64,000 bases of DNA from Bradyrhizobium sp. JYMT SZCCT0180 (GTDB taxonomy: Bacteria > Pseudomonadota > Alphaproteobacteria > Rhizobiales > Xanthobacteraceae). The notes below the pieces were generated by a model that made no database searches, had not been told where the DNA came from, and saw only the letters and a program-made list of their open reading frames with translations. The stretch covers positions 1 to 64,000 of the forward strand of contig NZ_JAFCLZ010000005.1 of NCBI RefSeq assembly GCF_018130165.1, read 5' to 3'. Position 1 is the stretch's first letter. Each line of letters starts with the position of its first letter. The translations under genes and the position numbers were made by a program. Positions 1-64,000 of the stretch are shown here, piece by piece.

Positions 1-303
1 GGTCTGCAGCGCCTGATTGGCGACGGACTTGGCGGAGTCGACGAGCTTCTGCAGCGAGGTGATGCCGGTGTTGGCGGACTGCAGGACCTGCACGCCGTTG
101 CCGATGCTGTCGAGGAGATTGTTGATGTCGCCGGCGCGGCTATCGAGCGAGGCGGCGGTGAAGAAGTTGGTGGGATTGTCGAGCGCCGAGTTGACCTTCT
201 TACCGGTCGAGAGGCGGGACTGCGTGGTCGCGAGAAGATCAGCAGTCGACTGCAGCGAGAGAAGGTTCTGGCGAACCGACGAGGAGAGAACAATACCTGA
301 CAT
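1..303 (-). CDS. fliC: Flagellin, N-terminal part (runs off the window edge)
   Basis: The 101 visible residues begin MSGIVLSSSVRQNLLSLQ and contain the flagellin D0/D1 signature: a run of polar heptads (STADLLATTQSRLSTGKKV), then NSALDNPTNFFTAASL and a second helix ending at QALQT. This is the conserved N-terminal coiled-coil that builds the inner tube of the filament; the protein is exported by the flagellar type III system. The gene reads leftward out of the window, so the variable centre and C terminus are not seen. The start at 303 has an AGAAGGAT ribosome site about 8 bases upstream. The sequence style (SSSVRQNLLSLQ) is that of the thick, polar flagellum of Bradyrhizobium. Neighbouring receiver proteins may or may not be related to motility. 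Confidence 0.9.
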   Translation of the reverse strand, partial: MSGIVLSSSVRQNLLSLQSTADLLATTQSRLSTGKKVNSALDNPTNFFTAASLDSRAGDINNLLDSIGNGVQVLQSANTGITSLQKLVDSAKSVANQALQT

Positions 304-658
304 GACTCATATCCTTCTGGATGCACACTATTGACGCAACGCCGCAACTTTCATTCGGCGTCCGTGCCACACTGGTCTCGCAGCGCTACCCACTGGTTAA
401 CTTGCATGTCCGTACGACTACGCGACGGCGGAAAAAGTCCCGGCTTCATCATTTATGGTAAACAGATTCTTACCGACGCGGACGGCCGCAGTGTCGCGAC
501 GATCGCGTGCGGCTCGCTTCCGCGAGCGGATGTTGATCCGTGTTTTGCAAGGATTGCGGTCAGGCCGCCGGCCAGCGCCAAGACGCGCCAATCGAACCGG
601 CACTACGGCAAAGATATAATGTCGGACCGCGTCCCGAAGGCGGCGATAGCCTGGATCG
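304..658. other. Intergenic region upstream of flagellin
   Basis: About 355 bases between the flagellin start and the end of the first receiver gene. It must hold the flagellin leader and promoter. Open frames here on both strands have no recognisable family and unlike composition, so I call no gene. No clear promoter motif was identified by eye. Confidence 0.5.
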
Positions 659-1075
659 CTATCTTGACTCGGCAGCGCCCGCATAGCGCGACCGCGCTTC
701 GGCAAGGCATTCATTAATCACCGTCACCAGCGCCGCCGGCGTAAACGGCTTGCGCAGGCAGCACGCCGCGCCGAGTTCGAGCGCCATTCGCAGAAAGTCC
801 GGCGCCGGCGCGTCGAGATTGGCAAACGCGTATCCCGACATCGCGACCAGCGGAATCGCCGGCGCGCGCTCGTGGAATATCCGGATCGATTCGAAGCCGC
901 GCATATGCGGCATGAAGATATCGACGATCATCAGGTCGAAGCTGGAATCTTCGAGCGCGCGAAGCCCGGCTTCGCCGCCATCGGCAATCGTCACTTCGAA
1001 GCCGTGACGCTCCAGATAGATCTCAATGGCCATGCAAACCATTGGATCGTCATCGACAACGAGTACCCGTGTCAT
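659..1075 (-). CDS. Stand-alone response regulator receiver protein (copy 1)
   Basis: 138 residues forming a single CheY-like receiver domain with no output domain. Visible landmarks are the acidic cluster D8-D10 (VVDDDP), the phospho-acceptor D52 (LMIVDIFMP), S80 in the usual Thr/Ser position (VAMSGYAF) and K109 (RKPF). The start is chosen at MTRVLVV because the open frame upstream is not conserved in character. It lies 112 bases downstream of a close paralogue on the same strand, sharing the stretch MRGFESIRIFH. As a lone receiver it probably acts by protein contact in a phosphorelay; its partner kinase is not in the window. An inserted, residue-rich loop after SGYAF (NLDAPAPDF) distinguishes the pair from canonical CheY. 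Confidence 0.85.
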   Translation of the reverse strand: MTRVLVVDDDPMVCMAIEIYLERHGFEVTIADGGEAGLRALEDSSFDLMIVDIFMPHMRGFESIRIFHERAPAIPLVAMSGYAFANLDAPAPDFLRMALELGAACCLRKPFTPAALVTVINECLAEARSRYAGAAESR

Positions 1076-1187
1076 TCCAGCCTCCTGAAGCAAGATATCT
1101 GTCTTCAATCGCTCCTCAGTCGCAATACGTGCGGAACCGCCACCCTTTTTCTGGTTCGACGCGAAGTTGTTACGTCTTGCTGGCAGC

Positions 1188-1682
1188 TCAGCCCGTAGCG
1201 ATCCTCTCTTTCGAGATATCTGACGATGCCATTCCGCCCTGCTGTTCCGACGGCGCGGTTGTGACGGCGGCAAGGGTGGCGGCGTATCTTCGGTGCGGCT
1301 CGGCTTCCGACAAACATTCGTCGATCACGCTGAGCAACGTCGCCGGCCGGAACGGTTTGTGCAGGCACATGGTTGCACCGAGGCTGAGCGCCATTTTTAG
1401 GCAAGCAACATTGTCCGTTTCCGGCCCGGAGAACGCATAACCGGAACTTGCGATCAGCGGTACTGTCGGGGCGCGCGCGTGAAATATCCTGATCGACTCA
1501 AAACCGCGCATGTTCGGCATGAAAATATCGACGATCATCAGGTCGAACGTTGCGTCATCGAGCGTCGCGAGGCCGTTGGGCCCGCCGTCCGCGATCGCGA
1601 CCCTGAAACCGCACTGCTTGAGCCAGACGCGCATCGCAAGGCGGGTATGAAGGTCGTCATCGACAACCAGGATACGACGCAT
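1188..1682 (-). CDS. Stand-alone response regulator receiver protein (copy 2)
   Basis: 164 residues: a receiver domain followed by a short tail rich in Ala, Thr and Ser with no recognisable output domain. Landmarks are D8-D10, phospho-acceptor D52 in LMIVDIFMPN, S80 in IASSGYAF and K109 in LHKPF. It is a tandem paralogue of the next gene downstream, and the two share the full-length architecture and the FESIRIFH helix 3 segment. The start MRRILVVDDD at 1682 is preceded by GGAGG. The distinct C-terminal tail (about 45 residues after the domain) is the main difference from copy 1. Confidence 0.85.
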   Translation of the reverse strand: MRRILVVDDDLHTRLAMRVWLKQCGFRVAIADGGPNGLATLDDATFDLMIVDIFMPNMRGFESIRIFHARAPTVPLIASSGYAFSGPETDNVACLKMALSLGATMCLHKPFRPATLLSVIDECLSEAEPHRRYAATLAAVTTAPSEQQGGMASSDISKERIATG

Positions 1683-2461
1683 CACGGCCTCCTCCGCCGT
1701 TATCGGACGTGCTGCAAGAGACACATAACGACAAGCCCCCCACAGGACCACGTCTGGGTCAGGCAGCCCAACTGCACATCAATGCATTCCCGAGCGGTTT
1801 TGCCTTGCGAATCAGCGCACTATTCGCAATTCCGTCGCAAATCGGCGGGCCTGTCTGCCCTCCACAGTGTATAGGGCGGGTTCCACAACCCTTGAGCAAG
1901 CTCGCGGCCGGTATCCACCACGCCGCCGCATTGCTGATGCGAGACCGCTCAAGCCCCGCCTTCGGCCAGAATTGAGAGTGCGGACGCAGCCCTCCTAATC
2001 GCCTGTTACAGGCTCTGCCCGCAGCGCAGTTCCGGTCCCGGGCTGTAACTTGAGATCGTCGAACCGGTCGGGGGTCCTGAGCAAGACCGGCAACGCCTCG
2101 GCCGCAGGGTCTACCTGCCCCACAGCGGGTCGTTTCGACGGTGGACAGCCTAGTCCGAAGGTCAGACGTTGGAGGTCGCAACGGTGGGCGCCGCGACTGC
2201 CTTTGTCGGCGTCCATGGCCTTCGATGCCGGGCAGCACCGACCGACGCCACGGCCTCCATTCTCGGGGCGGAGCGCCTTCGGACGGCCACCAAGCGGAGT
2301 GGCGCCAACGGATCCAGGGCAGCGGCGGAGTGCGGCTATTTGCCGATATTTCCCGACGGCGATTCATGGCAAGATGAACGGGCATTTTTGATGGCGCATA
2401 TTGTATATTTTTGGTCCCTGGCACCCTGAGACCGGCTTTGACCGTAAGGCAGGAGACTGCT
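1683..2461. other. Long intergenic region without supported gene
   Basis: Roughly 780 bases between divergently oriented genes. Several overlapping open frames exist on both strands, but none shows a recognisable family, a good ribosome site and sensible composition together. A leftward 73-residue frame at 1995-2216 looks somewhat protein-like, but I cannot support it. The right end must contain the promoter of the Crp/Fnr gene; an AT-rich patch near 2390-2412 is the best place for it. Confidence 0.45.
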
Positions 2462-3187
2462 TTGGATTCAGCCCCTCGTTCCCCGAATGGATTTTTGTCC
2501 TCGCTGACTGCGGACGATTTTGAACTGATCCGCCCGCATTTGCGCTCTGCCGACCTCACCCAGGATCTGGTGCTGGTGGAAGTCGACGAGACGCTCAAGC
2601 GCGCCTACCTGCCGCACCGAGGCGTGATCTCGCTGGTGGTCAAGCTCGCGCGAGGCGAGCACGTTCAGATCGCGATGGTCGGCCGCGACAGCATCTTCGG
2701 CGCATTCTCCGCCCTCGGCGATCCAACCGCGCTGAACAGCGCGCTGGTGCTGGTCCCCGGCGTGGCCTCGACGATCGACCTCGATCAGCTTCGGGCGGCT
2801 GCCGACCAAAGCGCGACGCTCCGCACGTTGCTGGCCCGGCATGGATTGGCGGTCTACGCGCAAATCCAGCAGACTGCGGGCTGCAACGCCTCGCACACGG
2901 TAGAGTCCCGGCTGGCGCGCTGCCTGTTGCATACCCGCGACCTGTCCGGCAGCGACAAGCTCGTGCTGACCCAGGAAGCGATGGCACAGATGATCGGCGC
3001 GCGCCGCAACAGCGTATCGCTGGTGGCCAACACGCTGCAGCAGGCGAATTTCATCCATTACAGCCGCGGACATATCGAGATCACCAATCTGGACGGCCTG
3101 ATCAGGACCTCCTGCGAGTGCTACGCGACGGTCAAGAGCCAGTACGACCGCCTGCTGCATCCGCGCATCCATTGCGCGGCAGCGTGA
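2462..3187 (+). CDS. Crp/Fnr family transcriptional regulator
   Basis: About 241 residues. The N-terminal part is a cyclic-nucleotide-binding-type beta roll (LPHRGVISLVVKLARGEHVQIAMVG), with the family segment QTAGCNASHTVESRLARCLL leading into a C-terminal winged helix (LVLTQEAMAQMIGARRNSVSLV as recognition helix). The arrangement matches regulators annotated as Crp/Fnr that are abundant in Bradyrhizobium. No Cys cluster for a 4Fe-4S centre is visible, so oxygen sensing of the Fnr type is unlikely. I prefer the TTG start at 2462 because AGGAG lies 6 bases upstream; an in-frame start at 2411 has no such site. Target genes are unknown. Confidence 0.85.
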   Translation: MDSAPRSPNGFLSSLTADDFELIRPHLRSADLTQDLVLVEVDETLKRAYLPHRGVISLVVKLARGEHVQIAMVGRDSIFGAFSALGDPTALNSALVLVPGVASTIDLDQLRAAADQSATLRTLLARHGLAVYAQIQQTAGCNASHTVESRLARCLLHTRDLSGSDKLVLTQEAMAQMIGARRNSVSLVANTLQQANFIHYSRGHIEITNLDGLIRTSCECYATVKSQYDRLLHPRIHCAAA

Positions 3188-3481
3188 CCCTTGGCCGCCG
3201 TCCATGGGGGGCGGGTGCCCGAACCCATTGATAGGCGCCGGGCCGGCGATGCGCGTGAAGATTGCGCCCTGCGATCCGGCCAGCGGGAACTCACCGTATA
3301 ATTACGGCCGGCCTGGCCTTTGCCCGGGATTTATTCGGCCGGGAATTAACGCGCTGTTCAATGACCCCTGATACTTGTCACGGTGCTGACGGGCAGGTTC
3401 GGGAAAGAGCATCGAGACGATTTCGAATGCCACGCGAGTTCACCCGTGTTCGGCGGTTTGCTAGCTGCGCGGAGTAAAGAC
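3188..3481. other. Intergenic region before CheY-like gene
   Basis: 294 bases with no gene I can support. It is expected to carry the promoter of the downstream receiver gene; no clear hairpin or operator was recognised. Confidence 0.4.
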
Positions 3482-3874
3482 ATGGCTTTTGATTTGTCGA
3501 TGCCGATCCTGGTGGTCGATGACTACAGCACCATGATCCGCATCATCCGCAACCTCCTCAAGCAGCTCGGATTCGAGAACGTCGACGATGCCAGCGACGG
3601 CTCGGCGGCGCTCGCCAAGATGCAGGGCAAGCGATACGGTCTCGTGATCTCCGACTGGAACATGGAGCCGATGACGGGCTACGACCTGCTGAAAGAAGTC
3701 CGCGCGAGCCCGGAATTCTCAAACACGCCCTTCATCATGATAACAGCGGAATCGAAGACGGAGAACGTCATCGCCGCGAAGAAGGCCGGCGTCAGCAACT
3801 ACATCGTCAAGCCGTTCAACGCGGCGACGCTGAAGACCAAGATGGAAGCCGTATTCCCCAGCGCGGCTGAATAG
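3482..3874 (+). CDS. CheY-like chemotaxis response regulator
   Basis: 130 residues, a single receiver domain. The key residues are all present: D13 and D14 (VVDDYSTM), phospho-acceptor D58 (VISDWNMEPMTG), T88 (MITAES) and K110 (YIVKPF). The motif DWNMEPMTG and the LKQLGF segment are those of true CheY rather than of general receivers, so interaction with the flagellar switch or a chemotaxis complex is likely. It stands alone, not in a che operon, which is common for extra CheY copies in alphaproteobacteria, where they can act as phosphate sinks. The start MAFDLSMP is chosen over an upstream in-frame start because the extra residues resemble nothing known. A 14-bp self-complementary sequence at 3878-3891 follows the stop codon. 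Confidence 0.88.
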   Translation: MAFDLSMPILVVDDYSTMIRIIRNLLKQLGFENVDDASDGSAALAKMQGKRYGLVISDWNMEPMTGYDLLKEVRASPEFSNTPFIMITAESKTENVIAAKKAGVSNYIVKPFNAATLKTKMEAVFPSAAE

Positions 3875-4114
3875 CATCGCGCCCGGGCGCGCTGCGTCAG
3901 GCTGAAGGCCGCCATCCATCGCCGCCTCGGCCACTATCCTCACTGCCATCAGACGCGAAGCGGATCGGCGAACGCGGAGGCGGCATCCGACCTGTCTTGC
4001 GGTGTCCGGACGGGACCGCGCCGCGCACGTGGCTTGCCGTACTACTACGGTTTACGATTTTCACAGACGGATAACGTTGAATCGCGATAGTCGCGTGGAC
4101 CAAGGAGCCCCCTC

Positions 4115-4360
4115 ATGTTCACGTTCGAAACGAGCGATCAGAAAGAAGTGCGGCGTTTTCGTATCGCCCAGTTCAACGGCAGAACCGCAACCTTCCGCTC
4201 GGCCGGCTCGGCCGTCACCGGCCACGTTCGATCGATCGTGGAAAACAAGTCGAGCGTTCCGGCGGCCTGGGTGATCACCATCATCCCGGAAGAGCCAAAA
4301 CCGGTCGTTGCGACCCGGCCCGCGCCCCGCATGCGCTCGTTCGCGGAAGACTTCTGCTGA
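4115..4360 (+). CDS. Small hypothetical protein
   Basis: 81 residues, not recognised as any named family. A ribosome site AAGGAG precedes the ATG. The N-terminal half reads like a compact beta-strand protein (RFRIAQFNGRTATF, then VTGHVRSIVENKSS and AAWVITIIPEE), followed by a basic Pro-rich tail. The composition, the good ribosome site and the isolated position make it a plausible real gene of a small conserved rhizobial type, but no function can be proposed. Confidence 0.6.
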   Translation: MFTFETSDQKEVRRFRIAQFNGRTATFRSAGSAVTGHVRSIVENKSSVPAAWVITIIPEEPKPVVATRPAPRMRSFAEDFC

Positions 4361-4535
4361 GCGGCAACCTGGCGCGAACTTCTCGGAAAACCGGCTCCCA
4401 TTGTTCCGGATCACCTTCTGGTCCGGCCTCGTCGGCCCTGTCGCGATTACAATCGGCCTTCGTGAACCTGCAGCATTGCAGCGCTTTCACTGCAGGCGCA
4501 GTGCGCTTCGCCTTCATTCCGAGCAAATGAAATAA

Positions 4536-5156
4536 TCAGGCTGGCTGCAACAACGCCTTGCGGACGAGATCCGCGGTGTTGCGGGCGCCGAGCTTGCGCA
4601 TGGCTTCGGCGCGATGGCTCTCGAACGTCCTCGGGCTGATGTTCATCCGCAAGGCGCCCTGCTTGTTGGAGCAACCTTCACTGATCAGGCTCAGCACCTC
4701 GCGCTCGCGCTTCGTCAGCGGCTTCTGGCCGGACTCCGAGGCGAACACCAGCCCCGGTGTGCGACCGCCATCCTTGGTGCGGCTGGCCTGGCTCTCCCGC
4801 CCCTGCTTGCGATCGGATTCGGAAGCAAAGGAGGGATGCTTGTCCGACATCTGCTTCACCACGACACAGACGCGTTCGAGCTGTTGAACCGCGTTGTCCA
4901 CGACCTGTTGCAGGTATACGCGATTGCCGGGCGCCTCGGAGAACTGGTGGCTGTGCTGCTTGATCTCGTTCATGTAGAGCAGCAGCGCCGTCAGCGGTCC
5001 GTTCAACTGGCGAGCGATCGAAGCTTCCGCTTCTTCCGTTGCGCGAGCGCGCGCGACGGATAATTGGACGATTTCAAGATTGCTCTCGAGAGGCGTGACG
5101 GTTTCCATCCACTGCGGAAAGTGCGAATCACCGGCTCGATGGTCTTGCTGCGACAT
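4536..5156 (-). CDS. LuxR/FixJ-type HTH protein with degenerate kinase-like N terminus
   Basis: 206 residues. The C-terminal third (about 147-200) is a clear LuxR/FixJ helix-turn-helix: LTKREREVLSLISEG, ISPRTFESHRAEAMRKL and LVRKAL. The N-terminal part is not a receiver domain. Instead residues 45-105 resemble the dimerisation/H-box helices of FixL-type histidine kinases: ARQLNGPLTALLLYMNEI aligns with the family pattern AHELNQPLxAIxNYM, and the second helix has QQVVDNAVQQLERV. The phospho-acceptor His is replaced by R49, so it cannot autophosphorylate there. It may dimerise through this helix pair, or sense a kinase. It is alone on its strand; an inverted repeat at 5188-5205 lies just upstream. 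Confidence 0.8.
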   Translation of the reverse strand: MSQQDHRAGDSHFPQWMETVTPLESNLEIVQLSVARARATEEAEASIARQLNGPLTALLLYMNEIKQHSHQFSEAPGNRVYLQQVVDNAVQQLERVCVVVKQMSDKHPSFASESDRKQGRESQASRTKDGGRTPGLVFASESGQKPLTKREREVLSLISEGCSNKQGALRMNISPRTFESHRAEAMRKLGARNTADLVRKALLQPA

Positions 5157-5466
5157 ATAACTAATTTATCGATTCCATCGCCGCCGGTGGTTAATTTTTT
5201 AACCAGTAAGAATACGGGGAACCGGCAAAGTGGACCGAAACTGAACCAACGCGACGGGTTTTCGCCTTCAATTGAGGGAGTACGATGCCATCAGATCAGG
5301 ACTCCGTAGTTTTACGGCCCGTAGAAATGCGTTGGCCCCGCGCCTGATCCCTCATAATGGGTATTTGTTTCTCTAATGTACCCCTTTTGATTCGTTATGG
5401 TTCCATCCGTCGGACTGTTTAAACCGGGCAGCCACGCGGCACGCAACAAGCCGCGTATGATGGACC
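5157..5466. other. AT-rich intergenic region with two small inverted repeats
   Basis: 310 bases without a supported gene. It holds TGGTTAA-TTTT-TTAACCA at 5188-5205 close to the start of the leftward LuxR-type gene, and CCGTA-GTTT-TACGG at 5304-5317. Either could be an operator or a weak hairpin. Confidence 0.5.
5188..5205. promoter_or_regulatory. Perfect inverted repeat upstream of LuxR-type gene
   Basis: TGGTTAA and TTAACCA separated by four T residues, 32 bases upstream of the start at 5156. The position suits an operator or promoter element of that gene. No protein is known to bind it; the call rests on symmetry and position. Confidence 0.3.
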
Positions 5467-5778
5467 TCAGCGGCAATTCGCAGGCGCGGCTTCGATGAAG
5501 TACTCGTCGCTGTTTCCGTTAAGCGACGGATCAGACGTAACCTCGACGCGGTTCAGCTGCGCGGGAGCCTCAGGAACTTTTCGAGGAAGCGTCCCGAGGC
5601 AACGAGCCTGAACCACCAGTATGCCATCCGCCGCGTTGTCATGCGCCGTCGTTAACGCCGGTGCCGGCACCTGCGTGTGAATTGCTTCACAAAGAGCCGT
5701 AGAAACACTGTGATCGCAGGCGACCACGGCTTCACCGATTTGCGAGGTGCAGGCCGCGCGATGACCGACGCGCGACAT
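5467..5778 (-). CDS. Possible small hypothetical protein
   Basis: 103 residues from the ATG at 5778, or 104 from a TTG just upstream. Nothing is recognised. The second half (GILVVQARCLGTLP, LNRVEVTSDPSLNG, DEYFIEAAPANCR) reads like a real soluble or exported domain with several Cys residues (in AACTS, VACD, ALCEA, ARCLG and the final NCR). No strong ribosome site was seen. It might be the remnant of a longer exported protein. Kept at low confidence. Confidence 0.35.
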   Translation of the reverse strand: MSRVGHRAACTSQIGEAVVACDHSVSTALCEAIHTQVPAPALTTAHDNAADGILVVQARCLGTLPRKVPEAPAQLNRVEVTSDPSLNGNSDEYFIEAAPANCR

Positions 5779-5900
5779 CAATCATAACGAAATCAGGAAA
5801 AGGCGGACGGCGATGTCGACATCGCCGCGCACGACAACGCGATGCGGGCGCGCGCTATCAGTCCAAACAAGCAGCCGTCCAAATGAAGAATGGTGGCGGA

Positions 5901-6107
5901 TCAGCCGAGCCGGCTGATCTGCTCCTCGGTCACGACGCGCTCGACGTTCTCGGTCTTGCTCTTGATGCGGTAGCGCGGGCGGCCGTCGGCCTCGATCGGC
6001 AGGCAGGTGACGATGGTGTAGATGCTGCGTTCCTTGACGGTGGCGCGGCCCTGCGGCCCCTGCAGCTGGTGGTGCACGTCGTCATTGATTGCGTAATTGT
6101 GGGCCAT
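5901..6107 (-). CDS. Small conserved hypothetical protein
   Basis: 68 residues beginning MAHNYAINDDVHHQLQ. It is polar, with no membrane segment, and contains a likely beta hairpin (IYTIVTCLPIEADGRPRYRIKS) ending ENVERVVTEEQISRLG. The start is placed at MAHNY, since the longer frame upstream adds a basic, unlike segment. Composition looks coding and I recall similar short proteins in Bradyrhizobium genomes, but I cannot name a function. It lies 115 bases downstream of the GH3 gene on the same strand. Confidence 0.6.
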   Translation of the reverse strand: MAHNYAINDDVHHQLQGPQGRATVKERSIYTIVTCLPIEADGRPRYRIKSKTENVERVVTEEQISRLG

Positions 6108-6209
6108 CGCCTGTCTTCCCGTTGGAAAAAAGGCTTGTAGTCTCAACGGCCTCGCAAGGCAACCCGCCATTGGCAGGGAACCGGCGCGCCGGTACGCATA
6201 GCAGCCTCC

Positions 6210-6219
6210 GGGGGGGGGG
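6210..6219. repeat. Homopolymeric run of ten G
   Basis: Ten consecutive G bases just beyond the stop codon of the GH3 gene, next to a 12-bp palindrome CCGGCGCGCCGG at 6181-6192. Such runs vary in length by slippage, but this one is outside any coding sequence. Confidence 0.7.
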
Positions 6220-6222
6220 CCG

Positions 6223-7227
6223 TCAGGCCGCCAAAAGCGCCTTTCGCCGCCCTACCCGGGCGATCGATTCCTTAACGGCGGAACCCGTCAGGGTCCCATT
6301 ATCAAGGGATTGCTCGACGGATTGGGCGATGGCGGCCATTTCCCGCTCCTGATCGAACAGATTGTTGCCGATGCAGAGCATGTCGATACCGGCCCTCAGC
6401 GATTGAAGGCCGGCTTGCCTAGTGCCCAAGGCCTTCTGCAGACCCTGCATCTGCATGTCGTCGGTGATCAGGAGCGTATCGGGAAGCCGCCGGCGCAACC
6501 GGCCAAGGCCGGCGGCAGACAGGGTCATCGGATTGTCGCGGTCCCATTGCCGCACGATGGCGTGGCTGACCAGCACGGCATCGCCGAACATTTTTGGCGC
6601 CAGCGAATAGAACAGCTCTTCCTGCTCGGGGCGCAGACTGTCGGAAATGTCCATGAACTCCTGATGCGAGTCCACCACCGCGCCGCCGATGCCGGGGAAA
6701 TGCTTCAGGCAAAGCCCGATGCCCGTCTCGCGCGCGACCTCGCTCGCCAGTAGCGCATTGGCCTCCACCTCGCCGATATCGGCGGACCAGGACCGCTTGA
6801 TCTTGCCGATGTTCGGATTATCAGGGTTGTAATCGACGTCGATGACGGGCGCGAAGTCGTAGTGAATGCCGAGGCGGCGCATTTCGGCGAAACTGGCGGC
6901 AAGTACTTCCCGCTTCTCGCTCAAAGCGAGATGGTTGAATTCCTTCGGGCTCGGGAGCGGCTTGAACCCCTTGCTGTCCTTCAGCCGCCGCACCAGCCCG
7001 CCCTCCTGGTCGATGAACACCATCGGGCCTGACGGCAGCCGCGAAATCTCTTCACAGAGACGCTGCACCTGCTCCGGCGATTCGATGTTGTTGTCGTATT
7101 TGCGCGTCTGGCAGGAATAGTCGAACAGGATCACGCCGCCCAGGCCGTAGCGGCCTGCGAACTCCCGCAGCCATGCCGGGATGGTTTTGCCGAAGAAGCC
7201 GAGAATGAAGAGTTCGCCGACGGGCAT
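6223..7227 (-). CDS. Glycoside hydrolase family 3, NagZ-like beta-hexosaminidase
   Basis: 334 residues, a single GH3 TIM-barrel domain, the size of NagZ enzymes that release GlcNAc from peptidoglycan fragments. Substrate-side motifs are VFIDQEGGLVRRL near 70-82, KHFPGIGG at 175-182, the DSH dyad at 186-188 and LITDDMQM at 253-260, whose first Asp (D256) matches the catalytic nucleophile. KHFPG is followed by IGG instead of the usual HGD, so the mobile loop is altered. No signal peptide is visible, so a cytoplasmic recycling role is likely. The ATG at 7227 has AGGA about 8 bases upstream; an in-frame TTG lies 36 bases further out. It is not beside cell-division genes, so it may be a second NagZ-type enzyme. 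Confidence 0.85.
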   Translation of the reverse strand: MPVGELFILGFFGKTIPAWLREFAGRYGLGGVILFDYSCQTRKYDNNIESPEQVQRLCEEISRLPSGPMVFIDQEGGLVRRLKDSKGFKPLPSPKEFNHLALSEKREVLAASFAEMRRLGIHYDFAPVIDVDYNPDNPNIGKIKRSWSADIGEVEANALLASEVARETGIGLCLKHFPGIGGAVVDSHQEFMDISDSLRPEQEELFYSLAPKMFGDAVLVSHAIVRQWDRDNPMTLSAAGLGRLRRRLPDTLLITDDMQMQGLQKALGTRQAGLQSLRAGIDMLCIGNNLFDQEREMAAIAQSVEQSLDNGTLTGSAVKESIARVGRRKALLAA

Positions 7228-7445
7228 GCTGGCAGTCCTGATCACCGATCCCGCGCGCCGCAAAAAGTTTCAAGGGCCTACTGGCCTTGTGCTGTAATCC
7301 GTAGCATCCAGGGACACTTTCGGTCCAGCCTGCGATCTGGCACTTCCATCGTTGTTCACCACCGCTGTTCTTGGGCGCTAGGTGCAAGGGCATTCCCGCT
7401 CACAGTGACGGTGGCAAATCGACAGGGAGAGCCTAGATAGGCTGC

Positions 7446-8468
7446 ATGAAAAGCATTGGATTCCTTTCGTTCGGGCACTGGACGCCCTCTTCGCAATCGC
7501 AGACCCGCTCGGCGGCGGACACGCTGCTGCAATCCATCGATCTGGCCGTCGCGGCTGAGGAATTGGGCGCCGACGGCGCCTATTTTCGCGTTCATCACTT
7601 CGCCCGCCAACTCGCCTCGCCTTTCCCGTTGCTGGCGGCGGTCGGCGCGAAGACCAGCCGCATCGAGATCGGCACGGCGGTCATCGACATGCGCTATGAG
7701 AACCCGCTCTACATGGTCGAAGACGCCGGCGCGGCCGACCTCATCTCGGGCGGGCGCCTGCAACTTGGAATCAGCCGGGGATCGCCCGAGCAGGTCGTCG
7801 ATGGATGGCGGTATTTCGGCTATCAACCGGCCGAAGGCGAGACCGAAGCCGACATGGGCCGGCGCCATGCCGAGGTCTTTCTTGATGCGCTGCGCGGCCA
7901 TGGCTTCGCGAAGCCCAACCCACGTCCGATGTTTCCAAATCCGCCGGGGTTGCTGCGTCTTGAACCGCTCTCCGCCGGATTGCGGGATCGCATCTGGTGG
8001 GGCGCCGGCTCGAACGCCACGGCAATATGGGCAGCGAAGCTGGGCATGAACCTGCAGAGTTCGACGCTCAAGAACGACGAAACCGGCGAGGCTTTCCACA
8101 TCCAGCAGGCTGCCCAGATCAGGGCCTATCGCTCGGCGTGGAAGGAGGCTGGCCATGCGCGCGCGCCACGGGTGTCCGTCAGCCGCAGCATCATCGCCAT
8201 CATGGATGATCGTGATCGCGCCTACTTCGGCCGCGGTGGAGACGAGGATGACCAGATCGGCTTTATCTCTCCAGAGACCCAGGCGATCTTCGGCCGCAGC
8301 TATGCGGCCGAGCCTGATGTCCTGATTGAGCAGCTCAGGAAGGACGAAGCGATCAATGAGGCCGACACGTTACTGTTGACCGTCCCTAACCAGCTCGGCG
8401 TGGCCTACAATGCCCATGTCATTGAATCGATTCTGACGCACGTGGCGCCCGCGCTCGGGTGGCGCTAA
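7446..8468 (+). CDS. Luciferase-like (LLM class) flavin-dependent monooxygenase
   Basis: 340 residues with the bacterial luciferase-like TIM-barrel pattern: an N-terminal strand MKSIGFLSFGHW, AEELGADGAYFRVHHFA, then IEIGTAVIDMRYENPLYMVEDAGAAD and GRLQLGISRGSPE, where the flavin phosphate usually sits. Enzymes of this class use reduced FMN supplied by a separate reductase to oxidise small organics; the substrate is not evident. The gene is transcribed away from the GH3 gene with about 218 bases between them. It is monocistronic as far as can be seen. Confidence 0.85.
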   Translation: MKSIGFLSFGHWTPSSQSQTRSAADTLLQSIDLAVAAEELGADGAYFRVHHFARQLASPFPLLAAVGAKTSRIEIGTAVIDMRYENPLYMVEDAGAADLISGGRLQLGISRGSPEQVVDGWRYFGYQPAEGETEADMGRRHAEVFLDALRGHGFAKPNPRPMFPNPPGLLRLEPLSAGLRDRIWWGAGSNATAIWAAKLGMNLQSSTLKNDETGEAFHIQQAAQIRAYRSAWKEAGHARAPRVSVSRSIIAIMDDRDRAYFGRGGDEDDQIGFISPETQAIFGRSYAAEPDVLIEQLRKDEAINEADTLLLTVPNQLGVAYNAHVIESILTHVAPALGWR

Positions 8469-8640
8469 GGGCTCCTGCGATGTTGCCACGGCTGGCATCC
8501 GCTTCGCGCCGGGATCGAGCGACCGCCGGAAGAGGCGGTACCCCAAAAGAGGCAACCAGGTTCCATCCGCTCCGCGATATGTGATAGGCAAAAACCGCCG
8601 AGCGTTGTGTTACAATTCCATTTCCTGGCATATCCCCTCG

Positions 8641-8648
8641 AAAGGAGG
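8641..8648 (+). promoter_or_regulatory. Strong ribosome binding site fixing a TTG start
   Basis: AAAGGAGG, nearly full complement to the 16S tail, five bases before TTG at 8654. It decides the start of the Gre-like gene. Confidence 0.75.
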
Positions 8649-8653
8649 CCGAG

Positions 8654-9136
8654 TTGAGCGTTGCCTTCACCAAGGAAGACAGTGCCGAAACCGCATCGGA
8701 GACGCTGCTACCCGACCGCCCGATCTCTGCTCATCCGAACCTGGTTACGGAAGCGGGATTGAAGGCGCTCGAGTTTCAACTGCAACAGGCTCGCGAGGCG
8801 TACGAGACGGCGCAGCAGATCGAAGACGTGAATGAGCGGCGGCGGCAAGCGGCAACGCCCTTGCGCGATGCGCGCTACTTTGCGGCGAGAGTTCGGACGG
8901 CTCAGCTAATCACCCCTCCTGCGTCCACTGATACCGTTGCTTTCGGGAGTACGGTGACCTTCAGGCGCGAGGATGGGCGCGTGCAGAAATATCATATCGT
9001 AGGAGAGGACGAAGCGGACCCCAAGGCCGGCTCGATTTCCTTCGTGTCCCCGGTGGCAAGGTCTCTGATGGGCAAAGCTGTCGGAGATGTCGTCGGCGTA
9101 TCCGGTCACGAACTCGAGATCATTACGATCTCCTGA
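8654..9136 (+). CDS. GreA/GreB-family transcript cleavage-like factor
   Basis: 160 residues. The N-terminal half has the helical hairpin typical of Gre proteins (GLKALEFQLQQAREAYETAQ, then NERRRQAATPLRDARYFAARV), and the C-terminal half the FKBP-like Gre domain (VTFRREDGRVQKYHIVGEDEADPKAG, SPVARSLMGKAVGD). The acidic tip that GreA uses to reach the polymerase active site would lie in VNERR, so it may be altered here. It could act on RNA polymerase through the secondary channel, or be a Rnk-like regulator. The start is TTG at 8654: a perfect AAAGGAGG at 8641-8648 stands 5 bases upstream, and no ATG is suitably placed. Confidence 0.82.
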   Translation: MSVAFTKEDSAETASETLLPDRPISAHPNLVTEAGLKALEFQLQQAREAYETAQQIEDVNERRRQAATPLRDARYFAARVRTAQLITPPASTDTVAFGSTVTFRREDGRVQKYHIVGEDEADPKAGSISFVSPVARSLMGKAVGDVVGVSGHELEIITIS

Positions 9137-9239
9137 GCCAGGGCATTCGACAACTCACAGCAAATTGACGGCAGCTTCCTGATAAGCGCCGGAATCGCGC
9201 GGGTAAAAAGGTCCATCGGCGTCAACGAGACGATGGCTC

Positions 9240-10391
9240 ATGATGGTGACAAGCTCCGCGCGCTGGTTGCGACATCGTCGATCGACAGGCCTGATCATTT
9301 TTACCGTTCTGCTGCTCGTGCTGGCGGGCGGGTCGGTTGCGGATATCGGCATGGACGCCAAAATTCAGCACGTCGTCACGGCCTATCTGGCGCCGGAGAC
9401 CGTGGGGAAGCCGGGCGGTCTCGCCGTGGCCGTCTACGCTGCGGGTCACACCGATTTTTTCAACTACGGCGTCGCCGACGAAGCGACAGGGCAGCCGATC
9501 ACATCAGACACGTTGTTCAACGTAGCGTCGGTGCGCAAACCGTTTGAGGCAATCCTGGTCGCATTGGGTACGCTTCGCGGCGAACTCCGTCTCGATGACC
9601 CCGTGAGCAGGTATGTCCCCGAGCTGCGCGGCGACTACATCAAACGCGTGACGATCGGTGAACTGGCAACGCATACGTCCGGACTCCTGCTGCCGACCGA
9701 TCACCCGCCATGGCCGAACGATTCGTTTAACCTGCCGCAGTTCTTCGAGGCGCTCAACGCATGGACGCCGCAATCAGGCGAGCAGCCGGGAAAGCAGCGC
9801 ATCTACACCCATGCGGGGTACGTGCTGCTGCAGCTCGCGCTCGAACGTCGCTACGGCCGGCCGATCGGCGAACTTATCGAGGCGCGCATCCTGAAGCCGC
9901 TCGGCATGAACCAGACATTTCTGCCCGAGCGCGGGCCAGACCATCGCGCCATAATGGCTCCGGAGCTGATGAAACGTGTCGTGCAGGGCTACGCCGATAC
10001 GGGCATGGCGGTTGGTCCACCTGGAGATCAGCAGACTTATTACGATTTCCCCGGGACTGGCCAGATGTTCACCTCGGCGCGCGACCTGGCCACCTTTCTG
10101 GCTGCCTTCATCGATGGTGAGGCGATCGATCCGCAGTTGCGGCAAGCATTGCAGATGACGCAGCGCGAGGCATTTCACGTGACCGAGAAGTTCGGACAGG
10201 CGATGGCCTGGGAGAACATTCACCTGAACGACGTGACCGTCGTCGACAAGCCGGGCGGGCTTAACAACGCAACAGCCTATGTCGGCCTCGTGCCGGCACA
10301 CAAAGTCGGCATCGTCCTGCTCGCCAACCGCGGCGAGTTTCCGCATGAGATCGCCCGCTACCACGTGCTGCCGGAATTGGCGCGAGAATAG
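9240..10391 (+). CDS. Serine beta-lactamase-like hydrolase (class C / esterase family)
   Basis: 383 residues with one N-terminal hydrophobic segment (about 16-34) acting as signal or anchor, so the enzyme is probably periplasmic. The class C beta-lactamase/DD-peptidase fold is shown by SVRK at 97-100 (SxxK nucleophile motif) inside TLFNVASVRKPFEA, the conserved ELATHTSGL near 141-149, and DKPGG near 336-340 in place of the KTG triad. The second motif, usually YxN, reads Y189-T-H here, which argues against true beta-lactamase activity and for an esterase or peptidase. It lies alone on the plus strand, about 178 bases before the decarboxylase pair. Confidence 0.83.
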   Translation: MMVTSSARWLRHRRSTGLIIFTVLLLVLAGGSVADIGMDAKIQHVVTAYLAPETVGKPGGLAVAVYAAGHTDFFNYGVADEATGQPITSDTLFNVASVRKPFEAILVALGTLRGELRLDDPVSRYVPELRGDYIKRVTIGELATHTSGLLLPTDHPPWPNDSFNLPQFFEALNAWTPQSGEQPGKQRIYTHAGYVLLQLALERRYGRPIGELIEARILKPLGMNQTFLPERGPDHRAIMAPELMKRVVQGYADTGMAVGPPGDQQTYYDFPGTGQMFTSARDLATFLAAFIDGEAIDPQLRQALQMTQREAFHVTEKFGQAMAWENIHLNDVTVVDKPGGLNNATAYVGLVPAHKVGIVLLANRGEFPHEIARYHVLPELARE

Positions 10392-10568
10392 CGACGCGCC
10401 GGTGGCCGTCATAAGTCGCCCGGCTGTGGCTCCCGTGTCATATGGCGGTGCAGCGAGCCGGGCTGGCGCGACCGGCCGCTTTTCAATTTTGCATACCTTC
10501 TCATCGAAACGGCGTCGTACTATCCCGGCAACGCGTGTTCGAGATCGAGAAAAAGGGGGAGCCGCTCC

Positions 10569-11126
10569 GTGGCGGATCTGCAGAAGAAAGAGCCGGTCGC
10601 ACTGCCGACCTGGCCCGACGAGGTGTACCGCGTCCTCAAGGACGCTGACGTGCGCCAGGTCGGAATGGTGCCGGATGCGGGCCACAGCCGCCTCATCCGC
10701 GCCTTCGAGGCGGATCCTCAAGCCCGCGTCATCACCCTGACCACCGAAGAGGAAGGGATCGCCATGCTGGCAGGAGCGTGGCTCGGCGGAGAACGCGGCG
10801 TCCTGCTGCTGCAATCGAGCGGCGTCGGCAACTGCATCAACATGCTGTCGCTGCCGATGATCTGCCGCATGCCGCTCCTGATGCTGGTGACGATGCGCGG
10901 CGAATGGGGTGAGTTCAACCCGTGGCAGGTCCCGATGGGCCAGGGCACCAGGGCCGTGCTCGAAGCCATGGGCGTGATCGTGACCCGCGCCGACGAGCCG
11001 CATCTGGTCGCCTCGACCGTTTCGGGCGCGGCCAACCTTGCCTTCAACACCTGGCGGCCTGCCGCCGTCCTGATCGGACAGCGCGTGCTCGGCGCCAAGA
11101 ATTTCAAGGAGCTTGCCCGAAAATGA
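10569..11126 (+). CDS. TPP-dependent decarboxylase, alpha (PYR-domain) subunit
   Basis: 185 residues matching the N-terminal half of ThDP enzymes of the sulfopyruvate / phosphonopyruvate decarboxylase type: VGMVPDAGHSRLIRAF, the catalytic Glu region TTEEEGIAMLAGAWLGG, LLLQSSGVGNCINML and LLMLVTMRGEWGEFNPWQ. In this family the PYR and PP domains can be separate subunits (ComD and ComE), as here. The start is GTG at 10569. It overlaps the beta gene by 4 bases (ATGA), so the two are translated together and form one enzyme. It should decarboxylate a 2-oxo acid with a charged beta substituent; the real substrate is unknown. Confidence 0.85.
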   Translation: MADLQKKEPVALPTWPDEVYRVLKDADVRQVGMVPDAGHSRLIRAFEADPQARVITLTTEEEGIAMLAGAWLGGERGVLLLQSSGVGNCINMLSLPMICRMPLLMLVTMRGEWGEFNPWQVPMGQGTRAVLEAMGVIVTRADEPHLVASTVSGAANLAFNTWRPAAVLIGQRVLGAKNFKELARK

Positions 11127-11722
11127 ACGTTCCCAACGAACTGCTGCATCGCCGCGACGTCGTCAATGAGTTGCTGCGCGATCGCAGCGATCTCCTCGTC
11201 GTTGCCGGGCTCGGCGCGCCCAACTGGGATATCTCAGCCGCGGGCGACAGCCCGAACAACTTCCCGCTCTGGGGCGCGATGGGCGCGGCCGCCATGATGG
11301 GCTTTGGTCTTGCCATCGCGCAGCCCAAGCGCCGGGTGCTCGTCATCACCGGCGACGGCGAGATGCTGATGAGCCTCGGCGCACTTGCCACGATCGCCGT
11401 CCAGAACCCGGCGAACCTCACCATTGCCGTTCTCGATAATGAGCGCTTCGGCGAGACCGGCATGCAGAAGACCCACACGGCAGCCGGCGTCGATCTCGCC
11501 GGGATCGCCACCGCCGCCGGCTTCCGGACATCCCGGATTGTCAGGACCATGGCCGAGGTCACCGAAATTCGCGATCTCGCCCACCGCGGCAACGGGCCAG
11601 TGTTCGCACAGGTCAAGATCAATCCGGAAGCGCTTTACTTCGTGCTGCCGCCCGCCGACGGCGGCATCCTCACCACCCGCTTCAGGCAATCCGTGCTCGG
11701 CGACGGCTCGCTCTATAATTGA
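11123..11722 (+). CDS. TPP-dependent decarboxylase, beta (PP-domain) subunit
   Basis: 199 residues, the ThDP-diphosphate-binding domain. The cofactor motif begins GDGEMLM at about 80 and ends in LDNERFGETG, giving the GDG...N pattern that holds Mg and the diphosphate. NFPLWGAMGAAAMMGFGLA precedes it. The start MNVPNELLHRRDVV overlaps the alpha gene by ATGA. A longer in-frame extension on the left is only a shadow of the alpha gene. The pair converges on the minus-strand catabolic cluster, whose first stop is about 112 bases away, so it may serve the same pathway, but this is only proximity. Confidence 0.85.
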   Translation: MNVPNELLHRRDVVNELLRDRSDLLVVAGLGAPNWDISAAGDSPNNFPLWGAMGAAAMMGFGLAIAQPKRRVLVITGDGEMLMSLGALATIAVQNPANLTIAVLDNERFGETGMQKTHTAAGVDLAGIATAAGFRTSRIVRTMAEVTEIRDLAHRGNGPVFAQVKINPEALYFVLPPADGGILTTRFRQSVLGDGSLYN

Positions 11723-11834
11723 CGCAAAAACTCCCAAGCGCACACCGATTAGCGACGCTGGATGGTCTGAACGGCAAGACGCGGAGCATGCGCGACCTCG
11801 CGACGGCGAGGCCCCGGCAGCTTGCCACCCTCGA

Positions 11835-13433
11835 TCAGGACATCGCGGCGATCAGGTCGTCGGCGCGGGTCACCATCGCCACGTTCTGGATCGCGTAGTT
11901 CACCGCGGCAATGTGCCATTCGGCGTTCATCGTCGAGCAGCAATCCTCCGGCACGATCATGTAGAACCCTTTGTCCGCGCCGGTGCGGGCGGTATGTTCG
12001 ATCGACATATTTGTCCAGGCGCCGGTGACGATGACGAAATCGCGCCCGGCCGCCTTCAGCATGGCCTCCAGCCTCGTGCCCTCCCAGGCGCTCATCCGCA
12101 TCTTCTCCACCACCTGGTCACCGGCGTGCGGCTCCAGCCCCGGCACCGGCGCAACGCCCCAGGTGCCGCGCACCAGTGCCTTTGCGTCGATCAACCCCTC
12201 GAAAAGCGGCGCATTCGCTGTAACGCCCGGCGCGCCCGGCTCCACCACGAACCAGACGTGAATCACCATGACGCCGCGGGCACGCGCGGCCTCCGCGAGC
12301 CGCTTCGCGTTGGCGATGGCGTTCTGTTCGCGGCAATGCGCCGGCGAGCCTGACGACGCAAAGGCGCCGCCGTCCATCACGACGTCGTTTTGCATGTCCT
12401 GAATGATCAGCGCGCAGCGCGTCGGATCGACCGCGTAACCCGGCTCTGCGAGCTGGGCTGCGGAACGGTTGACGGTCGCCACCGCAGCTGGTGCCGGCCG
12501 GGCCGCGGCCGGCGCGTTCTGGCCGGCACGCATATAGGGCTCGTTGCGCGGCCCGACCTTCACCGGCACCGCATAGACCGAATGCGTCGCGGTGATGTAG
12601 AGCGTGCGCCAATCCGGCCCGCCCCAGGTCAAATTGCTGACCAGTTCGGGAACGCGCAGCTTGCCGATCAATCTGCCGTCCGGCGCATAGACCCAGATTC
12701 CGCCCGGCGCCGAAACCCAGACATTGCCGAGCGCGTCGCATTTCATGCCATCCGGCACGCCGGGCTCCGTGGCCGAGACGATGTTGGAGGCGAACACCCG
12801 CCCGTTACCAAGACCTCCACCGGCATCGACGTCGAACACGCGGATCAGATGCTTGACGGTATCGTTGACGTAGAGCCGCTGCTCATCCGGCGAAAAGCAC
12901 AGTCCGTTCGGCTGATCGAACAGATAGCGGTCGACAAGCAATTGCGGCTCGCCGCCGCGGGGCGGCACGCGATAGACGCCCTGGAAGCCGAGCTGGCGTG
13001 GCCGCTCCACGCCGTAGACCGGCATCCGGCCGTACCACGGGTCGGAGAAATAGATCGCACCGTCGGACTTCACGCAAACGTCGTTTGGCGAATTCAGCTC
13101 CAGCCCGTCGAAATGCGACGCCAAAATCTCGCGCCGGCCGTCGGGGCGTTCGCGCACCAGCGTGGAGGTGGCGTGCTCGCAGACGATCAGGTTCAGCCCG
13201 GCATCATAGGTCATGCCGTTGCACTTGTTGGACGGACGCATCGCCTCGCGAACGCCCTGCCCGTCGAGCCGGCGGCGCACGTCGCCCGGCATGTCGGAGA
13301 ACAGAAGGTCATGCGCCTTCGGGTGCCAGACCGGCCCTTCCGTGAACTGGAAGCCGGTGCCGGCCTGCCGCACCGGCGCCCACAGGTCGATCAGTTCGGC
13401 AAAGGATGGGCGCAGCGCGATATGCGTGGTCAT
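11835..13433 (-). CDS. SMP-30/gluconolactonase - isochorismatase-like fusion protein
   Basis: 532 residues in two domains. Residues 1-295 are an SMP-30/gluconolactonase beta-propeller (E32 in FTEGPVWHP, NSPNDVCVKSDGAIYFSDP, DQPNGLCFSPDE, GVPDGMKCDALGNVWVS), which usually binds a divalent metal and opens lactones. An Ala/Pro-rich linker at 305-330 leads to an isochorismatase-like hydrolase at 335-532. In the second domain D346 (IIQDMQND) and K444 (VEKMRMSAWEG) of the triad are present, but the nucleophilic Cys is replaced by S477 (TNMSIEHTAR). The start MTTHIALRP is chosen; the upstream frame overlaps the next gene. It is the last gene of the long minus-strand run, 22 bases after the MBL-fold gene. 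Confidence 0.88.
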   Translation of the reverse strand: MTTHIALRPSFAELIDLWAPVRQAGTGFQFTEGPVWHPKAHDLLFSDMPGDVRRRLDGQGVREAMRPSNKCNGMTYDAGLNLIVCEHATSTLVRERPDGRREILASHFDGLELNSPNDVCVKSDGAIYFSDPWYGRMPVYGVERPRQLGFQGVYRVPPRGGEPQLLVDRYLFDQPNGLCFSPDEQRLYVNDTVKHLIRVFDVDAGGGLGNGRVFASNIVSATEPGVPDGMKCDALGNVWVSAPGGIWVYAPDGRLIGKLRVPELVSNLTWGGPDWRTLYITATHSVYAVPVKVGPRNEPYMRAGQNAPAAARPAPAAVATVNRSAAQLAEPGYAVDPTRCALIIQDMQNDVVMDGGAFASSGSPAHCREQNAIANAKRLAEAARARGVMVIHVWFVVEPGAPGVTANAPLFEGLIDAKALVRGTWGVAPVPGLEPHAGDQVVEKMRMSAWEGTRLEAMLKAAGRDFVIVTGAWTNMSIEHTARTGADKGFYMIVPEDCCSTMNAEWHIAAVNYAIQNVAMVTRADDLIAAMS

Positions 13434-13455
13434 CGCTGGTCTCCGAAGCCGCAGC

Positions 13456-14304
13456 TCATGCCGCGAACCAATTGCGTGACGGCAGCGATTGCACGGTCGG
13501 TCCCGGCACCGCCATGTCGAGGCGCGCCACGACCTGGCCGTGCTCGATCTTGGCCGGCTTGTCATGCACCGGCAGCAGGAAGCGCGAACCGGACAGCAGC
13601 CGCTTGATCGCCGCCTTCTCCTCGCGCTTGGTGTTGCCGTGGTTGCCTGTGGTTCGGGGCTCGTTGTGATGCAGTTCGTGGAAGGGATTCACGATCTGGT
13701 CGTTGAAATCATAGATCACGTCGCCGCATATGGTGGCGCGGCCCTCGGCGGTCTCGACATGGATGTTCATTGAGCCTTCGGTGTGAGCGCCCGCCGCATC
13801 GACGGTGACGCCGGGGCAGACCTCGATCGGGCCGGACAGTTCGAGATCTTCCAGCCGCAGCGCGTGGCGGGTGTGCAGCCGGTCGATCAGGTGCTTGATG
13901 TCAGGCGCGGGATATTGCGGATGCATCAGGCCCGACACCGAATATTCCAGTTCGCGCCGGTTCAGCAGCACCGTCGTGTTCATCGGAAACAACTCGTCCT
14001 TGCCGGCATGGTCGATGTGGAGATGGGTGTGCATGACGTAGCGCACATCGCCCATCCGCACGCCATGCCTGGCGAGCTGGTTCTCGATCATGTTCTCATG
14101 GTGCTGCAGACCGCGCATGCCCAGGCTTTCCATGATTTGGTTGTGCCGATAGCCGGTATCGACCACCATCGGCCAAGGCCCTCCGAGGATCAGGAAGCCG
14201 TATGTGTATACCCGCCTGGTGCGCCCACAATCACGTCCCAGCACGAGGAAGCTGGATTCAAGTTCGATGTCGCCGTAGTCCAGGATCTTGATTTCGAGCG
14301 CCAT
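13456..14304 (-). CDS. Metallo-beta-lactamase fold hydrolase, AHL-lactonase-like
   Basis: 282 residues with the complete metal-binding set of MBL hydrolases: HTHLHIDHAG (HxHxDH), AHTEGSMNIH, GDVIYDFND and LLPVHDKPAKIE. The family that includes N-acyl homoserine lactonases has this organisation, so lactone ring opening is a reasonable guess, particularly next to an SMP-30 lactonase domain. It is cytoplasmic, with no signal peptide. It lies in the co-directional cluster, 38 bases after the amidohydrolase gene. Quorum quenching is possible but not supported by context; a pathway lactone is more likely. Confidence 0.85.
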   Translation of the reverse strand: MALEIKILDYGDIELESSFLVLGRDCGRTRRVYTYGFLILGGPWPMVVDTGYRHNQIMESLGMRGLQHHENMIENQLARHGVRMGDVRYVMHTHLHIDHAGKDELFPMNTTVLLNRRELEYSVSGLMHPQYPAPDIKHLIDRLHTRHALRLEDLELSGPIEVCPGVTVDAAGAHTEGSMNIHVETAEGRATICGDVIYDFNDQIVNPFHELHHNEPRTTGNHGNTKREEKAAIKRLLSGSRFLLPVHDKPAKIEHGQVVARLDMAVPGPTVQSLPSRNWFAA

Positions 14305-14342
14305 GTGATTTTCCCCTCGTTGAATCCCGTTGTTTTCTGAAA

Positions 14343-15242
14343 TCAGGCCAGCCGGTAGATGCCGGCGGCTGTGTCGTGAAAGATCGCTTGCTGGTCCGCG
14401 GCGGACACCGTCTGCGTCGCTGCGCGATAGGCATCGAACAACGCGTCGTAGCGGGTCCAGAGTTTTTCGATCGGAAAGTTCGAGCCGAACATGCAGCGTC
14501 CGGCGCCGAACAGCCGCACGGTTTCGCCGACCACGAAACCGATATGCGCCGGGTCGTTGCGATGCAGGAAGGTGCCGAGGCCGGACAGTTTTGATACGAC
14601 GTTGGGCCGCTGCGCCAGCAGCGTCATGCCGGCGCGCCAGCTCTCAAGGCCGGCCGGCGACAAATCCTCCAGCATGCCGGCATGCTGCAAAACGAAATTG
14701 ACGCCGGGACAGGCGTCGGCAAGCTCGGCCGCACCGGCCATTTGCGGCGCGAACACCTGCAGATCGAAGGCCCAGCCATATTCGCTCAATCGCGCGATGT
14801 TGCGCCGGAGCGTCGGATCGCGCGCCAGATCCGGACCCGACGCGAAACGGTATTGCGGATTGTCGTGCCAGTGCAGCTGCATCCTGACGCCGCGCACCAG
14901 CGGGAACGCCGCCAGTTGATCCAGTTGCGACCGCACATCCTCCGCGGTGAAATCCGCATAGGCGACGATGGCGTGCGGCCAGCCGGTCTCCCGCGCGGCG
15001 TCGCTGACATAACGGACCTCATCGAGGAAGCGCGCCGGTGCCCAGTTCGCTTGCACATAAACCGACCGCGTGATTCCGGCGGCGGAGACATCCGCCAGAT
15101 ATTCCGCGATGGTGTAGTCGCGGCGGATCGGCTCATAGGGCCCGAAGATCCGCGGCAGCATCGGACCGAGCAACCAGGGCAGATCCTGCTGCCGCCAGAT
15201 GTGATGATGCGCATCGACGCAGCCGGACGCAGGCGTACTCAT
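14343..15242 (-). CDS. Amidohydrolase family 2 metal-dependent hydrolase
   Basis: 299 residues, a TIM-barrel amidohydrolase of the 2-pyrone-4,6-dicarboxylate hydrolase/ACMSD superfamily. The N-terminal metal motif CVDAHHHIW, the strand RGVRMQLHWHDN, FVLQHAGMLED and FGSNFPIEKLW (C-terminal Asp position replaced by Asn: GSN rather than GSD) are visible. Members hydrolyse ring lactones or decarboxylate aromatic-derived acids. The start MSTPASG overlaps the stop of the VWA gene by 4 bases, so translation is coupled. Its place between Mo-hydroxylase maturation genes and lactonases fits a later hydrolytic step in one pathway. Confidence 0.85.
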   Translation of the reverse strand: MSTPASGCVDAHHHIWRQQDLPWLLGPMLPRIFGPYEPIRRDYTIAEYLADVSAAGITRSVYVQANWAPARFLDEVRYVSDAARETGWPHAIVAYADFTAEDVRSQLDQLAAFPLVRGVRMQLHWHDNPQYRFASGPDLARDPTLRRNIARLSEYGWAFDLQVFAPQMAGAAELADACPGVNFVLQHAGMLEDLSPAGLESWRAGMTLLAQRPNVVSKLSGLGTFLHRNDPAHIGFVVGETVRLFGAGRCMFGSNFPIEKLWTRYDALFDAYRAATQTVSAADQQAIFHDTAAGIYRLA

Positions 15243-16357
15243 CGGGCGGCCCTCCGTCGTGAGAGATCGAGAACATGCCGGCACAGCCGCTCCGTCGTCG
15301 CGCCGTTGGCGACGCTGTCGAGCATCGGCAGCACCGCGCGCAACGCCGCGGTTTCAGGGCGATAATCGGCCGCGGCGGCGAGCGGGGTCAGCCAGTCGAT
15401 CCGCCAGGCGCGCGCGGCGAGATGGCCGACCGCGCGGATCATCTGTGCCGGATCGCCGCGCTCGAGCCCGTCGGACAGCACCAGCACCAGCGCGCCGCGG
15501 GCATAGCCGGCGAAGCGGGGAACCGCGAGGAAGGCGGCCAGCGCATCGCCGATCCGCGTGCCGCCATCCCAGTCGGCCACGAGGTCGGCTGCGACGGCAA
15601 GCGCCTGCTCGCGGTTCTTCAGCCGCAGCGCGCGGGTCAGCCGGGTCAGCCGCGTGCCGAACGTAAACACCTCGACGCGGGGGGCTGCGTTGACCAGCGC
15701 ATGGGCAAAGCGCAGATGCGCATCAGAGCGCGCCTTCATCGAGCCCGACACGTCGATCAGCAGCAGGATGGCGCGCGGCCGCAATTGGCGTTCGCGGCGG
15801 CGCAGCCGGATCACCTCGCCATCGGTGCGGATGGCGTCCCGCAGCGAGCGCTGCAGGTCAAAGCCCCCGCCCCGCTTGGCTAAGCGCATCCGATAGCCGC
15901 GGCGGCGCGGCAGCTGGGCCGGCAAATGCCGGCTGAAACGCGCCAGCTGCTGGCTCTCGTCGTCCGGCCGCAACGCGCGCCGCGACAGCGCTTCGCTGGC
16001 AGTCGCCGCCTGCCCGGTTTCGTTTGTCTCGTCCGATAGCGGCGCGTCATAGCCGGCGCCATCGTCCTGAACTTCCAGCTCCTCGTCGCTTTCGGCGACC
16101 TGATCGGACAGCACGCCGGCAAGGCCGAGAAAGTGCATGTCGAACAGCATGTCGAAATCGGGTTGCCGCTCGAACGGCGGCGCCAGCATGGCGACGCCGG
16201 CACGGCGGATGTCCTCGATATTGCGCGGGCCGAGCAGTTCGATCGCGCGCAGAAAGGCCAGGCCCTGTTCCGGCGCGACCGGAAAGCCGTTGCGTCGCAG
16301 CAGCGCGATGAAATCCAGCAGCGGCCGGGCCGCGCGCGGCAGATCAAGCGCCGTCAT
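15239..16357 (-). CDS. VWA domain protein, CoxE-like
   Basis: 372 residues. The N-terminal 140 residues are helical with an acidic stretch (SDEELEVQDDGAG). The C-terminal half is a von Willebrand A domain with a MIDAS motif (LLIDVSGSMKARSD, then FTFGTRLTRLTRAL and DWDGGTRIGDALAAF, LVLSDGLERGD). CoxE proteins work with a MoxR AAA ATPase in the maturation, metal insertion or sulfuration of molybdenum hydroxylases such as CO dehydrogenase. Here the VWA gene overlaps the AAA gene by 4 bases and lies next to the Mo-hydroxylase subunits, so that role is strongly suggested. Confidence 0.87.
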   Translation of the reverse strand: MTALDLPRAARPLLDFIALLRRNGFPVAPEQGLAFLRAIELLGPRNIEDIRRAGVAMLAPPFERQPDFDMLFDMHFLGLAGVLSDQVAESDEELEVQDDGAGYDAPLSDETNETGQAATASEALSRRALRPDDESQQLARFSRHLPAQLPRRRGYRMRLAKRGGGFDLQRSLRDAIRTDGEVIRLRRRERQLRPRAILLLIDVSGSMKARSDAHLRFAHALVNAAPRVEVFTFGTRLTRLTRALRLKNREQALAVAADLVADWDGGTRIGDALAAFLAVPRFAGYARGALVLVLSDGLERGDPAQMIRAVGHLAARAWRIDWLTPLAAAADYRPETAALRAVLPMLDSVANGATTERLCRHVLDLSRRRAAR

Positions 16358-17235
16358 GCCGCGATCTCCGCGATAATGGCGTCGAGCCGTGGCGCGATGA
16401 AGGCGAGGTCCTCTTCGTCCTTCAGCGCCACGCCGATCGCACGGCGGAACGCGTCCGGCCACGGCGCGCCGGTTTTCGCCAGCAGCGTCGACGCCTCCGC
16501 CCAGTCGATCGCTTCGGCGACGCCGGGCGGCTTGGTCAGCGGCTCCTGCCGCAACCGCCCGACCGCCGTCACGATCGCGCGCGCGGTGGCCTCCGCGACG
16601 GCGGACGAGCGCATCATGATGATCCGCGCCTCGCGCTCCGGATCCGGATAGGCGATGTAGTGATAGACGCAGCGCCGCCGCAGCGCCTCGTGCAGATCGC
16701 GGGTGCGGTTCGAGGTCAGGATCACCACCGGGCGTTCATGCGCGCGCAGGGTGCCGCGCTCCGGGATCGAGATCGAGAAGTCCGACAGGAATTCGAGCAG
16801 GAACGCCTCGAACTCAGGATCGGAGCGGTCGATTTCGTCGATCAGCAGCACGGTCGAGTCCGGCCTACGCAGCGCTGCCAGCATCGGCCGCTCGATCAGG
16901 AAATCGTCGCGGTAGATGTCGATCGGCTCGTCGCCGGCCTGGCGGATCGCCAGCATCTGGCGCGGGTAGTTCCACTCATACAGCGCGGCGGCGGAGTCGA
17001 TGCCCTCATAGCATTGCAGCCGGATCAGCTGCCGTCCCATGATTCCGGCAATCGCCTTGGCGGCTTCGGTCTTGCCGACACCCGGCGCGCCTTCCAGCAG
17101 CAGCGGCTTGCCGAGTGCGAGCGCGAGGTAGCCGGCCGTGGCAAAGCCGTCATCGGCGAGGTAATAGGCCGCGCGCAACGCCTCGGCCAGTTTCTCCGGC
17201 CGATCGATCCCACCAACACTACCGCGCACCGCCAT
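16354..17235 (-). CDS. MoxR-family AAA+ ATPase, CoxD-like
   Basis: 293 residues with Walker A GAPGVGKTE, Walker B VLLIDEIDRSD, sensor-type ILTSNRTRDLHEALRRRCVYHYI and the arginine-rich region after it. The family pairs with VWA proteins as metal-centre chaperones. The start MAVRGSVGG was chosen because the upstream frame is a shadow of the molybdopterin gene. It comes 11 bases after the C-terminal molybdopterin subunit and overlaps the VWA gene by ATGA. In CO dehydrogenase operons CoxD is needed for assembly of the Cu-S-Mo centre; whether copper is used here cannot be read. Confidence 0.88.
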   Translation of the reverse strand: MAVRGSVGGIDRPEKLAEALRAAYYLADDGFATAGYLALALGKPLLLEGAPGVGKTEAAKAIAGIMGRQLIRLQCYEGIDSAAALYEWNYPRQMLAIRQAGDEPIDIYRDDFLIERPMLAALRRPDSTVLLIDEIDRSDPEFEAFLLEFLSDFSISIPERGTLRAHERPVVILTSNRTRDLHEALRRRCVYHYIAYPDPEREARIIMMRSSAVAEATARAIVTAVGRLRQEPLTKPPGVAEAIDWAEASTLLAKTGAPWPDAFRRAIGVALKDEEDLAFIAPRLDAIIAEIAA

Positions 17236-17246
17236 CCCGATGCCCC

Positions 17247-18272
17247 CTATGCGCGCCGGATTTGCGGCCGCGCGCCGCCCTGCGCCTTCAGCGCACGCAG
17301 GATCTTCTCCGGCGTGATCGGGAGCGTATCGATCCGCACGCCGATGGCGTTGAAGATCGCGTTGGCGACCGCCGGCAGCACCGGATTGGCGCACATCTCA
17401 CCGGGGCCCTTGCCACCGAACGGACCGTCCGGCGCCGGTCGCTCCAGCACCGTGATGTCGTGCGGCGCGATGTCGCCGGGGCCGGGCATCAGATACTCGT
17501 TGTAGTCGCGGCCGCCATGTTCGGGGTTTGGATAATACGGCTCCGGCGTCTCGTAGAGCGCGTGGCTCATGCCCATCCAGGCGCCGCCGACCAGTTGCTG
17601 CTCGACCATTTTCGGATTGAGCGCGCGGCCGAGCTCATAGGCGCTGGTCAGCTTGTTGACCTTGACGTCACCGGTTTCGTCGCAGACCTCCAGATCGACG
17701 ACGAGACAGGCATGGGCATAGGCGGTGACCGGCGACATCTCTCCGGTCTCCGGATGGACCGTCGAGAGCGGGATCAGAAAGATGCCGCGGCCGGAGATCG
17801 TCTTGCCCTGCTTGAACTGCGCCGCCTGCGACGCGGCTTTGACGGTGATCGATTTCGACGCCGCGCCGCGGACGTGGATGTTGCCCTTGCCGTCGGTGAC
17901 GAGGTCGTCGGCGTTGACCTCGAGCTCCTCGGCGGCCGCCTCCAGCAGCACGCCCCGCGCCTCCTTTGCGGCGACGATCACCGCGTTGCCGACGCGATGC
18001 GTGCCGCGCGAGGCGAACGAGCCCATGTCGTGGGGGCCCGTGTCGCTGTCGGCGGTATCGACATAGACGTCCTCGATCGGCACGCCCAGCGTCTCCGCCG
18101 CGATCTGCCGGCTGACCTGCTTCATGCCCTGCCCGAGATCGATCGCCGACAGCGCCACGGTGAACTTGCCGTCCGGATTGGCATGCACCAGCGCCTGGCT
18201 GGGATCGCCGCCGAGATTCATGCCGATCGGGTAGTTGATGGACGCCATTCCGCGCCCCTGATGCCGTGCCAT
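17247..18272 (-). CDS. Molybdenum hydroxylase, molybdopterin subunit, C-terminal half
   Basis: 341 residues that correspond to the C-terminal molybdopterin domain of xanthine dehydrogenase-type large subunits. The landmarks are GRGMASINYPIGMN, DLGQGMKQVSRQIAAE, TADSDTGPHDMGSFASRGT, GRALNPKMVEQQLVGG and the catalytic Glu E292 in GGKGPGEMCANPVLPA followed by ITPEKILRAL. In most relatives it is fused to the N-terminal half; here the upstream stop TGA, one base and ATG form the junction TGAGATG, so two polypeptides are made by coupled translation. Nicotinate dehydrogenase of Eubacterium barkeri is a known case of a divided molybdopterin subunit. The 341-residue product keeps every active-site element expected of this half. 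Confidence 0.88.
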   Translation of the reverse strand: MARHQGRGMASINYPIGMNLGGDPSQALVHANPDGKFTVALSAIDLGQGMKQVSRQIAAETLGVPIEDVYVDTADSDTGPHDMGSFASRGTHRVGNAVIVAAKEARGVLLEAAAEELEVNADDLVTDGKGNIHVRGAASKSITVKAASQAAQFKQGKTISGRGIFLIPLSTVHPETGEMSPVTAYAHACLVVDLEVCDETGDVKVNKLTSAYELGRALNPKMVEQQLVGGAWMGMSHALYETPEPYYPNPEHGGRDYNEYLMPGPGDIAPHDITVLERPAPDGPFGGKGPGEMCANPVLPAVANAIFNAIGVRIDTLPITPEKILRALKAQGGARPQIRRA

Positions 18273-18273
18273 C

Positions 18274-19953
18274 TCAGCGCCTCCGTGTGAACACCGACGA
18301 GAACCTCGCCGCGCCGTGTTGGGGTGGCGCCGGCGCATTCGGAACCGGCGGCGCCGGAGCCGGCAAGGGCGCAGCATCGGCCGGCTGCGACGGATAATTC
18401 GGCAGCGCTGCCGCCGGCTGATGCGCCGGCGGCGGCTGATAGACCGGCACGGCGGGCCGAGGCTGATGGGCCGGTAGCGGTGCCGCGCCCGGCGTCAGCT
18501 GTGGCGGCGCTTGCCGCGTCTCCGGCCGGCCGATCCGGCCGCTCTCATCGGTCACCGTGGGCGGTATAGCCGCGCGCGGGCCGCCGCCACCGCTCAGCGA
18601 CGAAGCGCGCCGCGCGGTCTCGCTCAAAGGCCAGTTCACCTTCTCGGCCACGACCTGCACGCATTCGATCAGCGCGGTGTTGTGGGCGACGCGGCGATGG
18701 GCCTTCATGTCGCCGTCGCGATAGGCGTTGAGGATGCGGAACTCCATCGGGTCGATGCCGACCAGATGCGCCAGCTTGTCCATCTGTACCTCGATCGAGA
18801 AGTCCACCCCGGTGACGCCGAAGCCGCGCATCGCGGTGGCCGGCACGCGGTTGGTGAAGACGCAATAGGCGTCGCCACGCACATTCGGGATCGTGTAGGG
18901 GCCCGGCATGTGCGCGACACATTTGACCACGCCGTAGCTGGTCAGCCGCGTATAGGCGCCGGCATCGAAATAAGAGGTGATCTGCCGCGCGACGATACGG
19001 CCGTCGCGCATCACGCCGTCCTTGATGACGTGCCGCTCGGCCCCGCGCGGCGAGGCGAACTGCATCTCCTCCTCACGCCCCAGCACATAGCGGACCGGCC
19101 GCCCGGTAAGGATCGCGCCGAGCACCGCCAGCGGCTCGGTCAGCGAGTCGACCTTGCCGCCAAAGCCGCCACCGACGGTGCCGCCGATGAAATGCAGCCG
19201 GTTGGATTCCAGCGCGAGGATTTTCGCAGTGGTGCCGAGCGAGAAGAACAGACCCTGCGCGCAGGAATGCACGACGTAGCGGTTGTTGGTTTCGGGCGCG
19301 GCGATGGTGCCGTTGGTCTCGGTCGAGGCGTGCTCGATCGGCGACATCTGGTAGCGTTCCTCGAGCACGTGATCGGCGGTGCGGAACGCCGCCTCGACGT
19401 CGCCGAAGCGCAGCTTCTGATGGTCGTATTTGTCGTGATATTCGAAATAGTTTCCCGGATAGGTCTCGTTGACGACGACCGCGCCCGGCTTCAGCGCCTC
19501 CTGCACGTCGAACACCGTGGGCAGCGGATCGTAACTGACCCGAACCAGCTTGACCGCGGCCAGGGCTTCCGCCTCGCTGTCGGCAATGATGGCGACGATC
19601 GGCTCGCCCTTGTAGCGCACCTTGTCGACGGCCAGAGTCGGTTCGTCGTCCTTGCCAAAATCGATCAGGCTGAGCAGCGTGTTCTTGTTGAGCGGAACGT
19701 CTTGTCCCCGGATCACGCGCTTGACGCCAGGCGCGCGCTCCGCGGCTGTCACGTCGATGCTCCGGATCCGGGCGTGGTGATGCGGCGAGCGCACGACCTT
19801 CAGATGCAGCAGGCCGTCAAAGCCGTGATCGTCGAAGAAGCGGGTGCGGCCGGTGACATGCCCCAGCATGTCCTGGCGCTGCTCGCCCTTGCCGATAACG
19901 TTGAGATTGTCGTCGCGCTCGTCGGCGAACAGATCCTTGCGAAACTCCAGCAT
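18274..19953 (-). CDS. Molybdenum hydroxylase, molybdopterin subunit, N-terminal half with Pro-rich tail
   Basis: 559 residues. Residues 1-446 are the N-terminal part of a xanthine dehydrogenase/CO dehydrogenase-type large subunit: TGRTRFFDDHGFDGLLHLKVVRSPHHHARI, the substrate-channel region YQMSPIEHASTETNG, the cofactor motif GGTVGGGFGGKVDS and ATAMRGFGVTGVDF. The last 113 residues are a Gly/Ala/Pro-rich tail with many Pro pairs (for example VYQPPPAHQP) ending FSSVFTRRR, absent from normal family members. The ATG at 19953 has GAGGAGAT upstream. The tail may link to the C-terminal partner or to a membrane component. The tail is read in one frame with no obvious frameshift point. Confidence 0.87.
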   Translation of the reverse strand: MLEFRKDLFADERDDNLNVIGKGEQRQDMLGHVTGRTRFFDDHGFDGLLHLKVVRSPHHHARIRSIDVTAAERAPGVKRVIRGQDVPLNKNTLLSLIDFGKDDEPTLAVDKVRYKGEPIVAIIADSEAEALAAVKLVRVSYDPLPTVFDVQEALKPGAVVVNETYPGNYFEYHDKYDHQKLRFGDVEAAFRTADHVLEERYQMSPIEHASTETNGTIAAPETNNRYVVHSCAQGLFFSLGTTAKILALESNRLHFIGGTVGGGFGGKVDSLTEPLAVLGAILTGRPVRYVLGREEEMQFASPRGAERHVIKDGVMRDGRIVARQITSYFDAGAYTRLTSYGVVKCVAHMPGPYTIPNVRGDAYCVFTNRVPATAMRGFGVTGVDFSIEVQMDKLAHLVGIDPMEFRILNAYRDGDMKAHRRVAHNTALIECVQVVAEKVNWPLSETARRASSLSGGGGPRAAIPPTVTDESGRIGRPETRQAPPQLTPGAAPLPAHQPRPAVPVYQPPPAHQPAAALPNYPSQPADAAPLPAPAPPVPNAPAPPQHGAARFSSVFTRRR

Positions 19954-19963
19954 CGGGATCTCC

Positions 19964-20446
19964 TCAGGCGCGACGGACGCCGCGCTGCTGCGCGGCGGCC
20001 AGGATGGCGTTGATGATCGGCTCGTAGCCGGTGCAGCGGCAGACATTGCCGGCGATCGCCTCGACCACCTCGACACGTGTCGGGTTCGGATTGCGATCGA
20101 GCAGCGCCTTCGCCGCCATCAGCATGCCAGGCGTGCAGAAACCGCACTGCGCGGCGAAATGCTCCATGAAGGCGGCCTGCAACGGATGCAGGGTCGGCCC
20201 GTCGGCGAGCCCGCTTGCGGTTTCGATCGATCGCCCCTCGCAGGTCACGCTGAGCGTGAGGCAGCCCAGCCGCGGCTCGCCATCGACCAGCACGGTGCAG
20301 ACGCCGCAGGTGCCCTGGCCGCAACCGAACTTCGGGGCGAAATCGCCGAGCCCGCGCCTGATCGTGCCGAGCAGCGTTTCCGCGGGCTCGACGAACACCG
20401 CACGATCAGAGCCGTTGAGACGAAACTGTACAGGCATCCGGGCCAT
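19964..20446 (-). CDS. Molybdenum hydroxylase, 2Fe-2S subunit
   Basis: 160 residues with two 2Fe-2S domains. The plant-ferredoxin-type cluster is bound by CGQGTCGVC plus the later Cys in RLGCLT; the C-terminal cluster by CGFCTPGM and CRCTGYEPI. This is the electron-transfer (CoxS-like) subunit that passes electrons from Mo to FAD. It starts at MARMPVQFRLNG with AAGGAA upstream. It sits between the FAD and Mo subunits, 11 and 10 bases from them, giving the order FAD, FeS, Mo-N, Mo-C in the direction of transcription. Confidence 0.93.
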   Translation of the reverse strand: MARMPVQFRLNGSDRAVFVEPAETLLGTIRRGLGDFAPKFGCGQGTCGVCTVLVDGEPRLGCLTLSVTCEGRSIETASGLADGPTLHPLQAAFMEHFAAQCGFCTPGMLMAAKALLDRNPNPTRVEVVEAIAGNVCRCTGYEPIINAILAAAQQRGVRRA

Positions 20447-20457
20447 TCTGCGTTCCT

Positions 20458-21282
20458 TCAGGATGTCTCGCCGGCAAGCAGCCGGCCGAGATGCACAGGC
20501 AATACTTCGCGGCGATACCATTCCGAAGCGATCGCATCGGTCGCAGGCTGCGTGCCTTCGAGCGCCGCGGTCTTCGCCGCTGCGATGGTGGCGGCGTCCA
20601 GGCTGCGGCCTTCCAGCACGCGCTCGACCGCCTTGGCGCGCAGCGGCGTCGGCCCCATCGCGCCGTAGGCGATCCGCGCGCCGCTGATCCGTCCGCCGTT
20701 CTGCGGCAGATGCGCCGCGATCGACAGCACCGAGACGCCCTTGGGCCGCACCCGGGCGACTTTGACGAAGCGAAACGCATCGGCGCCGGCCGGGCGGCTG
20801 AAGCCGACCGACGCAACCAGCCCCACCCCGCCCCGCGCCCGGTTCGCCAGCATCTCCTCGAGCGGCATTACCCGCGCGCCGCCGAAGCCGGCATGCAGCG
20901 TGACGACGGCGTCGAGCGCCAGCAGCGCGGTGGTGAAATCGCCATAGGGCGTCGCGGCGAACAGATTGCCGCCGATGGTCGCCGTGGTCCGCACCGCGGG
21001 ACCGCCAATGCCGCGCGCCGCCGCGTGCAGGTAGGACAGGTCCCGGTTGGCCAGCACCATCGCCATGGTGACGCCGGCGCCGAGTTCGACGCGCGCACCA
21101 CCGGTGTTCATCGCCAGCAGCGCCGGATCGACCGCGCGCAGCAACGTGCCTTCCGTCATCACGCCTTCGTTGATATCGCGCACCAGCAGCGTGCCGCCGC
21201 CGAGCAATTGCGCGCCGCGGTCGCTGGCAAGGATACTTGCGGCTTCCTGCAATCCCTGCACGATGCGGACATTGACGGGCAT
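20458..21282 (-). CDS. Molybdenum hydroxylase, FAD-binding subunit
   Basis: 274 residues of the CoxM/XdhB FAD-binding family (PCMH fold). AQLLGGGTLLVRDINEG, GGPAVRTTATIGGNLF (the TIGGN flavin motif) and ATPYGDF are visible, followed by the CO dehydrogenase flavoprotein C-terminal domain with FRFVKVARVRPKGVSVLSIAAHL. The start MPVNVRIVQG is supported by spacing to the preceding SRPBCC gene (8 bases). The electron acceptor can be NAD, or quinone in membrane-linked types; no NAD-selective motif could be judged. Confidence 0.9.
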   Translation of the reverse strand: MPVNVRIVQGLQEAASILASDRGAQLLGGGTLLVRDINEGVMTEGTLLRAVDPALLAMNTGGARVELGAGVTMAMVLANRDLSYLHAAARGIGGPAVRTTATIGGNLFAATPYGDFTTALLALDAVVTLHAGFGGARVMPLEEMLANRARGGVGLVASVGFSRPAGADAFRFVKVARVRPKGVSVLSIAAHLPQNGGRISGARIAYGAMGPTPLRAKAVERVLEGRSLDAATIAAAKTAALEGTQPATDAIASEWYRREVLPVHLGRLLAGETS

Positions 21283-21290
21283 GGCGTTTC

Positions 21291-21734
21291 CTAACTTGCG
21301 AGTTCGGGCAGCTGGCGGACCGCCGCGATGCCATTTGAATAGACTTCGTTGCCGACGAGCTCGGCGAGCTCTGTCTCGCGCCCGGCCGGCGTCGTGAACC
21401 GGCCCTCCCAATGCCAGAAGCTGCGATTGCCGTCGGTGACCGGCAGCAGCCGGACATGGGCCACATAATTGAACAGCGGAATCGGCGTCTCCAGCAGGCA
21501 GTAGCTGAAGGTCATTTCGAGATCCGACAGGGCCAGCAATTGCTCGCGCAATTCGGCGCCGTCCTGCATCGTGAAGCGGCGGACGCAGCCGATCTTGTCG
21601 GACGGATAGCCGCGCTCGATGGTGCTCTTGGCGACGATCGGATGCCAGGACTCATGGCCGTTGAAGTCGCGCAGCACCGCCCACAGCCGCTCGACCGGGG
21701 CATCGATGATGGTGCTGCGAACCACCCGCGGCAT
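21291..21734 (-). CDS. SRPBCC family protein, CoxG-like (copy 1)
   Basis: 147 residues with the START/polyketide-cyclase-like pattern: VVRSTIIDAPVERLWAVLRDF, HESWHPIVAKSTIE, IGCVRRFTMQDGAELREQLLALSD and WHWEGRFTT. These small hydrophobic-pocket proteins bind lipophilic ligands. In CO dehydrogenase operons the related CoxG attaches the enzyme to the membrane; unlike classical CoxG there is no C-terminal membrane helix here. It is a diverged tandem duplicate of the gene 3 bases upstream and is embedded between the flotillin and the Mo-hydroxylase subunits. Confidence 0.82.
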   Translation of the reverse strand: MPRVVRSTIIDAPVERLWAVLRDFNGHESWHPIVAKSTIERGYPSDKIGCVRRFTMQDGAELREQLLALSDLEMTFSYCLLETPIPLFNYVAHVRLLPVTDGNRSFWHWEGRFTTPAGRETELAELVGNEVYSNGIAAVRQLPELAS

Positions 21735-21737
21735 GGC

Positions 21738-22175
21738 TCAGGCTCCGAAGGCGCGGTTGAGCGCGTCAAAACCGGTCTGGAACACATTGCCGCCGACGCC
21801 GCCGACCAGGTCTGCTTCCAGCTCCGGTGCGCAGTCGAAATCGGCGCTCCATTCGATGAAGGTGCGGTCCTGATCGGTGACCGGAGTCAGCCGCAGCGTG
21901 GCGACGTAGTTCGTCAGCGGCATCGGCGAATCCAGGATCGAATAGGTGCAGACCATGTCGAAGTCCGACAGGCCGAGCAGCTTTTCGCGCAGCCGGTCGC
22001 CGTTGCGCAGCGCGAATGCGCGGACGCAACCAACCTTGTCGGCCGGCTCACCGTTCTCGATCCGACTCTCCGCGATACCGGGATGCCAGTTCGGCAAACC
22101 GTTGAAGTCGCGCACGCGCGCCCAGACCTTGGTCGCCGGCGCATTGATGACGCTGGATACGTAGACGCGGGCCAT
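21738..22175 (-). CDS. SRPBCC family protein, CoxG-like (copy 2)
   Basis: 145 residues, clearly homologous to the following gene: VYVSSVINAPATKVWARVRDFNGLPNWHPGIAESRIENGEPADKVGCVRAFAL and YSILDSPMPLTNYVATLRL occupy equivalent places. The fold is a ligand-binding helix-grip. No membrane segment is present. Four bases separate it from the flotillin stop, so they are cotranscribed. Two different copies suggest either a heterodimer or two ligands. Confidence 0.82.
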   Translation of the reverse strand: MARVYVSSVINAPATKVWARVRDFNGLPNWHPGIAESRIENGEPADKVGCVRAFALRNGDRLREKLLGLSDFDMVCTYSILDSPMPLTNYVATLRLTPVTDQDRTFIEWSADFDCAPELEADLVGGVGGNVFQTGFDALNRAFGA

Positions 22176-22179
22176 CCGA

Positions 22180-25086
22180 TTACTCCTTGCCCTTGCCTTT
22201 GTCGCCGCGGCCCGATGGCTTGCGTTCGCCAGGCCCCGCCTCCGCGGCGGCTGGCCCGTCCTTCGGCCTGGGCGGCAGGGCTTCCTTGCCGACGCGCTGC
22301 AGGTCACTGGCCTCGCGCATCAACCCGCCCATCTTGGCGAGGTTGCCGCCCTCGATCCCGATTTCCTTCAGCACCTGATCGATCAGCGGCGCCTGCACCC
22401 GGTAGCGCAGCGCCGATTCGATCACCTCGTCGGTCGGCGTACGCGAACTGCCGCCGCCATTGCCGGCCATGCCGCCGAGCCCGTCGACATGCAGGATGCG
22501 GATGCCCTCGATCTTCTCCATCGGCTTGACGCTTTCGCGGACGATGCCCTCGATCCGGTCCAGCAGCCGGCGCCGGAACAGGCCGTAGCGCGCCTCGTCG
22601 GTGAGCGCATTCTCGGCCTCGTAGAGCAGCTTCTGCGCTTCCGCGTCGACCGCGGCGCGAATCGCATGGGCCTCGGCCTCGATTCGTTTCTCGTCGGCGT
22701 TCTTCCGCGCCAGCATGACTTCGACCGTAGAACGGCGCTTGGCGTTCTCGCTTTCGCGCACCGTCTTGACGATCTCCTCGGCTTCCACCGCCTTGGCCTT
22801 CGCCATCTCCGCTTTCACCTGGGCGGCGGATTCCAGCAGCGACTTCTCGAAGATCGCGATCGCCTTGTCCATCACCGCGCTCTCGACCTCACGCTCGCGA
22901 CCGACCTCGAGCTTGCGCAGGTCGAGGTCGCGGCCGATACGGGCCTCGTCGAGGCCGCGTTCGGAGGCGATGCGCGCACGCTCGATATCCTCGCGCGCCG
23001 CGATTTCGGATTCCTGCAGTGCCTGGTTGCGCGCGATGTCGAGTTGTTCGAGCGCCTTGCGGCGCTCCAGCCGCGCCACTTCCAGCTCACGCTCGCGCGT
23101 GATGTCGACTTTCTCGATCTCCTGGCGCGCATTGATCTCGGCGGCGCGCACGGCGCGGTCGGAATCGACCCGCTCGATCTTCCGCGCCGAGGTCGCGATG
23201 ACGCGCTCCTCCTCGGCGATCTCGATGGTCTTCTTCTGGTCGATTTGCAGCACCTCGCGGCTCTTCGACGCCGCGATACGCCCCTTGTCGATCGCAAGCT
23301 CGGCCTCGATGCGGCTGACCTCGACCGCATCGCGCTTCTTGATCTCCGCGGTCTCGATCGCCTTGTTGCGATCGATATCGAGGCTGCGGATTTCGAGATC
23401 GGACGCGATCCGCGAGGCGGCAACCGCTTGCTCCTGAGCGATGCGAGCCGTCTCGGTCGCCTCACGCGCTGCGATCTCGGCGCCTTCGAGCGTCTGCGTC
23501 CGCGCGATCTCCTGCGACCGGGTTTCCTGCTCGGCGAGAATGCGATGTGCCGCGATTTCCTTCTCGTTATCGATCCGCGCTGCCTCCACCGCATGCAGCG
23601 CGGCGATCTCGGCCTCGTCGATCGCCTGGTTGCGGGTAATGGTCAGGGCGCGGACCCGCTCCTCCTGGACGATGCGGGCGGACTCCACCAACTCCTTCGC
23701 CGCAATGGTCTCCTGCTGGACGGTACGATCACGGACGATCTCGCGCGCCAGCCGCTTTTCCTCCGCAGCGAGGCGGCTGGCGATGATCGCGCTGTTGCGG
23801 GCAATTTCGGCGGTTTCGGTGGCGAGCCGCGCGGCGATATCAGCTTCCTCGATCGACCGCCGCTTCGCGATGTCGAGGCCGGAAATCCGCTGCTCGTTGG
23901 CGATCCGGTCGGTGCTGACGGATGCCTCCTGCGCGATCCGGGCGCGCTCGGTGGATTCGCGGGCGGCGATTTCGGCGGCCTGCAGCGCCCGCAACTGCTC
24001 GATCTCGCGCTCGCGGATCTCGCGGTCGGCGGCGATGCGGGCCTCCTTGATCAGCTGGTCGTTGGCGATCCGCGACTTCTCCACCGTCTCGCGCGCGGCG
24101 ATCTCAGCCTGGTCGACGGTCTGGCTGCGCTCGATCTCGCGCTGGCGGACGTCGCGTTCGGAGGCGATCCTTGCCTCGCTGATGGCGCGCTCATTGCCGA
24201 TCCGCGATTTCTCGATTTCCTCGCGCGCGTTGATCTGGGCCTGCTCGGCCTCGGTGTCGCGCATCGCGCGTTCGCGGGCGATCTCGGCGCGCTGCACGGC
24301 GCGGCGCACCTCGACGTCACGCTGCTGTTCCAGGCGCGCCAATTCACTCTCGCGCTCGATCTCGAGCGACTGCTTCTCCGCCTCGAGATTGCGCGAGCGG
24401 ATCTTGATCATCGAATCCTGCTCGATGTCGTTGCGCGCCTTGCGCCGGCCCTCGATCTGCTCAATCAGATGGGTCAGGCCCTCGGCGTCGAAGCGGTTCG
24501 AGGCGTTGAAATATTGCAGGTCGGTCTGATCGAGATTGGTCAGCGCCACCGATTCCAGTTCGAGTCCGTTCTTGGCCAGCGCCTCGGCGGCGGCCTCCTT
24601 GACCTTGGCGAGATAGACCCCGCGCTGCTCGTGCATGTCTTCCATCGTCATCTCGGAAGCAACCGAACGGATTGCCGAGACGAACTTGCCTGATAACAGC
24701 TCGTGCAGCGTCTCCGGCTGCATGGTGCGCCGGCCGAGCGTCGAGGCCGCGAGCGACACCGCCTCAGTGGTGGCGCGGACGCGGACATAGAAGTCGGCGT
24801 CGATGTCGACCCGCATCCGGTCGCGAGTGATGATGGCGTCGTCCTGGCCGCGATGCACCCGCATCTGCAGCACGTTCATGTTGACAGGCGTGATGTCGTG
24901 GATGAACGGCAGCACGAAGGCGCCGGAATCGATCACCACTTTCTCGCCGGCAGCACCGGTACGGACGAACGCTGCTTCCTTCGACGAGCGCCGGTACAGC
25001 CAGTTCACCAGATAGACGACGATCGCGATCACGATGATCGCGACGATCAGCCAGAGAATGAGCGATCCGATCAGCTGGCCTGACAT
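22180..25086 (-). CDS. Giant flotillin-like SPFH protein with hendecad coiled coil
   Basis: 968 residues; ordinary flotillins have about 430-680. Residues 8-30 are a membrane helix. About 40-220 is the SPFH/band-7 domain (GEKVVIDSGAFVLPFIHDITPVNMNVLQM, ALAKNGLELESVALTNLDQTDL). Residues 283-747 form a nearly unbroken array of about 42 eleven-residue units of the type xRIAxExxIxx / AEIAARExxEx, arranged in 44-residue superunits, with one 3-residue slip near 646. The rest is a flotillin-type C-terminal region (LLYEAENALTDEARYGLFRRRLLDRI) and a basic Lys/Arg/Gly tail. Such proteins assemble membrane microdomains or cages. It lies between the transporter genes and the CoxG-like and Mo-hydroxylase genes, suggesting a scaffold for that enzyme. 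Confidence 0.92.
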   Translation of the reverse strand: MSGQLIGSLILWLIVAIIVIAIVVYLVNWLYRRSSKEAAFVRTGAAGEKVVIDSGAFVLPFIHDITPVNMNVLQMRVHRGQDDAIITRDRMRVDIDADFYVRVRATTEAVSLAASTLGRRTMQPETLHELLSGKFVSAIRSVASEMTMEDMHEQRGVYLAKVKEAAAEALAKNGLELESVALTNLDQTDLQYFNASNRFDAEGLTHLIEQIEGRRKARNDIEQDSMIKIRSRNLEAEKQSLEIERESELARLEQQRDVEVRRAVQRAEIARERAMRDTEAEQAQINAREEIEKSRIGNERAISEARIASERDVRQREIERSQTVDQAEIAARETVEKSRIANDQLIKEARIAADREIREREIEQLRALQAAEIAARESTERARIAQEASVSTDRIANEQRISGLDIAKRRSIEEADIAARLATETAEIARNSAIIASRLAAEEKRLAREIVRDRTVQQETIAAKELVESARIVQEERVRALTITRNQAIDEAEIAALHAVEAARIDNEKEIAAHRILAEQETRSQEIARTQTLEGAEIAAREATETARIAQEQAVAASRIASDLEIRSLDIDRNKAIETAEIKKRDAVEVSRIEAELAIDKGRIAASKSREVLQIDQKKTIEIAEEERVIATSARKIERVDSDRAVRAAEINARQEIEKVDITRERELEVARLERRKALEQLDIARNQALQESEIAAREDIERARIASERGLDEARIGRDLDLRKLEVGREREVESAVMDKAIAIFEKSLLESAAQVKAEMAKAKAVEAEEIVKTVRESENAKRRSTVEVMLARKNADEKRIEAEAHAIRAAVDAEAQKLLYEAENALTDEARYGLFRRRLLDRIEGIVRESVKPMEKIEGIRILHVDGLGGMAGNGGGSSRTPTDEVIESALRYRVQAPLIDQVLKEIGIEGGNLAKMGGLMREASDLQRVGKEALPPRPKDGPAAAEAGPGERKPSGRGDKGKGKE

Positions 25087-25125
25087 ATCTGTTCTCCCTC
25101 TACAAAGTGCTGTCGCATGGTCCGT

Positions 25126-25959
25126 TCAGCTGCGGCTGATGGCCTTGAATTTCCGGGTCTGCTCGCGGATCGCGACTTCGACCGGCAATCGCTCCATCGA
25201 GGACGCGCCGTAGAAGCCGTGGCAATGCCGCGAATTCTTGATCACGAATTCGGCGTCCGCAGGTTCTGCCACCGGACCGCCATGCACGAGAATGATCGCA
25301 TCAGGTTTCACCGCGAGCGCCGCCGCCGCCCATGCGTCCAGCATGGCCGGAACATCCTCCAGCTTCAGTGCGGTCCGCGCGCCGATCGCGCCGCCGGCGG
25401 TCAACCCGAAATGGCAGACGATGATGTCGGCCCCCGCGCCCGCCATGTCAGCGGCATCGTCGGCCGAGAACACATAGGGCGTCGTCAACAGGCCCTTGGC
25501 TCCGGCCAGCGCGATCATCTCGACCTCGAGGGCGTAGGACATGCCGGTTTCCTCCAGCCCGATACGGAAGGTGCCGTCGATCAGCCCGACCGTCGGAAAG
25601 TTCTGTACGCCGGAAAAGCCCGCGGCTTTTACCTCGTCGAGAAAACGGTCCATGCTGCGGAACGGATCGGTGGCGCAGACGCCGGCCAGCACCGGAGTCT
25701 TCTTGACGACCGGCAGCACCTCGGCGGCCATCTCCATCACGATCGCATTGGCGTCGCCGTACGGCATCAGGCCGGACAGCGAACCGCGCCCGGCCATCCG
25801 GAAACGGCCGGAATTGTAGATCACGATCAGGTCGATGCCGCCGGCTTCCTCGCATTTGGCCGATAGCCCGGTGCCGGCACCGCCGCCGACGATGGGCTCG
25901 CCGCGCGCGATCATGTCGTGAAACCTGGAGAGAAGAGCCTGCCGATCGATCGCTGCCAT
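25126..25959 (-). CDS. TIM-barrel PEP-hydrolase-like protein (Tm-1 C-terminal type)
   Basis: 277 residues of the phosphoenolpyruvate hydrolase-like / TIM-barrel signal-transduction family. Signature segments are [88 protein letters not shown] and [11 protein letters not shown]. The family forms the C-terminal half of the tomato Tm-1 protein, whose N-terminal half is the UPF0261 domain encoded by the gene 11 bases upstream here. The catalytic activity of the family is poorly established; a lyase or hydrolase acting on a phosphoenolpyruvate-like or oxo-acid substrate is likely. The start [13 protein letters not shown] is well placed. Confidence 0.88.
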
Positions 25960-25970
25960 GCTGTGATCCC

Positions 25971-28232
25971 CTACCGGCCCGCGGCGCGTGCGCGCGGCCG
26001 TGCGCCTTGCAGCGCGCGAAAATGTTGCACCAGCGCAGCCGCAAAGGCCGGGCTGTTGATGTGATGCGGTACGCGGACGAGCTGACGCGACGCCGTCTGC
26101 CGCACGCTCGCCTCCAGCGCGCCGAACAGCGCCTCGCGCGCCGCGGTGTCGAAGAACGGTTTGCCCGCCTCGTCGAGGGCCGAGATCCCGCCCTCCGGCA
26201 GCAGGAAGCGCACCGGGCCTTCCATCAGATTGAGCCGTTCGCCGATCCAGCGGCCCATCGCGGCATTCTCGTCAGGCTGTGTCCGCATCAGTGTGACCTG
26301 CGGATTGTGCTGATGAAGTAGCCGCGTCCGGTAGCGCTCGGGGACGCTGTCGGGCGCACCGAAATTGACCATGTCGAGCGCGCCGACCGAACCGACATAG
26401 GGAATTCGGGTGCGGATGATGGCGCCGAAGCGGTCCTCGGTCGCCGGAAACACGCCGCCGAACAACAGGTCGGCGATTTCGGTGGTCGAGACGTCGATCA
26501 CCGCCGGCACCAGGCCGCCATCGACCAGCTTCTCCATCGACTGGCCGCCGATGCCGGTGGCGTGGAACACCAGGCATTCGTAGTCGTCACCGATCAGTTT
26601 CGTGACCTGCTGCACGCAGGGCGTGGTAACGCCGAACATCGTGAGACCGACCAGCGGCCGCTCGCCGCCGGCGTGGCGGCGCGGCGGCGGCGCCTTGCTC
26701 GCTTCCAGCCGTGCCCTCGCCATCCCGGCCATCGCCTGCGCGCCGTTCGCCAGCACCTGTCGCGAAATCGCGTTCAGTCCCTGAACGTCGGTGACGGAAT
26801 ACATCATCATGATATCGGAGGGGCCGACATAGGCCCGCGTGTTGCCGGAGGCGACGGTGGAGATCATCAGCTTCGGCACGCCGACCGGCAGCGCCCGCAT
26901 CGCCGGCGTCGCCAACGCCGTGGCGCCGGAGCCGCCGGCGGAAATCAGGCCGAGCAGCCTGACGCCCTCGCGGCCAGATTTTCCCTTCACCCAGCTCTCG
27001 AAAGCCTCTGCCATTGCCGCCACGGCGGCGCCGCGGTCGGCATTGAACACGCCGGCGGAACCGCGCGGGTGATGCAGCGCGATCTCCAGCGGCGGCACAT
27101 CCGCGCCGGAGATCCGGCCCGTGGTCGACAGATCGACCAGCTTCACCGGCAGGCCCGCCGCCTTGATGATGTCGGCGATGAAGCGCAGCTCCTCGCCCTT
27201 GGTATCGAGCGTGCCGGCCACCGCGACGAACGGTTCGTTGAGACCACCCACGCTGCGCCCGACCTTGCGGTCGGATGCGGCGGTCGCGGCGACGACAGGC
27301 ATGCGCGTCAGGGTGTGCGCGGAAGCCTCGATCCGCGCTGCCGCAACATCGGCGCTCCAGCGGGTCGGCAGCACCGGGTTCGACAAATAGACCCGGATCG
27401 GCGCATCGGTGCGTGTCGGCGCCGCTGCGGTCCGGCGGCCGCCGGGTTCGCTCACAGAAGCCGGCGGCGGTTCGATCTCCTCGTGGCCATGGCGACCGAC
27501 GCCGAGCAGGCGCTGCTGCAGGTCGCGATCGGCCGCCAGCCGCGCCGCCTCGATGACGCGGTTGACCCGGCCGTTGACCATGATCGCGACCGTTTCGGAG
27601 ATCTCGGTTGCCACGCCGATATTCTGCTCGATGACGAGGATGGCGACGTCGCCTTCCTCGCTCAGCCGCACCAGCATGTCCTCGACATGAGCGACGATGA
27701 CAGGCGCGAGGCCTTCGGTCGGCTCGTCCATGATCAGGAGCCGCGGATTGAGCAGCAGCGCCCGCGAAATCGCCAGCATCTGCTGCTCGCCGCCGGAGAG
27801 CTGCGAGCCGGCGTTGTTCTTGCGTTCGGCAAGCCGCGGAAAGACGTCGTAGACTCGCTCCCGCGTCCAGCCGCCGCGCGGCCCGCGCTGCGCCAGCCGC
27901 AGATGCTCGTCGACACTCAGCGACCGCCACAGCCGCCGGCCCTGCGGCACATAGCCGATGCCGAGCCGGGCGATGTCGGTGGTGGAACGGCCGACCAGTT
28001 CCTCGCCGAATGCACTGATCGAGCCGCTCGACACCGGAACCAGGCCCATGATCGCCTTGCACAGCGAGGTCTTGCCCATGCCGTTGCGGCCGACCAGGCT
28101 GAGCACTCCATCCTGCAAGGTCAGATCGACGCCCTGCAGTGCGTGCGAACGGCCGTAATAGAGGTTCAGCCCGCTGACCTGGAGCGCCGGCAGCGCGCCG
28201 CGTAGCTGCTGACGGCGGTCAGTGGTGGGCAT
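25971..28232 (-). CDS. LivF-type ABC ATPase fused to Tm-1-like (UPF0261) domain
   Basis: 753 residues in two parts. Residues 15-250 are a LivF-type branched-chain ABC ATPase with Walker A GRNGMGKT at 48-55, signature LSGGEQQ at 145-151, Walker B LLIMDEP at 165-171 and [10 protein letters not shown] charged, Pro-rich linker follows, then from about 333 to 745 a Tm-1-like ATP-binding (UPF0261) domain: [58 protein letters not shown] and [16 protein letters not shown] know the two domains as separate proteins in most bacteria. The fusion ties a transporter motor to a nucleotide-binding metabolic domain. It overlaps the LivG-type gene by 14 bases. Confidence 0.9.
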
Positions 28233-29028
28233 GACCGCCTCCGAGATAAAGCTCCTGAACTTCCGGATCGGATTCGATCTCGTCGGACCGGCCTTCCTTG
28301 AAGATCCGGCCGTTGTGCATCATCGTCACGCTGTCGGCGACGCGCAACGCGACATCCATGTCGTGTTCGATAATGATGAAGCCGATATGCGCCGGCAGCG
28401 AGGTCAAAATCGTCACCAGATCGGCGCGCTCGGTCGGCGACAACCCTGCCGCAGGCTCGTCGAACAGCACAAAGCGCGGCGCACCTGATAGCGCCAGGGC
28501 AACTTCGAGCTGGCGTTGCTGGCCATAGGCCAGCTCGCCGACCAAGCGGTCCTTATCGGCAGTCAGGTGCACAGCCTCGACCAGCATTTCCGCGGCTTGC
28601 ACGAGTGCATCGTCGGGGCGGGGCCGGACCAGCGAGAAACGGTTTCGCGAAACGCCGCAGCAGGCCAGATAGACATTGTCCATCACGCTCAGTCCGGTGA
28701 AGAGCGAGGATATCTGGTAGGTGCGGCGCAAGCCCCGGCGGATGCGCTCATGGGGCGGGAAGACCGTCACATCCTCGCCAAAAAACCGGACCAGGCCCGC
28801 GCTGGGCAGAAAATCCCCGGTGATGCAGTTGAACAGCGTGGTCTTGCCCGCGCCATTCGAGCCGAGAACGGCCCGCCTTTCGCCCGGTTTCACCGAAAGC
28901 GTCACGTCCGATATTGCGGCCAGCGCGCCGAACATCTTGGTGATGCCGCGCAGTTCCAGCGCATTGCCGGAGCTGGCATTGCCGGTTCCGGGCAAGTTCA
29001 TCCGGGAAGACACGACGGGCGCGTTCAT
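28219..29028 (-). CDS. livG: LivG-type branched-chain ABC transporter ATPase
   Basis: 269 residues with Walker [11 protein letters not shown], a signature variant [12 protein letters not shown] and Walker [16 protein letters not shown], then the switch His in [11 protein letters not shown]. The family C-terminal segment [11 protein letters not shown] is intact. It pairs with the LivF-type ATPase domain of the next gene, which it overlaps by 14 bases, and its start overlaps the stop of the LivM permease by ATGA. The symbol is by family; the substrate is not necessarily an amino acid. Confidence 0.9.
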
Positions 29029-30086
29029 GCCCCGCCTCCCGTCGCCACGGCCTTGCGCGCCGCCATCCGCGCGCGCCAGCGATCCCACAGACCCAGCACG
29101 CCATCCGGCGAGAACAGCACGATCGCCAGGAAGCCGATCCCGATGATCAGCTTGAAGCGATCCGCCGAGAACCCGAAAAAACCGAGAATGTCGGTCGAGA
29201 ACACTTGCAGCAACACGTAGATGAAAGCGCCGATAAACGGTCCGAGCGGACGGCGCATCCCGCCGACGACCGCGACCACGAGCACATCGATCGCGGAGGA
29301 AATACCGATCGTGCCCGGCGCGATCTGCGCATTCTGCCAGACCAGAAGAATACCGCCCGTGGAGGCGAAAACGCTCGCCAGGGCGTAGGCCGCCACGCGA
29401 TGGGCGGTGACGTTGAACCCCAGTGCCGCCATGCGGCGCGGGTTGTCGCGCACGCCCTGAAGGGCGAGCCCGAAGGGAGAGCGCGCGAGATAGACCACTG
29501 CGCCGTAGCAAAGCGCGGCGCAGGCAAGGGTGAGGTAGTAGAATGGCAGGGGATCGCGCCAGTTCACGCCGAAGAGCTTCGGGGGCAACACGAGGTTGAA
29601 CCCGGAATAACCGTTGAAGATGGAGTAGTTCTGTCGTGTGAAATAGAAAAAGGCCGCCGCGATCGCGAGCGTGATCATGATCGTGTAGATGCCATCCGTG
29701 CGAACGGCGAGCGCGCCGCACATGGTCGCGAAAAGGGCCGCGATCAGGAAAGCGGCCGGAAGCACGATCCACCAGGAGAGACCGAGACTGACATTGGCCG
29801 CGCCGGACGGCCCGAGGATTGCGACCATGTAGCCGGCCAATCCCGCAATCGACATCTGCAGCAGGCTCACCATTCCGCCATAGCCGGCGAGGAACATCAG
29901 GCTGAGCCCGATCATGCCCAGAATGAAAGTCCAGCCCATGATCTGGAACAGCCAGAAATTATTGGCCACGATCGGCAGCAACAGCAGGATCAATCCAAGG
30001 ATCCACCAGGGGGCGGGAATGCGCTCGGACCACATCCGCTGGTCGGCGGGGCTGGCGAAGCGAGGGGCTTGATCGGCAACCGACAT
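29025..30086 (-). CDS. livM: LivM-type ABC transporter permease
   Basis: 353 residues with about nine hydrophobic segments and the LivM family features GYGGMVSLLQMSIAGLAGYMVAI, VRTDGIYTIMITLAIAAAFF and the cytoplasmic loop SPFGLALQGVRDNPRRMAALGFN that contacts the ATPases. VVAVVGGMRRPLGPFIGA follows. It is inner-membrane and works with the LivH permease, 3 bases away. Genes of this kind import amino acids, amides, urea or aromatic acids. Confidence 0.92.
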   Translation of the reverse strand: MSVADQAPRFASPADQRMWSERIPAPWWILGLILLLLPIVANNFWLFQIMGWTFILGMIGLSLMFLAGYGGMVSLLQMSIAGLAGYMVAILGPSGAANVSLGLSWWIVLPAAFLIAALFATMCGALAVRTDGIYTIMITLAIAAAFFYFTRQNYSIFNGYSGFNLVLPPKLFGVNWRDPLPFYYLTLACAALCYGAVVYLARSPFGLALQGVRDNPRRMAALGFNVTAHRVAAYALASVFASTGGILLVWQNAQIAPGTIGISSAIDVLVVAVVGGMRRPLGPFIGAFIYVLLQVFSTDILGFFGFSADRFKLIIGIGFLAIVLFSPDGVLGLWDRWRARMAARKAVATGGGA

Positions 30087-30089
30087 GGC

Positions 30090-31106
30090 CTATCGCCTCG
30101 TTCCCAGAAGGCCCTGCGGCCGAAACGCCAGCACCGCCGCCATGATGAGGAAGGTGAGAACGATCGAATAGGTCGGCGCGTAGACAAACCCCATCTGTTC
30201 GGCCACCCCGATGATCAGCGCGCCCAAGGCCGCGCCGACGATCGACCCCATGCCTCCGACAATCACCACCACGAGGCTTGCCAGCAGAAAGCGCGTGTCC
30301 TCGCCCGGCGACAGCGACTGGAACGTGGCGCCGATGATCCCCGCAATACCGGCAAGCCCGGCCCCAAAACCGAACACCGCCAGAAACACCAAGTGGATGC
30401 GCACGCCGGACGCGGCCAGCATCTCGCGGTCGTCCACGCCCGCACGGATCAGCATGCCAAGCGCGGTGCGGTTCAAAACCAGCCACATCGCGATGCCGAT
30501 CACGATTGCTGCGACCAGGATCCAGACGCGCACGGCCGGGTAGCGCAGCCAGGTGACCACGCCGGTCGCGTCGTTGATGTTGCTCACGAGGGGCAATTCC
30601 ATCGGCCCCTGCAGGAATTGCGGAGCGAGGATCGAATACGATTGCCCGCCCCACCACCAGAGCATGAGGTCGGCAAACACGATCGAAAGCCCGATGCTGA
30701 CCAGCGTCTGGCGGAGCTCTTCGCCTTCCATTTTCGAGAAGATGAAGAACTGCATCAGGAGCCCGAGCAGCCCCACGACAATGAACACAGTCGGAAATGC
30801 CAGCAGCCACGAACCCGAGGCGGTCGCGACCTCGTAGCCAACATATCCGCCGATCAGGAACAATGAGCCATGCGCGAGATTGACGACGCGCATCAGGCCG
30901 AAGATCAGCGTGAAGCCGGCTGCTACGAGGAAATAGAGCGCGCCGAGCGTGATGCCGCCCAAAAGGGCATTCAGGAAGATTTGCTTGCGGCCCCAAACCG
31001 CCACCAGTTCGGGTGGCCAGGGGGCCAGCACAAGACACAGGAACGCGGCGGCCAAGAGGAAAAAGATAAGGCTCCAGAGCGGATAGCGCTTGATGAAATT
31101 GTCCAT
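30090..31106 (-). CDS. livH: LivH-type ABC transporter permease
   Basis: 338 residues, about eight or nine membrane segments. The family motifs include LGALYFLVAAGFTLIFGLMRVVNLAHGSLFLIGGYVG, TALGMLIRAGVDDREMLAASGVR and VIVGGMGSIVGAALGALIIGVAE. The ATG at 31106 (MDNFIKRYP) is preferred over an in-frame TTG 15 bases upstream. It starts a tight block of transporter genes read leftward; the AraC-type regulator lies 140 bases upstream on the same strand. Confidence 0.9.
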   Translation of the reverse strand: MDNFIKRYPLWSLIFFLLAAAFLCLVLAPWPPELVAVWGRKQIFLNALLGGITLGALYFLVAAGFTLIFGLMRVVNLAHGSLFLIGGYVGYEVATASGSWLLAFPTVFIVVGLLGLLMQFFIFSKMEGEELRQTLVSIGLSIVFADLMLWWWGGQSYSILAPQFLQGPMELPLVSNINDATGVVTWLRYPAVRVWILVAAIVIGIAMWLVLNRTALGMLIRAGVDDREMLAASGVRIHLVFLAVFGFGAGLAGIAGIIGATFQSLSPGEDTRFLLASLVVVIVGGMGSIVGAALGALIIGVAEQMGFVYAPTYSIVLTFLIMAAVLAFRPQGLLGTRR

Positions 31107-31246
31107 CTCAGAACGGCCCAACAGCTTCCCGTGGCGAATTTCGCCACCGTTGGAATGAAGGCTAGATTGAAGTTGCCGGCCTGTCCTTTCCCGAACGTCT
31201 GTTCTCTAGCCCGAACGTCTCTTCTTTGGAGTGCGGCACCTCTTTT

Positions 31247-32083
31247 TCAGTGTGTGAGACCCGCGACGCTGCGCCGGTAAGCGCTCGGCGGCACGACGCC
31301 ATTGGCGATGAAGAACCGCGAGAAGCTCGCCGGGGTCGCAAAGCCGAGATCGAGCCCGATTTCAGAAACCGTTTCCGTGCCTCCGGCCAATCGATCGATC
31401 GCGCGCTCCATGCGCAGCGCGTTGAGGAAGATCGTAGGCGGCAGACCCATCTGCTCGCGAAACAGCTTGAAGAAATGCGGGCGCGAAAGCCCGGCGTGCC
31501 GTGAAATCTCTGCAAGATCGACGGGTTCGCCGAGCCTCTCGCTCAGGAGGCTGATGGCGCGCCGGAGGCGGAAATCCCGCAGTCCCGAGCAATGGGCAGC
31601 CGGCCTGTCAGCCGCGCTCGTCCACTGCCAGGTTTGATCGAAGGCCGCCTGGGTGAGGGCACTGAGCCGGTCTTCGAAAGAGCCATCGCAGCCGCCATGG
31701 TCGGCGAGAAGCCGTGCGGTTTCCAGGACGAGCCGGGTGATGTGGTCGCTCATTTCGACGGTTGAGCGGCCAAAGCGCAGGATTTCGAAGGCGGTGTGGC
31801 TCGCCTCAACAAACCAGCCCGGGCGAATATAGAGAACGAGCGTCAGCGTTGGTTCGCTGCGGCCAATCGGCGCGAAATAATGCGGCTGCCATGGGCTAAT
31901 TGCCGTTGCGCTGAGGGGGGTAAGCGGCAAGGTCTTGCCATCGACAACCACGCTGGCGACCGGTCCGCTGACGTGAAAGATCAGATGTCCCTCGCGATGG
32001 GCATGCGGCACCATCGGCCGATCCAGCTCATAGAGGCAAGCGCGCCCGAACGCACCATGTGCGACCGCGTGAGCAATACTCAT
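31247..32083 (-). CDS. AraC-family transcriptional regulator
   Basis: 278 residues. The N-terminal half is a cupin-like sensing domain (VPHAHREGHLIFHVSGPVASVVVDGK, TAISPWQPHYFAPIG). The C-terminal half is the double helix-turn-helix of AraC proteins: RLGEPVDLAEISRHAGLSRPHFFKLFREQMG and RLAGGTETVSEIGLDLGFATPASFSRFF. The start MSIAHAVAHG has GGGGAGGAAA upstream. It stands between the iron-ADH-like gene and the permeases, and is likely the pathway-specific activator. A plausible site is the 140-base gap before livH, but no repeat there was identified. Confidence 0.9.
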   Translation of the reverse strand: MSIAHAVAHGAFGRACLYELDRPMVPHAHREGHLIFHVSGPVASVVVDGKTLPLTPLSATAISPWQPHYFAPIGRSEPTLTLVLYIRPGWFVEASHTAFEILRFGRSTVEMSDHITRLVLETARLLADHGGCDGSFEDRLSALTQAAFDQTWQWTSAADRPAAHCSGLRDFRLRRAISLLSERLGEPVDLAEISRHAGLSRPHFFKLFREQMGLPPTIFLNALRMERAIDRLAGGTETVSEIGLDLGFATPASFSRFFIANGVVPPSAYRRSVAGLTH

Positions 32084-32219
32084 CGGTTTCCTCCCCGCCC
32101 ATCTTTGTGTGCGGTTTGGGAAGAATGTATAAGGAGATCGCGTTGTGACAACAGGCAAATTGCCCCGGCCGCCACCGGTCCAGGCCGTTTGCCCCGCGCC
32201 GGGTGGTTCTCGTTCGTGC

Positions 32220-33278
32220 TCACCAGGCGGCCTCGAGAATGCGGCGGCAATCGCCTGGGGTCAGCCGCCGGGGATTGGCAAGGGCTCCGGGGTCGTTCGC
32301 GGCCATTTCCGCAAAACGGTCAAACTGAGCCGGATTGATCCCCATCTCCCGCAAGGAGGTCGGCAGGCCGATGGCGCGGGCGAACGCTCCGATGGCGGTG
32401 CTCAAGTGCGGCTCTGGCGTTGTTCTGGTGAAGGTTTCGGCCATGGCGGCGTATCGATCGCCCACGGCTTCGGTGTTGAAGTCGGCCATGGCCGCCATCA
32501 ATGGCACATGGAGATCGCCTTGCAGGACGCCGGGTCCAAGTTCAGCCTTGATCGGATGCGCAAGCGCATCGACCCCGCCAACCGCTTTTTCCAGCGCGAG
32601 CCCGGCCGTCAATGCCGCGGCCATCAATTCGCGCTGCGCTTCCCGGTGACTGGGCGAAGCAAGCGCCACGGGCAGCCACCGCGTGAGCCGCTTTGTGGCC
32701 TCCAGCGCAAGCGCGTCCGCCGGCGGGTGGTAGACGGGGCTGGCATAGGCTTCGATGGCATGAACCAGCACCTCCATGGCCGCGGCGGCGAGGCGGCGTG
32801 AGGACGCGCCCTCAAGCACCGTCGGATCGGCGATGACCCGGTCGGGGCGCGGGCAGGTGACCGGCTGCCCCTCCCCCAGGCGCACCCGCCGCGCTAATCC
32901 GAAATCGCAAAGGCCGGCAGGAACCGCGATCAGCGTGAGGCGTTCGCCCCGCCGCAATGCATGTTCCGCAGCGAGCCGCGCCTGCCCGACAGCCGCAGGT
33001 CCGCCCACGGCGATGAGCATGCCTGTCCGGATGTCGCTCATCGCGCTCAGAATTCTGAGGGTTGCTTCGCCATGAGAGATGGCACAATCGGTCGTCCGAG
33101 CCAGGCTGATCGCCGTCTGGTCGAGAGCCTCCTGCACGCGCGTGCAAACGGCCGCGCTTCCCGGCTCGTTGTCAACGAGTACCAGCGCCCGAGCGAGCGG
33201 CCCCACCTCCTCGGGAAGCGCATCCTCGATCGCGGCTTCTGCGAAATGGGTGCGCGTGAGATAATCGATGAGAGTCAT
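32220..33278 (-). CDS. Divergent iron-containing alcohol dehydrogenase-like protein
   Basis: 352 residues with the overall Fe-ADH/maleylacetate reductase layout: an N-terminal nucleotide-binding part (AVGGPAAVGQARLAAEHAL, where the usual GGGS-Asp motif is degraded) and a helical C-terminal domain. Among metal ligands, the usual Asp is E169 (AAMEVLVHAIEAY), H173 and H241 (ALAHPIK) are kept, and the last His is replaced by Q253 (VLQGDLHVP). It may therefore bind metal differently or not at all, as in maleylacetate reductases. It lies between the SBP and AraC genes, in the transporter part of the cluster. Confidence 0.78.
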   Translation of the reverse strand: MTLIDYLTRTHFAEAAIEDALPEEVGPLARALVLVDNEPGSAAVCTRVQEALDQTAISLARTTDCAISHGEATLRILSAMSDIRTGMLIAVGGPAAVGQARLAAEHALRRGERLTLIAVPAGLCDFGLARRVRLGEGQPVTCPRPDRVIADPTVLEGASSRRLAAAAMEVLVHAIEAYASPVYHPPADALALEATKRLTRWLPVALASPSHREAQRELMAAALTAGLALEKAVGGVDALAHPIKAELGPGVLQGDLHVPLMAAMADFNTEAVGDRYAAMAETFTRTTPEPHLSTAIGAFARAIGLPTSLREMGINPAQFDRFAEMAANDPGALANPRRLTPGDCRRILEAAW

Positions 33279-33393
33279 CGGAGACGCTCCCGGCGTTTCC
33301 GCCGCATGGAGTCCGCAATGGCGGAGTTCCCGAAGGAAGCGATGGCCGGCTGAGAGCGCCGGCCACCGTAGATGACATCAGGAGCAGGCGCGC

Positions 33394-34659
33394 TCAGCCG
33401 CCCGCGCGCAGCTTGGCGCAGTCAACCGCGTCGCGTGCCGGCAGCCCCAGGGCCTTGAACTGAGCCGTCGTCATGCCGAGCGTCTGGTTCACGTTTTCGG
33501 TCTTGGCCACCATCTTGCTGGTCAAGTTGCCGTCCGGTCCATCGACCACTTCGTTAACGAAGACCGTTCCGGTCGCCTGCCGGTTTTCGTTCAGCGTGAT
33601 CTTGCCGATCGGGCTGTCGAGCTGAAGCTTGTTGAGCGCTTCCTTGAACTTTGCCTGCCCGTTCGACAGATCGCCCCCGGCCGCTTCGAGCCCTTTGATG
33701 GCGGCCTGCGTGGCGACGTAGTAGCCCAGACCGAACAGCGACGGCGACGGCAGGCGCTGGGCGGCGGGGAAGGTGTCCTGATAGAGCTTCACATACGAGG
33801 TCCATGCCGGGTCGGTATTGTCGGCGGCGAAGGGGCCGGAGGTCGGCGTGCCCTTCAGCACGTCTTTCGCTTTACCTTTCGCCGTCAGAACCGTCTGGTC
33901 GGCCATGATGGTGCCGCCGATCAGGCGGGTCTTTTCACCGGCCTGCTGGTATTGATTGAGGAAGTTGATCGCATCCGTGCCGCCAAGGCCGAGATAGATC
34001 GCATCCACATTGTCCGGCAGCTGCGCGATGATCCCGCCGAAGTCCGATTGGCCGAGCGGCTGCCAGAACCGCTGGACGATGTCGCCGCCCGACTTGCAGA
34101 AATCCACCGCAAAACCCATGAAGTTCGTGTAGCCGAACGAGTAATCGGCTGCGATCGTTGCCACCTTCTTCCAGCCCTTCGTCTTCACGACGTAGCCGCC
34201 GAGGCCGTAACCCCATTGCGAGCCGTCGAGGTTGAAGCGGTAGAAGTTCGCCGCCGGGTCGACCCATGTCGTCTCGAGCGCGCCGGAAATGCCGTTGATC
34301 ACCACCTTGTCGGGGATGGTCTTGGCGAAATCGCGCATGGCGATGCCTTCCGAGCCGGAAAGCGGGCCGATGATGAAGTCGACCTTGTCCTGCTCGATAA
34401 GCTTGCGAGCCATACGGACCGTTGTGTCGGGTTTGGTATCCGTCGGAGCGACGACGGTTTCGATCTTCTTGCCGGCAATGGTGTTGTTGACCTGTTTGAG
34501 CGCCAGTTCGACATTTCGGACGCCATCCTGGCCACCGGTCGCGAAGGCGCCTTCCAGCGCCACCAGAATGCCGATCTTGATGGTGCCGCTCTGGGCGAGA
34601 GCTGCGCCGGGCAGCATAAGGGCAGCCACCGCGACGGCGCCAAGCAAAGACTTGCGCAT
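33394..34659 (-). CDS. Branched-chain-type ABC transporter substrate-binding protein
   Basis: 421 residues. The signal peptide is MRKSLLGAVAVAALMLPGAALA with cleavage before QSG. The mature part is a type I periplasmic binding protein (Peripla_BP_6): IKIGILVALEGAFATGGQDGVRNVELAL, DFIIGPLSGSEGIAM, INGISGALETTWVDPAANFYRFN, ATIAADYSFGYTNFMGFAVDFC. GGGAGGAC precedes the ATG. It delivers the substrate to LivH/LivM; the hydrophobic and aromatic ligand-site residues suggest a small organic acid or amide, but the ligand is unknown. It is the first transporter gene in transcription order, with a 342-base gap upstream for a promoter. Confidence 0.93.
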   Translation of the reverse strand: MRKSLLGAVAVAALMLPGAALAQSGTIKIGILVALEGAFATGGQDGVRNVELALKQVNNTIAGKKIETVVAPTDTKPDTTVRMARKLIEQDKVDFIIGPLSGSEGIAMRDFAKTIPDKVVINGISGALETTWVDPAANFYRFNLDGSQWGYGLGGYVVKTKGWKKVATIAADYSFGYTNFMGFAVDFCKSGGDIVQRFWQPLGQSDFGGIIAQLPDNVDAIYLGLGGTDAINFLNQYQQAGEKTRLIGGTIMADQTVLTAKGKAKDVLKGTPTSGPFAADNTDPAWTSYVKLYQDTFPAAQRLPSPSLFGLGYYVATQAAIKGLEAAGGDLSNGQAKFKEALNKLQLDSPIGKITLNENRQATGTVFVNEVVDGPDGNLTSKMVAKTENVNQTLGMTTAQFKALGLPARDAVDCAKLRAGG

Positions 34660-35001
34660 TGTTGTCCTCCCTCTGACGCGGAAGAGAGAATCCGGCAACC
34701 ACGCCGGACCTTCCTCATGTGCGTCTCCTAACGCGCCCCTCGCGGGCGCCTTCAGGAAAGCTGCCGATCAAAGCGCAAGCCGCCAATATCCAAGCGTCTC
34801 ATTTTCGCGGACGCTGTCATGCGCGGGCAGCGCAGCATCTCTCCGACTGCGAGCTCTCCGCTGCCCGATCGCATCTATTACTCATCCGCCGCGCGGTTTG
34901 AGACAAGCCGGATAGGTACGTGCTGATTACCCAATTCCGCCTCACCGCGCTGCCGGAAGTCTAACGCACCACGCAACAACCATGCTGGCGCGTCGGCGTG
35001 C
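34660..35001. other. Intergenic region, likely promoter region of the transporter block
   Basis: 342 bases without a supported gene, between the Gfo/Idh/MocA stop and the substrate-binding protein start. It is the longest gap within the minus-strand run and so the best candidate for the main promoter of the genes to its left. No clear operator was seen. Confidence 0.45.
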
Positions 35002-36153
35002 TTACAGTTCAATTGGCATCCAGACCCCTCCGGCTGCGCTCGAGCGCAACACGGCATCCACCATCGCGACACCGGCAAAGCCATCCTCGATCGTTGGAAA
35101 GGTCACTTGGGGATCGCCAAGGGAAGCGGCACGCCTGGCCACAATAGCTGCGGCCACTTCGGTATAGATCGTCGCGAACGCTTCCAGATATCCCTCGGGA
35201 TGGCCGGGTGGCGTACGACTGACGCGCTGACCTGCGGCATTCACAGACGTTGCGCCGCGGCGTACCAGGCGCGGCGCCTCGCCGAGCTGCGACCAGACGA
35301 GAAGGTTCGGTTCTTCCTGCCGCCAGTCCAGGCCGCCCTTCTCGCCGAAGATGCGTAACCGCAGCCCGTTATCGTTTCCGGGTGCAACCTGGCTCGCCCA
35401 CAATGCGCCCCGCGCCCCGTTGTTGTAGCGCAGCAGAATTTGCACATTGTCATCGACACGCCGACCCGGCACGAAGATGGTTGTCTCGGCCAGAATCTGC
35501 TCAGGCATCATCCCGGTGACAAAGTGCGCCAGCTGATATGCATGGGTACCGATGTCGCCGACGCAGCCGCCTGCCCCCGCGCGCGCCGGATCGGTACGCC
35601 AGTCGGCCTGCTTCTGACCGGTGGCCTCGAGCGGATCGGCCAGCCATTCCTGCGGGTATTCGACCTGCACGATCCGGATCGCACCGAGTTCGCCGCCCTG
35701 AACCATGGCGCGTGCATGCCGGACCAGCGGATAGCCGGAATAATTATAGGTGACGGCAAACATCCGTCCGCTCGCGCGCGCCTTGTCGCGCAAGCGGCGC
35801 GCCTCCTCGAGGGTTGTCGTCAACGGTTTGTCGCAGATGATGTGAATGCCCGCGTCCAGGAAGGCGTCGGCGATCGGGGCGTGCATATGGTTTGGCGTGA
35901 CGATCGCGACCGCTTCGATGCCGTCGCTTCGCGCGGCCTCGGTCTGCGCCATGGTCCGGAAGTCCGGATAGGATCGATCGGATGGAAGGCCGATCGCCGT
36001 CGCCGATCGGATCGCTTTATCGGATGAGGCCGAAAGCGCGCCGGCGACGAGTTCGTAACGATCGTCCAGGCGCGCGGCGATGCGGTGGACGGCGCCGATG
36101 AAGGCGCCTTCCCCGCCGCCTACCATTCCAAGTCGAATGCGTGGTTCAGCCAT
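35002..36153 (-). CDS. Gfo/Idh/MocA family NAD(P)-dependent oxidoreductase
   Basis: 383 residues. The Rossmann start IRLGMVGGGEGAFIGAVHRIAAR, the pattern AVAIVTPNHMHAPIADAFLDAGIHIICDKPLTTT (the conserved CDKP of the catalytic Lys motif EKP) and the GGCVGDIGTHAYQLAHFVTG segment (GxxxDxGxH) are all typical. Members oxidise sugars or inositols. It starts 31 bases after the sugar isomerase gene, forming a pair that could process a sugar-like or cyclitol compound. The start MAEPRIRLG was chosen over a longer, unlike extension. Confidence 0.9.
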   Translation of the reverse strand: MAEPRIRLGMVGGGEGAFIGAVHRIAARLDDRYELVAGALSASSDKAIRSATAIGLPSDRSYPDFRTMAQTEAARSDGIEAVAIVTPNHMHAPIADAFLDAGIHIICDKPLTTTLEEARRLRDKARASGRMFAVTYNYSGYPLVRHARAMVQGGELGAIRIVQVEYPQEWLADPLEATGQKQADWRTDPARAGAGGCVGDIGTHAYQLAHFVTGMMPEQILAETTIFVPGRRVDDNVQILLRYNNGARGALWASQVAPGNDNGLRLRIFGEKGGLDWRQEEPNLLVWSQLGEAPRLVRRGATSVNAAGQRVSRTPPGHPEGYLEAFATIYTEVAAAIVARRAASLGDPQVTFPTIEDGFAGVAMVDAVLRSSAAGGVWMPIEL

Positions 36154-36184
36154 GTCGCGCGCTCCTGTCGATCTGTTCCGGCGC

Positions 36185-37258
36185 TCAACTGAGGCCCAAT
36201 GTCCGTCGGATCTGCGCATCGTCGCTGGCGCCGCCGGCGAAGTCATCGAACGCCCGCTCGGTGACGCGGATGATGTGATCGCGGATAAAGCTAGCGCCTT
36301 CGCGCGCGCCGTCCTCCGCGTTCTTCAGGCAGCACTCCCACTCCAGCACTGCCCAGCGGTCGAACCCGATGGCGGCCAGCCGCGAGAAGATCGCCTTGAA
36401 ATCGACCTGTCCGTCGCCGAGCGAGCGAAAGCGGCCGGCGCGATTGATCCAGGACTGGAAGCCCGAATAGACGCCCTGCCGCCCGGTCGGATTGAACTCC
36501 GCGTCCTTGACGTGGAAGGCGCGAATGCGCTCGGCGTAAATATCGATGAAGGCCAGATAGTCCAATTGCTGCAGGACGAAATGGGACGGATCGTAATTGA
36601 TCGCGCAACGCGGGTGATTGCCGGTGCGCTCGTAGAACATCTCGAAGGTGATACCGTCGCAGACGTCCTCGCCTGGATGGATCTCGTAGCAAAGGTCGAC
36701 GCCGGCTTCCTCATAGGCATCAAGAATGGGACGCCAGCGACGCGCGAGTTCGTCGAACGCCGTCTCGATCAGGCGCGGCGGCCGCTGCGGCCAGGGATAA
36801 AGAAACGGCCAGGCCAGCGCGCCGGTGAAGCTGACGCAGCCGGTGAGGCCGAGGCGGCGAGAAGCTTGCGCCGCCTTCATCATTTGATCGACCGCCCAGG
36901 TCTGACGTTCGTTCGCCCTGCCCCTGACGGTCGGCGGTGCAAAAGCGTCGAATGCCTCGTTGTAGGCCGGATGCACCGCGACGAGTTGTCCCTGCAGGTG
37001 GGTGGACAATTCCGTGATCACCAGACCATGGCTCGCGGCCACGCCGGCAATTTCATCGCAATAGGTCTGAGAGACGGCGGCCTTGTCGAGATCGATCAGG
37101 CGTGGATCGGCGGTCGGGACCTGAACGCCCTTGTACCCCAGTGATGCCGCCCAGCCGCAGATCGCATTGAAGCTGTCAAACGGCGGCGCTTCGCCGATGA
37201 ACTGCGCCAGAAAAATCGCGGGGCCCTTCATGGTGGCCGGTCGGATGGTCGCTGACAT
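36185..37258 (-). CDS. Sugar phosphate isomerase/epimerase-type TIM-barrel protein
   Basis: 357 residues of the xylose isomerase-like TIM barrel family (AP endonuclease 2 superfamily). Features include SLGYKGVQVPTADPRLIDLDK, VDLCYEIHPGEDVCDGITF, RCAINYDPSHFVLQQLDYL, IRAFHVKDAEFNP and FDRWAVLEWECC, giving the expected metal-binding Glu, Asp and His positions. It forms a pair with the following Gfo/Idh/MocA gene, an arrangement frequent in inositol or rare-sugar catabolism. It is the first gene of the long minus-strand run; the repeat region lies upstream. Confidence 0.88.
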   Translation of the reverse strand: MSATIRPATMKGPAIFLAQFIGEAPPFDSFNAICGWAASLGYKGVQVPTADPRLIDLDKAAVSQTYCDEIAGVAASHGLVITELSTHLQGQLVAVHPAYNEAFDAFAPPTVRGRANERQTWAVDQMMKAAQASRRLGLTGCVSFTGALAWPFLYPWPQRPPRLIETAFDELARRWRPILDAYEEAGVDLCYEIHPGEDVCDGITFEMFYERTGNHPRCAINYDPSHFVLQQLDYLAFIDIYAERIRAFHVKDAEFNPTGRQGVYSGFQSWINRAGRFRSLGDGQVDFKAIFSRLAAIGFDRWAVLEWECCLKNAEDGAREGASFIRDHIIRVTERAFDDFAGGASDDAQIRRTLGLS

Positions 37259-37507
37259 TACATTTTCTCCGGTTCGGGCCACTGCGCCACGCCAGTAGGA
37301 CGCCGCCTCATTGTCCGACAGGGACGCCGACCGTTCAATACGCGAGACGATCTTGATCGTGCCCCCCCGGGTGGTAGAGGCCGAGAACGAAGCGTTCGCC
37401 GGCGGCGCATGGCCGGCAGCCCGGCATATTCAATGAATCGCATCGCAACGGACGCAAATTTACGATCTCGCGGCGCGATGCGCCCGAGGCTTGCAGGAAC
37501 GCTTCCG

Positions 37508-38005
37508 CCCTCTGATGTCAGAGGGCGCAGGGAATGCCGGATGCGCGCTGCACCCGCGGTCTCGTGTGCGATAGTGCAAAGAAAGCTGCACACGAGCATA
37601 CAGGGCAGCGGAGAACATCCGACATTCCCTGCGCAGTGGCTTTACGGCTTATGACGCGCTCTCCCCGGTGAGACGGCCTCTATTGCCACCGTCGCCCTTC
37701 GGAAGCGTTAGCTCCCGAAAGACTTGACGCCGTTACGGGCGCCAGGACCACACGCTTTCGCCGTACGCTTCAGCCGCGACCGTCCATCGCAACTGTTACG
37801 TCCACCGCAACCCGCCCCTCGTCGTGACGACGGCCGACGCCCCTCTGAGTGGGACGGGATGGCTATTGATGTGCAGGTGATTTGGGGTCGAAGGAAAGGA
37901 AAATGTTTTTGATTTTCGGAAATTTAGGACTTGACATGATTTCTGAAAATCAAAATTGCTTTGCCCGTCGGGTTGATTTGTCGCACACGGGTCGCGAGAT
38001 TGCGC
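37508..38005. repeat. Decayed dispersed repetitive element with nested palindromes
   Basis: This region resembles, from memory, a repeat common in Bradyrhizobium genomes (segments like the -GCGCAGGGAATGCC- arm and ACATGATTTCTGAAAATCAA). Directly visible are: CCCTCTGA-TG-TCAGAGGG at 37508-37525, a 19-base inverted pair at 37525-37543 and 37616-37634 with one mismatch, and inside it CTCGTGTGC / GCACACGAG at 37561-37569 and 37588-37596. Together they could fold into one long stem. Short frames in it do not look like functional genes. Confidence 0.55.
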
Positions 38006-38029
38006 TTGCGCGCAAGGCGACACAGTCCG

Positions 38030-38097
38030 TAGGGCGGATTTAAGCCGGAGGCGTAATCCGCCGACCAGCGGCGGAATACGCTACGCTATCCCGCCCT
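38030..38097. repeat. Short palindromic repeat, copy A
   Basis: Begins GTAGGGCGGATTTAAGCC and continues with the complementary arm AATCCGCC, then a second GGCGGAAT block. A second copy, with nearly the same order of blocks, lies at 41205-41277. It is just beyond the stop of the leftward FAD oxidoreductase gene and may end its transcript. Confidence 0.75.
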
Positions 38098-38112
38098 CCC
38101 GCCCCACGAGTT

Positions 38113-39276
38113 CTAAATGATACCTGTCTCGCGATACGGCGCGCCGTCCAACACACGTTGCCATCCAAAACGGCTCAGATCGATGGTCTGATAGCCGCCG
38201 TCCAGTATCAGTTCGGCGATCGCGCGCCCGCAGCCCGGTGCATGCATCAAACCATGCCCCGAAAATCCGGCCACCATATAGAAATTTGGCAGGCCGCCGG
38301 TCCAAGGCCCGATTATCACATTGCCGTCGAGCTCATTCTGATCATACAGCCCGGCCATCACGTTTTTCTCCTTCGTTTTTTCGAAGGCCGGAAACCGGTG
38401 TGCGAGCGCGGGCCACACGACCCTTTCAAAATAGTCATGCTCGATGTCGAAGTTGAACCCGCGCGGCTCGCTGGTGTCGGGCACGCCGCCTGAGTAACCT
38501 TTGCCCTCCGGTCGAAACGCCAATCGTTGGGGGTCCTTCAGGTAAGGCAGCGGCTCTATCGCCTCTTCGCTTTCGAAATAATGCTCGTAGCGGCGCATCG
38601 GCTCGATCGGCACCCGCATCCCTGCCATTGCGCTTACTTGTTTCGCCCAGGCCCCCGCCGCGTTCACCACATGATCCGTGGAGATGACAGCTCCCGATTT
38701 CAGCGCCACTTTTCGAACGCGTCCGCCTTGCGCCTCCAACCCAACAACTTCGTCGTCGAGGAACGTAGCGCCCAATGAGCCTGCTTTCCGGCGCAATCCG
38801 CGCAGGACACTGTAGGGATCCAGCCAACCGTCATCAGGGGAAAAAACCGCTGCCGCGAGATCGGTTACATTCATCGAAGGGAATTTGCTCTTCAGCCCGC
38901 TTTGGTCGAGCCAGACAACGTTCACGCCGTGCTCCTGCTGCACGCGAAAATTCCTTTCGAGCATGCCGAGATCATCAGGCGGGACGATGAACAGATAACC
39001 GTTTTTCCGGAAATCGATTTGCGCAGGCTCGTCGCCCACAGCCATGTCGGCTTCAAACCGTTCAAAGAACGGAATGCTGAAGTTGGAAAGCGCGATGTTC
39101 TCCGGCAGGGCGAAAAGCCGGCGAACGCCGCCGGACGCGCGTGGCGTGGAGGCGTGCTGATAGGACTTGTCCCGCTCGATCACGGCGACCGAGCAGGCCT
39201 TCGGGTGGCTCCTGAGGAAATAGGCAACGCTCGCCCCGACCGCGCCTCCACCGATAATTACGACGTCATAATGCAC
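38113..39276 (-). CDS. FAD-dependent oxidoreductase, D-amino acid oxidase family
   Basis: 387 residues. The N terminus holds the FAD-binding motif VVIIGGGAVGASVAYFL; the sarcosine/glycine oxidase pattern STPRASGGVRRLF, VNAAGAWAKQV and the C-terminal FYMVAGFSGHGLMHAPGCGRAIAELI confirm the DAO fold. It should oxidise an amino acid or N-methylated amine to an imine with release of hydrogen peroxide or transfer to another acceptor. The start is GTG at 39276 with GAGGGAAG upstream. It is divergent from an amino-acid-type SBP, which suggests that the latter imports its substrate. Confidence 0.9.
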   Translation of the reverse strand: MHYDVVIIGGGAVGASVAYFLRSHPKACSVAVIERDKSYQHASTPRASGGVRRLFALPENIALSNFSIPFFERFEADMAVGDEPAQIDFRKNGYLFIVPPDDLGMLERNFRVQQEHGVNVVWLDQSGLKSKFPSMNVTDLAAAVFSPDDGWLDPYSVLRGLRRKAGSLGATFLDDEVVGLEAQGGRVRKVALKSGAVISTDHVVNAAGAWAKQVSAMAGMRVPIEPMRRYEHYFESEEAIEPLPYLKDPQRLAFRPEGKGYSGGVPDTSEPRGFNFDIEHDYFERVVWPALAHRFPAFEKTKEKNVMAGLYDQNELDGNVIIGPWTGGLPNFYMVAGFSGHGLMHAPGCGRAIAELILDGGYQTIDLSRFGWQRVLDGAPYRETGII

Positions 39277-39349
39277 GTGGCTTCCCTCACATCAGGCAGC
39301 TTACGCCCAGCGCAGCAGCCAACTCACGATCCCTCTCATCAGCACCATC

Positions 39350-39375
39350 GTATAAGATAATTTGATATTTTATAC
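39350..39375. promoter_or_regulatory. Candidate operator between divergent genes
   Basis: An AT-rich imperfect palindrome: GTATAAGATA and TATTTTATAC separated by six bases, with one mismatch between arms. It lies 75 bases from the FAD oxidoreductase start and 52 from the SBP start. The GntR-type regulator encoded at 40434-41201 is the natural candidate to bind it, as FCD-type GntR proteins bind short palindromes in divergent promoters. Confidence 0.5.
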
Positions 39376-39426
39376 AATCCTGTTAAATCGTATTCATCGG
39401 TAAAAGTTGCGTATGGGAGCAGGCAA

Positions 39427-40341
39427 TTGAACAAAATCAGCCTCAAGGCCTTTTGCGCGGTCCTGGCCTGTCTCGGGCCAAGCGCTGACCTCTATGCTCA
39501 GGACAAGTCGGACACCCTCGACAAGATCAAGAGCACCGGCGTCATCACGCTCGGCCATCGCGATACATCGATTCCGTTTTCGTATCTCGACGACGCCCAG
39601 CGCGTGGTCGGCTATTCGATCGATCTCTGCTCCCGCGTCATCGACCAGGTCAAAACGGTCACCAAACGCCCCGACCTTCAGGTCAAGTATCAGCCTGTCA
39701 CTTCCGCAACGCGAATTCCGCTGCTTGCCAACGGGACGATCGACATCGAATGCGGTTCCACGACCAACACCGTGGAGCGGCAGGCCCAGGTGGCATTTTC
39801 ATCCACGACCTATTTGACGACCAGCAACTTCGTCTCGAAGAAGTCGGCGGGCATCCGCGGATTCGATGATCTCAGGGGTCGCACGGTGGTCTCCAGCGCC
39901 GGCACCACGTCGCTTCGGCTCCTCAACGAGCTTAACGCCAAAAAAGGTCAGGGCATGTCGATCATCCCGGCCAAGGACCACGCCGAAGCATTCCTGATGG
40001 TTGCGACCGATCGCGCGGCCGTGTTCGTGATGGATGACGTTTTGCTGGCCGGATTGATCGCGAACGCGCAGGACCCATCGATCTACGCCATATCGAGCGA
40101 ATTCCTGTCCGTGGAGCCTTACGCGATCATGATGCGGCGCGACGATCCCGGCTTCAAGCAGCTGGTCGACGCCACGCTCGGTGACGCATTCCGTTCCGGT
40201 GAGTTCGAGCGCACCTACCGGAAGTGGTTCGAATCACCGATCCCGCCACGGAACATCAACCTCAAACTGCCCATGAGCGAAGCACTCAAGAAGGCTGTTC
40301 TGCACCCTACCGACTCGGCAGACCCTGCGGCCTATCAATAA
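39427..40341 (+). CDS. Polar amino acid ABC transporter substrate-binding protein (GltI-like)
   Basis: 304 residues, a type II periplasmic binding protein (SBP_bac_3). A signal peptide covers the first 24 residues (ending LYAQD). The body has TLDKIKSTGVITLGHRDTSIPFSYLDD, VVGYSIDLCSRVIDQV, RIPLLANGTIDIECGSTTNT and FDDLRGRTVVSSAGTTS, close to glutamate/aspartate binders. The start is TTG at 39427 with GGGAGCAGG upstream. No permease or ATPase genes follow it here, so it either uses a transporter encoded elsewhere or serves another role. It is divergent from the DAO gene and precedes the GntR gene. Confidence 0.87.
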   Translation: MNKISLKAFCAVLACLGPSADLYAQDKSDTLDKIKSTGVITLGHRDTSIPFSYLDDAQRVVGYSIDLCSRVIDQVKTVTKRPDLQVKYQPVTSATRIPLLANGTIDIECGSTTNTVERQAQVAFSSTTYLTTSNFVSKKSAGIRGFDDLRGRTVVSSAGTTSLRLLNELNAKKGQGMSIIPAKDHAEAFLMVATDRAAVFVMDDVLLAGLIANAQDPSIYAISSEFLSVEPYAIMMRRDDPGFKQLVDATLGDAFRSGEFERTYRKWFESPIPPRNINLKLPMSEALKKAVLHPTDSADPAAYQ

Positions 40342-40433
40342 GCTGCCCGATCTGTCTCTGTTGCATAGTTCGCTGCAACGCGATTTTATAGGAAAGAGTC
40401 GCAATCAGGCGACGACGGCGGCGATCGCTCATC

Positions 40434-41201
40434 ATGAAAAACGGCACATCGCCAAGGAAATCTCCAAGGAACAAGCGTCGCTCAGGCACCTTGCCGGACA
40501 AGCGGCCTGGTTCTGCGGGCAACATCCACCCTGCGGAAACTTTGAAATCGTCGGCGCCGGACGTGGTCAGGGACGGGTTACGAAAAGCGATCTTTGACGG
40601 CGACCTCGTCGCAGGCACGCAACTGCGGCAGGACGAACTCGCCAGCCGCTTTGGCACAAGTCGCATTCCGGTGCGCGAAGCGCTGCGACAATTGGAAAGC
40701 GAAGGGCTTGTCACGTTGCACCCAAATCGGGGAGCGGCGGTATCGTCCATTTCGCTTGAAGACGTGCTGGAGCTCCTGGAAATCCGCATTGGTCTGGAAT
40801 GCCGCGCCCTCAAACTTGCCATCCCGAACATGGTCGGCGACGATTTTGATCTGGCCGCGGAAATTCTGCGCGGCTATGACGACGAGCCGGAGCCCCGGAA
40901 ATGGGGTGAGATGAACTGGCGGTTTCACGAAACGCTGTACATCCCATGCCAACGGCCAAAGCTGCTGTCGATGATTGAATCGAACTACGGGCACGTGGGC
41001 CGCTTCGTCAGGCTGCAAGTGTCGATGGCGGCCGGCAAGGAGCAACCCAACCGCGACCATTGGGCCATCCTCGACGCTTGCCGCGCAGGAGACGCCGGCA
41101 AGGCCGTCAAACTGCTCGAAGATCACATCGTGCAGACGCAAAAGTCTCTGATGGCCGCGATGCGCCGAACGTCCGGTCGCGCGTTTGCGGTCTCGAATTA
41201 G
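40434..41201 (+). CDS. GntR-family (FCD) transcriptional regulator
   Basis: 255 residues. A basic 40-residue N-terminal extension precedes the winged helix VVRDGLRKAIFDGDLVAGTQLRQDELASRFGTSRIPVREALRQLESEGLVTLHPNRGAAV. The C-terminal FCD domain has LLEIRIGLECRAL, WRFHETLYIPC and RDHWAILDACRAGDAGKAVKLLEDHI, with the Asp and His residues that can bind metal and a carboxylate effector. The gene is cotranscribed with or close behind the SBP gene. The extension has no clear ribosome site before it, so the real start may be inside it. Confidence 0.88.
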   Translation: MKNGTSPRKSPRNKRRSGTLPDKRPGSAGNIHPAETLKSSAPDVVRDGLRKAIFDGDLVAGTQLRQDELASRFGTSRIPVREALRQLESEGLVTLHPNRGAAVSSISLEDVLELLEIRIGLECRALKLAIPNMVGDDFDLAAEILRGYDDEPEPRKWGEMNWRFHETLYIPCQRPKLLSMIESNYGHVGRFVRLQVSMAAGKEQPNRDHWAILDACRAGDAGKAVKLLEDHIVQTQKSLMAAMRRTSGRAFAVSN

Positions 41202-41204
41202 CGC

Positions 41205-41277
41205 ATAGGGTGGATTTAAGCCGAAGGCATAATCCACCGACCAGCAAAGCGGCGGAATATGCTGCGCTAGCCCGCCC
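41205..41277. repeat. Short palindromic repeat, copy B
   Basis: Begins ATAGGGTGGATTTAAGCCG and continues with AATCCACC and GGCGGAATA. It corresponds block by block to copy A at 38030-38097, with compensating changes in the stem (GGTGGATT with AATCCACC rather than GGCGGATT with AATCCGCC). It lies between the convergent GntR and VapC genes, where it could act as a transcript end. Confidence 0.75.
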
Positions 41278-41301
41278 AACGGACGACATGCCGGCGCTAC
41301 C

Positions 41302-41703
41302 TTAGGCGATGCTGATGTCAGTCGCCGGAAAATCGTTGCCTTTGCACAGTAACGGCGCGTTCATAACCTTTGCCAGCGCGTAAGCGAAGCAATCACCATA
41401 GTTCAGCGCAGCACTATGACCGGTCCCTTTGCCGAATTGCAAATGCGCCAAACGGGCTGCCTGCGCTTGATCCGGCGTCACCGATTCTACCCGGATGCCT
41501 GCCGCTTTCATGAAATCGTCGAGCCATCGCTCGGCCTTTTCCGGTGCAAGCTTTTTCAACCCACGCAGTACGATTGAGACCTCCACGAGATTGGCGGCGG
41601 ACATAACCGGATCGTCGTCGGTAGCGATGCTTCGGGCATAATCCTCCGCGTCATGCTCCTGGCGAAAGATAGCGATGACGGCCGAACTGTCGACCACGAT
41701 CAC
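41302..41703 (-). CDS. vapC: PIN-domain toxin ribonuclease, VapC type
   Basis: 133 residues, the usual VapC size. The acidic metal-binding residues are D5 (IVVDSSAVIAI), E41 (ANLVEVSIVL), D104 (NYGDCFAYAL) and D124 (KGNDFPATDI). VapC proteins are Mg-dependent RNases, often cutting initiator tRNA or rRNA. It overlaps the antitoxin gene by 4 bases, so the two are made together and form a neutral complex. Confidence 0.92.
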   Translation of the reverse strand: MIVVDSSAVIAIFRQEHDAEDYARSIATDDDPVMSAANLVEVSIVLRGLKKLAPEKAERWLDDFMKAAGIRVESVTPDQAQAARLAHLQFGKGTGHSAALNYGDCFAYALAKVMNAPLLCKGNDFPATDISIA

Positions 41704-41951
41704 GTCGGTAATCCATGGTCGTCATACCCGAGGATTTCATCCGGACTGCGGCCTGTGTCCGGGAGCTTGGCAAACTGGCTGCCGATCTTCATCAATCGAG
41801 CCGCGATGCTGTCCGTTCGGCGGCGGCGCTGCTCCCTTGCAAGGCGTTCCCGCAAAGCCAGCGTGACGGCCGAAGTCAGGCTTTCGCCAGTTAGCTTGGC
41901 AAGCTCAGCCGCAAGCTTGTGGGCTTCGTCGTTCTTGATGTTCAGATGCAT
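41700..41951 (-). CDS. vapB: VapB-type antitoxin
   Basis: 83 residues. The N terminus MHLNIKNDEAHKLAAELAKLTGESLTSAVTLALRERL is a ribbon-helix-helix DNA-binding domain of the VapB (PSK transcription factor-like) family; the C-terminal part (IAARLMKIGSQFAKLPD, DEILGYDDHGLP) should wrap the toxin. The start at 41951 has AGGAAGG upstream; an in-frame ATG at 41963 lies inside the operator palindrome and has no ribosome site, so I prefer the shorter form. Confidence 0.9.
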   Translation of the reverse strand: MHLNIKNDEAHKLAAELAKLTGESLTSAVTLALRERLAREQRRRRTDSIAARLMKIGSQFAKLPDTGRSPDEILGYDDHGLPT

Positions 41952-41961
41952 CGCCTTCCTC

Positions 41962-41990
41962 ATGGTAGAAATATACACATCTTCTACCAT
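41962..41990. promoter_or_regulatory. VapBC autoregulatory operator
   Basis: ATGGTAGAA and TTCTACCAT form a perfect inverted repeat with 11 bases between, ending 11 bases upstream of the vapB start. Toxin-antitoxin complexes usually repress their own promoter by binding such sites. The assignment is from position and symmetry. Confidence 0.65.
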
Positions 41991-42027
41991 CAAGGCAAGA
42001 TTGGGCGTTGCGGTATACCGCCTGCCC

Positions 42028-44988
42028 CTACCCCCCACCCACCAACGCCAGAAACACCCGCCGCACCTCGGCCTCGGTCTCCCTTACCCTTGCCTGCAGC
42101 GTCGAGAAGTCCGGGGTGTCACCGGCTCTGGCCATCACGCGCTGCAGGTTTTCGCCTGCGGTTTCCGGGTTGAACTTGCCGTTCACGCAGAGCCGCAAAA
42201 TCTGGGTCAGGTCGTGATAGAGCCGCGTGGCGGAGCGCAGCACTTCGGCTTCGGCTTGCGGCAGCACGCCTGACCGGGCGGCGTTGTCGAGCACCTGCAG
42301 GGTGGAGACGCTGAGGATTTCGGGCTTCTGGGACGCATAAGCGAGCTGCAGATATTGCGCGATGAAGTCGATATCGACGAGGCCGCCGGCGGCGAGTTTC
42401 AGGTCCCAGATGTCGTCCTCGCCCTTTTCCAGCGCGATGGCGCGGCGCATGTCGGCGACGTCGCCGGCGGTGCTGGCGGGATCGCGGGGTCGGACCAGGA
42501 CGCCGCGGATGATGTCCTCGATCTTCTTGCGGAACGCGGGCGATGCCGAGATCACCCTCGCGCGTGTCAGCGCCATGTGCTCCCAGGTCCAGGCCTCGCG
42601 TTCCTGGTAGTCGGCGAATGAATCGATCCGCGACGCCACCGGGCCGGCGCGGCCCGAGGGGCGCAGCCGCATGTCGACGTCATAGAGCACGCCGTAATTG
42701 GTCCGCGTCGTGAAGGCCGAGATCAGGCGCTGGGTCAGCCGCGCAAAATATTGCGCGCCGTGCAGCGACCGCTCGCCGTCGGAATCCGGATGCTCCTCGT
42801 CGAAATCATAAAGCAGGATCAGATCGAGATCGGAGGACGCGGTCATCTCGCGGCTGCCGAGCCGGCCCATCGCGAGGATCGCGGTCTCCTGCCCCTTGAT
42901 CCTGCCGTATTGGGTCGCGAACTGGTCGGTGACGAGACCATGCACGGTGTGCACGATGCCTTCGGCAACATCGGCGAAGGCGACGCTGGCCTGCTGCGCC
43001 GATACGGTACCTGAAAGAATGCGCGTGCCGATCAGGAACAGGCTTTCCTGGCCGAACAGACGCAGCCGGTCGAGAAAGTCCTCGTAGGAATCCGCGTCCT
43101 TCAATGTCGTCGCAAGGCGCGCGGACAATTCCTTCTGGTCCGGCATCGCGCCGAAAAAGCGCGGGTCGATCAGCCCGTCCATGATCTGCGGCTGGCGCGC
43201 CAGCATGTCGCCGAGCCGCGGCGCCGCGCCAAGGATCAGCGCCACCAGTGCGACGAGATCGCGGTTCTGGCTCAATAGCGAAATCAACCGCCCGCCGCGC
43301 TGCAGCGCGCCGAGGAAGCGGTCGAACGCCGTCACGGCATCGTCGGGGTCTTCGGCATGGGCGAGGCCGTCGATCAGGCCGGGGATGAATTCGATGAACG
43401 CGCTTTTGGTGGCCCCGTTACGCAGCGCGCGATAATCGCCTTCGATCCATTGCTGCACGGTCTTGGCCACCGTGACCGGCTTCTTGAAACCGAGCGTGGC
43501 GAGATGGTCGAGCAGCCGTTGGTCTTCCGCACCGCCGCCGTAATTAACGTCGGGCAGTTTCTCGGTGCCGGTGGGATCGCCCTCGAACAGCTTGCTGTAG
43601 TGCCCCTGCACGATATTGAGGTGGCCGAGCAAATCCTTCGCGAAGGCGGCGCGGCTCTCATAGCCGAAGAAGTTTGCAAACCGCGCCACGGCATCGGGAT
43701 CGTCCGGCAGCGCATGGGTCTGCTCGTCGGATATCATTTGCAGCCGGTGTTCGACGCGGCGCAGATATTCGTAGGCGAGGTTAAGTTCTTCCTGCGCCTG
43801 AAACGTGATCCAGTTGCTGGTCGCCAGCACCTGCAATGCCTGCAGCGTCGGCCGCACCCGCAAATGCGGATGCCGGCCGCCGGCGATCAATTGCTGGGTC
43901 TGGGCGAAAAATTCGATCTCGCGGATGCCGCCGCGGCCGACCTTGACGTTATGGCCCTCGACCGAGATCTCGCTCTGGCCGCGATAGGTCTGCATCTGCC
44001 GCTTCATGTCGTGGACGTCGGCGAGCGCGGCAAAATCGAGATGCTTGCGCCAGACAAACGGGGCGAGTTCGGCGATCAGCGCCTCGCCGGCCCTGGGATC
44101 GCCGGCACAGGGCCGCGCCTTGATCATCGCGGCGCGTTCCCAGGTGCGCCCTTCCCGCTCGTAGTAATGCAGCGCCGCGTTGGTCGACATCGCGACCTGC
44201 GTCGAGGCGGGATCGGGCCGGAGGCGAAGATCGACTCGGAACACATAGCCGTCGCCGCTGCGCTGCTGCAGAATTCGTGCGAGCGCCTGCGTGACGCGCA
44301 CGAAGAACGGCGCCGGCTCGATGTCGGCGACGAGCGAGGTCGCGGCGGGATCGAAAAACACGATCAGGTCGATGTCGCTGGAATAGTTCAATTCGCCCGC
44401 GCCCATCTTGCCCATCGCAAGCACGATCAAGCCGCAGCCTTCCTCGGGCTTGTCAGGGTTGGCCGCATTCATCCGGCCGCGCACGACCTCCTGGCGGAGC
44501 AGGAACCGCAACGCCGCCTGCACTGAAGCGACCGCGAGATCGGTCAGCGCCGCCGTCACCCGCATCACCGGCCAGACGCCGCCGATGTCGCACAGCGCGG
44601 TCATCAGCGCGGCTTCCGCCTTTAGGCGGCGAAGCAGAAGCATCACGTCGGCTTCGCTGGCCGCATCGAATACGTCGTCGGTGGTTTTCTCGATCAGCGA
44701 GGAAAGGTGCGACTCCGGGTCGCACGCCAAGAGGCGGATCAGCCGCGCGGCGTCGGCGCGGATCAGATCGAACAGATAGGGCGAGAATTCCGCTATCCCG
44801 AGCAGGATGCGCCTGGCGAACGGCCGCGTCAGCACGGCCTCGAGCGCAGCCGACTGCGCCGGCTCCAGTTCGGAGAGCCAGGCTGAAAATATCTGTTCGG
44901 CATTGCTGGAAGCGGAGACATGCGGCCCGTCCACGAAGCGCGCGGCGAGGCCCTGTCCTTCCGCGTTGCCCGGCGCGGATGAGTTCAT
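42028..44988 (-). CDS. glnE: Glutamine synthetase adenylyltransferase/deadenylase GlnE
   Basis: 986 residues, the usual length. Two nucleotidyltransferase domains are visible: the N-terminal deadenylase with GELNYSSDIDLIVFFD (Asp205 and Asp207) and the C-terminal adenylylase with MTASSDLDLILLYDFDEEH; between them are the all-helical regions, including KVGRGGIREIEFFAQTQQLI and LAAGGLVDIDFIAQYLQLAY, the typical glutamate-binding-type segments. GlnE controls glutamine synthetase in response to PII. The start MNSSAPGNAE overlaps the stop of the histidine kinase gene by 4 bases, so translation is coupled to the two-component genes. Confidence 0.97.
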   Translation of the reverse strand: MNSSAPGNAEGQGLAARFVDGPHVSASSNAEQIFSAWLSELEPAQSAALEAVLTRPFARRILLGIAEFSPYLFDLIRADAARLIRLLACDPESHLSSLIEKTTDDVFDAASEADVMLLLRRLKAEAALMTALCDIGGVWPVMRVTAALTDLAVASVQAALRFLLRQEVVRGRMNAANPDKPEEGCGLIVLAMGKMGAGELNYSSDIDLIVFFDPAATSLVADIEPAPFFVRVTQALARILQQRSGDGYVFRVDLRLRPDPASTQVAMSTNAALHYYEREGRTWERAAMIKARPCAGDPRAGEALIAELAPFVWRKHLDFAALADVHDMKRQMQTYRGQSEISVEGHNVKVGRGGIREIEFFAQTQQLIAGGRHPHLRVRPTLQALQVLATSNWITFQAQEELNLAYEYLRRVEHRLQMISDEQTHALPDDPDAVARFANFFGYESRAAFAKDLLGHLNIVQGHYSKLFEGDPTGTEKLPDVNYGGGAEDQRLLDHLATLGFKKPVTVAKTVQQWIEGDYRALRNGATKSAFIEFIPGLIDGLAHAEDPDDAVTAFDRFLGALQRGGRLISLLSQNRDLVALVALILGAAPRLGDMLARQPQIMDGLIDPRFFGAMPDQKELSARLATTLKDADSYEDFLDRLRLFGQESLFLIGTRILSGTVSAQQASVAFADVAEGIVHTVHGLVTDQFATQYGRIKGQETAILAMGRLGSREMTASSDLDLILLYDFDEEHPDSDGERSLHGAQYFARLTQRLISAFTTRTNYGVLYDVDMRLRPSGRAGPVASRIDSFADYQEREAWTWEHMALTRARVISASPAFRKKIEDIIRGVLVRPRDPASTAGDVADMRRAIALEKGEDDIWDLKLAAGGLVDIDFIAQYLQLAYASQKPEILSVSTLQVLDNAARSGVLPQAEAEVLRSATRLYHDLTQILRLCVNGKFNPETAGENLQRVMARAGDTPDFSTLQARVRETEAEVRRVFLALVGGG

Positions 44989-46451
44989 GCCACCTTCTGT
45001 GGCACATCCGGCGTTTGAGCCGCAAGCCTGTCGCCGGAGGCCGCGCGCGCCGGAATGGCCAGCGTCGCGATCAGGCCCGGATGCGCATCGCCGAGCCGGA
45101 GTTCGCCGCCGTGCAGGGTTGCCACCGCCGAGGCCAGGCTGAGGCCGAGGCCGGAACCGGGCAGCGTCCGGCTGGCTTCCAGCCGCACGAAGCGCTCCAC
45201 CGCGTGCTTGCGATCGCCTTCGGGAATGCCGCGGCCGTGATCGGTGACGCTGAGCAGCACGGAATCGCCCTCGCGCCGCGACTCGATCAGGATTTCCCTG
45301 GAACGTGCCGCCACGCCGGCGTCCAGCGGCTGCACGGTTGGGTCGGGCTTGCCGTATTTGATCGCGTTCTCGACCAGATTGGCCAGCGCCTGGCTGATCA
45401 GCTCGCGGTTGCCGTGAAGGGCCGCGGATGCGGCCTTGACGCGCAGGGTCAGGCCGTCGTCTTCGGCCAAGGGCTCATAGAGTTCGTGGATGCCTTTGGC
45501 GACGTCGGCGGCGTCGAAATCGTCCATGTTGCCGCGCGCCTGCCCGGACTCGGCGCGCGCGATCATCAACAGCGCATTGAAGGTGCGGATCAGCCCGTCG
45601 GATTCCTCGATGGTGCGTTCCAGCGCCGCGCGGTATTCGGCCTCGCTGCCGGAACTCGCCAGCGCCTCCTCGGCGCGGTTGCGCAGCCGCGTCAGCGGTG
45701 TCTTCAGATCATGGGCGATGTTGTCGGAGACTTCCTTCAGCCCCGTCATCAGGGCCTCGATCCGCTCCAGCATGGCGTTGAGGTTTTCCGCGAGCCGATC
45801 GAGCTCGTCGCCGCTGCGGCCCACCGGCAGCCGGCCAGTGAGATCGCCGGCCATGATGCGCTGGGTGGTGCCGGTCATGGCGTCGATCCGGTGCAGCACC
45901 CGCCGCGCCACGAAGATGCCGCCGCCGAGGCCGAGCACGATGACGACCAGCAGCGACCATTGCGCGGCGTTGGCGACGATGCCGAACATCCGCCTTCGTT
46001 CCTCGAGGTCGCGTCCGACCAGCAGCCGAAAACCGTTGTTGAGTTGGGTGACGCGAACCAGCGCGCGATGGTGGGCGGTGTCCTGCTCGTCGAGCCGGCG
46101 GTACGCCGTCTCGGACCAGCCTGAGGAAGCCATCACGCCCGGGGACAGCGATTCAACATTGCCGCCGAACGCCGTTCCCGCCGGCGTGGTGACGAGATAG
46201 AGGTTGGCGCCGGGCCGCAGCGTGCGGCGGCCGAGCGTAAGGGCAAGGCCCTGCAGACCGCGGCGTTCGTAGATGGTCTCAATCTCGGCGATCTCGGCAT
46301 TGACGGTCGCGGTGATCTGCTCGTTGATCATCCGCCGCGTATTCCAGGCGAAGTAGCCCAGGAGCGAGGCGGCAAACAGCGCAAACAGAAACAGGTACAC
46401 CAGCGTCAGGCGAAACGCCGTGGTGCGGATCAGTTTACCGAATGCCGTCAC
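44985..46451 (-). CDS. Membrane sensor histidine kinase
   Basis: 488 residues. Two membrane segments at about 15-34 and 166-183 flank a periplasmic sensor region of about 130 residues; a HAMP domain follows (RIMAGDLTGRLPVGRSGDELDRLAENLNAML). The H-box is SDNIAHDLKTPLTRLRNRAEEAL and the ATPase part has NLVENAIKYG (N box), SVTDHGRGIP (G1) and GSGLGLSLASAVA (G2). It overlaps the response regulator gene by 17 bases, so they form one system. The stimulus is unknown; by position it may respond to envelope stress along with the Do protease. Confidence 0.95.
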   Translation of the reverse strand: MTAFGKLIRTTAFRLTLVYLFLFALFAASLLGYFAWNTRRMINEQITATVNAEIAEIETIYERRGLQGLALTLGRRTLRPGANLYLVTTPAGTAFGGNVESLSPGVMASSGWSETAYRRLDEQDTAHHRALVRVTQLNNGFRLLVGRDLEERRRMFGIVANAAQWSLLVVIVLGLGGGIFVARRVLHRIDAMTGTTQRIMAGDLTGRLPVGRSGDELDRLAENLNAMLERIEALMTGLKEVSDNIAHDLKTPLTRLRNRAEEALASSGSEAEYRAALERTIEESDGLIRTFNALLMIARAESGQARGNMDDFDAADVAKGIHELYEPLAEDDGLTLRVKAASAALHGNRELISQALANLVENAIKYGKPDPTVQPLDAGVAARSREILIESRREGDSVLLSVTDHGRGIPEGDRKHAVERFVRLEASRTLPGSGLGLSLASAVATLHGGELRLGDAHPGLIATLAIPARAASGDRLAAQTPDVPQKVA

Positions 46452-47154
46452 GGATCATGTATCCGGCGCCGCGGATCGTATGCAGCAAGGGCCGCTCAAA
46501 GCCCTTGTCGATCTTGGAGCGCAGCCGCGAGATATGCACGTCGATGACGTTGGTCTGCGGATCGAAATGATAATCCCAGACGTTTTCCAGGAGCATGGTG
46601 CGCGTCACCACCTGCCCTGCATGCTTCATCAAATATTCGAGCAGGCGAAACTCGCGCGGCTGCAGCGTCAGCTCATCCTTGCCGCGGGCGACGCGGTGCG
46701 ACAGCCGGTCGAGTTCGAGATCGCCGACCTTGTAGGTGGTTTCCTCAGCCGGACCGCCGTGGCGGCGCGACAGCACTTCGACGCGCGCGAGCAGCTCGGC
46801 GAACGAATACGGCTTTGGCAAATAATCGTCACCACCGGCGCGCAGGCCCTTGATGCGGTCGTCGACCTGGCCGAGCGCGGAGAGGATCAGGACCGGCGTG
46901 CGGTTGCCCTTTTCGCGCAAGCTGCCGATCAGCGACAGGCCGTCGCGCTTCGGCAGCATGCGGTCGACCACCAGCACGTCGTAATCGCCGCTGTCGGCGA
47001 GCGACAGCCCTTCCTCGCCATCGCTGGCGAGATCGGCGATGTACCCGACTTCACGGAACGCCTTCACCAGATAGTCGGCGGACTCGCGGTCGTCTTCGAT
47101 GATCAACAGGCGCATTTGGGAGGCGGTTGCGGTCTGAGAAGCGATTGTGCTCAC
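46435..47154 (-). CDS. OmpR-family response regulator
   Basis: 239 residues with a receiver domain (RLLIIEDDRESADYL, phospho-acceptor in VLVVDRMLPKRDG, KPYSFAELLARVEVL) and a winged-helix DNA-binding domain (ELTLQPREFRLLEYLMKHAGQVVTRTMLLENVWDYHF, NVIDVHISRLRSKID). The start is GTG at 47154; an ATG 39 bases later (MRLLIIEDD) is an alternative. It lies before the kinase in transcription order. The gap to the Do protease gene carries a terminator. Confidence 0.94.
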   Translation of the reverse strand: MSTIASQTATASQMRLLIIEDDRESADYLVKAFREVGYIADLASDGEEGLSLADSGDYDVLVVDRMLPKRDGLSLIGSLREKGNRTPVLILSALGQVDDRIKGLRAGGDDYLPKPYSFAELLARVEVLSRRHGGPAEETTYKVGDLELDRLSHRVARGKDELTLQPREFRLLEYLMKHAGQVVTRTMLLENVWDYHFDPQTNVIDVHISRLRSKIDKGFERPLLHTIRGAGYMIRDGIR

Positions 47155-47493
47155 GTTGTGGGCCTTTTCTCACCATGGCGCGGGGCGCATGCCGATGCAA
47201 GGCAGCGGGGAACCCGCGCAACTTTTTGTGTTCCCAAAGCTTCGGTTTCCGAAGCTCTGGATCGTTGTTTTGACGCGTTTTCTTCACGCAAACCGGTACC
47301 CACTTTGCTCGAAAACGCTTTCGAGTAAAAAAAGCGGGCGGCGAGGCTGGGGGACCCCGCCGCCCTTTTCCCTTCCGACAGAGGGGGGCGTATTCCATCG
47401 AAAGGTAGCTGGAGGGAGCGAGTTTTGCACCCGCTCCCCGGAAGGAGCCGTCGGCGGGGGCGACTGTTGCCGGCGAAACCCTCCATCTCGTAT
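47155..47493. other. Intergenic region with a terminator and a hairpin
   Basis: 339 bases without a gene. It holds the rho-independent terminator of the Do protease gene (47327-47369) and a hairpin AGCTTCGG-TTT-CCGAAGCT near 47237-47255, in the likely promoter region of the response regulator. Confidence 0.6.
47327..47369 (-). terminator. Rho-independent terminator of the Do protease gene
   Basis: On the minus strand the stem GGGCGGCG (47365-47358) pairs with CGCCGCCC (47343-47336) and is followed by a run of seven T after CGC (47333-47327). A shorter T run on the plus strand side makes it weakly bidirectional. Confidence 0.75.
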
Positions 47494-49098
47494 TTAACCC
47501 TTCGCTACCGGCACTGCCACGAACCGCGACGAACCGCCGCTCTTCACGCGCATGAGAACGCTGCTCTTGTTGTCGCTGCGCGCCGCGTTGATCGCATCAC
47601 GCACTTCGCCAGCGGTAGCGACGCTCTTGCCGGCGACTTCCAGGATCACATCGCCTTCCTTGAAGCCGCGCTCGGCCGCCGCGCTCTTCGGGTCGACCTC
47701 GGTGACCACGACGCCTTCCTTGCCGGCGCCGGCCACGCTGTTGGCGGGGGCAACCGTCATGCCGAGCTTCGGCACGTCGGTTCCCTTGTTCGGCTTGGCC
47801 TTGTCGCCGTCGTCGATGCTGGCCTTGGCCTCAACGGTGTTCGGCAACTGGCCGAGCGTGAGGTTGACGACCTTGTCCGTACCCTTGTGCAGCACGTTGA
47901 GCTTGACCGCGGCTCCCGGCGCCAATCCGCCGATGGTGCGGGCGAGTTCGCGCGCATCCTTGACCGTCTCGCCGTTAACAGCGGTGATGACGTCGCCGGA
48001 TTCGATGCCGGCCTTGGCCGCCGGACCATTGGCCTGCGGTTCCGCCACCAGCGCGCCTTCCGCTTTTTTCAGGCCGAGGCTGTCGGCGATATCAGCGGTC
48101 ACCGGTTGGATCTGGACGCCGATCCAGCCGCGGGCGACCGAGCCCTTGTCCTTGAGCTGGGCGACCACGCTTTTTACCGTGGAGGCGGGAATCGAGAACG
48201 CGATGCCGACGCTGCCGCCGGACGGCGAATAGATCGCGGTGTTGACGCCCATCACCTCGCCGGCGGTATCGAATGCCGGTCCGCCCGAGTTACCCTTGTT
48301 CACGGGCGCGTCGATCTGGATGAAATCGTCATACGGACCGTTGCCGATGTCGCGGCCGGACGCCGAGACGATGCCGGCGGTCACGGTGCCGCCGAGGCCG
48401 AACGGATTACCGACCGCGAGCACCCAGTCGCCGATCCGCGGCTTGGAGTCGGACAGCTTTGCGAACGGGAAGTCGGTGCGGCCGGCGACCTTGATCAGCG
48501 CAAGGTCGGTGCGCGGATCGGTGCCGATCACCTTGGCGCTGTAGCTCTTGCCGTCGTCCATCGTGACTTCGACCTTGTCGGCGCCGTCGACGACGTGATT
48601 GTTGGTCACGGCATAACCGTCAGGCGAGATGAAGAAGCCGGAGCCCTGGCCGGTCACCGGGCCACGGCCGCCGCGCGGGTTACCGCGCAGGCCGGGCGGC
48701 AAACCATCCGGTCCACCGAAGCGGCGGAAGAAGCGCTCCATCGGCGAGCCCGGCTGGAACGGCGTATCGTCGTCCCGGTTGGCGCTGTCGTCCTTGTCCT
48801 TGCTGGCAACCTTCTCGGCGATGTTGATCTTGACCGAAATCACCGACGGCTTCACGCGCTCGACGATGTCGGCAAAGCCGATCGGCCGCTCAACCTTGCG
48901 GACTTCGTTGTTGACCTGCGCGTGCGCCGCGCTGGTGAACACATCGATCGGGCCCGACGAAGGGCTGAAACCATAGACCGCAGCGCCGAGGCCGGCGACG
49001 ACGGACGCCATCAGCGCGAATTTGCGCGCCGAGAACAGGGAGCGGCGCGGGGCGCCATAGGAGGGAAGCGAGGAAAGATCGACGGGACGTTCAGTCAT
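47494..49098 (-). CDS. degP: Do-family periplasmic serine protease (DegP/HtrA)
   Basis: 534 residues. An N-terminal membrane segment at about 25-45 acts as signal or anchor. The chymotrypsin-like domain has the triad H168 (VTNNHVVDG), D198 (PRTDLALIKV) and S271 (NKGNSGGPAFD), with the GQGSGFFIS entry. A Gly/Pro/Arg-rich LA-type loop lies at 110-150. Two PDZ domains follow (about 350-430 with GWIGVQIQPVTADIA and 445-534). It removes misfolded envelope proteins. The start MTERPVDLSS was chosen; the longer frame is not signal-like. In rhizobia this gene usually follows the ccm genes and precedes the two-component pair and glnE, as here apart from an insert. Confidence 0.95.
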   Translation of the reverse strand: MTERPVDLSSLPSYGAPRRSLFSARKFALMASVVAGLGAAVYGFSPSSGPIDVFTSAAHAQVNNEVRKVERPIGFADIVERVKPSVISVKINIAEKVASKDKDDSANRDDDTPFQPGSPMERFFRRFGGPDGLPPGLRGNPRGGRGPVTGQGSGFFISPDGYAVTNNHVVDGADKVEVTMDDGKSYSAKVIGTDPRTDLALIKVAGRTDFPFAKLSDSKPRIGDWVLAVGNPFGLGGTVTAGIVSASGRDIGNGPYDDFIQIDAPVNKGNSGGPAFDTAGEVMGVNTAIYSPSGGSVGIAFSIPASTVKSVVAQLKDKGSVARGWIGVQIQPVTADIADSLGLKKAEGALVAEPQANGPAAKAGIESGDVITAVNGETVKDARELARTIGGLAPGAAVKLNVLHKGTDKVVNLTLGQLPNTVEAKASIDDGDKAKPNKGTDVPKLGMTVAPANSVAGAGKEGVVVTEVDPKSAAAERGFKEGDVILEVAGKSVATAGEVRDAINAARSDNKSSVLMRVKSGGSSRFVAVPVAKG

Positions 49099-49327
49099 GT
49101 TGGGAAATCTCCAGATCCAGAATTCGACGGTGCGGGGGGCTGGGCACCTGACAGGACGGAAGATGGGGTCTGGCGCCTTACCGCGCGCTGGCGAGGGAAT
49201 TAAACTTTTGTAATGGAGGCGGTTATGACTGCGGCAGTTTAGCGCAGGCAATCCAACGGCTTAGCGCCGGCCGAAAGTGGCGGTTCGAGGGGCGCTGCGG
49301 CCTTTTTCATTTGCCGCAATGGCGCCG

Positions 49328-50047
49328 CTAACCGCCCCTGGATTTACTGGGCTTTCCGGACTTATTCCCGGTTTTGCTGCTCGCGCCGTTGGCCAGGATG
49401 TCCGCCATCTTCTCGATTTCGCTGGCGTCGTCCCATTGGCGGTCGGGGGCGAAGACGCACCGCGTCAGGAAATACCCGACATGCATGCAGTGCACGGCAC
49501 GCGCCAGCACCTCGACATCGACATCGCTGCGGAGCCTGCCGTCGGCGCGCAGATTCTCCAGGCTTTCGATCATGGGTTCCCAGATATGCCGCTGCCACAG
49601 CTCGGCCATCGCGCCTCTGATGTCGTCGTTCTGAATCATCTCCGCGGTGACAGTGCGGGCGATTCCCGGGTTCTTGACCACCATCGTCATCTCCTCGCTG
49701 GCGGCCGCGATGAACCAATCCTTCAGGCTCGGGGCCCTCGCCTTGATCTGCTTTTCGCGCGTCTCCCACTGCCGCGTCAGGCCCCGCTGCAGCATGATCG
49801 GAAACAGCACGCGCCGGACCAGGTCGTTCTTCGAGGGGAAGTAGCGAAACATCGTCTTCTCGGTGACCCCCGCGCGCCGCGCGATTTCGGCTGTCGTGGC
49901 GCCATCGACGCCGCGCTCGCCGATCAGGGCGACCGCGGCATCGATGATCGCTTTCTCCTTGGCCGTGGCCGGTGTGAGGAATTTTTCGGTCTCGCGTTCG
50001 AGATCGGCCATCGACAGGCGGGATTTCCGGGAAGGCTTTTGATCCAT
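49328..50047 (-). CDS. TetR-family transcriptional regulator
   Basis: 239 residues. A charged 25-residue start (MDQKPSRKSRLSM) precedes the TetR helix-turn-helix KEKAIIDAAVALIGERGVDGATTAEIARRAGVTEKTMFRYFPSKNDLVRRVL. The C-terminal ligand domain has TVTAEMIQNDDIRGAMAELW and FLTRCVFAPD. The start MDQKPS is placed where the ATG follows AGGATTCTCAAAGTC. The gene is divergent from two membrane-protein genes, with palindromic operators in the gap (50081-50142), so it very likely represses both itself and them. Confidence 0.9.
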   Translation of the reverse strand: MDQKPSRKSRLSMADLERETEKFLTPATAKEKAIIDAAVALIGERGVDGATTAEIARRAGVTEKTMFRYFPSKNDLVRRVLFPIMLQRGLTRQWETREKQIKARAPSLKDWFIAAASEEMTMVVKNPGIARTVTAEMIQNDDIRGAMAELWQRHIWEPMIESLENLRADGRLRSDVDVEVLARAVHCMHVGYFLTRCVFAPDRQWDDASEIEKMADILANGASSKTGNKSGKPSKSRGG

Positions 50048-50080
50048 GACTTTGAGAATCCTCACTTTTCGCACGGGAGT

Positions 50081-50094
50081 ATAGTGATCACTAT
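50081..50094. promoter_or_regulatory. Operator palindrome 1 of the TetR regulator
   Basis: ATAGTGATCACTAT, a perfect 14-base palindrome 34 bases upstream of the TetR start. It shares the half-site ATAGTG with the second operator. Confidence 0.6.
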
Positions 50095-50124
50095 CTTTTT
50101 GTATAGTACCCACTTTACTTTTAT

Positions 50125-50142
50125 GTATAGTGCGCACTATAC
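50125..50142. promoter_or_regulatory. Operator palindrome 2 of the TetR regulator
   Basis: GTATAGTGCGCACTATAC, a perfect 18-base palindrome. A weaker related sequence begins GTATAGTAC at 50101. Three similar sites in 62 bases between divergent genes are typical of TetR-type repression of both directions. Confidence 0.65.
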
Positions 50143-50213
50143 TCCGCACCGTCGTTACGCAAGCGCGCCTAGGCGCCACCGCCCGCGACGCTTGCCAGCA
50201 AACGGAGATCACG

Positions 50214-50627
50214 ATGACCGCATCACGGCAGACGCTGCTTCGTGCCAACGCCCTGTTCCTGCTCGCCGCTTCGGCCGGCGGCTTCTGCAGCGACGTGCTC
50301 GGCATCTTTTTCGCAACCGGGCCGGTCGCAAAAATCGTCGCGGTCGCGCCCTATTCCGGTCTCGGCTTCATCGAGGCGCACGGGCTGGCGTTCCTGATCG
50401 GCATTCAGATGTGGCGCGCCGAACCATCGCGCGCCTGGCACCTCACCGCCGTGGCGATCCATGTCCTGCTCGGCACCTCCAATCTGGTGTTCTGGCAATT
50501 CTTCGTCGTCGCGGACATGCTGGTCGTCGGCTATGTGACGACGGCGCTGCACGTGCTGTTCGTGGTGCTGCAACTGATTGCCGCGAGCACGGCCACGCGA
50601 CCGATCGCAGGTCATGCCCGGGCCTGA
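50214..50627 (+). CDS. Small integral membrane protein, TetR-controlled
   Basis: 137 residues with four hydrophobic segments (ANALFLLAASAGGFCSDVLGIFF, GFIEAHGLAFLIGIQMW, LTAVAIHVLLGTSNLVFWQFFVVADMLVV, TALHVLFVVLQLIAA). It is not assigned to a named family by me. A good GGAGATC lies upstream of the ATG at 50214. The next gene on the same strand is a MAPEG-like protein, so the two may act together at the membrane on a lipophilic or toxic compound sensed by the TetR regulator. Confidence 0.75.
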   Translation: MTASRQTLLRANALFLLAASAGGFCSDVLGIFFATGPVAKIVAVAPYSGLGFIEAHGLAFLIGIQMWRAEPSRAWHLTAVAIHVLLGTSNLVFWQFFVVADMLVVGYVTTALHVLFVVLQLIAASTATRPIAGHARA

Positions 50628-50672
50628 CCTCTCGTTTCCATTGCTGTTTGACAAACTGAAAGGAGCTGGACT

Positions 50673-51188
50673 GTGACCCGCGAACAGAAGACCGTTGCGA
50701 TTGGAGCCGCGAGCGGTGTTTTGACCATGGTGCTGGCGGTTGCCGGCATCTACCGGCTTTGGCCGGATACCGCAGCCCTCACCGATATTGCCGGCCGATT
50801 AGCCTTCACGCTGAAGGCCAATGCGTTTGCGGCGATCCCGCTGCTGGTCGGCATCATCACCGTCGGCAACAACCGGTTTCTCAGCGAAGCCATCGATCCG
50901 ACGCTGCACAAGGAAGACGCCGCGACCGAGATCAACGGCCGGGTGCTCGACAACACGCTTCAGCAATATGTGCTGTTCCTGGCGGGCACGCTCGCCCTCA
51001 GCGTCACGCTGACGGCCGAGCAGACCAAGGTCGTTGCCGCCGCCGCCATCGTGTTCTTCGTCATGCGATTTGCGTTCTGGGTCGGATACCGGATCCATCC
51101 GCTGTATCGCGCCTTCGGCATGTCGTCGACGATCTACCTCAATGCCGGCATTCTCGGCACGGCGCTCTGGAAGACCCTGTGGGGATAG
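50673..51188 (+). CDS. MAPEG-family membrane protein
   Basis: 171 residues, four membrane helices. The pattern RLAFTLKANAFAAIPLLVGIITVGNNRF, NGRVLDNTLQQYVLFLAGTLAL, FVMRFAFWVGYRIHPLYRAFGMSSTIY matches MAPEG proteins (glutathione S-transferase or eicosanoid metabolism type), including the Arg and Asn positions near the glutathione site. The start is GTG at 50673, with GAAAGGAG upstream. It converges on the DUF1993 gene with only 12 bases between the stops. A role in glutathione-dependent detoxification under TetR control is a fair inference. Confidence 0.82.
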   Translation: MTREQKTVAIGAASGVLTMVLAVAGIYRLWPDTAALTDIAGRLAFTLKANAFAAIPLLVGIITVGNNRFLSEAIDPTLHKEDAATEINGRVLDNTLQQYVLFLAGTLALSVTLTAEQTKVVAAAAIVFFVMRFAFWVGYRIHPLYRAFGMSSTIYLNAGILGTALWKTLWG

Positions 51189-51200
51189 GCCACACAGCCC

Positions 51201-51722
51201 TCAGGTCTTTAACTTCAGCCGGCCCATGAAATCGCGTTTGCCGAGCGGAACGCCGTTGGTGCGCAGGATGTCGTAAGCCGTGGTGGCGTGGAAATAGAAG
51301 TTCGGCAGCGAGAACGACATCAGGAAGCCTTCGGCCGTGAACGGCAATTTGCGGTCGCCCAGCGCGAAGATGACATCCTTGCCAGCGAGCGCATTGACCG
51401 CCTCCGGCGTCAGCGCCGACAAGGCGTCCCGGGCCTGCGTCACGTGCGCCTGCAATCCGGCGAAGTTGAACGGGGTCTTGAACGACGGCGGATTGAAGAG
51501 GCCCTGCTGCACGCCCTCGATGGCGCCGCGGGAATGCTGGACGACGGAAATGATCTGGAAACGGAACGGCAGCATGTCCGCCGCCAGCCGCGTCTCGACG
51601 ATCGCTTCCGGATCGATGTTGTTCTCTTCAAAATGGCTCAGCGCGCGGTCGAGGAATCCGCTGACCGCGCCGAGGGTTTGCAGATAGTTCGCCACGCTGG
51701 CGTCGTAGAGCGAAAGAGCCAT
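51201..51722 (-). CDS. DUF1993-family protein
   Basis: 173 residues beginning MALSLYDASVANYLQTLGAVSGFLDRAL, with ADMLPFRFQIISVVQHSRGA, LPFTAEGFLMSFSLPNFYFHATTAYDILR and GVPLGKRDFMGR, the full pattern of the DUF1993 family (DinB-like four-helix bundle). The His residues suggest metal binding. Function is unknown. It is read against the MAPEG gene and in the same direction as ccmH, which lies 82 bases upstream. Confidence 0.88.
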   Translation of the reverse strand: MALSLYDASVANYLQTLGAVSGFLDRALSHFEENNIDPEAIVETRLAADMLPFRFQIISVVQHSRGAIEGVQQGLFNPPSFKTPFNFAGLQAHVTQARDALSALTPEAVNALAGKDVIFALGDRKLPFTAEGFLMSFSLPNFYFHATTAYDILRTNGVPLGKRDFMGRLKLKT

Positions 51723-51804
51723 TGCGGATTCCCCCTTTGGCGATGTTGTTCTTGACGGCCGCAATGTAGCGGCGGAACCGGCCGGCTTGCAATCGGTACA
51801 AGCT

Positions 51805-52305
51805 TCAGGCCGGCTTTTCCGGCGACGTTTCCTTGGCGATCAACCGCTCCAGGCGGGCCTCTTCCTCGGCCGTCAGCTTCAGCAAGCCCTGGTCTTCCCT
51901 GCCCGGGAATTTCGAACGGCGCCGGCTGTAGACCCATAGCGCCAGTCCGCCACCCCCGAGCGCCAGCGGCGGCAACAGCCACAGCACCAGCGTATGCGGG
52001 TTGAACCGCGGCCGCAGCAGCACGAATTCGCCGTAACGCGCCACCAGGAAATCGATCACCTGCGTATTGCTGTCGCCGGCCGCAATCCGCTCGCGTACCA
52101 GCAGCCGCAAGTCGCGCGCCAGCGGCGCCTCGGAATCGTCGATCGACTGGTTCTGACACACCATGCAGCGCAGCTCGCGCGACAGATCGCGCGCACGGGC
52201 TTCCTTGCCCGGGTCCGCCATGATCTCGTCGGGCTGCACCGCGTAGGCAGATGTAGTAACGGCCGCGAGCCACAGGACGGTTAGAATCGTACTTAGCTTC
52301 CGCAT
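51805..52305 (-). CDS. ccmH: Cytochrome c maturation protein CcmH (CycL)
   Basis: 166 residues. A signal segment ends near VTTSAYA; the mature protein has the redox motif LRCMVCQNQSI used to reduce apocytochrome Cys pairs, then RDLRLLVRERIAAG and a C-terminal membrane helix (LVLWLLPPLALGGGGLALWVY). It functions with CcmF in heme ligation in the periplasm. The gene is the last of the ccmI-ccmE-ccmF-ccmH set; a repeat of about 100 bases separates it from ccmF. Confidence 0.95.
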   Translation of the reverse strand: MRKLSTILTVLWLAAVTTSAYAVQPDEIMADPGKEARARDLSRELRCMVCQNQSIDDSEAPLARDLRLLVRERIAAGDSNTQVIDFLVARYGEFVLLRPRFNPHTLVLWLLPPLALGGGGLALWVYSRRRSKFPGREDQGLLKLTAEEEARLERLIAKETSPEKPA

Positions 52306-52309
52306 CGTT

Positions 52310-52412
52310 TCTCCTCATCCTGAGGAGCATCCGAAGGATGCGTCTCGAAGGATGGCGTCAATCCGGGCCTCATCCTTCGAGACGCCGCTGACGCGGCTCC
52401 TCAGGATGAGGA
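52310..52412. repeat. Inverted intergenic repeat between ccmF and ccmH
   Basis: The left part has CTCATCCTGAGGAGC and GTCTCGAAGGATG; the right part has CATCCTTCGAGAC and CTCCTCAGGATGAGG. The two halves are largely reverse complements, so the RNA can fold into a long hairpin. This is the CATCCTGAGGAGC-type repeat seen in many alphaproteobacterial genomes. It may slow or partly end transcription before ccmH. Confidence 0.75.
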
Positions 52413-52416
52413 GAGT

Positions 52417-54399
52417 CTATTCCGCAGCCTGCAACGCACGCGAAGCCTTCGCGGGCTTCGGCGCGCCGACGCGCAAGCGCCGGTCCGACAGCGACAGCAG
52501 GCCGCCAAACGCCATCAGCACGGGGCCCCACCAGATCAAGAGCACCAGCGGCTTGTGATAGATGCGTACCGCGACCGCGCCTTCGTTCGTACTTTCGCCG
52601 AGCGAGATATAAAGCTGGCTGGCGCCGCGCGTCAGCAGCGCGGCCTCTGTTGTCGACGATCCCCGCGTGATGAAATTGCGCTTCGACGGCGTCATCACGC
52701 TGAGCTTCTCGCCGTCGAGACGAACCGTGAACTGCGCGATCATCTCGCGGTAATTCGGTCCCTGCCGCTGCGTGACGCCGTCGAGCTTCAATTCGTAACC
52801 GGCAACCCTGGCGACCTCGTTCGGCTTCAAGGTGCCGATATATTCGCTGTTCCAGGTGGTCTCGCAGACGATCCCGATCAGGGCAACGCCGACGCCGGCA
52901 TGCGCGAAGGCGGTGCCCCAGGTCGCCCGCGGCAAGCCGCGTGCGCGTTGCATCGCGGTCGCAAAGGGAGCGCGAAACAACGCCGTGCGCTCGGCGAGAT
53001 CGGTCATCGCACCGGCGATGACGAAAATCGCAAGCCCGATCGCGAGCGGTGCAAAGGTGCTGCCGCCATAGGTCCATGCATATGCCACCGCAATCGCGAC
53101 CAGCGCGGCGATGCCCGCCGCCGTCAGCCGCTGCGCCGCGCCGAGCAGGTCGCCGCGCTTCCATGCCAGCAGCGGCCCGAACGACATCGCCATCATCAGC
53201 GGCACGAACAGCGGCCCGAAGGTCAGATTGAAGAACGGCGCGCCGACCGAAATCTTGTCGCCGGTCAGAACTTCCAGCGCCAGCGGATACAGCGTTCCGA
53301 CGAACACTGTCGCGCAGGCCGTGGTCAGGAACAGATTGTTGAGCACCAGCGCGCCTTCGCGCGAGATCGGCGCGAACAACCCGCCCTGCTTCAGCGTCGA
53401 TGCGCGCCAGGCATACAGCGTCAGGCTGCCGCCGATGAAAAAACAGAGGATCAGCAGGATGAAAACGCCGCGCGTCGGATCGGTCGCGAACGCATGCACC
53501 GACGTCAGCACGCCCGAGCGCACCAGGAAGGTGCCGAGCAGCGACAGCGAGAAGGTCAGGATCGAAAGCAGTATGGTCCAGACCTTCAGCGCGTTGCGCT
53601 TCTCCATCACCACAGCGGAATGCAGCAGCGCGGTGCCGGCGAGCCACGGCATCAGCGAGGCATTCTCGACCGGATCCCAGAACCACCAGCCGCCCCAGCC
53701 GAGTTCGTAATAGGCCCAGTACGAGCCCATCGCGATGCCGAGCGTCAGGAATATCCACGCCACCAGCGTCCATGGCCGCACCCAGCGCGCCCAGGCCGCA
53801 TCGATCCGCCCCTCCATCAGGGCCGCGACCGCAAACGAGAATGAAATCGAGAAGCCGACATAGCCGAGATAGAGCATCGGCGGATGCACCGCGAGGCCGA
53901 TGTCCTGCAGCACCGGATTGAGGTCGCGGCCCTCGATCGGCGGCGTGGCGATGCGCAGGAACGGGTTCGAGGTCATCAGGATGAACAGATAGAACGCGGC
54001 CGCGATCCAGCCCTGCACCGCCAGCACATGGGCGCGCAGCGACAGCGGCAGATTGTTGCCGAACGCCGCGACGAGACCGCCGAACAGCGCCAGGATCGCC
54101 ACCCACAGCAGCATCGAGCCTTCGTGGTTACCCCAGACGCCGGTGATCTTGTAGAGCAGCGGTTTGGTCGAGTGTGAATTCTCGAACACGTTGGCGACGG
54201 AGAAATCGGAGCTGACATGGAGCATCACCAGCGCCGTGAACGACACCGCCACGAACAGCAATTGCGCCAGCGCCGTGGAGCGCGCGACGTTCATCAAGGC
54301 GACATCGCCCCAGCGCGCGCCCGCAACCGGCACCGTCGACTGGATCAGCGACAGCGCCAGCGCCAGCACCAGCGCGTAATGTCCGGCTTCCGCGATCAC
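52417..54399 (-). CDS. ccmF: Heme lyase subunit CcmF (CycK)
   Basis: 660 residues with about fifteen membrane segments. The WWD signature region ([21 protein letters not shown]) and the early pattern [16 protein letters not shown] identify CcmF. It receives heme from CcmE and attaches it to apocytochrome c on the periplasmic side. The start [14 protein letters not shown] overlaps the stop of ccmE by 4 bases. Confidence 0.97.
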
Positions 54400-54881
54400 T
54401 TAGGCGCCCCCTGCGTCGGCGCCGCCGAAGCGCTGGGCTTGGCGCCATAATCGTCCTTCCAGTGCCCCTGCTTCTTCAACGCGTCGGCGACGTCCTTGGG
54501 CATGTAGGTCTCGTCATGCTTGGCGAGTACGGTGTCGGCCCTGAACACGCCCGATGCGTCGATCGCGCCCTCGGCGACGACGCCCTGCCCTTCACGGAAC
54601 AGGTCGGGCAGGATTCCCTTATAGGCAACCGGCAGCACGGCACTGCCGTCGGCGACGCTGAAATTCACCGCCAGATTGTCGCCGCGCACCAGCGATCCCG
54701 GCTGCACCAGGCCGCCGAGGCGAAAACGCTTGCCGGCGGGAATCTGCTTCTCGGCCGCCATCGAAGGCGTTGAAAAGAACACGATGGAATCGCGCATCGC
54801 GTTCAGCACCAGCGCCGCCGCCACCGCGAGCACCGCGAGCGAACCGCCGATCATGGTCAAACGCCGCTGCTTGCGCGTCAT
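54396..54881 (-). CDS. ccmE: Heme chaperone CcmE (CycJ)
   Basis: 161 residues. One N-terminal membrane helix ([22 protein letters not shown]) anchors an OB-fold. The heme-binding His lies in [13 protein letters not shown] flexible Ala/Pro-rich tail ends the protein. It carries heme to CcmF. It overlaps ccmF by ATGA and lies 34 bases after ccmI. Confidence 0.96.
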
Positions 54882-54915
54882 GATAATCCTTTGGTTCCCT
54901 GCATGATGGGTTCCA

Positions 54916-56019
54916 TCATCCGTCGAGCCCGAGATTCTTCAGGCCTTCATTGAGCTGACGCAAGCGTTCGGCATCGTTGGCAACCGCCTGACGCGCATCG
55001 CCTAGCGCGCTCACCGCCTTGTCGCGCTCGCCCATCACCATATAGGCCCGCACCAGCCGCAGCCATCCCTCGACATCGTCGCCGTTCTCTTTCAACCTTG
55101 TGGCGAGGCGGTCGACCATGCCGCGGATCATGGTGCCGCGGTCGGCCTCGTTCATGTCCTTGGCCGCCGCCATCGCATCATTCGACAGCGCGGGTGCAGC
55201 CGGACCACCGACGCGCACCAATGCTGCCTGAACCAGCGGCCGCCACGGCGCATCGGCTGGCGCCTTGGCCAGCATCGCGCGCCAGATCGCGGCGGCGTCG
55301 GTGCGACGGCCGTCCTGCTCGGCGGCAAGCCCGAGGAAATAGCCGGCCTTGGGCTCGTCGGCGTTCAGCGCCGCCGCGCGTTCGAATTCGGCCTTGGCCT
55401 GCGAGGTCACGACGCCGCCCGCCGAACCCGTCAGCGCTTCGCCGAGATCGGACCGGCGCTCGGCGCTGTCGCCATTGTAAGTGATCGAATTGCGCAGCGC
55501 GCGGATCGCGTCGTCGTAGCGGCCGAGCCGCACCAACGCCGGGGCCAGCACACTCCAGCCGCGGCCGTCAGTCGGATTTTTGTCCAGATGCGCCTCGACC
55601 TGCGCGATCAGATTGTCGATCGGCTGATTGACGTCGGGGGCGCGGCTGCGGCTGGCGAGCGGGAAATCGCCGAGCTGCGGCGATCCCAACGAAAGGTAGA
55701 ACGCGACCGCCGCGACCGGCAGCCCCACCAGCGCCAGGACGGTCGAGGACCGGCGTAGCGTGAGGTTCGCCTGTGCCGGCAGGTCATCCCTGCCATCCGC
55801 GGCCGCCAGCAGGCGGCGGCTGATCTCGACGCGCGCGGCTTCCGCTTCCGAGGGCCCGATCAGGCCGGCGGCGACGTCGCGATCGATCTCGGCAAGCTGG
55901 TCCCTGTAGACGGCAGCCTCGCTGCCACCGGCCTGAGCCGCCGAACCGCGGCTCAACGGCCAGAGCACGGCAAAGATCGCCGCGACCGTCATCAGCGCGA
56001 ACACAAACCACAGCGTCAT
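54916..56019 (-). CDS. ccmI: Cytochrome c biogenesis protein CcmI (CycH)
   Basis: 367 residues: two membrane helices ([22 protein letters not shown] and [20 protein letters not shown]) with a cytoplasmic loop having [28 protein letters not shown], then a periplasmic TPR-type region ([53 protein letters not shown]). It presents apocytochrome c to the heme lyase. The start MTLWFVF is chosen because the longer open frame contains no signal features. Confidence 0.94.
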
Positions 56020-56265
56020 CAAGCGGTTCCCGGGCGGAACGGCGCTTTTAGAATGAGAATAAGCGGCGCCGATGCGCCGCTTTACACTACCGGCGGCAAG
56101 CCCGGCAATTGACAATTGCGGCAGAAAAACCAGGGAAACCGAACCGATCGCAGGCTCGATCGCGTGAGCGCCGCCGGGTCGGCCAGCGCGACGCGCAAAC
56201 CCGCGCGAAACCTGGTGATTCCAGGGGCCATGAACCCTGGGGATCACCGATTGAGCCTCAGAACG

Positions 56266-56416
56266 TTCCCGATCCCACCGTCATCACCGCGAAGGCGGGT
56301 GATCCAGCATTCCAGAGAAGTGCGTGATCGATCCGGAGTGCCGCGGCGCACTGGATGCCCCGCCGGAGCCTTTCATCGGGCGGCCATTCGGCCGACCCGG
56401 TGGCGGGGCATGACAA
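56266..56416. repeat. Palindromic intergenic repeat
   Basis: Contains a perfect inverted pair ATGCCCCGCC (56355-56364) and GGCGGGGCAT (56402-56411) enclosing GGCGGCCATTCGGCCGACC-like sequence, and a left flank with the ATCACCGCGAAGGCGGGTGAT stem-loop type. Such elements are common between genes in Bradyrhizobium-type genomes. No function is known. Confidence 0.6.
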
Positions 56417-56462
56417 CGCCATGTCGATGCGCCGCTGGAGGATGTTCTGCAAGCTATAGCAT

Positions 56463-56493
56463 TTGCACCAAGACGTAGGCGATGCTACATAAT
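56463..56493 (+). promoter_or_regulatory. Predicted exbB promoter with palindromic operator
   Basis: A -35-like TTGCAC at 56463-56468 and a -10-like TACATA at 56486-56491, 17 bases apart. Between and across them lies the site ACGTAGGCGATGCTACAT (56473-56490), with the arms GTAG and CTAC six bases apart. The same 18-base site, with three differences in its centre, overlaps the promoter of the TonB-dependent receptor at 62164-62181. A TGCAA/TTGCA palindrome at 56448-56467 overlaps the -35. A metal-responsive repressor is the likely binder. Confidence 0.55.
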
Positions 56494-56535
56494 GGGGTGA
56501 ATACGTTAATTCCCAGCCCCTTAGAGGCAAAATCG

Positions 56536-57402
56536 ATGCGATCCTGGAAAGCTCTTCGACGCGACGCCCTTCCCTTTGGCCTTGTTGGAATTCTGGATGG
56601 CCCGAAGGTTCGCCGCGGCGCCGCGTTGCTTGCGCTGCCGTTCTTGTTTTCAGCGCTTCCGGCGTCGGCACAGGATGGAGTGGACAGAACCGCGATCGCG
56701 GCCGCGCTGCTGCCCCGCGATCTCAGTCCCTGGGGCATGTTCATGCAGGCCGACATTGTCGTCAAAGCCGTGATGATCGGTCTGGCTTTTGCGACCCTGG
56801 TGACCTGGACGGTATGGCTCTCCAAGACGATCGAGCTGATCAAGGCGCGCCGCAATGCGAAGAACGCCTTGCGCGAACTCGCGAGCGCCAGGAACGTTGA
56901 AGACGCCGTGCGGCAGGTGCCCGAGGGGGCGGTTGCGCAATTGCTCGAGGGCGCGATGGCGGAACTGAAACTGAGCACCGATCGAATGGACAAGGAAGGG
57001 ATCAAGACCCGGGTTGCGTCCCGGCTTCAGCAGATCGAGGCGGCGGCCAGCAGGCGCATCGGGTTCGGCACCGGCGTGCTGGCAACCATCGGATCGACCG
57101 GCCCCTTTGTCGGACTGTTCGGGACGGTGTGGGGAATCATGAACAGCTTCATCGGAATCTCGAAGTCGCAAACCACCAATCTCGCGGTGGTCGCGCCGGG
57201 GATCGCCGAGGCACTGCTGGCGACGGCGCTCGGGCTGGTGGCGGCGATACCCGCCGTGATGATCTACAATCTGTTCGCGCGCCAGATCAGCTCGTACCGC
57301 GCGCTGCTCGGCGACGGGTCGTCGGAGATCACCCGCCTCGTCGGCCGTGACCTCGACGGCGGCGCCATACTCGTCCGGCGACATCTCGCAGCGGCGGAGT
57401 AG
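56536..57402 (+). CDS. exbB: TonB-system energiser ExbB (MotA/TolQ/ExbB family)
   Basis: 288 residues. An N-terminal hydrophobic segment (RRGAALLALPFLFSALPASAQ) resembles a signal peptide, as found in longer ExbB versions; three membrane segments follow, with the family motif GTGVLATIGSTGPFVGLFGTVWGIMNSFIGI and EALLATALGLVAAIPAVMIYNLF. It forms the proton channel that powers TonB. The ATG at 56536 has GAGGC upstream; an ATG at 56482 lies inside the predicted operator and is unlikely. exbD follows after 5 bases. Confidence 0.93.
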   Translation: MRSWKALRRDALPFGLVGILDGPKVRRGAALLALPFLFSALPASAQDGVDRTAIAAALLPRDLSPWGMFMQADIVVKAVMIGLAFATLVTWTVWLSKTIELIKARRNAKNALRELASARNVEDAVRQVPEGAVAQLLEGAMAELKLSTDRMDKEGIKTRVASRLQQIEAAASRRIGFGTGVLATIGSTGPFVGLFGTVWGIMNSFIGISKSQTTNLAVVAPGIAEALLATALGLVAAIPAVMIYNLFARQISSYRALLGDGSSEITRLVGRDLDGGAILVRRHLAAAE

Positions 57403-57407
57403 CGGCG

Positions 57408-57833
57408 ATGGCTGTCAGTGTTAACCAGAGCAACAGCGATCTTGCTGAGGTCCATGAGATCAACGTGACACCGTTCATCGATGTCATTCTCGTGCTGCTC
57501 ATCATCTTCATGGTCGCCGCGCCGCTCGCAACCGTCGATATCGCGGTCGATCTTCCGGCCTCGAATGCGGAGCCGCAGCCTCGGCCCGACAAGCCGGTCT
57601 ACCTGACGGTCAAACCGGATCTCTCTTTGTCCGTCGGCAACGAGACCGTGGGGCGCGCCGCGCTGCCCGGCGTGCTCGATGCGAGCACCAACGGCCATAA
57701 GGACAGCCGAATTTTCCTGCGCGCCGACAAGCTCGTCCCGTATGGCGAGGTAATGCAGGTGATGAACATGCTGCGCGCCGCCGGCTATCTGAAAGTCGCC
57801 CTGGTCGGACTGGAACAAGCCGCGTCGCCATGA
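57408..57833 (+). CDS. exbD: TonB-system energiser ExbD
   Basis: 141 residues with one N-terminal membrane helix preceded by HEINVTPFIDVILVLLIIFMVAAPLA, containing the essential membrane Asp of ExbD/TolR proteins. The periplasmic part has DKPVYLTVKPDLSLSVGN and RIFLRADKLVPYGEVMQVMNMLRAAGYLKVALVG. It works with ExbB. It overlaps tonB by 4 bases (ATGA). Confidence 0.95.
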   Translation: MAVSVNQSNSDLAEVHEINVTPFIDVILVLLIIFMVAAPLATVDIAVDLPASNAEPQPRPDKPVYLTVKPDLSLSVGNETVGRAALPGVLDASTNGHKDSRIFLRADKLVPYGEVMQVMNMLRAAGYLKVALVGLEQAASP

Positions 57834-58591
57834 TGCAGCTCGCGGCCGAAGATCGTTCCGACCTGCAACGCTGGATGTTGAGCGGCCTTGCGGTCGTGTG
57901 CGTCTATGCCGGCGTGACGGCCACGCTCGCGACCTGGCGCTATCCGGACGACATCGCGGCCACCGAGCCATCCGGTGCAATCGTGGTCGACCTCGCACCG
58001 TTGCCGGCAGCGCCCTCGACGACCCCCTCCGATGTCGCGCCGGGCCCGGAACAGGTGATGTCGGAAGCGCAGCCCGAGGCGAAGCCTGAGGTGACGCCAC
58101 CCGATGAAACGCCCGAGCTGCCCTCCGCACCCAATCCGGATGCGGCCGTGGCGCTGCAGAGTAAGCCGCAGCCCGAGGTGACGCCGCAGCAGCAGGCGGC
58201 CGCCGCCACCACGTCGGCACCGGCAGCGATCACCGAGCGCATTGCGCCGGTAGCCGTAGCACCCACCCAGGGCGTGCCGAATGCGATGGACTCTCCAGCT
58301 GTGGTGACATGGCGAACCAAAGTCATCGCCTTGATCGAAAAGAACAAGCGCTATCCGGAAGCCGCACGGCCGCGGCGCGAGCAAGGAACTGCACAGGTGT
58401 CGTTTGCGCTCGATCGCAAGGGACTGGTGACCAACGCGCGCGTAATTCAAAGCTCCGGCTCAAGCGCCCTCGACCAGGAAGCCGTCGCGCTGCTCAAGCG
58501 CGCGGAGCCATTTCCCGCGCCGCCCGCAGCTTTCCCGGGCGATTCCGTCGTCGTGAAGCGGGTGCCGATCGCCTTCACCATAAAAAAATAG
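57830..58591 (+). CDS. tonB: TonB energy transducer
   Basis: 253 residues: one N-terminal membrane helix (WMLSGLAVVCVYAGVTATLATW), a long Pro/Glu/Ala/Gln-rich periplasmic spacer (about 45-150) and the C-terminal TonB domain (WRTKVIALIEKNKRYPEAARPRREQGTAQVSFALDRKGLVTNARVIQSSGS, ending VPIAFTIKK). YP in KRYPEAA is the family signature. It spans the periplasm and energises outer membrane receptors such as the one encoded 310 bases downstream on the other strand. Confidence 0.95.
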   Translation: MMQLAAEDRSDLQRWMLSGLAVVCVYAGVTATLATWRYPDDIAATEPSGAIVVDLAPLPAAPSTTPSDVAPGPEQVMSEAQPEAKPEVTPPDETPELPSAPNPDAAVALQSKPQPEVTPQQQAAAATTSAPAAITERIAPVAVAPTQGVPNAMDSPAVVTWRTKVIALIEKNKRYPEAARPRREQGTAQVSFALDRKGLVTNARVIQSSGSSALDQEAVALLKRAEPFPAPPAAFPGDSVVVKRVPIAFTIKK

Positions 58592-58901
58592 CGCGGTCGG
58601 TTAGCGGCGCGTAAGCCAAGCGGCCTCGTCTCGGGTCCGGCTTTCATGCGCGCATCATTTTCTGGCGACTAAACAGCGGCGTCAGGAACCAGGTCGCGGT
58701 GAAGCCGAGTGGGCCGCCTGCCTTGCTCTAAAATTCAGGCGGCCCCGCCGACCATATCAATTGTCCTGCCCCACGGCAGAGGCCATAGCCAGCCAAGCCA
58801 AATATGAGCAGACGGATTTGAAAGTCTTATGACAGAGGCCGCTAACCAAGCCGCCTCTTTCCATCGCCATTTCCTGCGCGGCTTTGCGCTACAAAACCGG
58901 A
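58592..58901. other. Intergenic region between convergent tonB and receptor genes
   Basis: 310 bases where the two transcripts meet. No gene and no convincing terminator stem was recognised. Confidence 0.5.
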
Positions 58902-61900
58902 TCAATCCGCAATGATCGCCCCGCCGGCGCCGAACTTGTAGTTCACGCCGACCCTGACGCCGTCGCTTGTCACCCTGGTGTTGGAGTCGAATGCGACCGC
59001 TGTGTTGGCGGCGGTGGCCGGCGTGGAACGTACCGAACCGAAATCCATGTGGAGATATTCGAGCTTGCCAGTCCAGTTGCCCGCGAGGCGGGTTTCCAGA
59101 CCGCCGCCTACCGCCCAACCGAAACGGTAGTTGTCGGTATTCAAAGCTGCCGTCGTCGCGGCACCCGCATTATCGAAACCTGTGACAGACGTCGACGTCG
59201 TTATCTTGCCGAACGGAACGCCCGCCGTGACATAGGCAAGCAGACCGGGCGAAACGAGCGCACCGACGCGCCCGCGAACCGAGGCGACCCATCCCAGTTG
59301 GTAATCCAGGCTTGCCGTCACGGGTGCGTCGAGCGGAGCCAGCGCCACGTTGCAGACATTGCCGAGACAAGTGATGGCATTGCGTCCGCGCTGATTGCGG
59401 TATTCGAAATCGCCTTCGATGCCTGCGACCAGCCGGCCCGATATCCAGTTGTATCCAGCCTGCCCGCCAAAGCTGGCGGTGCCGCGCGTCGAGAACAGGC
59501 GGCCGCCGTCAAACGGCAGACCGGTTGCATCCTCGCTGAACACCGCGCTGGTAACAGCCCTGCCGCCGACATACCCGACATTGCCGCCGGCATAGATGCC
59601 CGCCCAGTTCCAGGCCGCTTCAAGCATCCGCGCTGATTTGTAATACATGTTGCCGCCCGGCCCCCGCGCCATCGCGAAGGACGAACCGGGCGTCCCGCTC
59701 GGCCGGTCGACGCCGTATTTGACGTTGAGGAAGAGTTTGACGCCGCGCCCGGGCTGCAGGATCTCGTCCTTGTGGAATTGAACGGCATTGCGAATGTTGG
59801 CGTTGAGCAGATTGTCGCCAACCAGTCCGGTCACGACTTCGACCGCGCCCCACGGCGAATCCTTCCAGAACTGCCGGTTCTCCAGCTGCACCTTGAGCAG
59901 ATCGTATCCGCCGGTCGTCGTATCGAACTGCGAAACGTCGTTCTGCGCGAAGGCATGCAGCAGGCCGATACGGGCGAACCAGCTGTCGTTCCGCCAATAG
60001 GCACCGCCGCCGAGCCGCATCGGCGGGATGCGCGGCACATTGCTGCCGTCGGTGAACGTCGCGCGCACGACATCGAACTGTCCGTCAACACCGAACGTAC
60101 CGCTCGCGAGCGGTGCGACGTCCCATTGCCAGGCCAACTCGCCGCCGCGAAACGTCGCGTCGCGCTGATCGTAGTTGACCTGGATGTAATCGGTGCCGGC
60201 GCCGCAGGTGGCAAACGTTTCCTGGCACAGGATACCGGTGGCGCGCGAGAAGATGAACTTGTCGTACGACGTGTAATAGGCATTGGCGGCGAACCTGAAG
60301 TCGCCGGCGATGCGCTTCAGGCCGATTTCCGCCGTCTGCGCGGTCTCGATTCCCAGGTTCGGATTGCCGATCTTGAAGGTCTTCTCCGAACCGTCAGGAC
60401 CTTGCGCGAACAATTCAAGCGCGCGCGGCGCGCGTTCGATTCGCTGCAGCGTCAGGCTCGCGACCAGGTAGGACGGAAGATCCTTGATGATGCCGAAACT
60501 GGCGCTCTTCGGCATGAAGTCGAGCTTAGCTGCAGCCCTGCCCGGTTCATTGGGCGGCGGCAGAAAATTCGACGGGAAGGTGAACGCCGTGCCGGCGATG
60601 TCGACGCCCTCGATGCGCCCCGCCAATTGCGTGCGCAGCGTGTCCGTGTGTCTTACTTCATTGAGGAAATACGCCGCCGCGGTTGTGGTCTTGGCAGGAA
60701 GGAGGATCGCCTGGCCTGCCGTATCCAGTTGCTGGTAGGCGCCCTGCGCGCCGATAATGCTGGTCAGCGCCCCGATCGGCGTGGCGAACGCTGCAGATTC
60801 AAGCTCGATCTTGCCCTCGGTCTGCGTGTTCTTGAAGGTGGCGGTGATCCCCTCGTAACCGGGGCCGGCGAGCACCGTCTCGTCATGCCGGTACTCCGAA
60901 TATCCGGTCCAGTACCTGACGGCGGCAAGCGCGGCCGCATCCGGGCGATACTCGCCCTTGCTGGTAATCTTGGTCTGCTCGAGATCGTTGTGCTGGCGGG
61001 CATCCGCGGTCGCTATACCCGGAACGAAATAGTCGCTGGTGAACCGCGAGACGGCGATGCCGGCATAGCCGCCGTCGAACAAATAAGAACCGCCGACCGC
61101 CGCTCCCGCGCTTTGCGAGGCTGAATTCGGTTGCCTGCCGTTGCCGACCGGCGCGGGGTTTGGCGGAACGAGATAGGGATAACTCGGGATGCTGTAATCG
61201 CTGGAGGATCGCCCGTAGATGTCGGCGTGAACGGCAGCATTGCGACCGCCGGCGTCCAGCAACAGACCGCTTTCCCATCCTTTGTTGACGCTCGTCACGG
61301 CCGATCTCAGTTCCGCGGCCACCCCACCTACTGGAGCGGCGGTCGGAATCCGGTTGTTGTTGACGTCGACGACGCCGCCGACGGCCTGTGAGCCGAACCG
61401 GAGCGCGCCCGGTCCGCGAATGACGTCGACCTTCTGGATCGCGAGAGGATCGATCGGTACCGCGTGGTCCTGCGCGATGTCAGACACGTCGACCGCACCG
61501 ACGCCGTTCTCCTGGATGCGGACCTTGGCATCCGACAAGCCACGCAGAACGGGGCGGGACGATTCCGTGGCCAGGCCTGCGGAAGTCGCGCCGGGCATGT
61601 TGGAGAACAGGCTGCCGAACCCGCCATTGCTGCTGCCGGTCTGGATTTGATTGCTGCCGATCGTCGACAATGGCGCAAACGGCGGATTGAAGGGCGAGGC
61701 AGGCGCGGCCGCCGGGGCGGGACCCGGCAGCGGTGCCGCGACGGTCCGTGAAGGCCGGCCGGGCTCGGCGCGCCCTGCCCGCCGCGCCGGCTTGGGCTGG
61801 CGCCCCTCCACGGTCACTTGCGGCAGGTCGATTTCCGCCGGCGCGGGCTTGTCCTGCGGTCCGGCAGCGGTTGCCGGTTGCGGCGGTGCCGTCTGCGATT

Positions 61901-62105
61901 GAGCGGGAGCCGCCGGGGCTTGTCCCGTTGCCGGGGCTGTCGGCGCGGATGGTTCGGCAGGCGCCTGAGGCGCGGCCGGCGACGCCGATGGCGCAGGAGA
62001 CGCCGATAGCGGAGGCATGGCCGTCTGCGAGAGCGCCGCAGCCTGGCTCAAACATACCATTGCAAATGCAGACGTGCCCAACAGGGCCATTCGTGTCGCG
62101 CGCAT
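58902..62105 (-). CDS. TonB-dependent receptor fused to an Omp25-like outer membrane barrel
   Basis: 1067 residues. A signal peptide (MRATRMALLGTSAFAMVCLSQAAALS) is followed by an Ala/Pro/Gln-rich spacer and a TonB-box-like LPQVTV at 94-99. The plug domain (about 140-255) shows SRPVLRGLSDAKVRIQENGVG and IQKVDVIRGPGALRFGSQAVGGVVDV. The 22-strand barrel runs to about 800 (ending near VKLFLNVKYGV). After a Gly/Ser-rich link a second module starts at W832 (NWAGIYAGGNVGYVGG) and ends VRVGVNYKFGAGG, the pattern of the small Omp25/RopB-like rhizobial porin family of about 200 residues. The fusion is continuous in one frame. It is divergent from mntR, so manganese or iron uptake is likely. Confidence 0.93.
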   Translation of the reverse strand: MRATRMALLGTSAFAMVCLSQAAALSQTAMPPLSASPAPSASPAAPQAPAEPSAPTAPATGQAPAAPAQSQTAPPQPATAAGPQDKPAPAEIDLPQVTVEGRQPKPARRAGRAEPGRPSRTVAAPLPGPAPAAAPASPFNPPFAPLSTIGSNQIQTGSSNGGFGSLFSNMPGATSAGLATESSRPVLRGLSDAKVRIQENGVGAVDVSDIAQDHAVPIDPLAIQKVDVIRGPGALRFGSQAVGGVVDVNNNRIPTAAPVGGVAAELRSAVTSVNKGWESGLLLDAGGRNAAVHADIYGRSSSDYSIPSYPYLVPPNPAPVGNGRQPNSASQSAGAAVGGSYLFDGGYAGIAVSRFTSDYFVPGIATADARQHNDLEQTKITSKGEYRPDAAALAAVRYWTGYSEYRHDETVLAGPGYEGITATFKNTQTEGKIELESAAFATPIGALTSIIGAQGAYQQLDTAGQAILLPAKTTTAAAYFLNEVRHTDTLRTQLAGRIEGVDIAGTAFTFPSNFLPPPNEPGRAAAKLDFMPKSASFGIIKDLPSYLVASLTLQRIERAPRALELFAQGPDGSEKTFKIGNPNLGIETAQTAEIGLKRIAGDFRFAANAYYTSYDKFIFSRATGILCQETFATCGAGTDYIQVNYDQRDATFRGGELAWQWDVAPLASGTFGVDGQFDVVRATFTDGSNVPRIPPMRLGGGAYWRNDSWFARIGLLHAFAQNDVSQFDTTTGGYDLLKVQLENRQFWKDSPWGAVEVVTGLVGDNLLNANIRNAVQFHKDEILQPGRGVKLFLNVKYGVDRPSGTPGSSFAMARGPGGNMYYKSARMLEAAWNWAGIYAGGNVGYVGGRAVTSAVFSEDATGLPFDGGRLFSTRGTASFGGQAGYNWISGRLVAGIEGDFEYRNQRGRNAITCLGNVCNVALAPLDAPVTASLDYQLGWVASVRGRVGALVSPGLLAYVTAGVPFGKITTSTSVTGFDNAGAATTAALNTDNYRFGWAVGGGLETRLAGNWTGKLEYLHMDFGSVRSTPATAANTAVAFDSNTRVTSDGVRVGVNYKFGAGGAIIAD

Positions 62106-62163
62106 CTCGTCCCCAACCTTCATCGCGCTACAGGAACCGGTCCGGATAAGCTGCGACCTTAAA

Positions 62164-62207
62164 ACGTAGGTAAGGCTACATGTTAATGTTGCCCCGTTAA
62201 CTGTCAA
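62164..62207 (-). promoter_or_regulatory. Predicted receptor promoter with palindromic operator
   Basis: On the minus strand a perfect -35 TTGACA (62207-62202) and a -10-like TAACAT (62185-62180) are 16 bases apart. Directly downstream, over the expected start point, lies the site seen on the plus strand as ACGTAGGTAAGGCTACAT (62164-62181), with GTAG and CTAC six bases apart. It matches 15 of 18 positions of the exbB site. Confidence 0.6.
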
Positions 62208-62336
62208 GACGCCGCGGCCGGTCGTCGCAAGCGCGCGCCGGCCTGTTGCGGAATCGCGACACGTCGCCAACTTGCAATGTGGTCGGCAGCACGCCATGGT
62301 CTGCCTCCTCTCGATGGATTCGCCTGGAAAGGTGCC

Positions 62337-62813
62337 GTGTTGCGCAAGCCCTCGACAGACCGGGCCAAATCGATGCAGCCGCTCCCCACGGAGCAAACGC
62401 AGGCGCGCCGCTTTGGAAAAGCGCGGTCGGCGCGGTCGACCGCGGTTCTGGAAGATTATGTCGAACTGATCTCCGATCTGCTCGGCACGACCGGCGAGGC
62501 GCGCCCGACCGACATCGCGCGCCGCCTCGGCGTGTCGCACCCGACGGCGATCGACACCATCGCGCGGTTGAAGCGGGAAGATCTTGTGACCGCGCGGCCC
62601 TATCGCGGGGTGTTCCTGACCGAGAAGGGCGAGACCCTCGCCAAGCGTGTCCGCGCACGCCACCGGCTTGTGGTGGATGTCCTGCTGGCGCTGGGCGTCC
62701 CGCAGGAAGCGGCAGAGGGCGATGCCGAGGGCATCGAGCATCACGTGTCGGATGTGACGCTGAAGGCGTTCGCCGAATTCCTGCGCGCCAACAAGGATCG
62801 CCGCAAGGTGTGA
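62337..62813 (+). CDS. mntR: Manganese-responsive regulator MntR (DtxR family)
   Basis: 158 residues, close to the length of E. coli MntR. The winged helix is VLEDYVELISDLLGTTGEARPTDIARRLGVSHPTAIDTIARLKREDLVTARPYRGVFLTEKGE; the metal-binding and dimer part has RHRLVVDVLLALGVPQEAAEGDAEGIEHHVSDVTLKAFAEFL, where the Asp/Glu/His ligand positions of MntR are kept (ED of EDYVE, EGIEHH). It represses or activates manganese transport genes. The start is uncertain: GTG at 62337 or TTG at 62340, both after GGAAAGG, or ATG at 62373. It is divergent from the receptor gene, whose promoter it may control. Confidence 0.9.
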   Translation: MLRKPSTDRAKSMQPLPTEQTQARRFGKARSARSTAVLEDYVELISDLLGTTGEARPTDIARRLGVSHPTAIDTIARLKREDLVTARPYRGVFLTEKGETLAKRVRARHRLVVDVLLALGVPQEAAEGDAEGIEHHVSDVTLKAFAEFLRANKDRRKV

Positions 62814-62835
62814 GGGCGCGACGGCCCCGGCCGTC

Positions 62836-64000
62836 CTACCCGTTGCGGCTGGACTTGCGCTCGGCGGATTTACGCTCACCGGTGACGGCGTTTTCCGCCG
62901 CCCTGCTCATCAGCGACGCGTAATCATGGCCGAACAGGACTTCGCAGAAGCGGATCGCCGCCTTGGCCTGCATCTGCCGGTAGGCGCGCGCCTTGGTGTC
63001 GCCACCGCGCAGCGCCTGCACCAGCGCCTCGGTCGAGTGCTCGACATAATGCTGCAGGTCGGAATAGGTCCGCAACGTGACCTCGTTGATCGCAAGTTCG
63101 CTGGCATAGGTGCGGCAAACCGCGACGAAATCGATCAGGGCCGCGGTTTCCTCGACGTCCGTGGCGTCGATCTTGGGAGCCGACGAAATGTCCTTGTCGG
63201 CGCGCTGGCGCAGGATGCGCCGGACCCGGCCGGGCACGCTGTCGATTTCCGACTGCAGCGAATTGGAAATGTCGGCGCGGATCGAGGTCAGCTGCTTGCC
63301 CCACGTGGAATCGTTGCGCAGGTCGAGTTCGGTGCGCAGGCCGCGTACGCCGTCATGCAGCGTCTTCAGCTGTTCGCTGACATTGTCGAACTGGCCGCGC
63401 CTGATGTCGGTGCGCAGGCAGGCCGCGAGAAAGGACAGATCGTGCAGCGCGAGCGTGACGGCGATGCCGTATGGCGTCGCGGCGACACGAATTTCATCGT
63501 CGGAAGCCGCCATCTTGATCGCGAGGCGGATGATCTGCCACGGCGCCGCCAGCCGCTGCATGATCAGCGACAGCGCGAACGGCAGCAATTGCGGCGTCTG
63601 CAGCGAGGGAACATTGAGCGCCGAGGTCACCGACGCGACCTGGGATTCCGACAACCCCCGCAACTGGCTGGCAAGCCGGCTGCCCAGCGTGTCCATCGCC
63701 TCACGGGCGCGCAAAACCGACCCGATCGACAGGAAGTCCTCGACGACGTTGGGCGGGCCGATACGCGCGAGCGAACGCTGCCTGTCGTCGCCCTGCACCG
63801 GCGCCGCGACCTTGGCGATCGCATCCGCGGCGGCAAGCTGAAATTTGCGCGTCTCGGATTCCAGTCCCGCGGTCGAACCGCTCTGCCTGATCTCGGCCAG
63901 TGCGGCTTCGAAGGCCCGCGCCTGCTCCGGCGCGCCGTCCCGGGCCAGCCATTGCCAGACCGGCAGCAGCGAGGTGCGGCGGATCTGGCCCTGCCGCATC
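62836..64000 (-). CDS. Unrecognised protein, C-terminal part (runs off the window edge)
   Basis: At least 388 residues of an unrecognised, mostly helical cytoplasmic protein. Visible features are LARIGPPNVVEDFLSIGSVLRAREAMDTLG, ALNVPSLQTPQLLPFALSLIMQRLAAPWQIIRLAIKMAAS, a long polar coiled-coil-like region (FDNVSEQLKTLHDGVRGLRTELDL) and DYASLMSRAAENA near the end. There is no signal peptide or membrane segment in the visible part. The true start is probably beyond the window edge. It converges on mntR, 22 bases after its stop. I recall similar uncharacterised proteins in Bradyrhizobium but no function. Confidence 0.75.
   Translation of the reverse strand, partial: MRQGQIRRTSLLPVWQWLARDGAPEQARAFEAALAEIRQSGSTAGLESETRKFQLAAADAIAKVAAPVQGDDRQRSLARIGPPNVVEDFLSIGSVLRAREAMDTLGSRLASQLRGLSESQVASVTSALNVPSLQTPQLLPFALSLIMQRLAAPWQIIRLAIKMAASDDEIRVAATPYGIAVTLALHDLSFLAACLRTDIRRGQFDNVSEQLKTLHDGVRGLRTELDLRNDSTWGKQLTSIRADISNSLQSEIDSVPGRVRRILRQRADKDISSAPKIDATDVEETAALIDFVAVCRTYASELAINEVTLRTYSDLQHYVEHSTEALVQALRGGDTKARAYRQMQAKAAIRFCEVLFGHDYASLMSRAAENAVTGERKSAERKSSRNG

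Follow-up and report, generated by a model that had tools for sequence, protein, structure and literature searches.

A ZnuD-like TonB-dependent receptor fused to a predicted second outer-membrane barrel beside an mntR-type gene in Bradyrhizobium

Organization of the locus

The window, a stretch of 64,000 nucleotides from Bradyrhizobium sp. JYMT SZCCT0180, contains a gene (58902..62105, minus strand, stop included) whose frame starts with ATG and stays free of stops through 1067 amino acids. Its reading as a fusion gene draws on this open frame, on Pfam domains and on related loci. The encoded protein begins with a signal-peptide-like stretch (approximately residues 1–27; 62025..62105, minus strand) that was judged by eye, without a predictor, and contains a helix at residues 2–26 in a low-confidence full-length model. 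After it come a TonB receptor plug domain (residues 146–245), a ZnuD-like barrel that runs to about residue 797, 32 residues of linker and, at residues 830–1058, an OMP_b-brl domain. Plug, TonB barrel and OMP_b-brl domains are all present in each of three fused proteins scanned (P0001, L022 and L076).

The fusion gene converges with an exbB-exbD-tonB cluster on the plus strand and faces a divergent mntR-type gene across an operator-like repeat. The cluster comprises exbB (56482..57402; NCBIfam TIGR02797, 314.2 bits, cut-off 206.2), exbD (57408..57833; TIGR02803, 204.9 bits, cut-off 152.95) and tonB (57830..58591; Pfam accession PF03544, NCBIfam TIGR01352). The mntR-like regulator gene (62277..62813, plus strand, start putative) scores 207.6 bits against NCBIfam NF008273 (cut-off 153), which places its product in the MntR family. 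The original prediction, which dealt with the receptor gene, did not mention this setting.

Upstream of the fusion gene, a pattern match identified a sigma-70-like promoter (TTGACA-16-TAACAT; 62180..62207, minus strand), found once compared to a mean of 0.1 in shuffled sequences. Its −10 element is overlapped by an inverted repeat with a GTAG-N6-CTAC core (62162..62183, minus strand), a candidate MntR box that is the only site in the genome within three mismatches. Set against the repeat that precedes mntH in E. coli, it agrees at 17 of 24 letters in one direction and 14 of 24 in the other; a GTAG-N6-CTAC repeat was not found in the 12 kb around the genome's own mntH, a looser core included.

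Two predicted barrels on one chain

The N-terminal part of the protein has the plug-then-barrel arrangement of a TonB-dependent receptor. The plug (61371..61670, minus strand; PF07715) is matched with a whole-protein E-value of 2.3e-11 and the receptor barrel (PF00593 at residues 340–741) with one of 4.3e-20, both above the curated cut-offs. The best named family of the receptor is ZnuD and its best PDB match is 4rdr, the ZnuD chain of Neisseria meningitidis. The ZnuD NCBIfam model NF038289 gives 208.6 bits against a cut-off of 950, and a His-type paralogue beside zigA in the same genome also falls below that cut-off (218.1 bits), so NF038289 cannot separate the two receptor types. Nine plug matches occur in the genome, and only the window's sits in a frame longer than 850 amino acids.

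We assign the ZnuD-like barrel to residues 246–797 (59715..61370, minus strand). Its end is defined by a profile alignment, in which the last residue of the 4rdr chain (748) pairs with approximately residue 797, and by unfused relatives, of which all 27 that were read (12 from the same genus and 15 from other genera) have a stop in the corresponding column. The first barrel is thus predicted to be complete by homology, and the original prediction that the chain continues past a barrel end near residue 800 agrees closely with this boundary. What follows is a linker (residues 798–829; 59619..59714, minus strand), delimited by the flanking domains; it is rich in Gly, Ser and Pro, in keeping with the Gly/Ser-rich link that had been proposed.

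The second barrel spans residues 830–1060 (58926..59618, minus strand). As had been anticipated, it belongs to the OMP_b-brl family (PF13505 at residues 830–1058; E-value 1.2e-12, 48.8 bits, cut-off 28.7), and the start and end motifs quoted for it are present, NWAGIYAGGNVGY from residue 833 and VRVGVNYKFG at residues 1050–1059. Modelled alone, residues 820–1067 form an eight-stranded barrel (pLDDT 80.2, pTM 0.77) that is closest to the OmpA membrane domain by VIA-align (Z 17.6, rmsd 2.5, 166 residues aligned). Foldseek also returns OmpA-type matches for this model, with TM-scores up to 0.60 and rmsd values of about 9–11, a weaker fit than that of VIA-align. By its model, then, this segment is a stand-alone eight-stranded OmpA-type fold. 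The designation "Omp25-like" is taken over from the original prediction and serves as a label, not as a statement of descent from Omp25 or RopB proper.

Since the second part folds into its own eight-stranded barrel in the model, it need not complete the first. The possibility that the C-terminal part completes the receptor barrel is rejected on the ZnuD alignment, the stops of unfused relatives and the stand-alone model. Neither outcome named beforehand as refuting the original prediction, a frameshift that separates the two parts or a predicted structure in which the C-terminal part completes the first barrel, emerged, although in a full-length AlphaFold model the receptor part is too poor (mean pLDDT 38.1) for the two barrels, or a closed receptor barrel of 22 strands, to be visible. 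Completeness of the first barrel is accordingly predicted from the ZnuD alignment and the unfused relatives. Sequence for both barrels, together with modelling for the second, supports the prediction of two separate, complete outer-membrane barrels on one chain, as originally proposed.

Because MnoP is a manganese channel of Bradyrhizobium, a channel of this type was considered as a possible origin of the second barrel; the idea is unsupported. In the available part of one study that compares Porin_2 proteins, MnoP is the remote outgroup (PMC6011978).

Occurrence and conservation of the fusion

The two parts are fused in one open frame in all 19 near-full-length relatives found in genome contigs (64–96% identity over the best segment), two of which (L015 and L020) are cut off within the gene by the end of a contig. 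A survey by frame length covered 40 genomes of the genus, of which nine carry the fusion, each with its close orthologue in a frame of 908–1334 amino acids, and 59 genomes from other genera of the family, of which none carries it. Among the nine fused rows, the window's own, L059 and L060 were read directly and the others were called by frame length; two of the latter (956 and 908 amino acids) sit at contig starts. Unfused rows were read directly for 12 of 32 same-genus and 15 of 40 other-genus relatives and otherwise called from match end and frame length, with fragments among the other-genus rows (G046, G054, G089 and G094). Because several genomes occur in both sets, the genus survey and the 19-locus count are not additive. 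Fifteen further loci (L028–L042) match the second barrel only, and eight of them were taken into two alignments (A2 and A5).

Both barrels are under purifying selection (dN/dS). The sequence comparisons therefore identify the protein as a real, inherited two-barrel outer-membrane protein, as far as homology and modelling define the barrels, with a conserved join. A plasmid copy of the fusion gene also has mntR, tonB, exbD and exbB annotated beside it; the four plasmid records that carry it barely differ in length and appear to represent a single plasmid.

Conserved association with mntR and exbB-exbD-tonB

An mntR neighbour is present in 17 of the 19 related loci, the other two being those that a contig end cuts off within the receptor gene, and tonB-exbD-exbB synteny is conserved in 18 of 19; both counts leave out receptor matches shorter than 300 residues. 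Within the stretches examined around the 27 unfused relatives, mntR adjoins none and the three genes exbB, exbD and tonB together adjoin three. The promoter alignment leaves out L015 and L020, whose contigs start within the gene; the promoter's TTGAC and the repeat's GTAG-N6-CTAC core are each invariant in 18 of 18 aligned rows. We consider this combination of mntR, exbB-exbD-tonB and an operator-like repeat the best clue to function.

The putative metal site

The zinc ligands of ZnuD are Asp99, His100, Glu340 and His499 (PMC4557270). Alignment with ZnuD and with relatives places three of the four in the fusion protein: Asp213-His214 (61464..61469, minus strand), equivalent to Asp99-His100 and conserved in aligned relatives, and Glu409 (60879..60881, minus strand), equivalent to Glu340. 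The column of His499 is occupied by Asp571 (60393..60395, minus strand). This Asp is found in L076 and in all 22 fused rows aligned, which amount to 21 distinct ones because L060 is apparently the same locus as L023 (same gene order). The same column holds His in 12 of 12 unfused rows from the same genus and 13 of 15 from other genera. Asp at this position is tied neither to fusion nor to MntR, since two unfused receptors (L065 and L067) carry it with exbBD-tonB adjoining and no mntR match.

The same genome encodes an unfused ZnuD-like paralogue (C5; L043:7606-10008) that is 49% identical over the receptor. C5 has the same Asp, His and Glu ligands; it differs from the fusion protein in keeping the fourth-ligand His, in ending at the first barrel with a terminal Phe and in adjoining a gene that scores above the cut-off for the ZigA zinc chaperone. 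We take it as a likely zinc-type receptor. This zinc setting is not general for the paralogue type, because zigA adjoins just 3 of the 27 unfused receptors in the stretches examined.

A proposed function and its alternatives

From this evidence we infer a metal, a mode of repression, an arrangement in the membrane and roles for the second barrel. Taken as a whole, the explanation that fits best, and that we hold to be reasonably probable, is a TonB-driven importer of Mn2+ or a similar ion that is controlled by MntR and carries a tethered small barrel. The N-terminal part would be a complete ZnuD-type TonB-dependent metal receptor, most likely powered by the ExbB-ExbD-TonB complex of the adjoining genes. 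When Mn2+ is plentiful, the divergent MntR-like repressor would most likely silence the receptor gene through the repeat over the −10 element. The cargo would most likely be Mn2+, or else another free divalent ion of a similar kind, for example Fe2+. The C-terminal OmpA/Omp25-type barrel would form a separate eight-stranded unit joined through a short periplasmic linker; because this linker joins the barrels in one chain, they would sit together at a fixed 1:1 ratio. The second barrel is most likely a static module that, through its outer loops or its contacts with the membrane, holds, shields or feeds the receptor.

A more specific version, which we offer tentatively, is a MntR-controlled manganese receptor with a built-in accessory channel or capture module, combining active with passive or docking functions in a fixed geometry; here the His-to-Asp change would mark a manganese branch of the ZnuD family.

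The same architecture might instead import zinc as ZnuD does, with MntR a mere neighbour or a responder to several metals. ZnuD is, after all, the best named family, 4rdr the best PDB match, and three of the four zinc ligands are retained; judged from sequence, the His-to-Asp change would by itself leave zinc possible. We nevertheless regard a zinc importer as rather unlikely, given that every fused row has Asp as the fourth ligand, that a distinct His-type receptor lies beside zigA in the same genome, and that the mntR partner and operator-like repeat are conserved.

A ferric chelate as substrate, with MntR control reflecting Mn/Fe cross-talk, would fit the neighbourhood of the plasmid copy, which includes iron ABC transporter genes and a receptor annotated for siderophore transport, as well as the PepSY gene and additional TonB receptor near the unfused Asp-type L065. 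No genes of this kind were identified beside the window copy, however, the conserved partner is a MntR-family regulator and the protein retains three ligands of a free-ion site, which makes this reading unlikely.

The chain could also be made as one and then cut into two ordinary barrels. In favour of this is a variable, mostly less constrained linker, whose dN/dS is higher than in either barrel for 13 of the 14 pairs with a defined value; linker length, on the other hand, differs by only a few residues among 20 aligned rows, and we consider cleavage very unlikely. A frameshift, assembly artefact or decaying tail has a negligible chance of explaining the gene and is ruled out by the 19 open fused frames and the purifying selection on the second barrel.

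Relation to known systems

The plug and barrel of the fusion protein can be aligned with ZnuD from N. meningitidis (4rdr) over two stretches lying between about residues 148 and 797, and Asp99, His100 and Glu340 have equivalents in it. The fusion protein differs in the Asp that replaces His499, in its mntR neighbour and in the eight-stranded barrel after the last receptor strand; the two His-rich loop clusters of ZnuD have no counterpart visible by eye.

The original prediction held this architecture to be undescribed, which applies to the particular pairing, as far as the literature searched goes, but not to the general class. Solan et al. 2021 described outer-membrane proteins with several barrels as a class, as related in the available parts of citing papers (PMC11494523; PMC8592465). 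The class includes GfcD, predicted to have 12- and 13-strand barrels with a periplasmic domain between them (PMC11494523, in part). Such proteins likewise carry two outer-membrane barrels per chain, whereas here a plugged TonB receptor precedes an eight-stranded barrel. A fusion of a TonB receptor with a small barrel was not found described in the literature searched, in which Solan et al. 2021 is represented through citing papers. Omp25-like OMP_b-brl proteins encoded in the same genome share the Pfam family of the second barrel, and two tandem frames (L003 and L007) hold two such stretches; all of these differ in being without a TonB receptor part.

Manganese-linked TonB receptors have precedents in the available parts of two sources. 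Stenotrophomonas maltophilia has an MntR-regulated TonB receptor (TBDR-pTFP locus; PMC13217887), and Burkholderia has the TonB-dependent manganese transporter MnoT (PMC9334652; PMC13217887). The S. maltophilia locus resembles ours in pairing a TonB receptor with a predicted MntR box near mntR; it differs in its CQNC-type receptor and thioredoxin-fold partner, and the part of the source available mentions no second barrel (PMC13217887).

The fusion thus offers a conserved example from nature of an energised TonB receptor with a predicted second barrel after it. It makes two questions accessible to testing: how a chain that carries one barrel-end signal internally and another at its terminus is dealt with by the assembly machinery, and what role a tethered small barrel might play in metal uptake. 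It also supplies a candidate outer-membrane manganese receptor in Bradyrhizobium, whose pocket differs by one residue from that of a likely zinc-type paralogue in the same cell.

Domain organization of the fused receptor

An open reading frame at 62105-58902 (-) encodes a 1067-residue protein with three Pfam domains, each above its curated cut-off: Plug (residues 146-245), TonB_dep_Rec_b-barrel (residues 340-741), and OMP_b-brl (residues 830-1058). This bears out the original prediction that a TonB-dependent receptor here carries a second barrel, including the OMP_b-brl match expected in its C-terminal segment. ZnuD is both the best NCBIfam match (208.6 bits, far below the model cut-off of 950) and the best PDB sequence match (4rdr). 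In a profile alignment, the last 4rdr residue (748) meets approximately residue 797 of the fused protein and, because the alignment reaches the end of the 4rdr chain, the first barrel appears complete at about this point. A linker rich in Gly, Ser, and Pro (residues 798-829) lies between the first barrel and the OMP_b-brl domain. By eye, the chain contains two candidate barrel-end signals, one internal (KLFLNVKY) and one near the end (VRVGVNYKF).

Residues 820-1067, modelled alone with AlphaFold as the original prediction had proposed, form eight strands (pLDDT 80.2, pTM 0.77), a count in which two segments separated by a single residue are taken together. The OmpA membrane domain ranks first among solved structures by VIA-align (9fzd, Z 17.6, rmsd 2.5, 166 of 176 residues aligned) and again by Foldseek (E 1.7e-8), where the rmsd is large (9.5) and TM-scores in the OmpA rows are at most 0.60. 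The full-chain AlphaFold model, built from 28 alignment rows, is unreliable in the receptor part (mean pLDDT 38.1); across residues 831-1060, most ten-residue means lie between 60 and 88, dropping to 41-49 in three places. We take residues 820-1067, as modelled, to be a self-contained small barrel and not a C-terminal part that completes the first barrel.

Conservation and distribution of the fusion

A scan of genome contigs identified 34 related loci, 19 aligning over most of the protein (best-segment identity 64-96%) and 15 over the second barrel only. One open frame runs through both parts in all 19 near-full matches, two of which are truncated by a contig end and start within the gene. The frameshift that might have joined two separate genes is thus not borne out, and a sequencing or assembly artefact is ruled out. 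Eighteen of the 19 are named Bradyrhizobium, and the other (L016) is a metagenome-assembled genome named only Hyphomicrobiales. Nei-Gojobori dN/dS values (own script) in the three closest pairs are 0.04-0.09 for the receptor, 0.10-0.17 for the second barrel, and 0.16-0.22 for the linker. Across all 15 pairs computed, the receptor ranges over 0.04-0.22 and the second barrel over 0.10-0.42; distant pairs and a single very close one account for the top values.

When only the receptor part (658 residues) served as query, 31 of 40 Bradyrhizobium genomes (own genome included) contained a match with an E-value of 1e-60 or lower. Close orthologues (74-100%) occur in nine, each within a frame of 908-1334 residues, a length consistent with the fusion (three of the nine were read). 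A further 32 matches (46-52%) end at query residue 580-657 of 658, and all 12 of these that were fetched stop at the first-barrel end. Among 61 genomes of the family, 59 from other genera, 34 have a receptor match; only two, both Bradyrhizobium, combine a match of at least 75% with a frame long enough for the fusion. All 15 of the 40 other-genus rows that were read stop at the first barrel, and reading the longest such frame (genome row G084, 996 aa) gave the same result. Matches occur in 394 plasmid records, four of which cover at least 80% of the query, all from Bradyrhizobium and probably representing one plasmid. This conjugative plasmid carries, as annotated in Bradyrhizobium sp. ISRA443, mntR, the fused receptor, tonB, exbD, and exbB. 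This distribution across genus, family, and plasmids suggests that the fusion arose once, in the Bradyrhizobium line.

Close to the ISRA443 copy (L076, NZ_CP094524.1; typed conjugative) lie iron ABC transporter genes and a further TonB receptor. The annotated start of the fused receptor there (7172) comes after the point at which similarity to the window protein begins (7001; 6758 by tblastn).

Metal site and gene neighbourhood

The zinc ligands of ZnuD are given as Asp99, His100, Glu340, and His499 (PMC4557270). Counting along the 4rdr alignment, anchored on the loop 241-251 quoted in that paper, maps them to Asp213, His214, Glu409, and Asp571. The fused protein thus resembles ZnuD but differs at one of the four ligands, and for this reason we do not file it as ZnuD. 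Asp occupies position 571 in all 22 aligned fused rows (21 distinct) and in the ISRA443 copy; His occupies this column in 12/12 unfused rows of the same genus and 13/15 from other genera. L065 and L067 break this pattern, having Asp although they are unfused, so Asp is not bound to the fusion; both adjoin exbB-exbD-tonB and have no mntR match. These Asp-type receptors (L065:5240-7123 (-) and L067:5038-6924 (+)) come from two other genera of the family.

An MntR-type regulator gene (NF008273, 207.6 bits, cut-off 153) is divergent to the fused gene, and exbB, exbD, and tonB are convergent with it. Related loci contain mntR in 17 of 19 cases (in the remaining two, the sequence starts within the receptor gene) and tonB-exbD-exbB in 18 of 19, with none in the L023 stretch examined. 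Beside the 27 unfused relatives read, in the stretches examined, some of them short on one side, we found no mntR, all three of exbB, exbD, and tonB in three cases (L052, L065, L067), and zigA in three (L043, L051, L053). The own-genome His-type paralogue (L043, contig C5), which also falls short of the ZnuD cut-off, adjoins a gene passing the ZigA zinc-chaperone cut-off (615 versus 600 bits), suggesting one cell with a zinc-type receptor and a receptor for another metal. The oxygen-rich site, encoded beside mntR, points to Mn2+ as the probable metal of the fused receptor.

At L052:2632-7726, a His-type unfused receptor is flanked by exbB-exbD-tonB and, on the opposite side, by a gene for a Fur-family regulator, possibly Zur. 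The 387-residue protein encoded at 62836-63999 (-) matches nothing in Pfam or NCBIfam at E 0.01; among the 17 related loci covering that side of mntR, 12 retain its gene there.

Promoter and operator-like repeat

A sigma-70-like promoter (TTGACA-16-TAACAT, 62207-62180 (-); one found versus a mean of 0.1 in shuffles) precedes the fused gene, its -10 element overlapped by an inverted repeat with a GTAG-N6-CTAC core (62183-62162 (-)). This core and TTGAC are kept in all 18 aligned intervals between mntR and the fused gene, and no second copy of the site, allowing three mismatches, occurs in the genome. Its 24-letter form agrees with the repeat upstream of Escherichia coli mntH, which we take to be an MntR box, at 17 letters on the other strand and 14 on the gene strand; the 22-letter form reaches 16 at this E. 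coli repeat, a score attained in 6 of 2000 plain shuffles of the 260-base stretch searched. MntR is described as binding short inverted palindromes (PMC13217887, citing Patzer and Hantke 2001). Counting against the MntR-box reading, the 12 kb surrounding the genome's one Nramp gene (mntH, contig C20) contain no such repeat. By eye, TTGCAA words recur approximately 40-70 bases upstream of the mntH ORF (L046), perhaps a Mur- or Irr-type site.

Proposed mechanism

When manganese is scarce, MntR would leave its predicted operator and the receptor would be made. Once captured by the receptor at its Asp-His-Glu-Asp site, the ion would be driven past the plug by the ExbB-ExbD-TonB complex encoded nearby. 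The second barrel would begin on the periplasmic side after the 32-residue linker, a topologically sound placement because outer-membrane barrels with an even strand number start and end in the periplasm. Candidate roles for it include an anchor, a shield, a loop-borne capture or docking site, and an assembly aid.

Comparison with known systems

Published precedents include TonB-dependent manganese transport (MnoT) and a TonB receptor under MntR regulation (PMC9334652, PMC13217887). The architecture had been put forward as undescribed. Multi-barrel outer-membrane proteins are in fact a described class (Solan et al. 2021, via PMC11494523 and PMC8592465), but the titles and abstract openings of the openly licensed papers searched yielded no TonB receptor with a second barrel. 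The fusion is therefore best regarded as a variant within this class.

A second kind of multi-barrel protein is present in the same genome: single frames of 477 and 525 aa at L003:1489-2922 (-) (contig C50) and L007:1354-2931 (+) (contig C9) each contain two OMP_b-brl stretches, forming tandem Omp25-like double barrels. Other Omp25-like matches, at C11:184841-185518, C13:49739-50452, and C8:176742-177251, sit in stop-to-stop frames of 577, 511, and 827 aa, respectively, which exceed the need of a single small barrel and may encode more double barrels.
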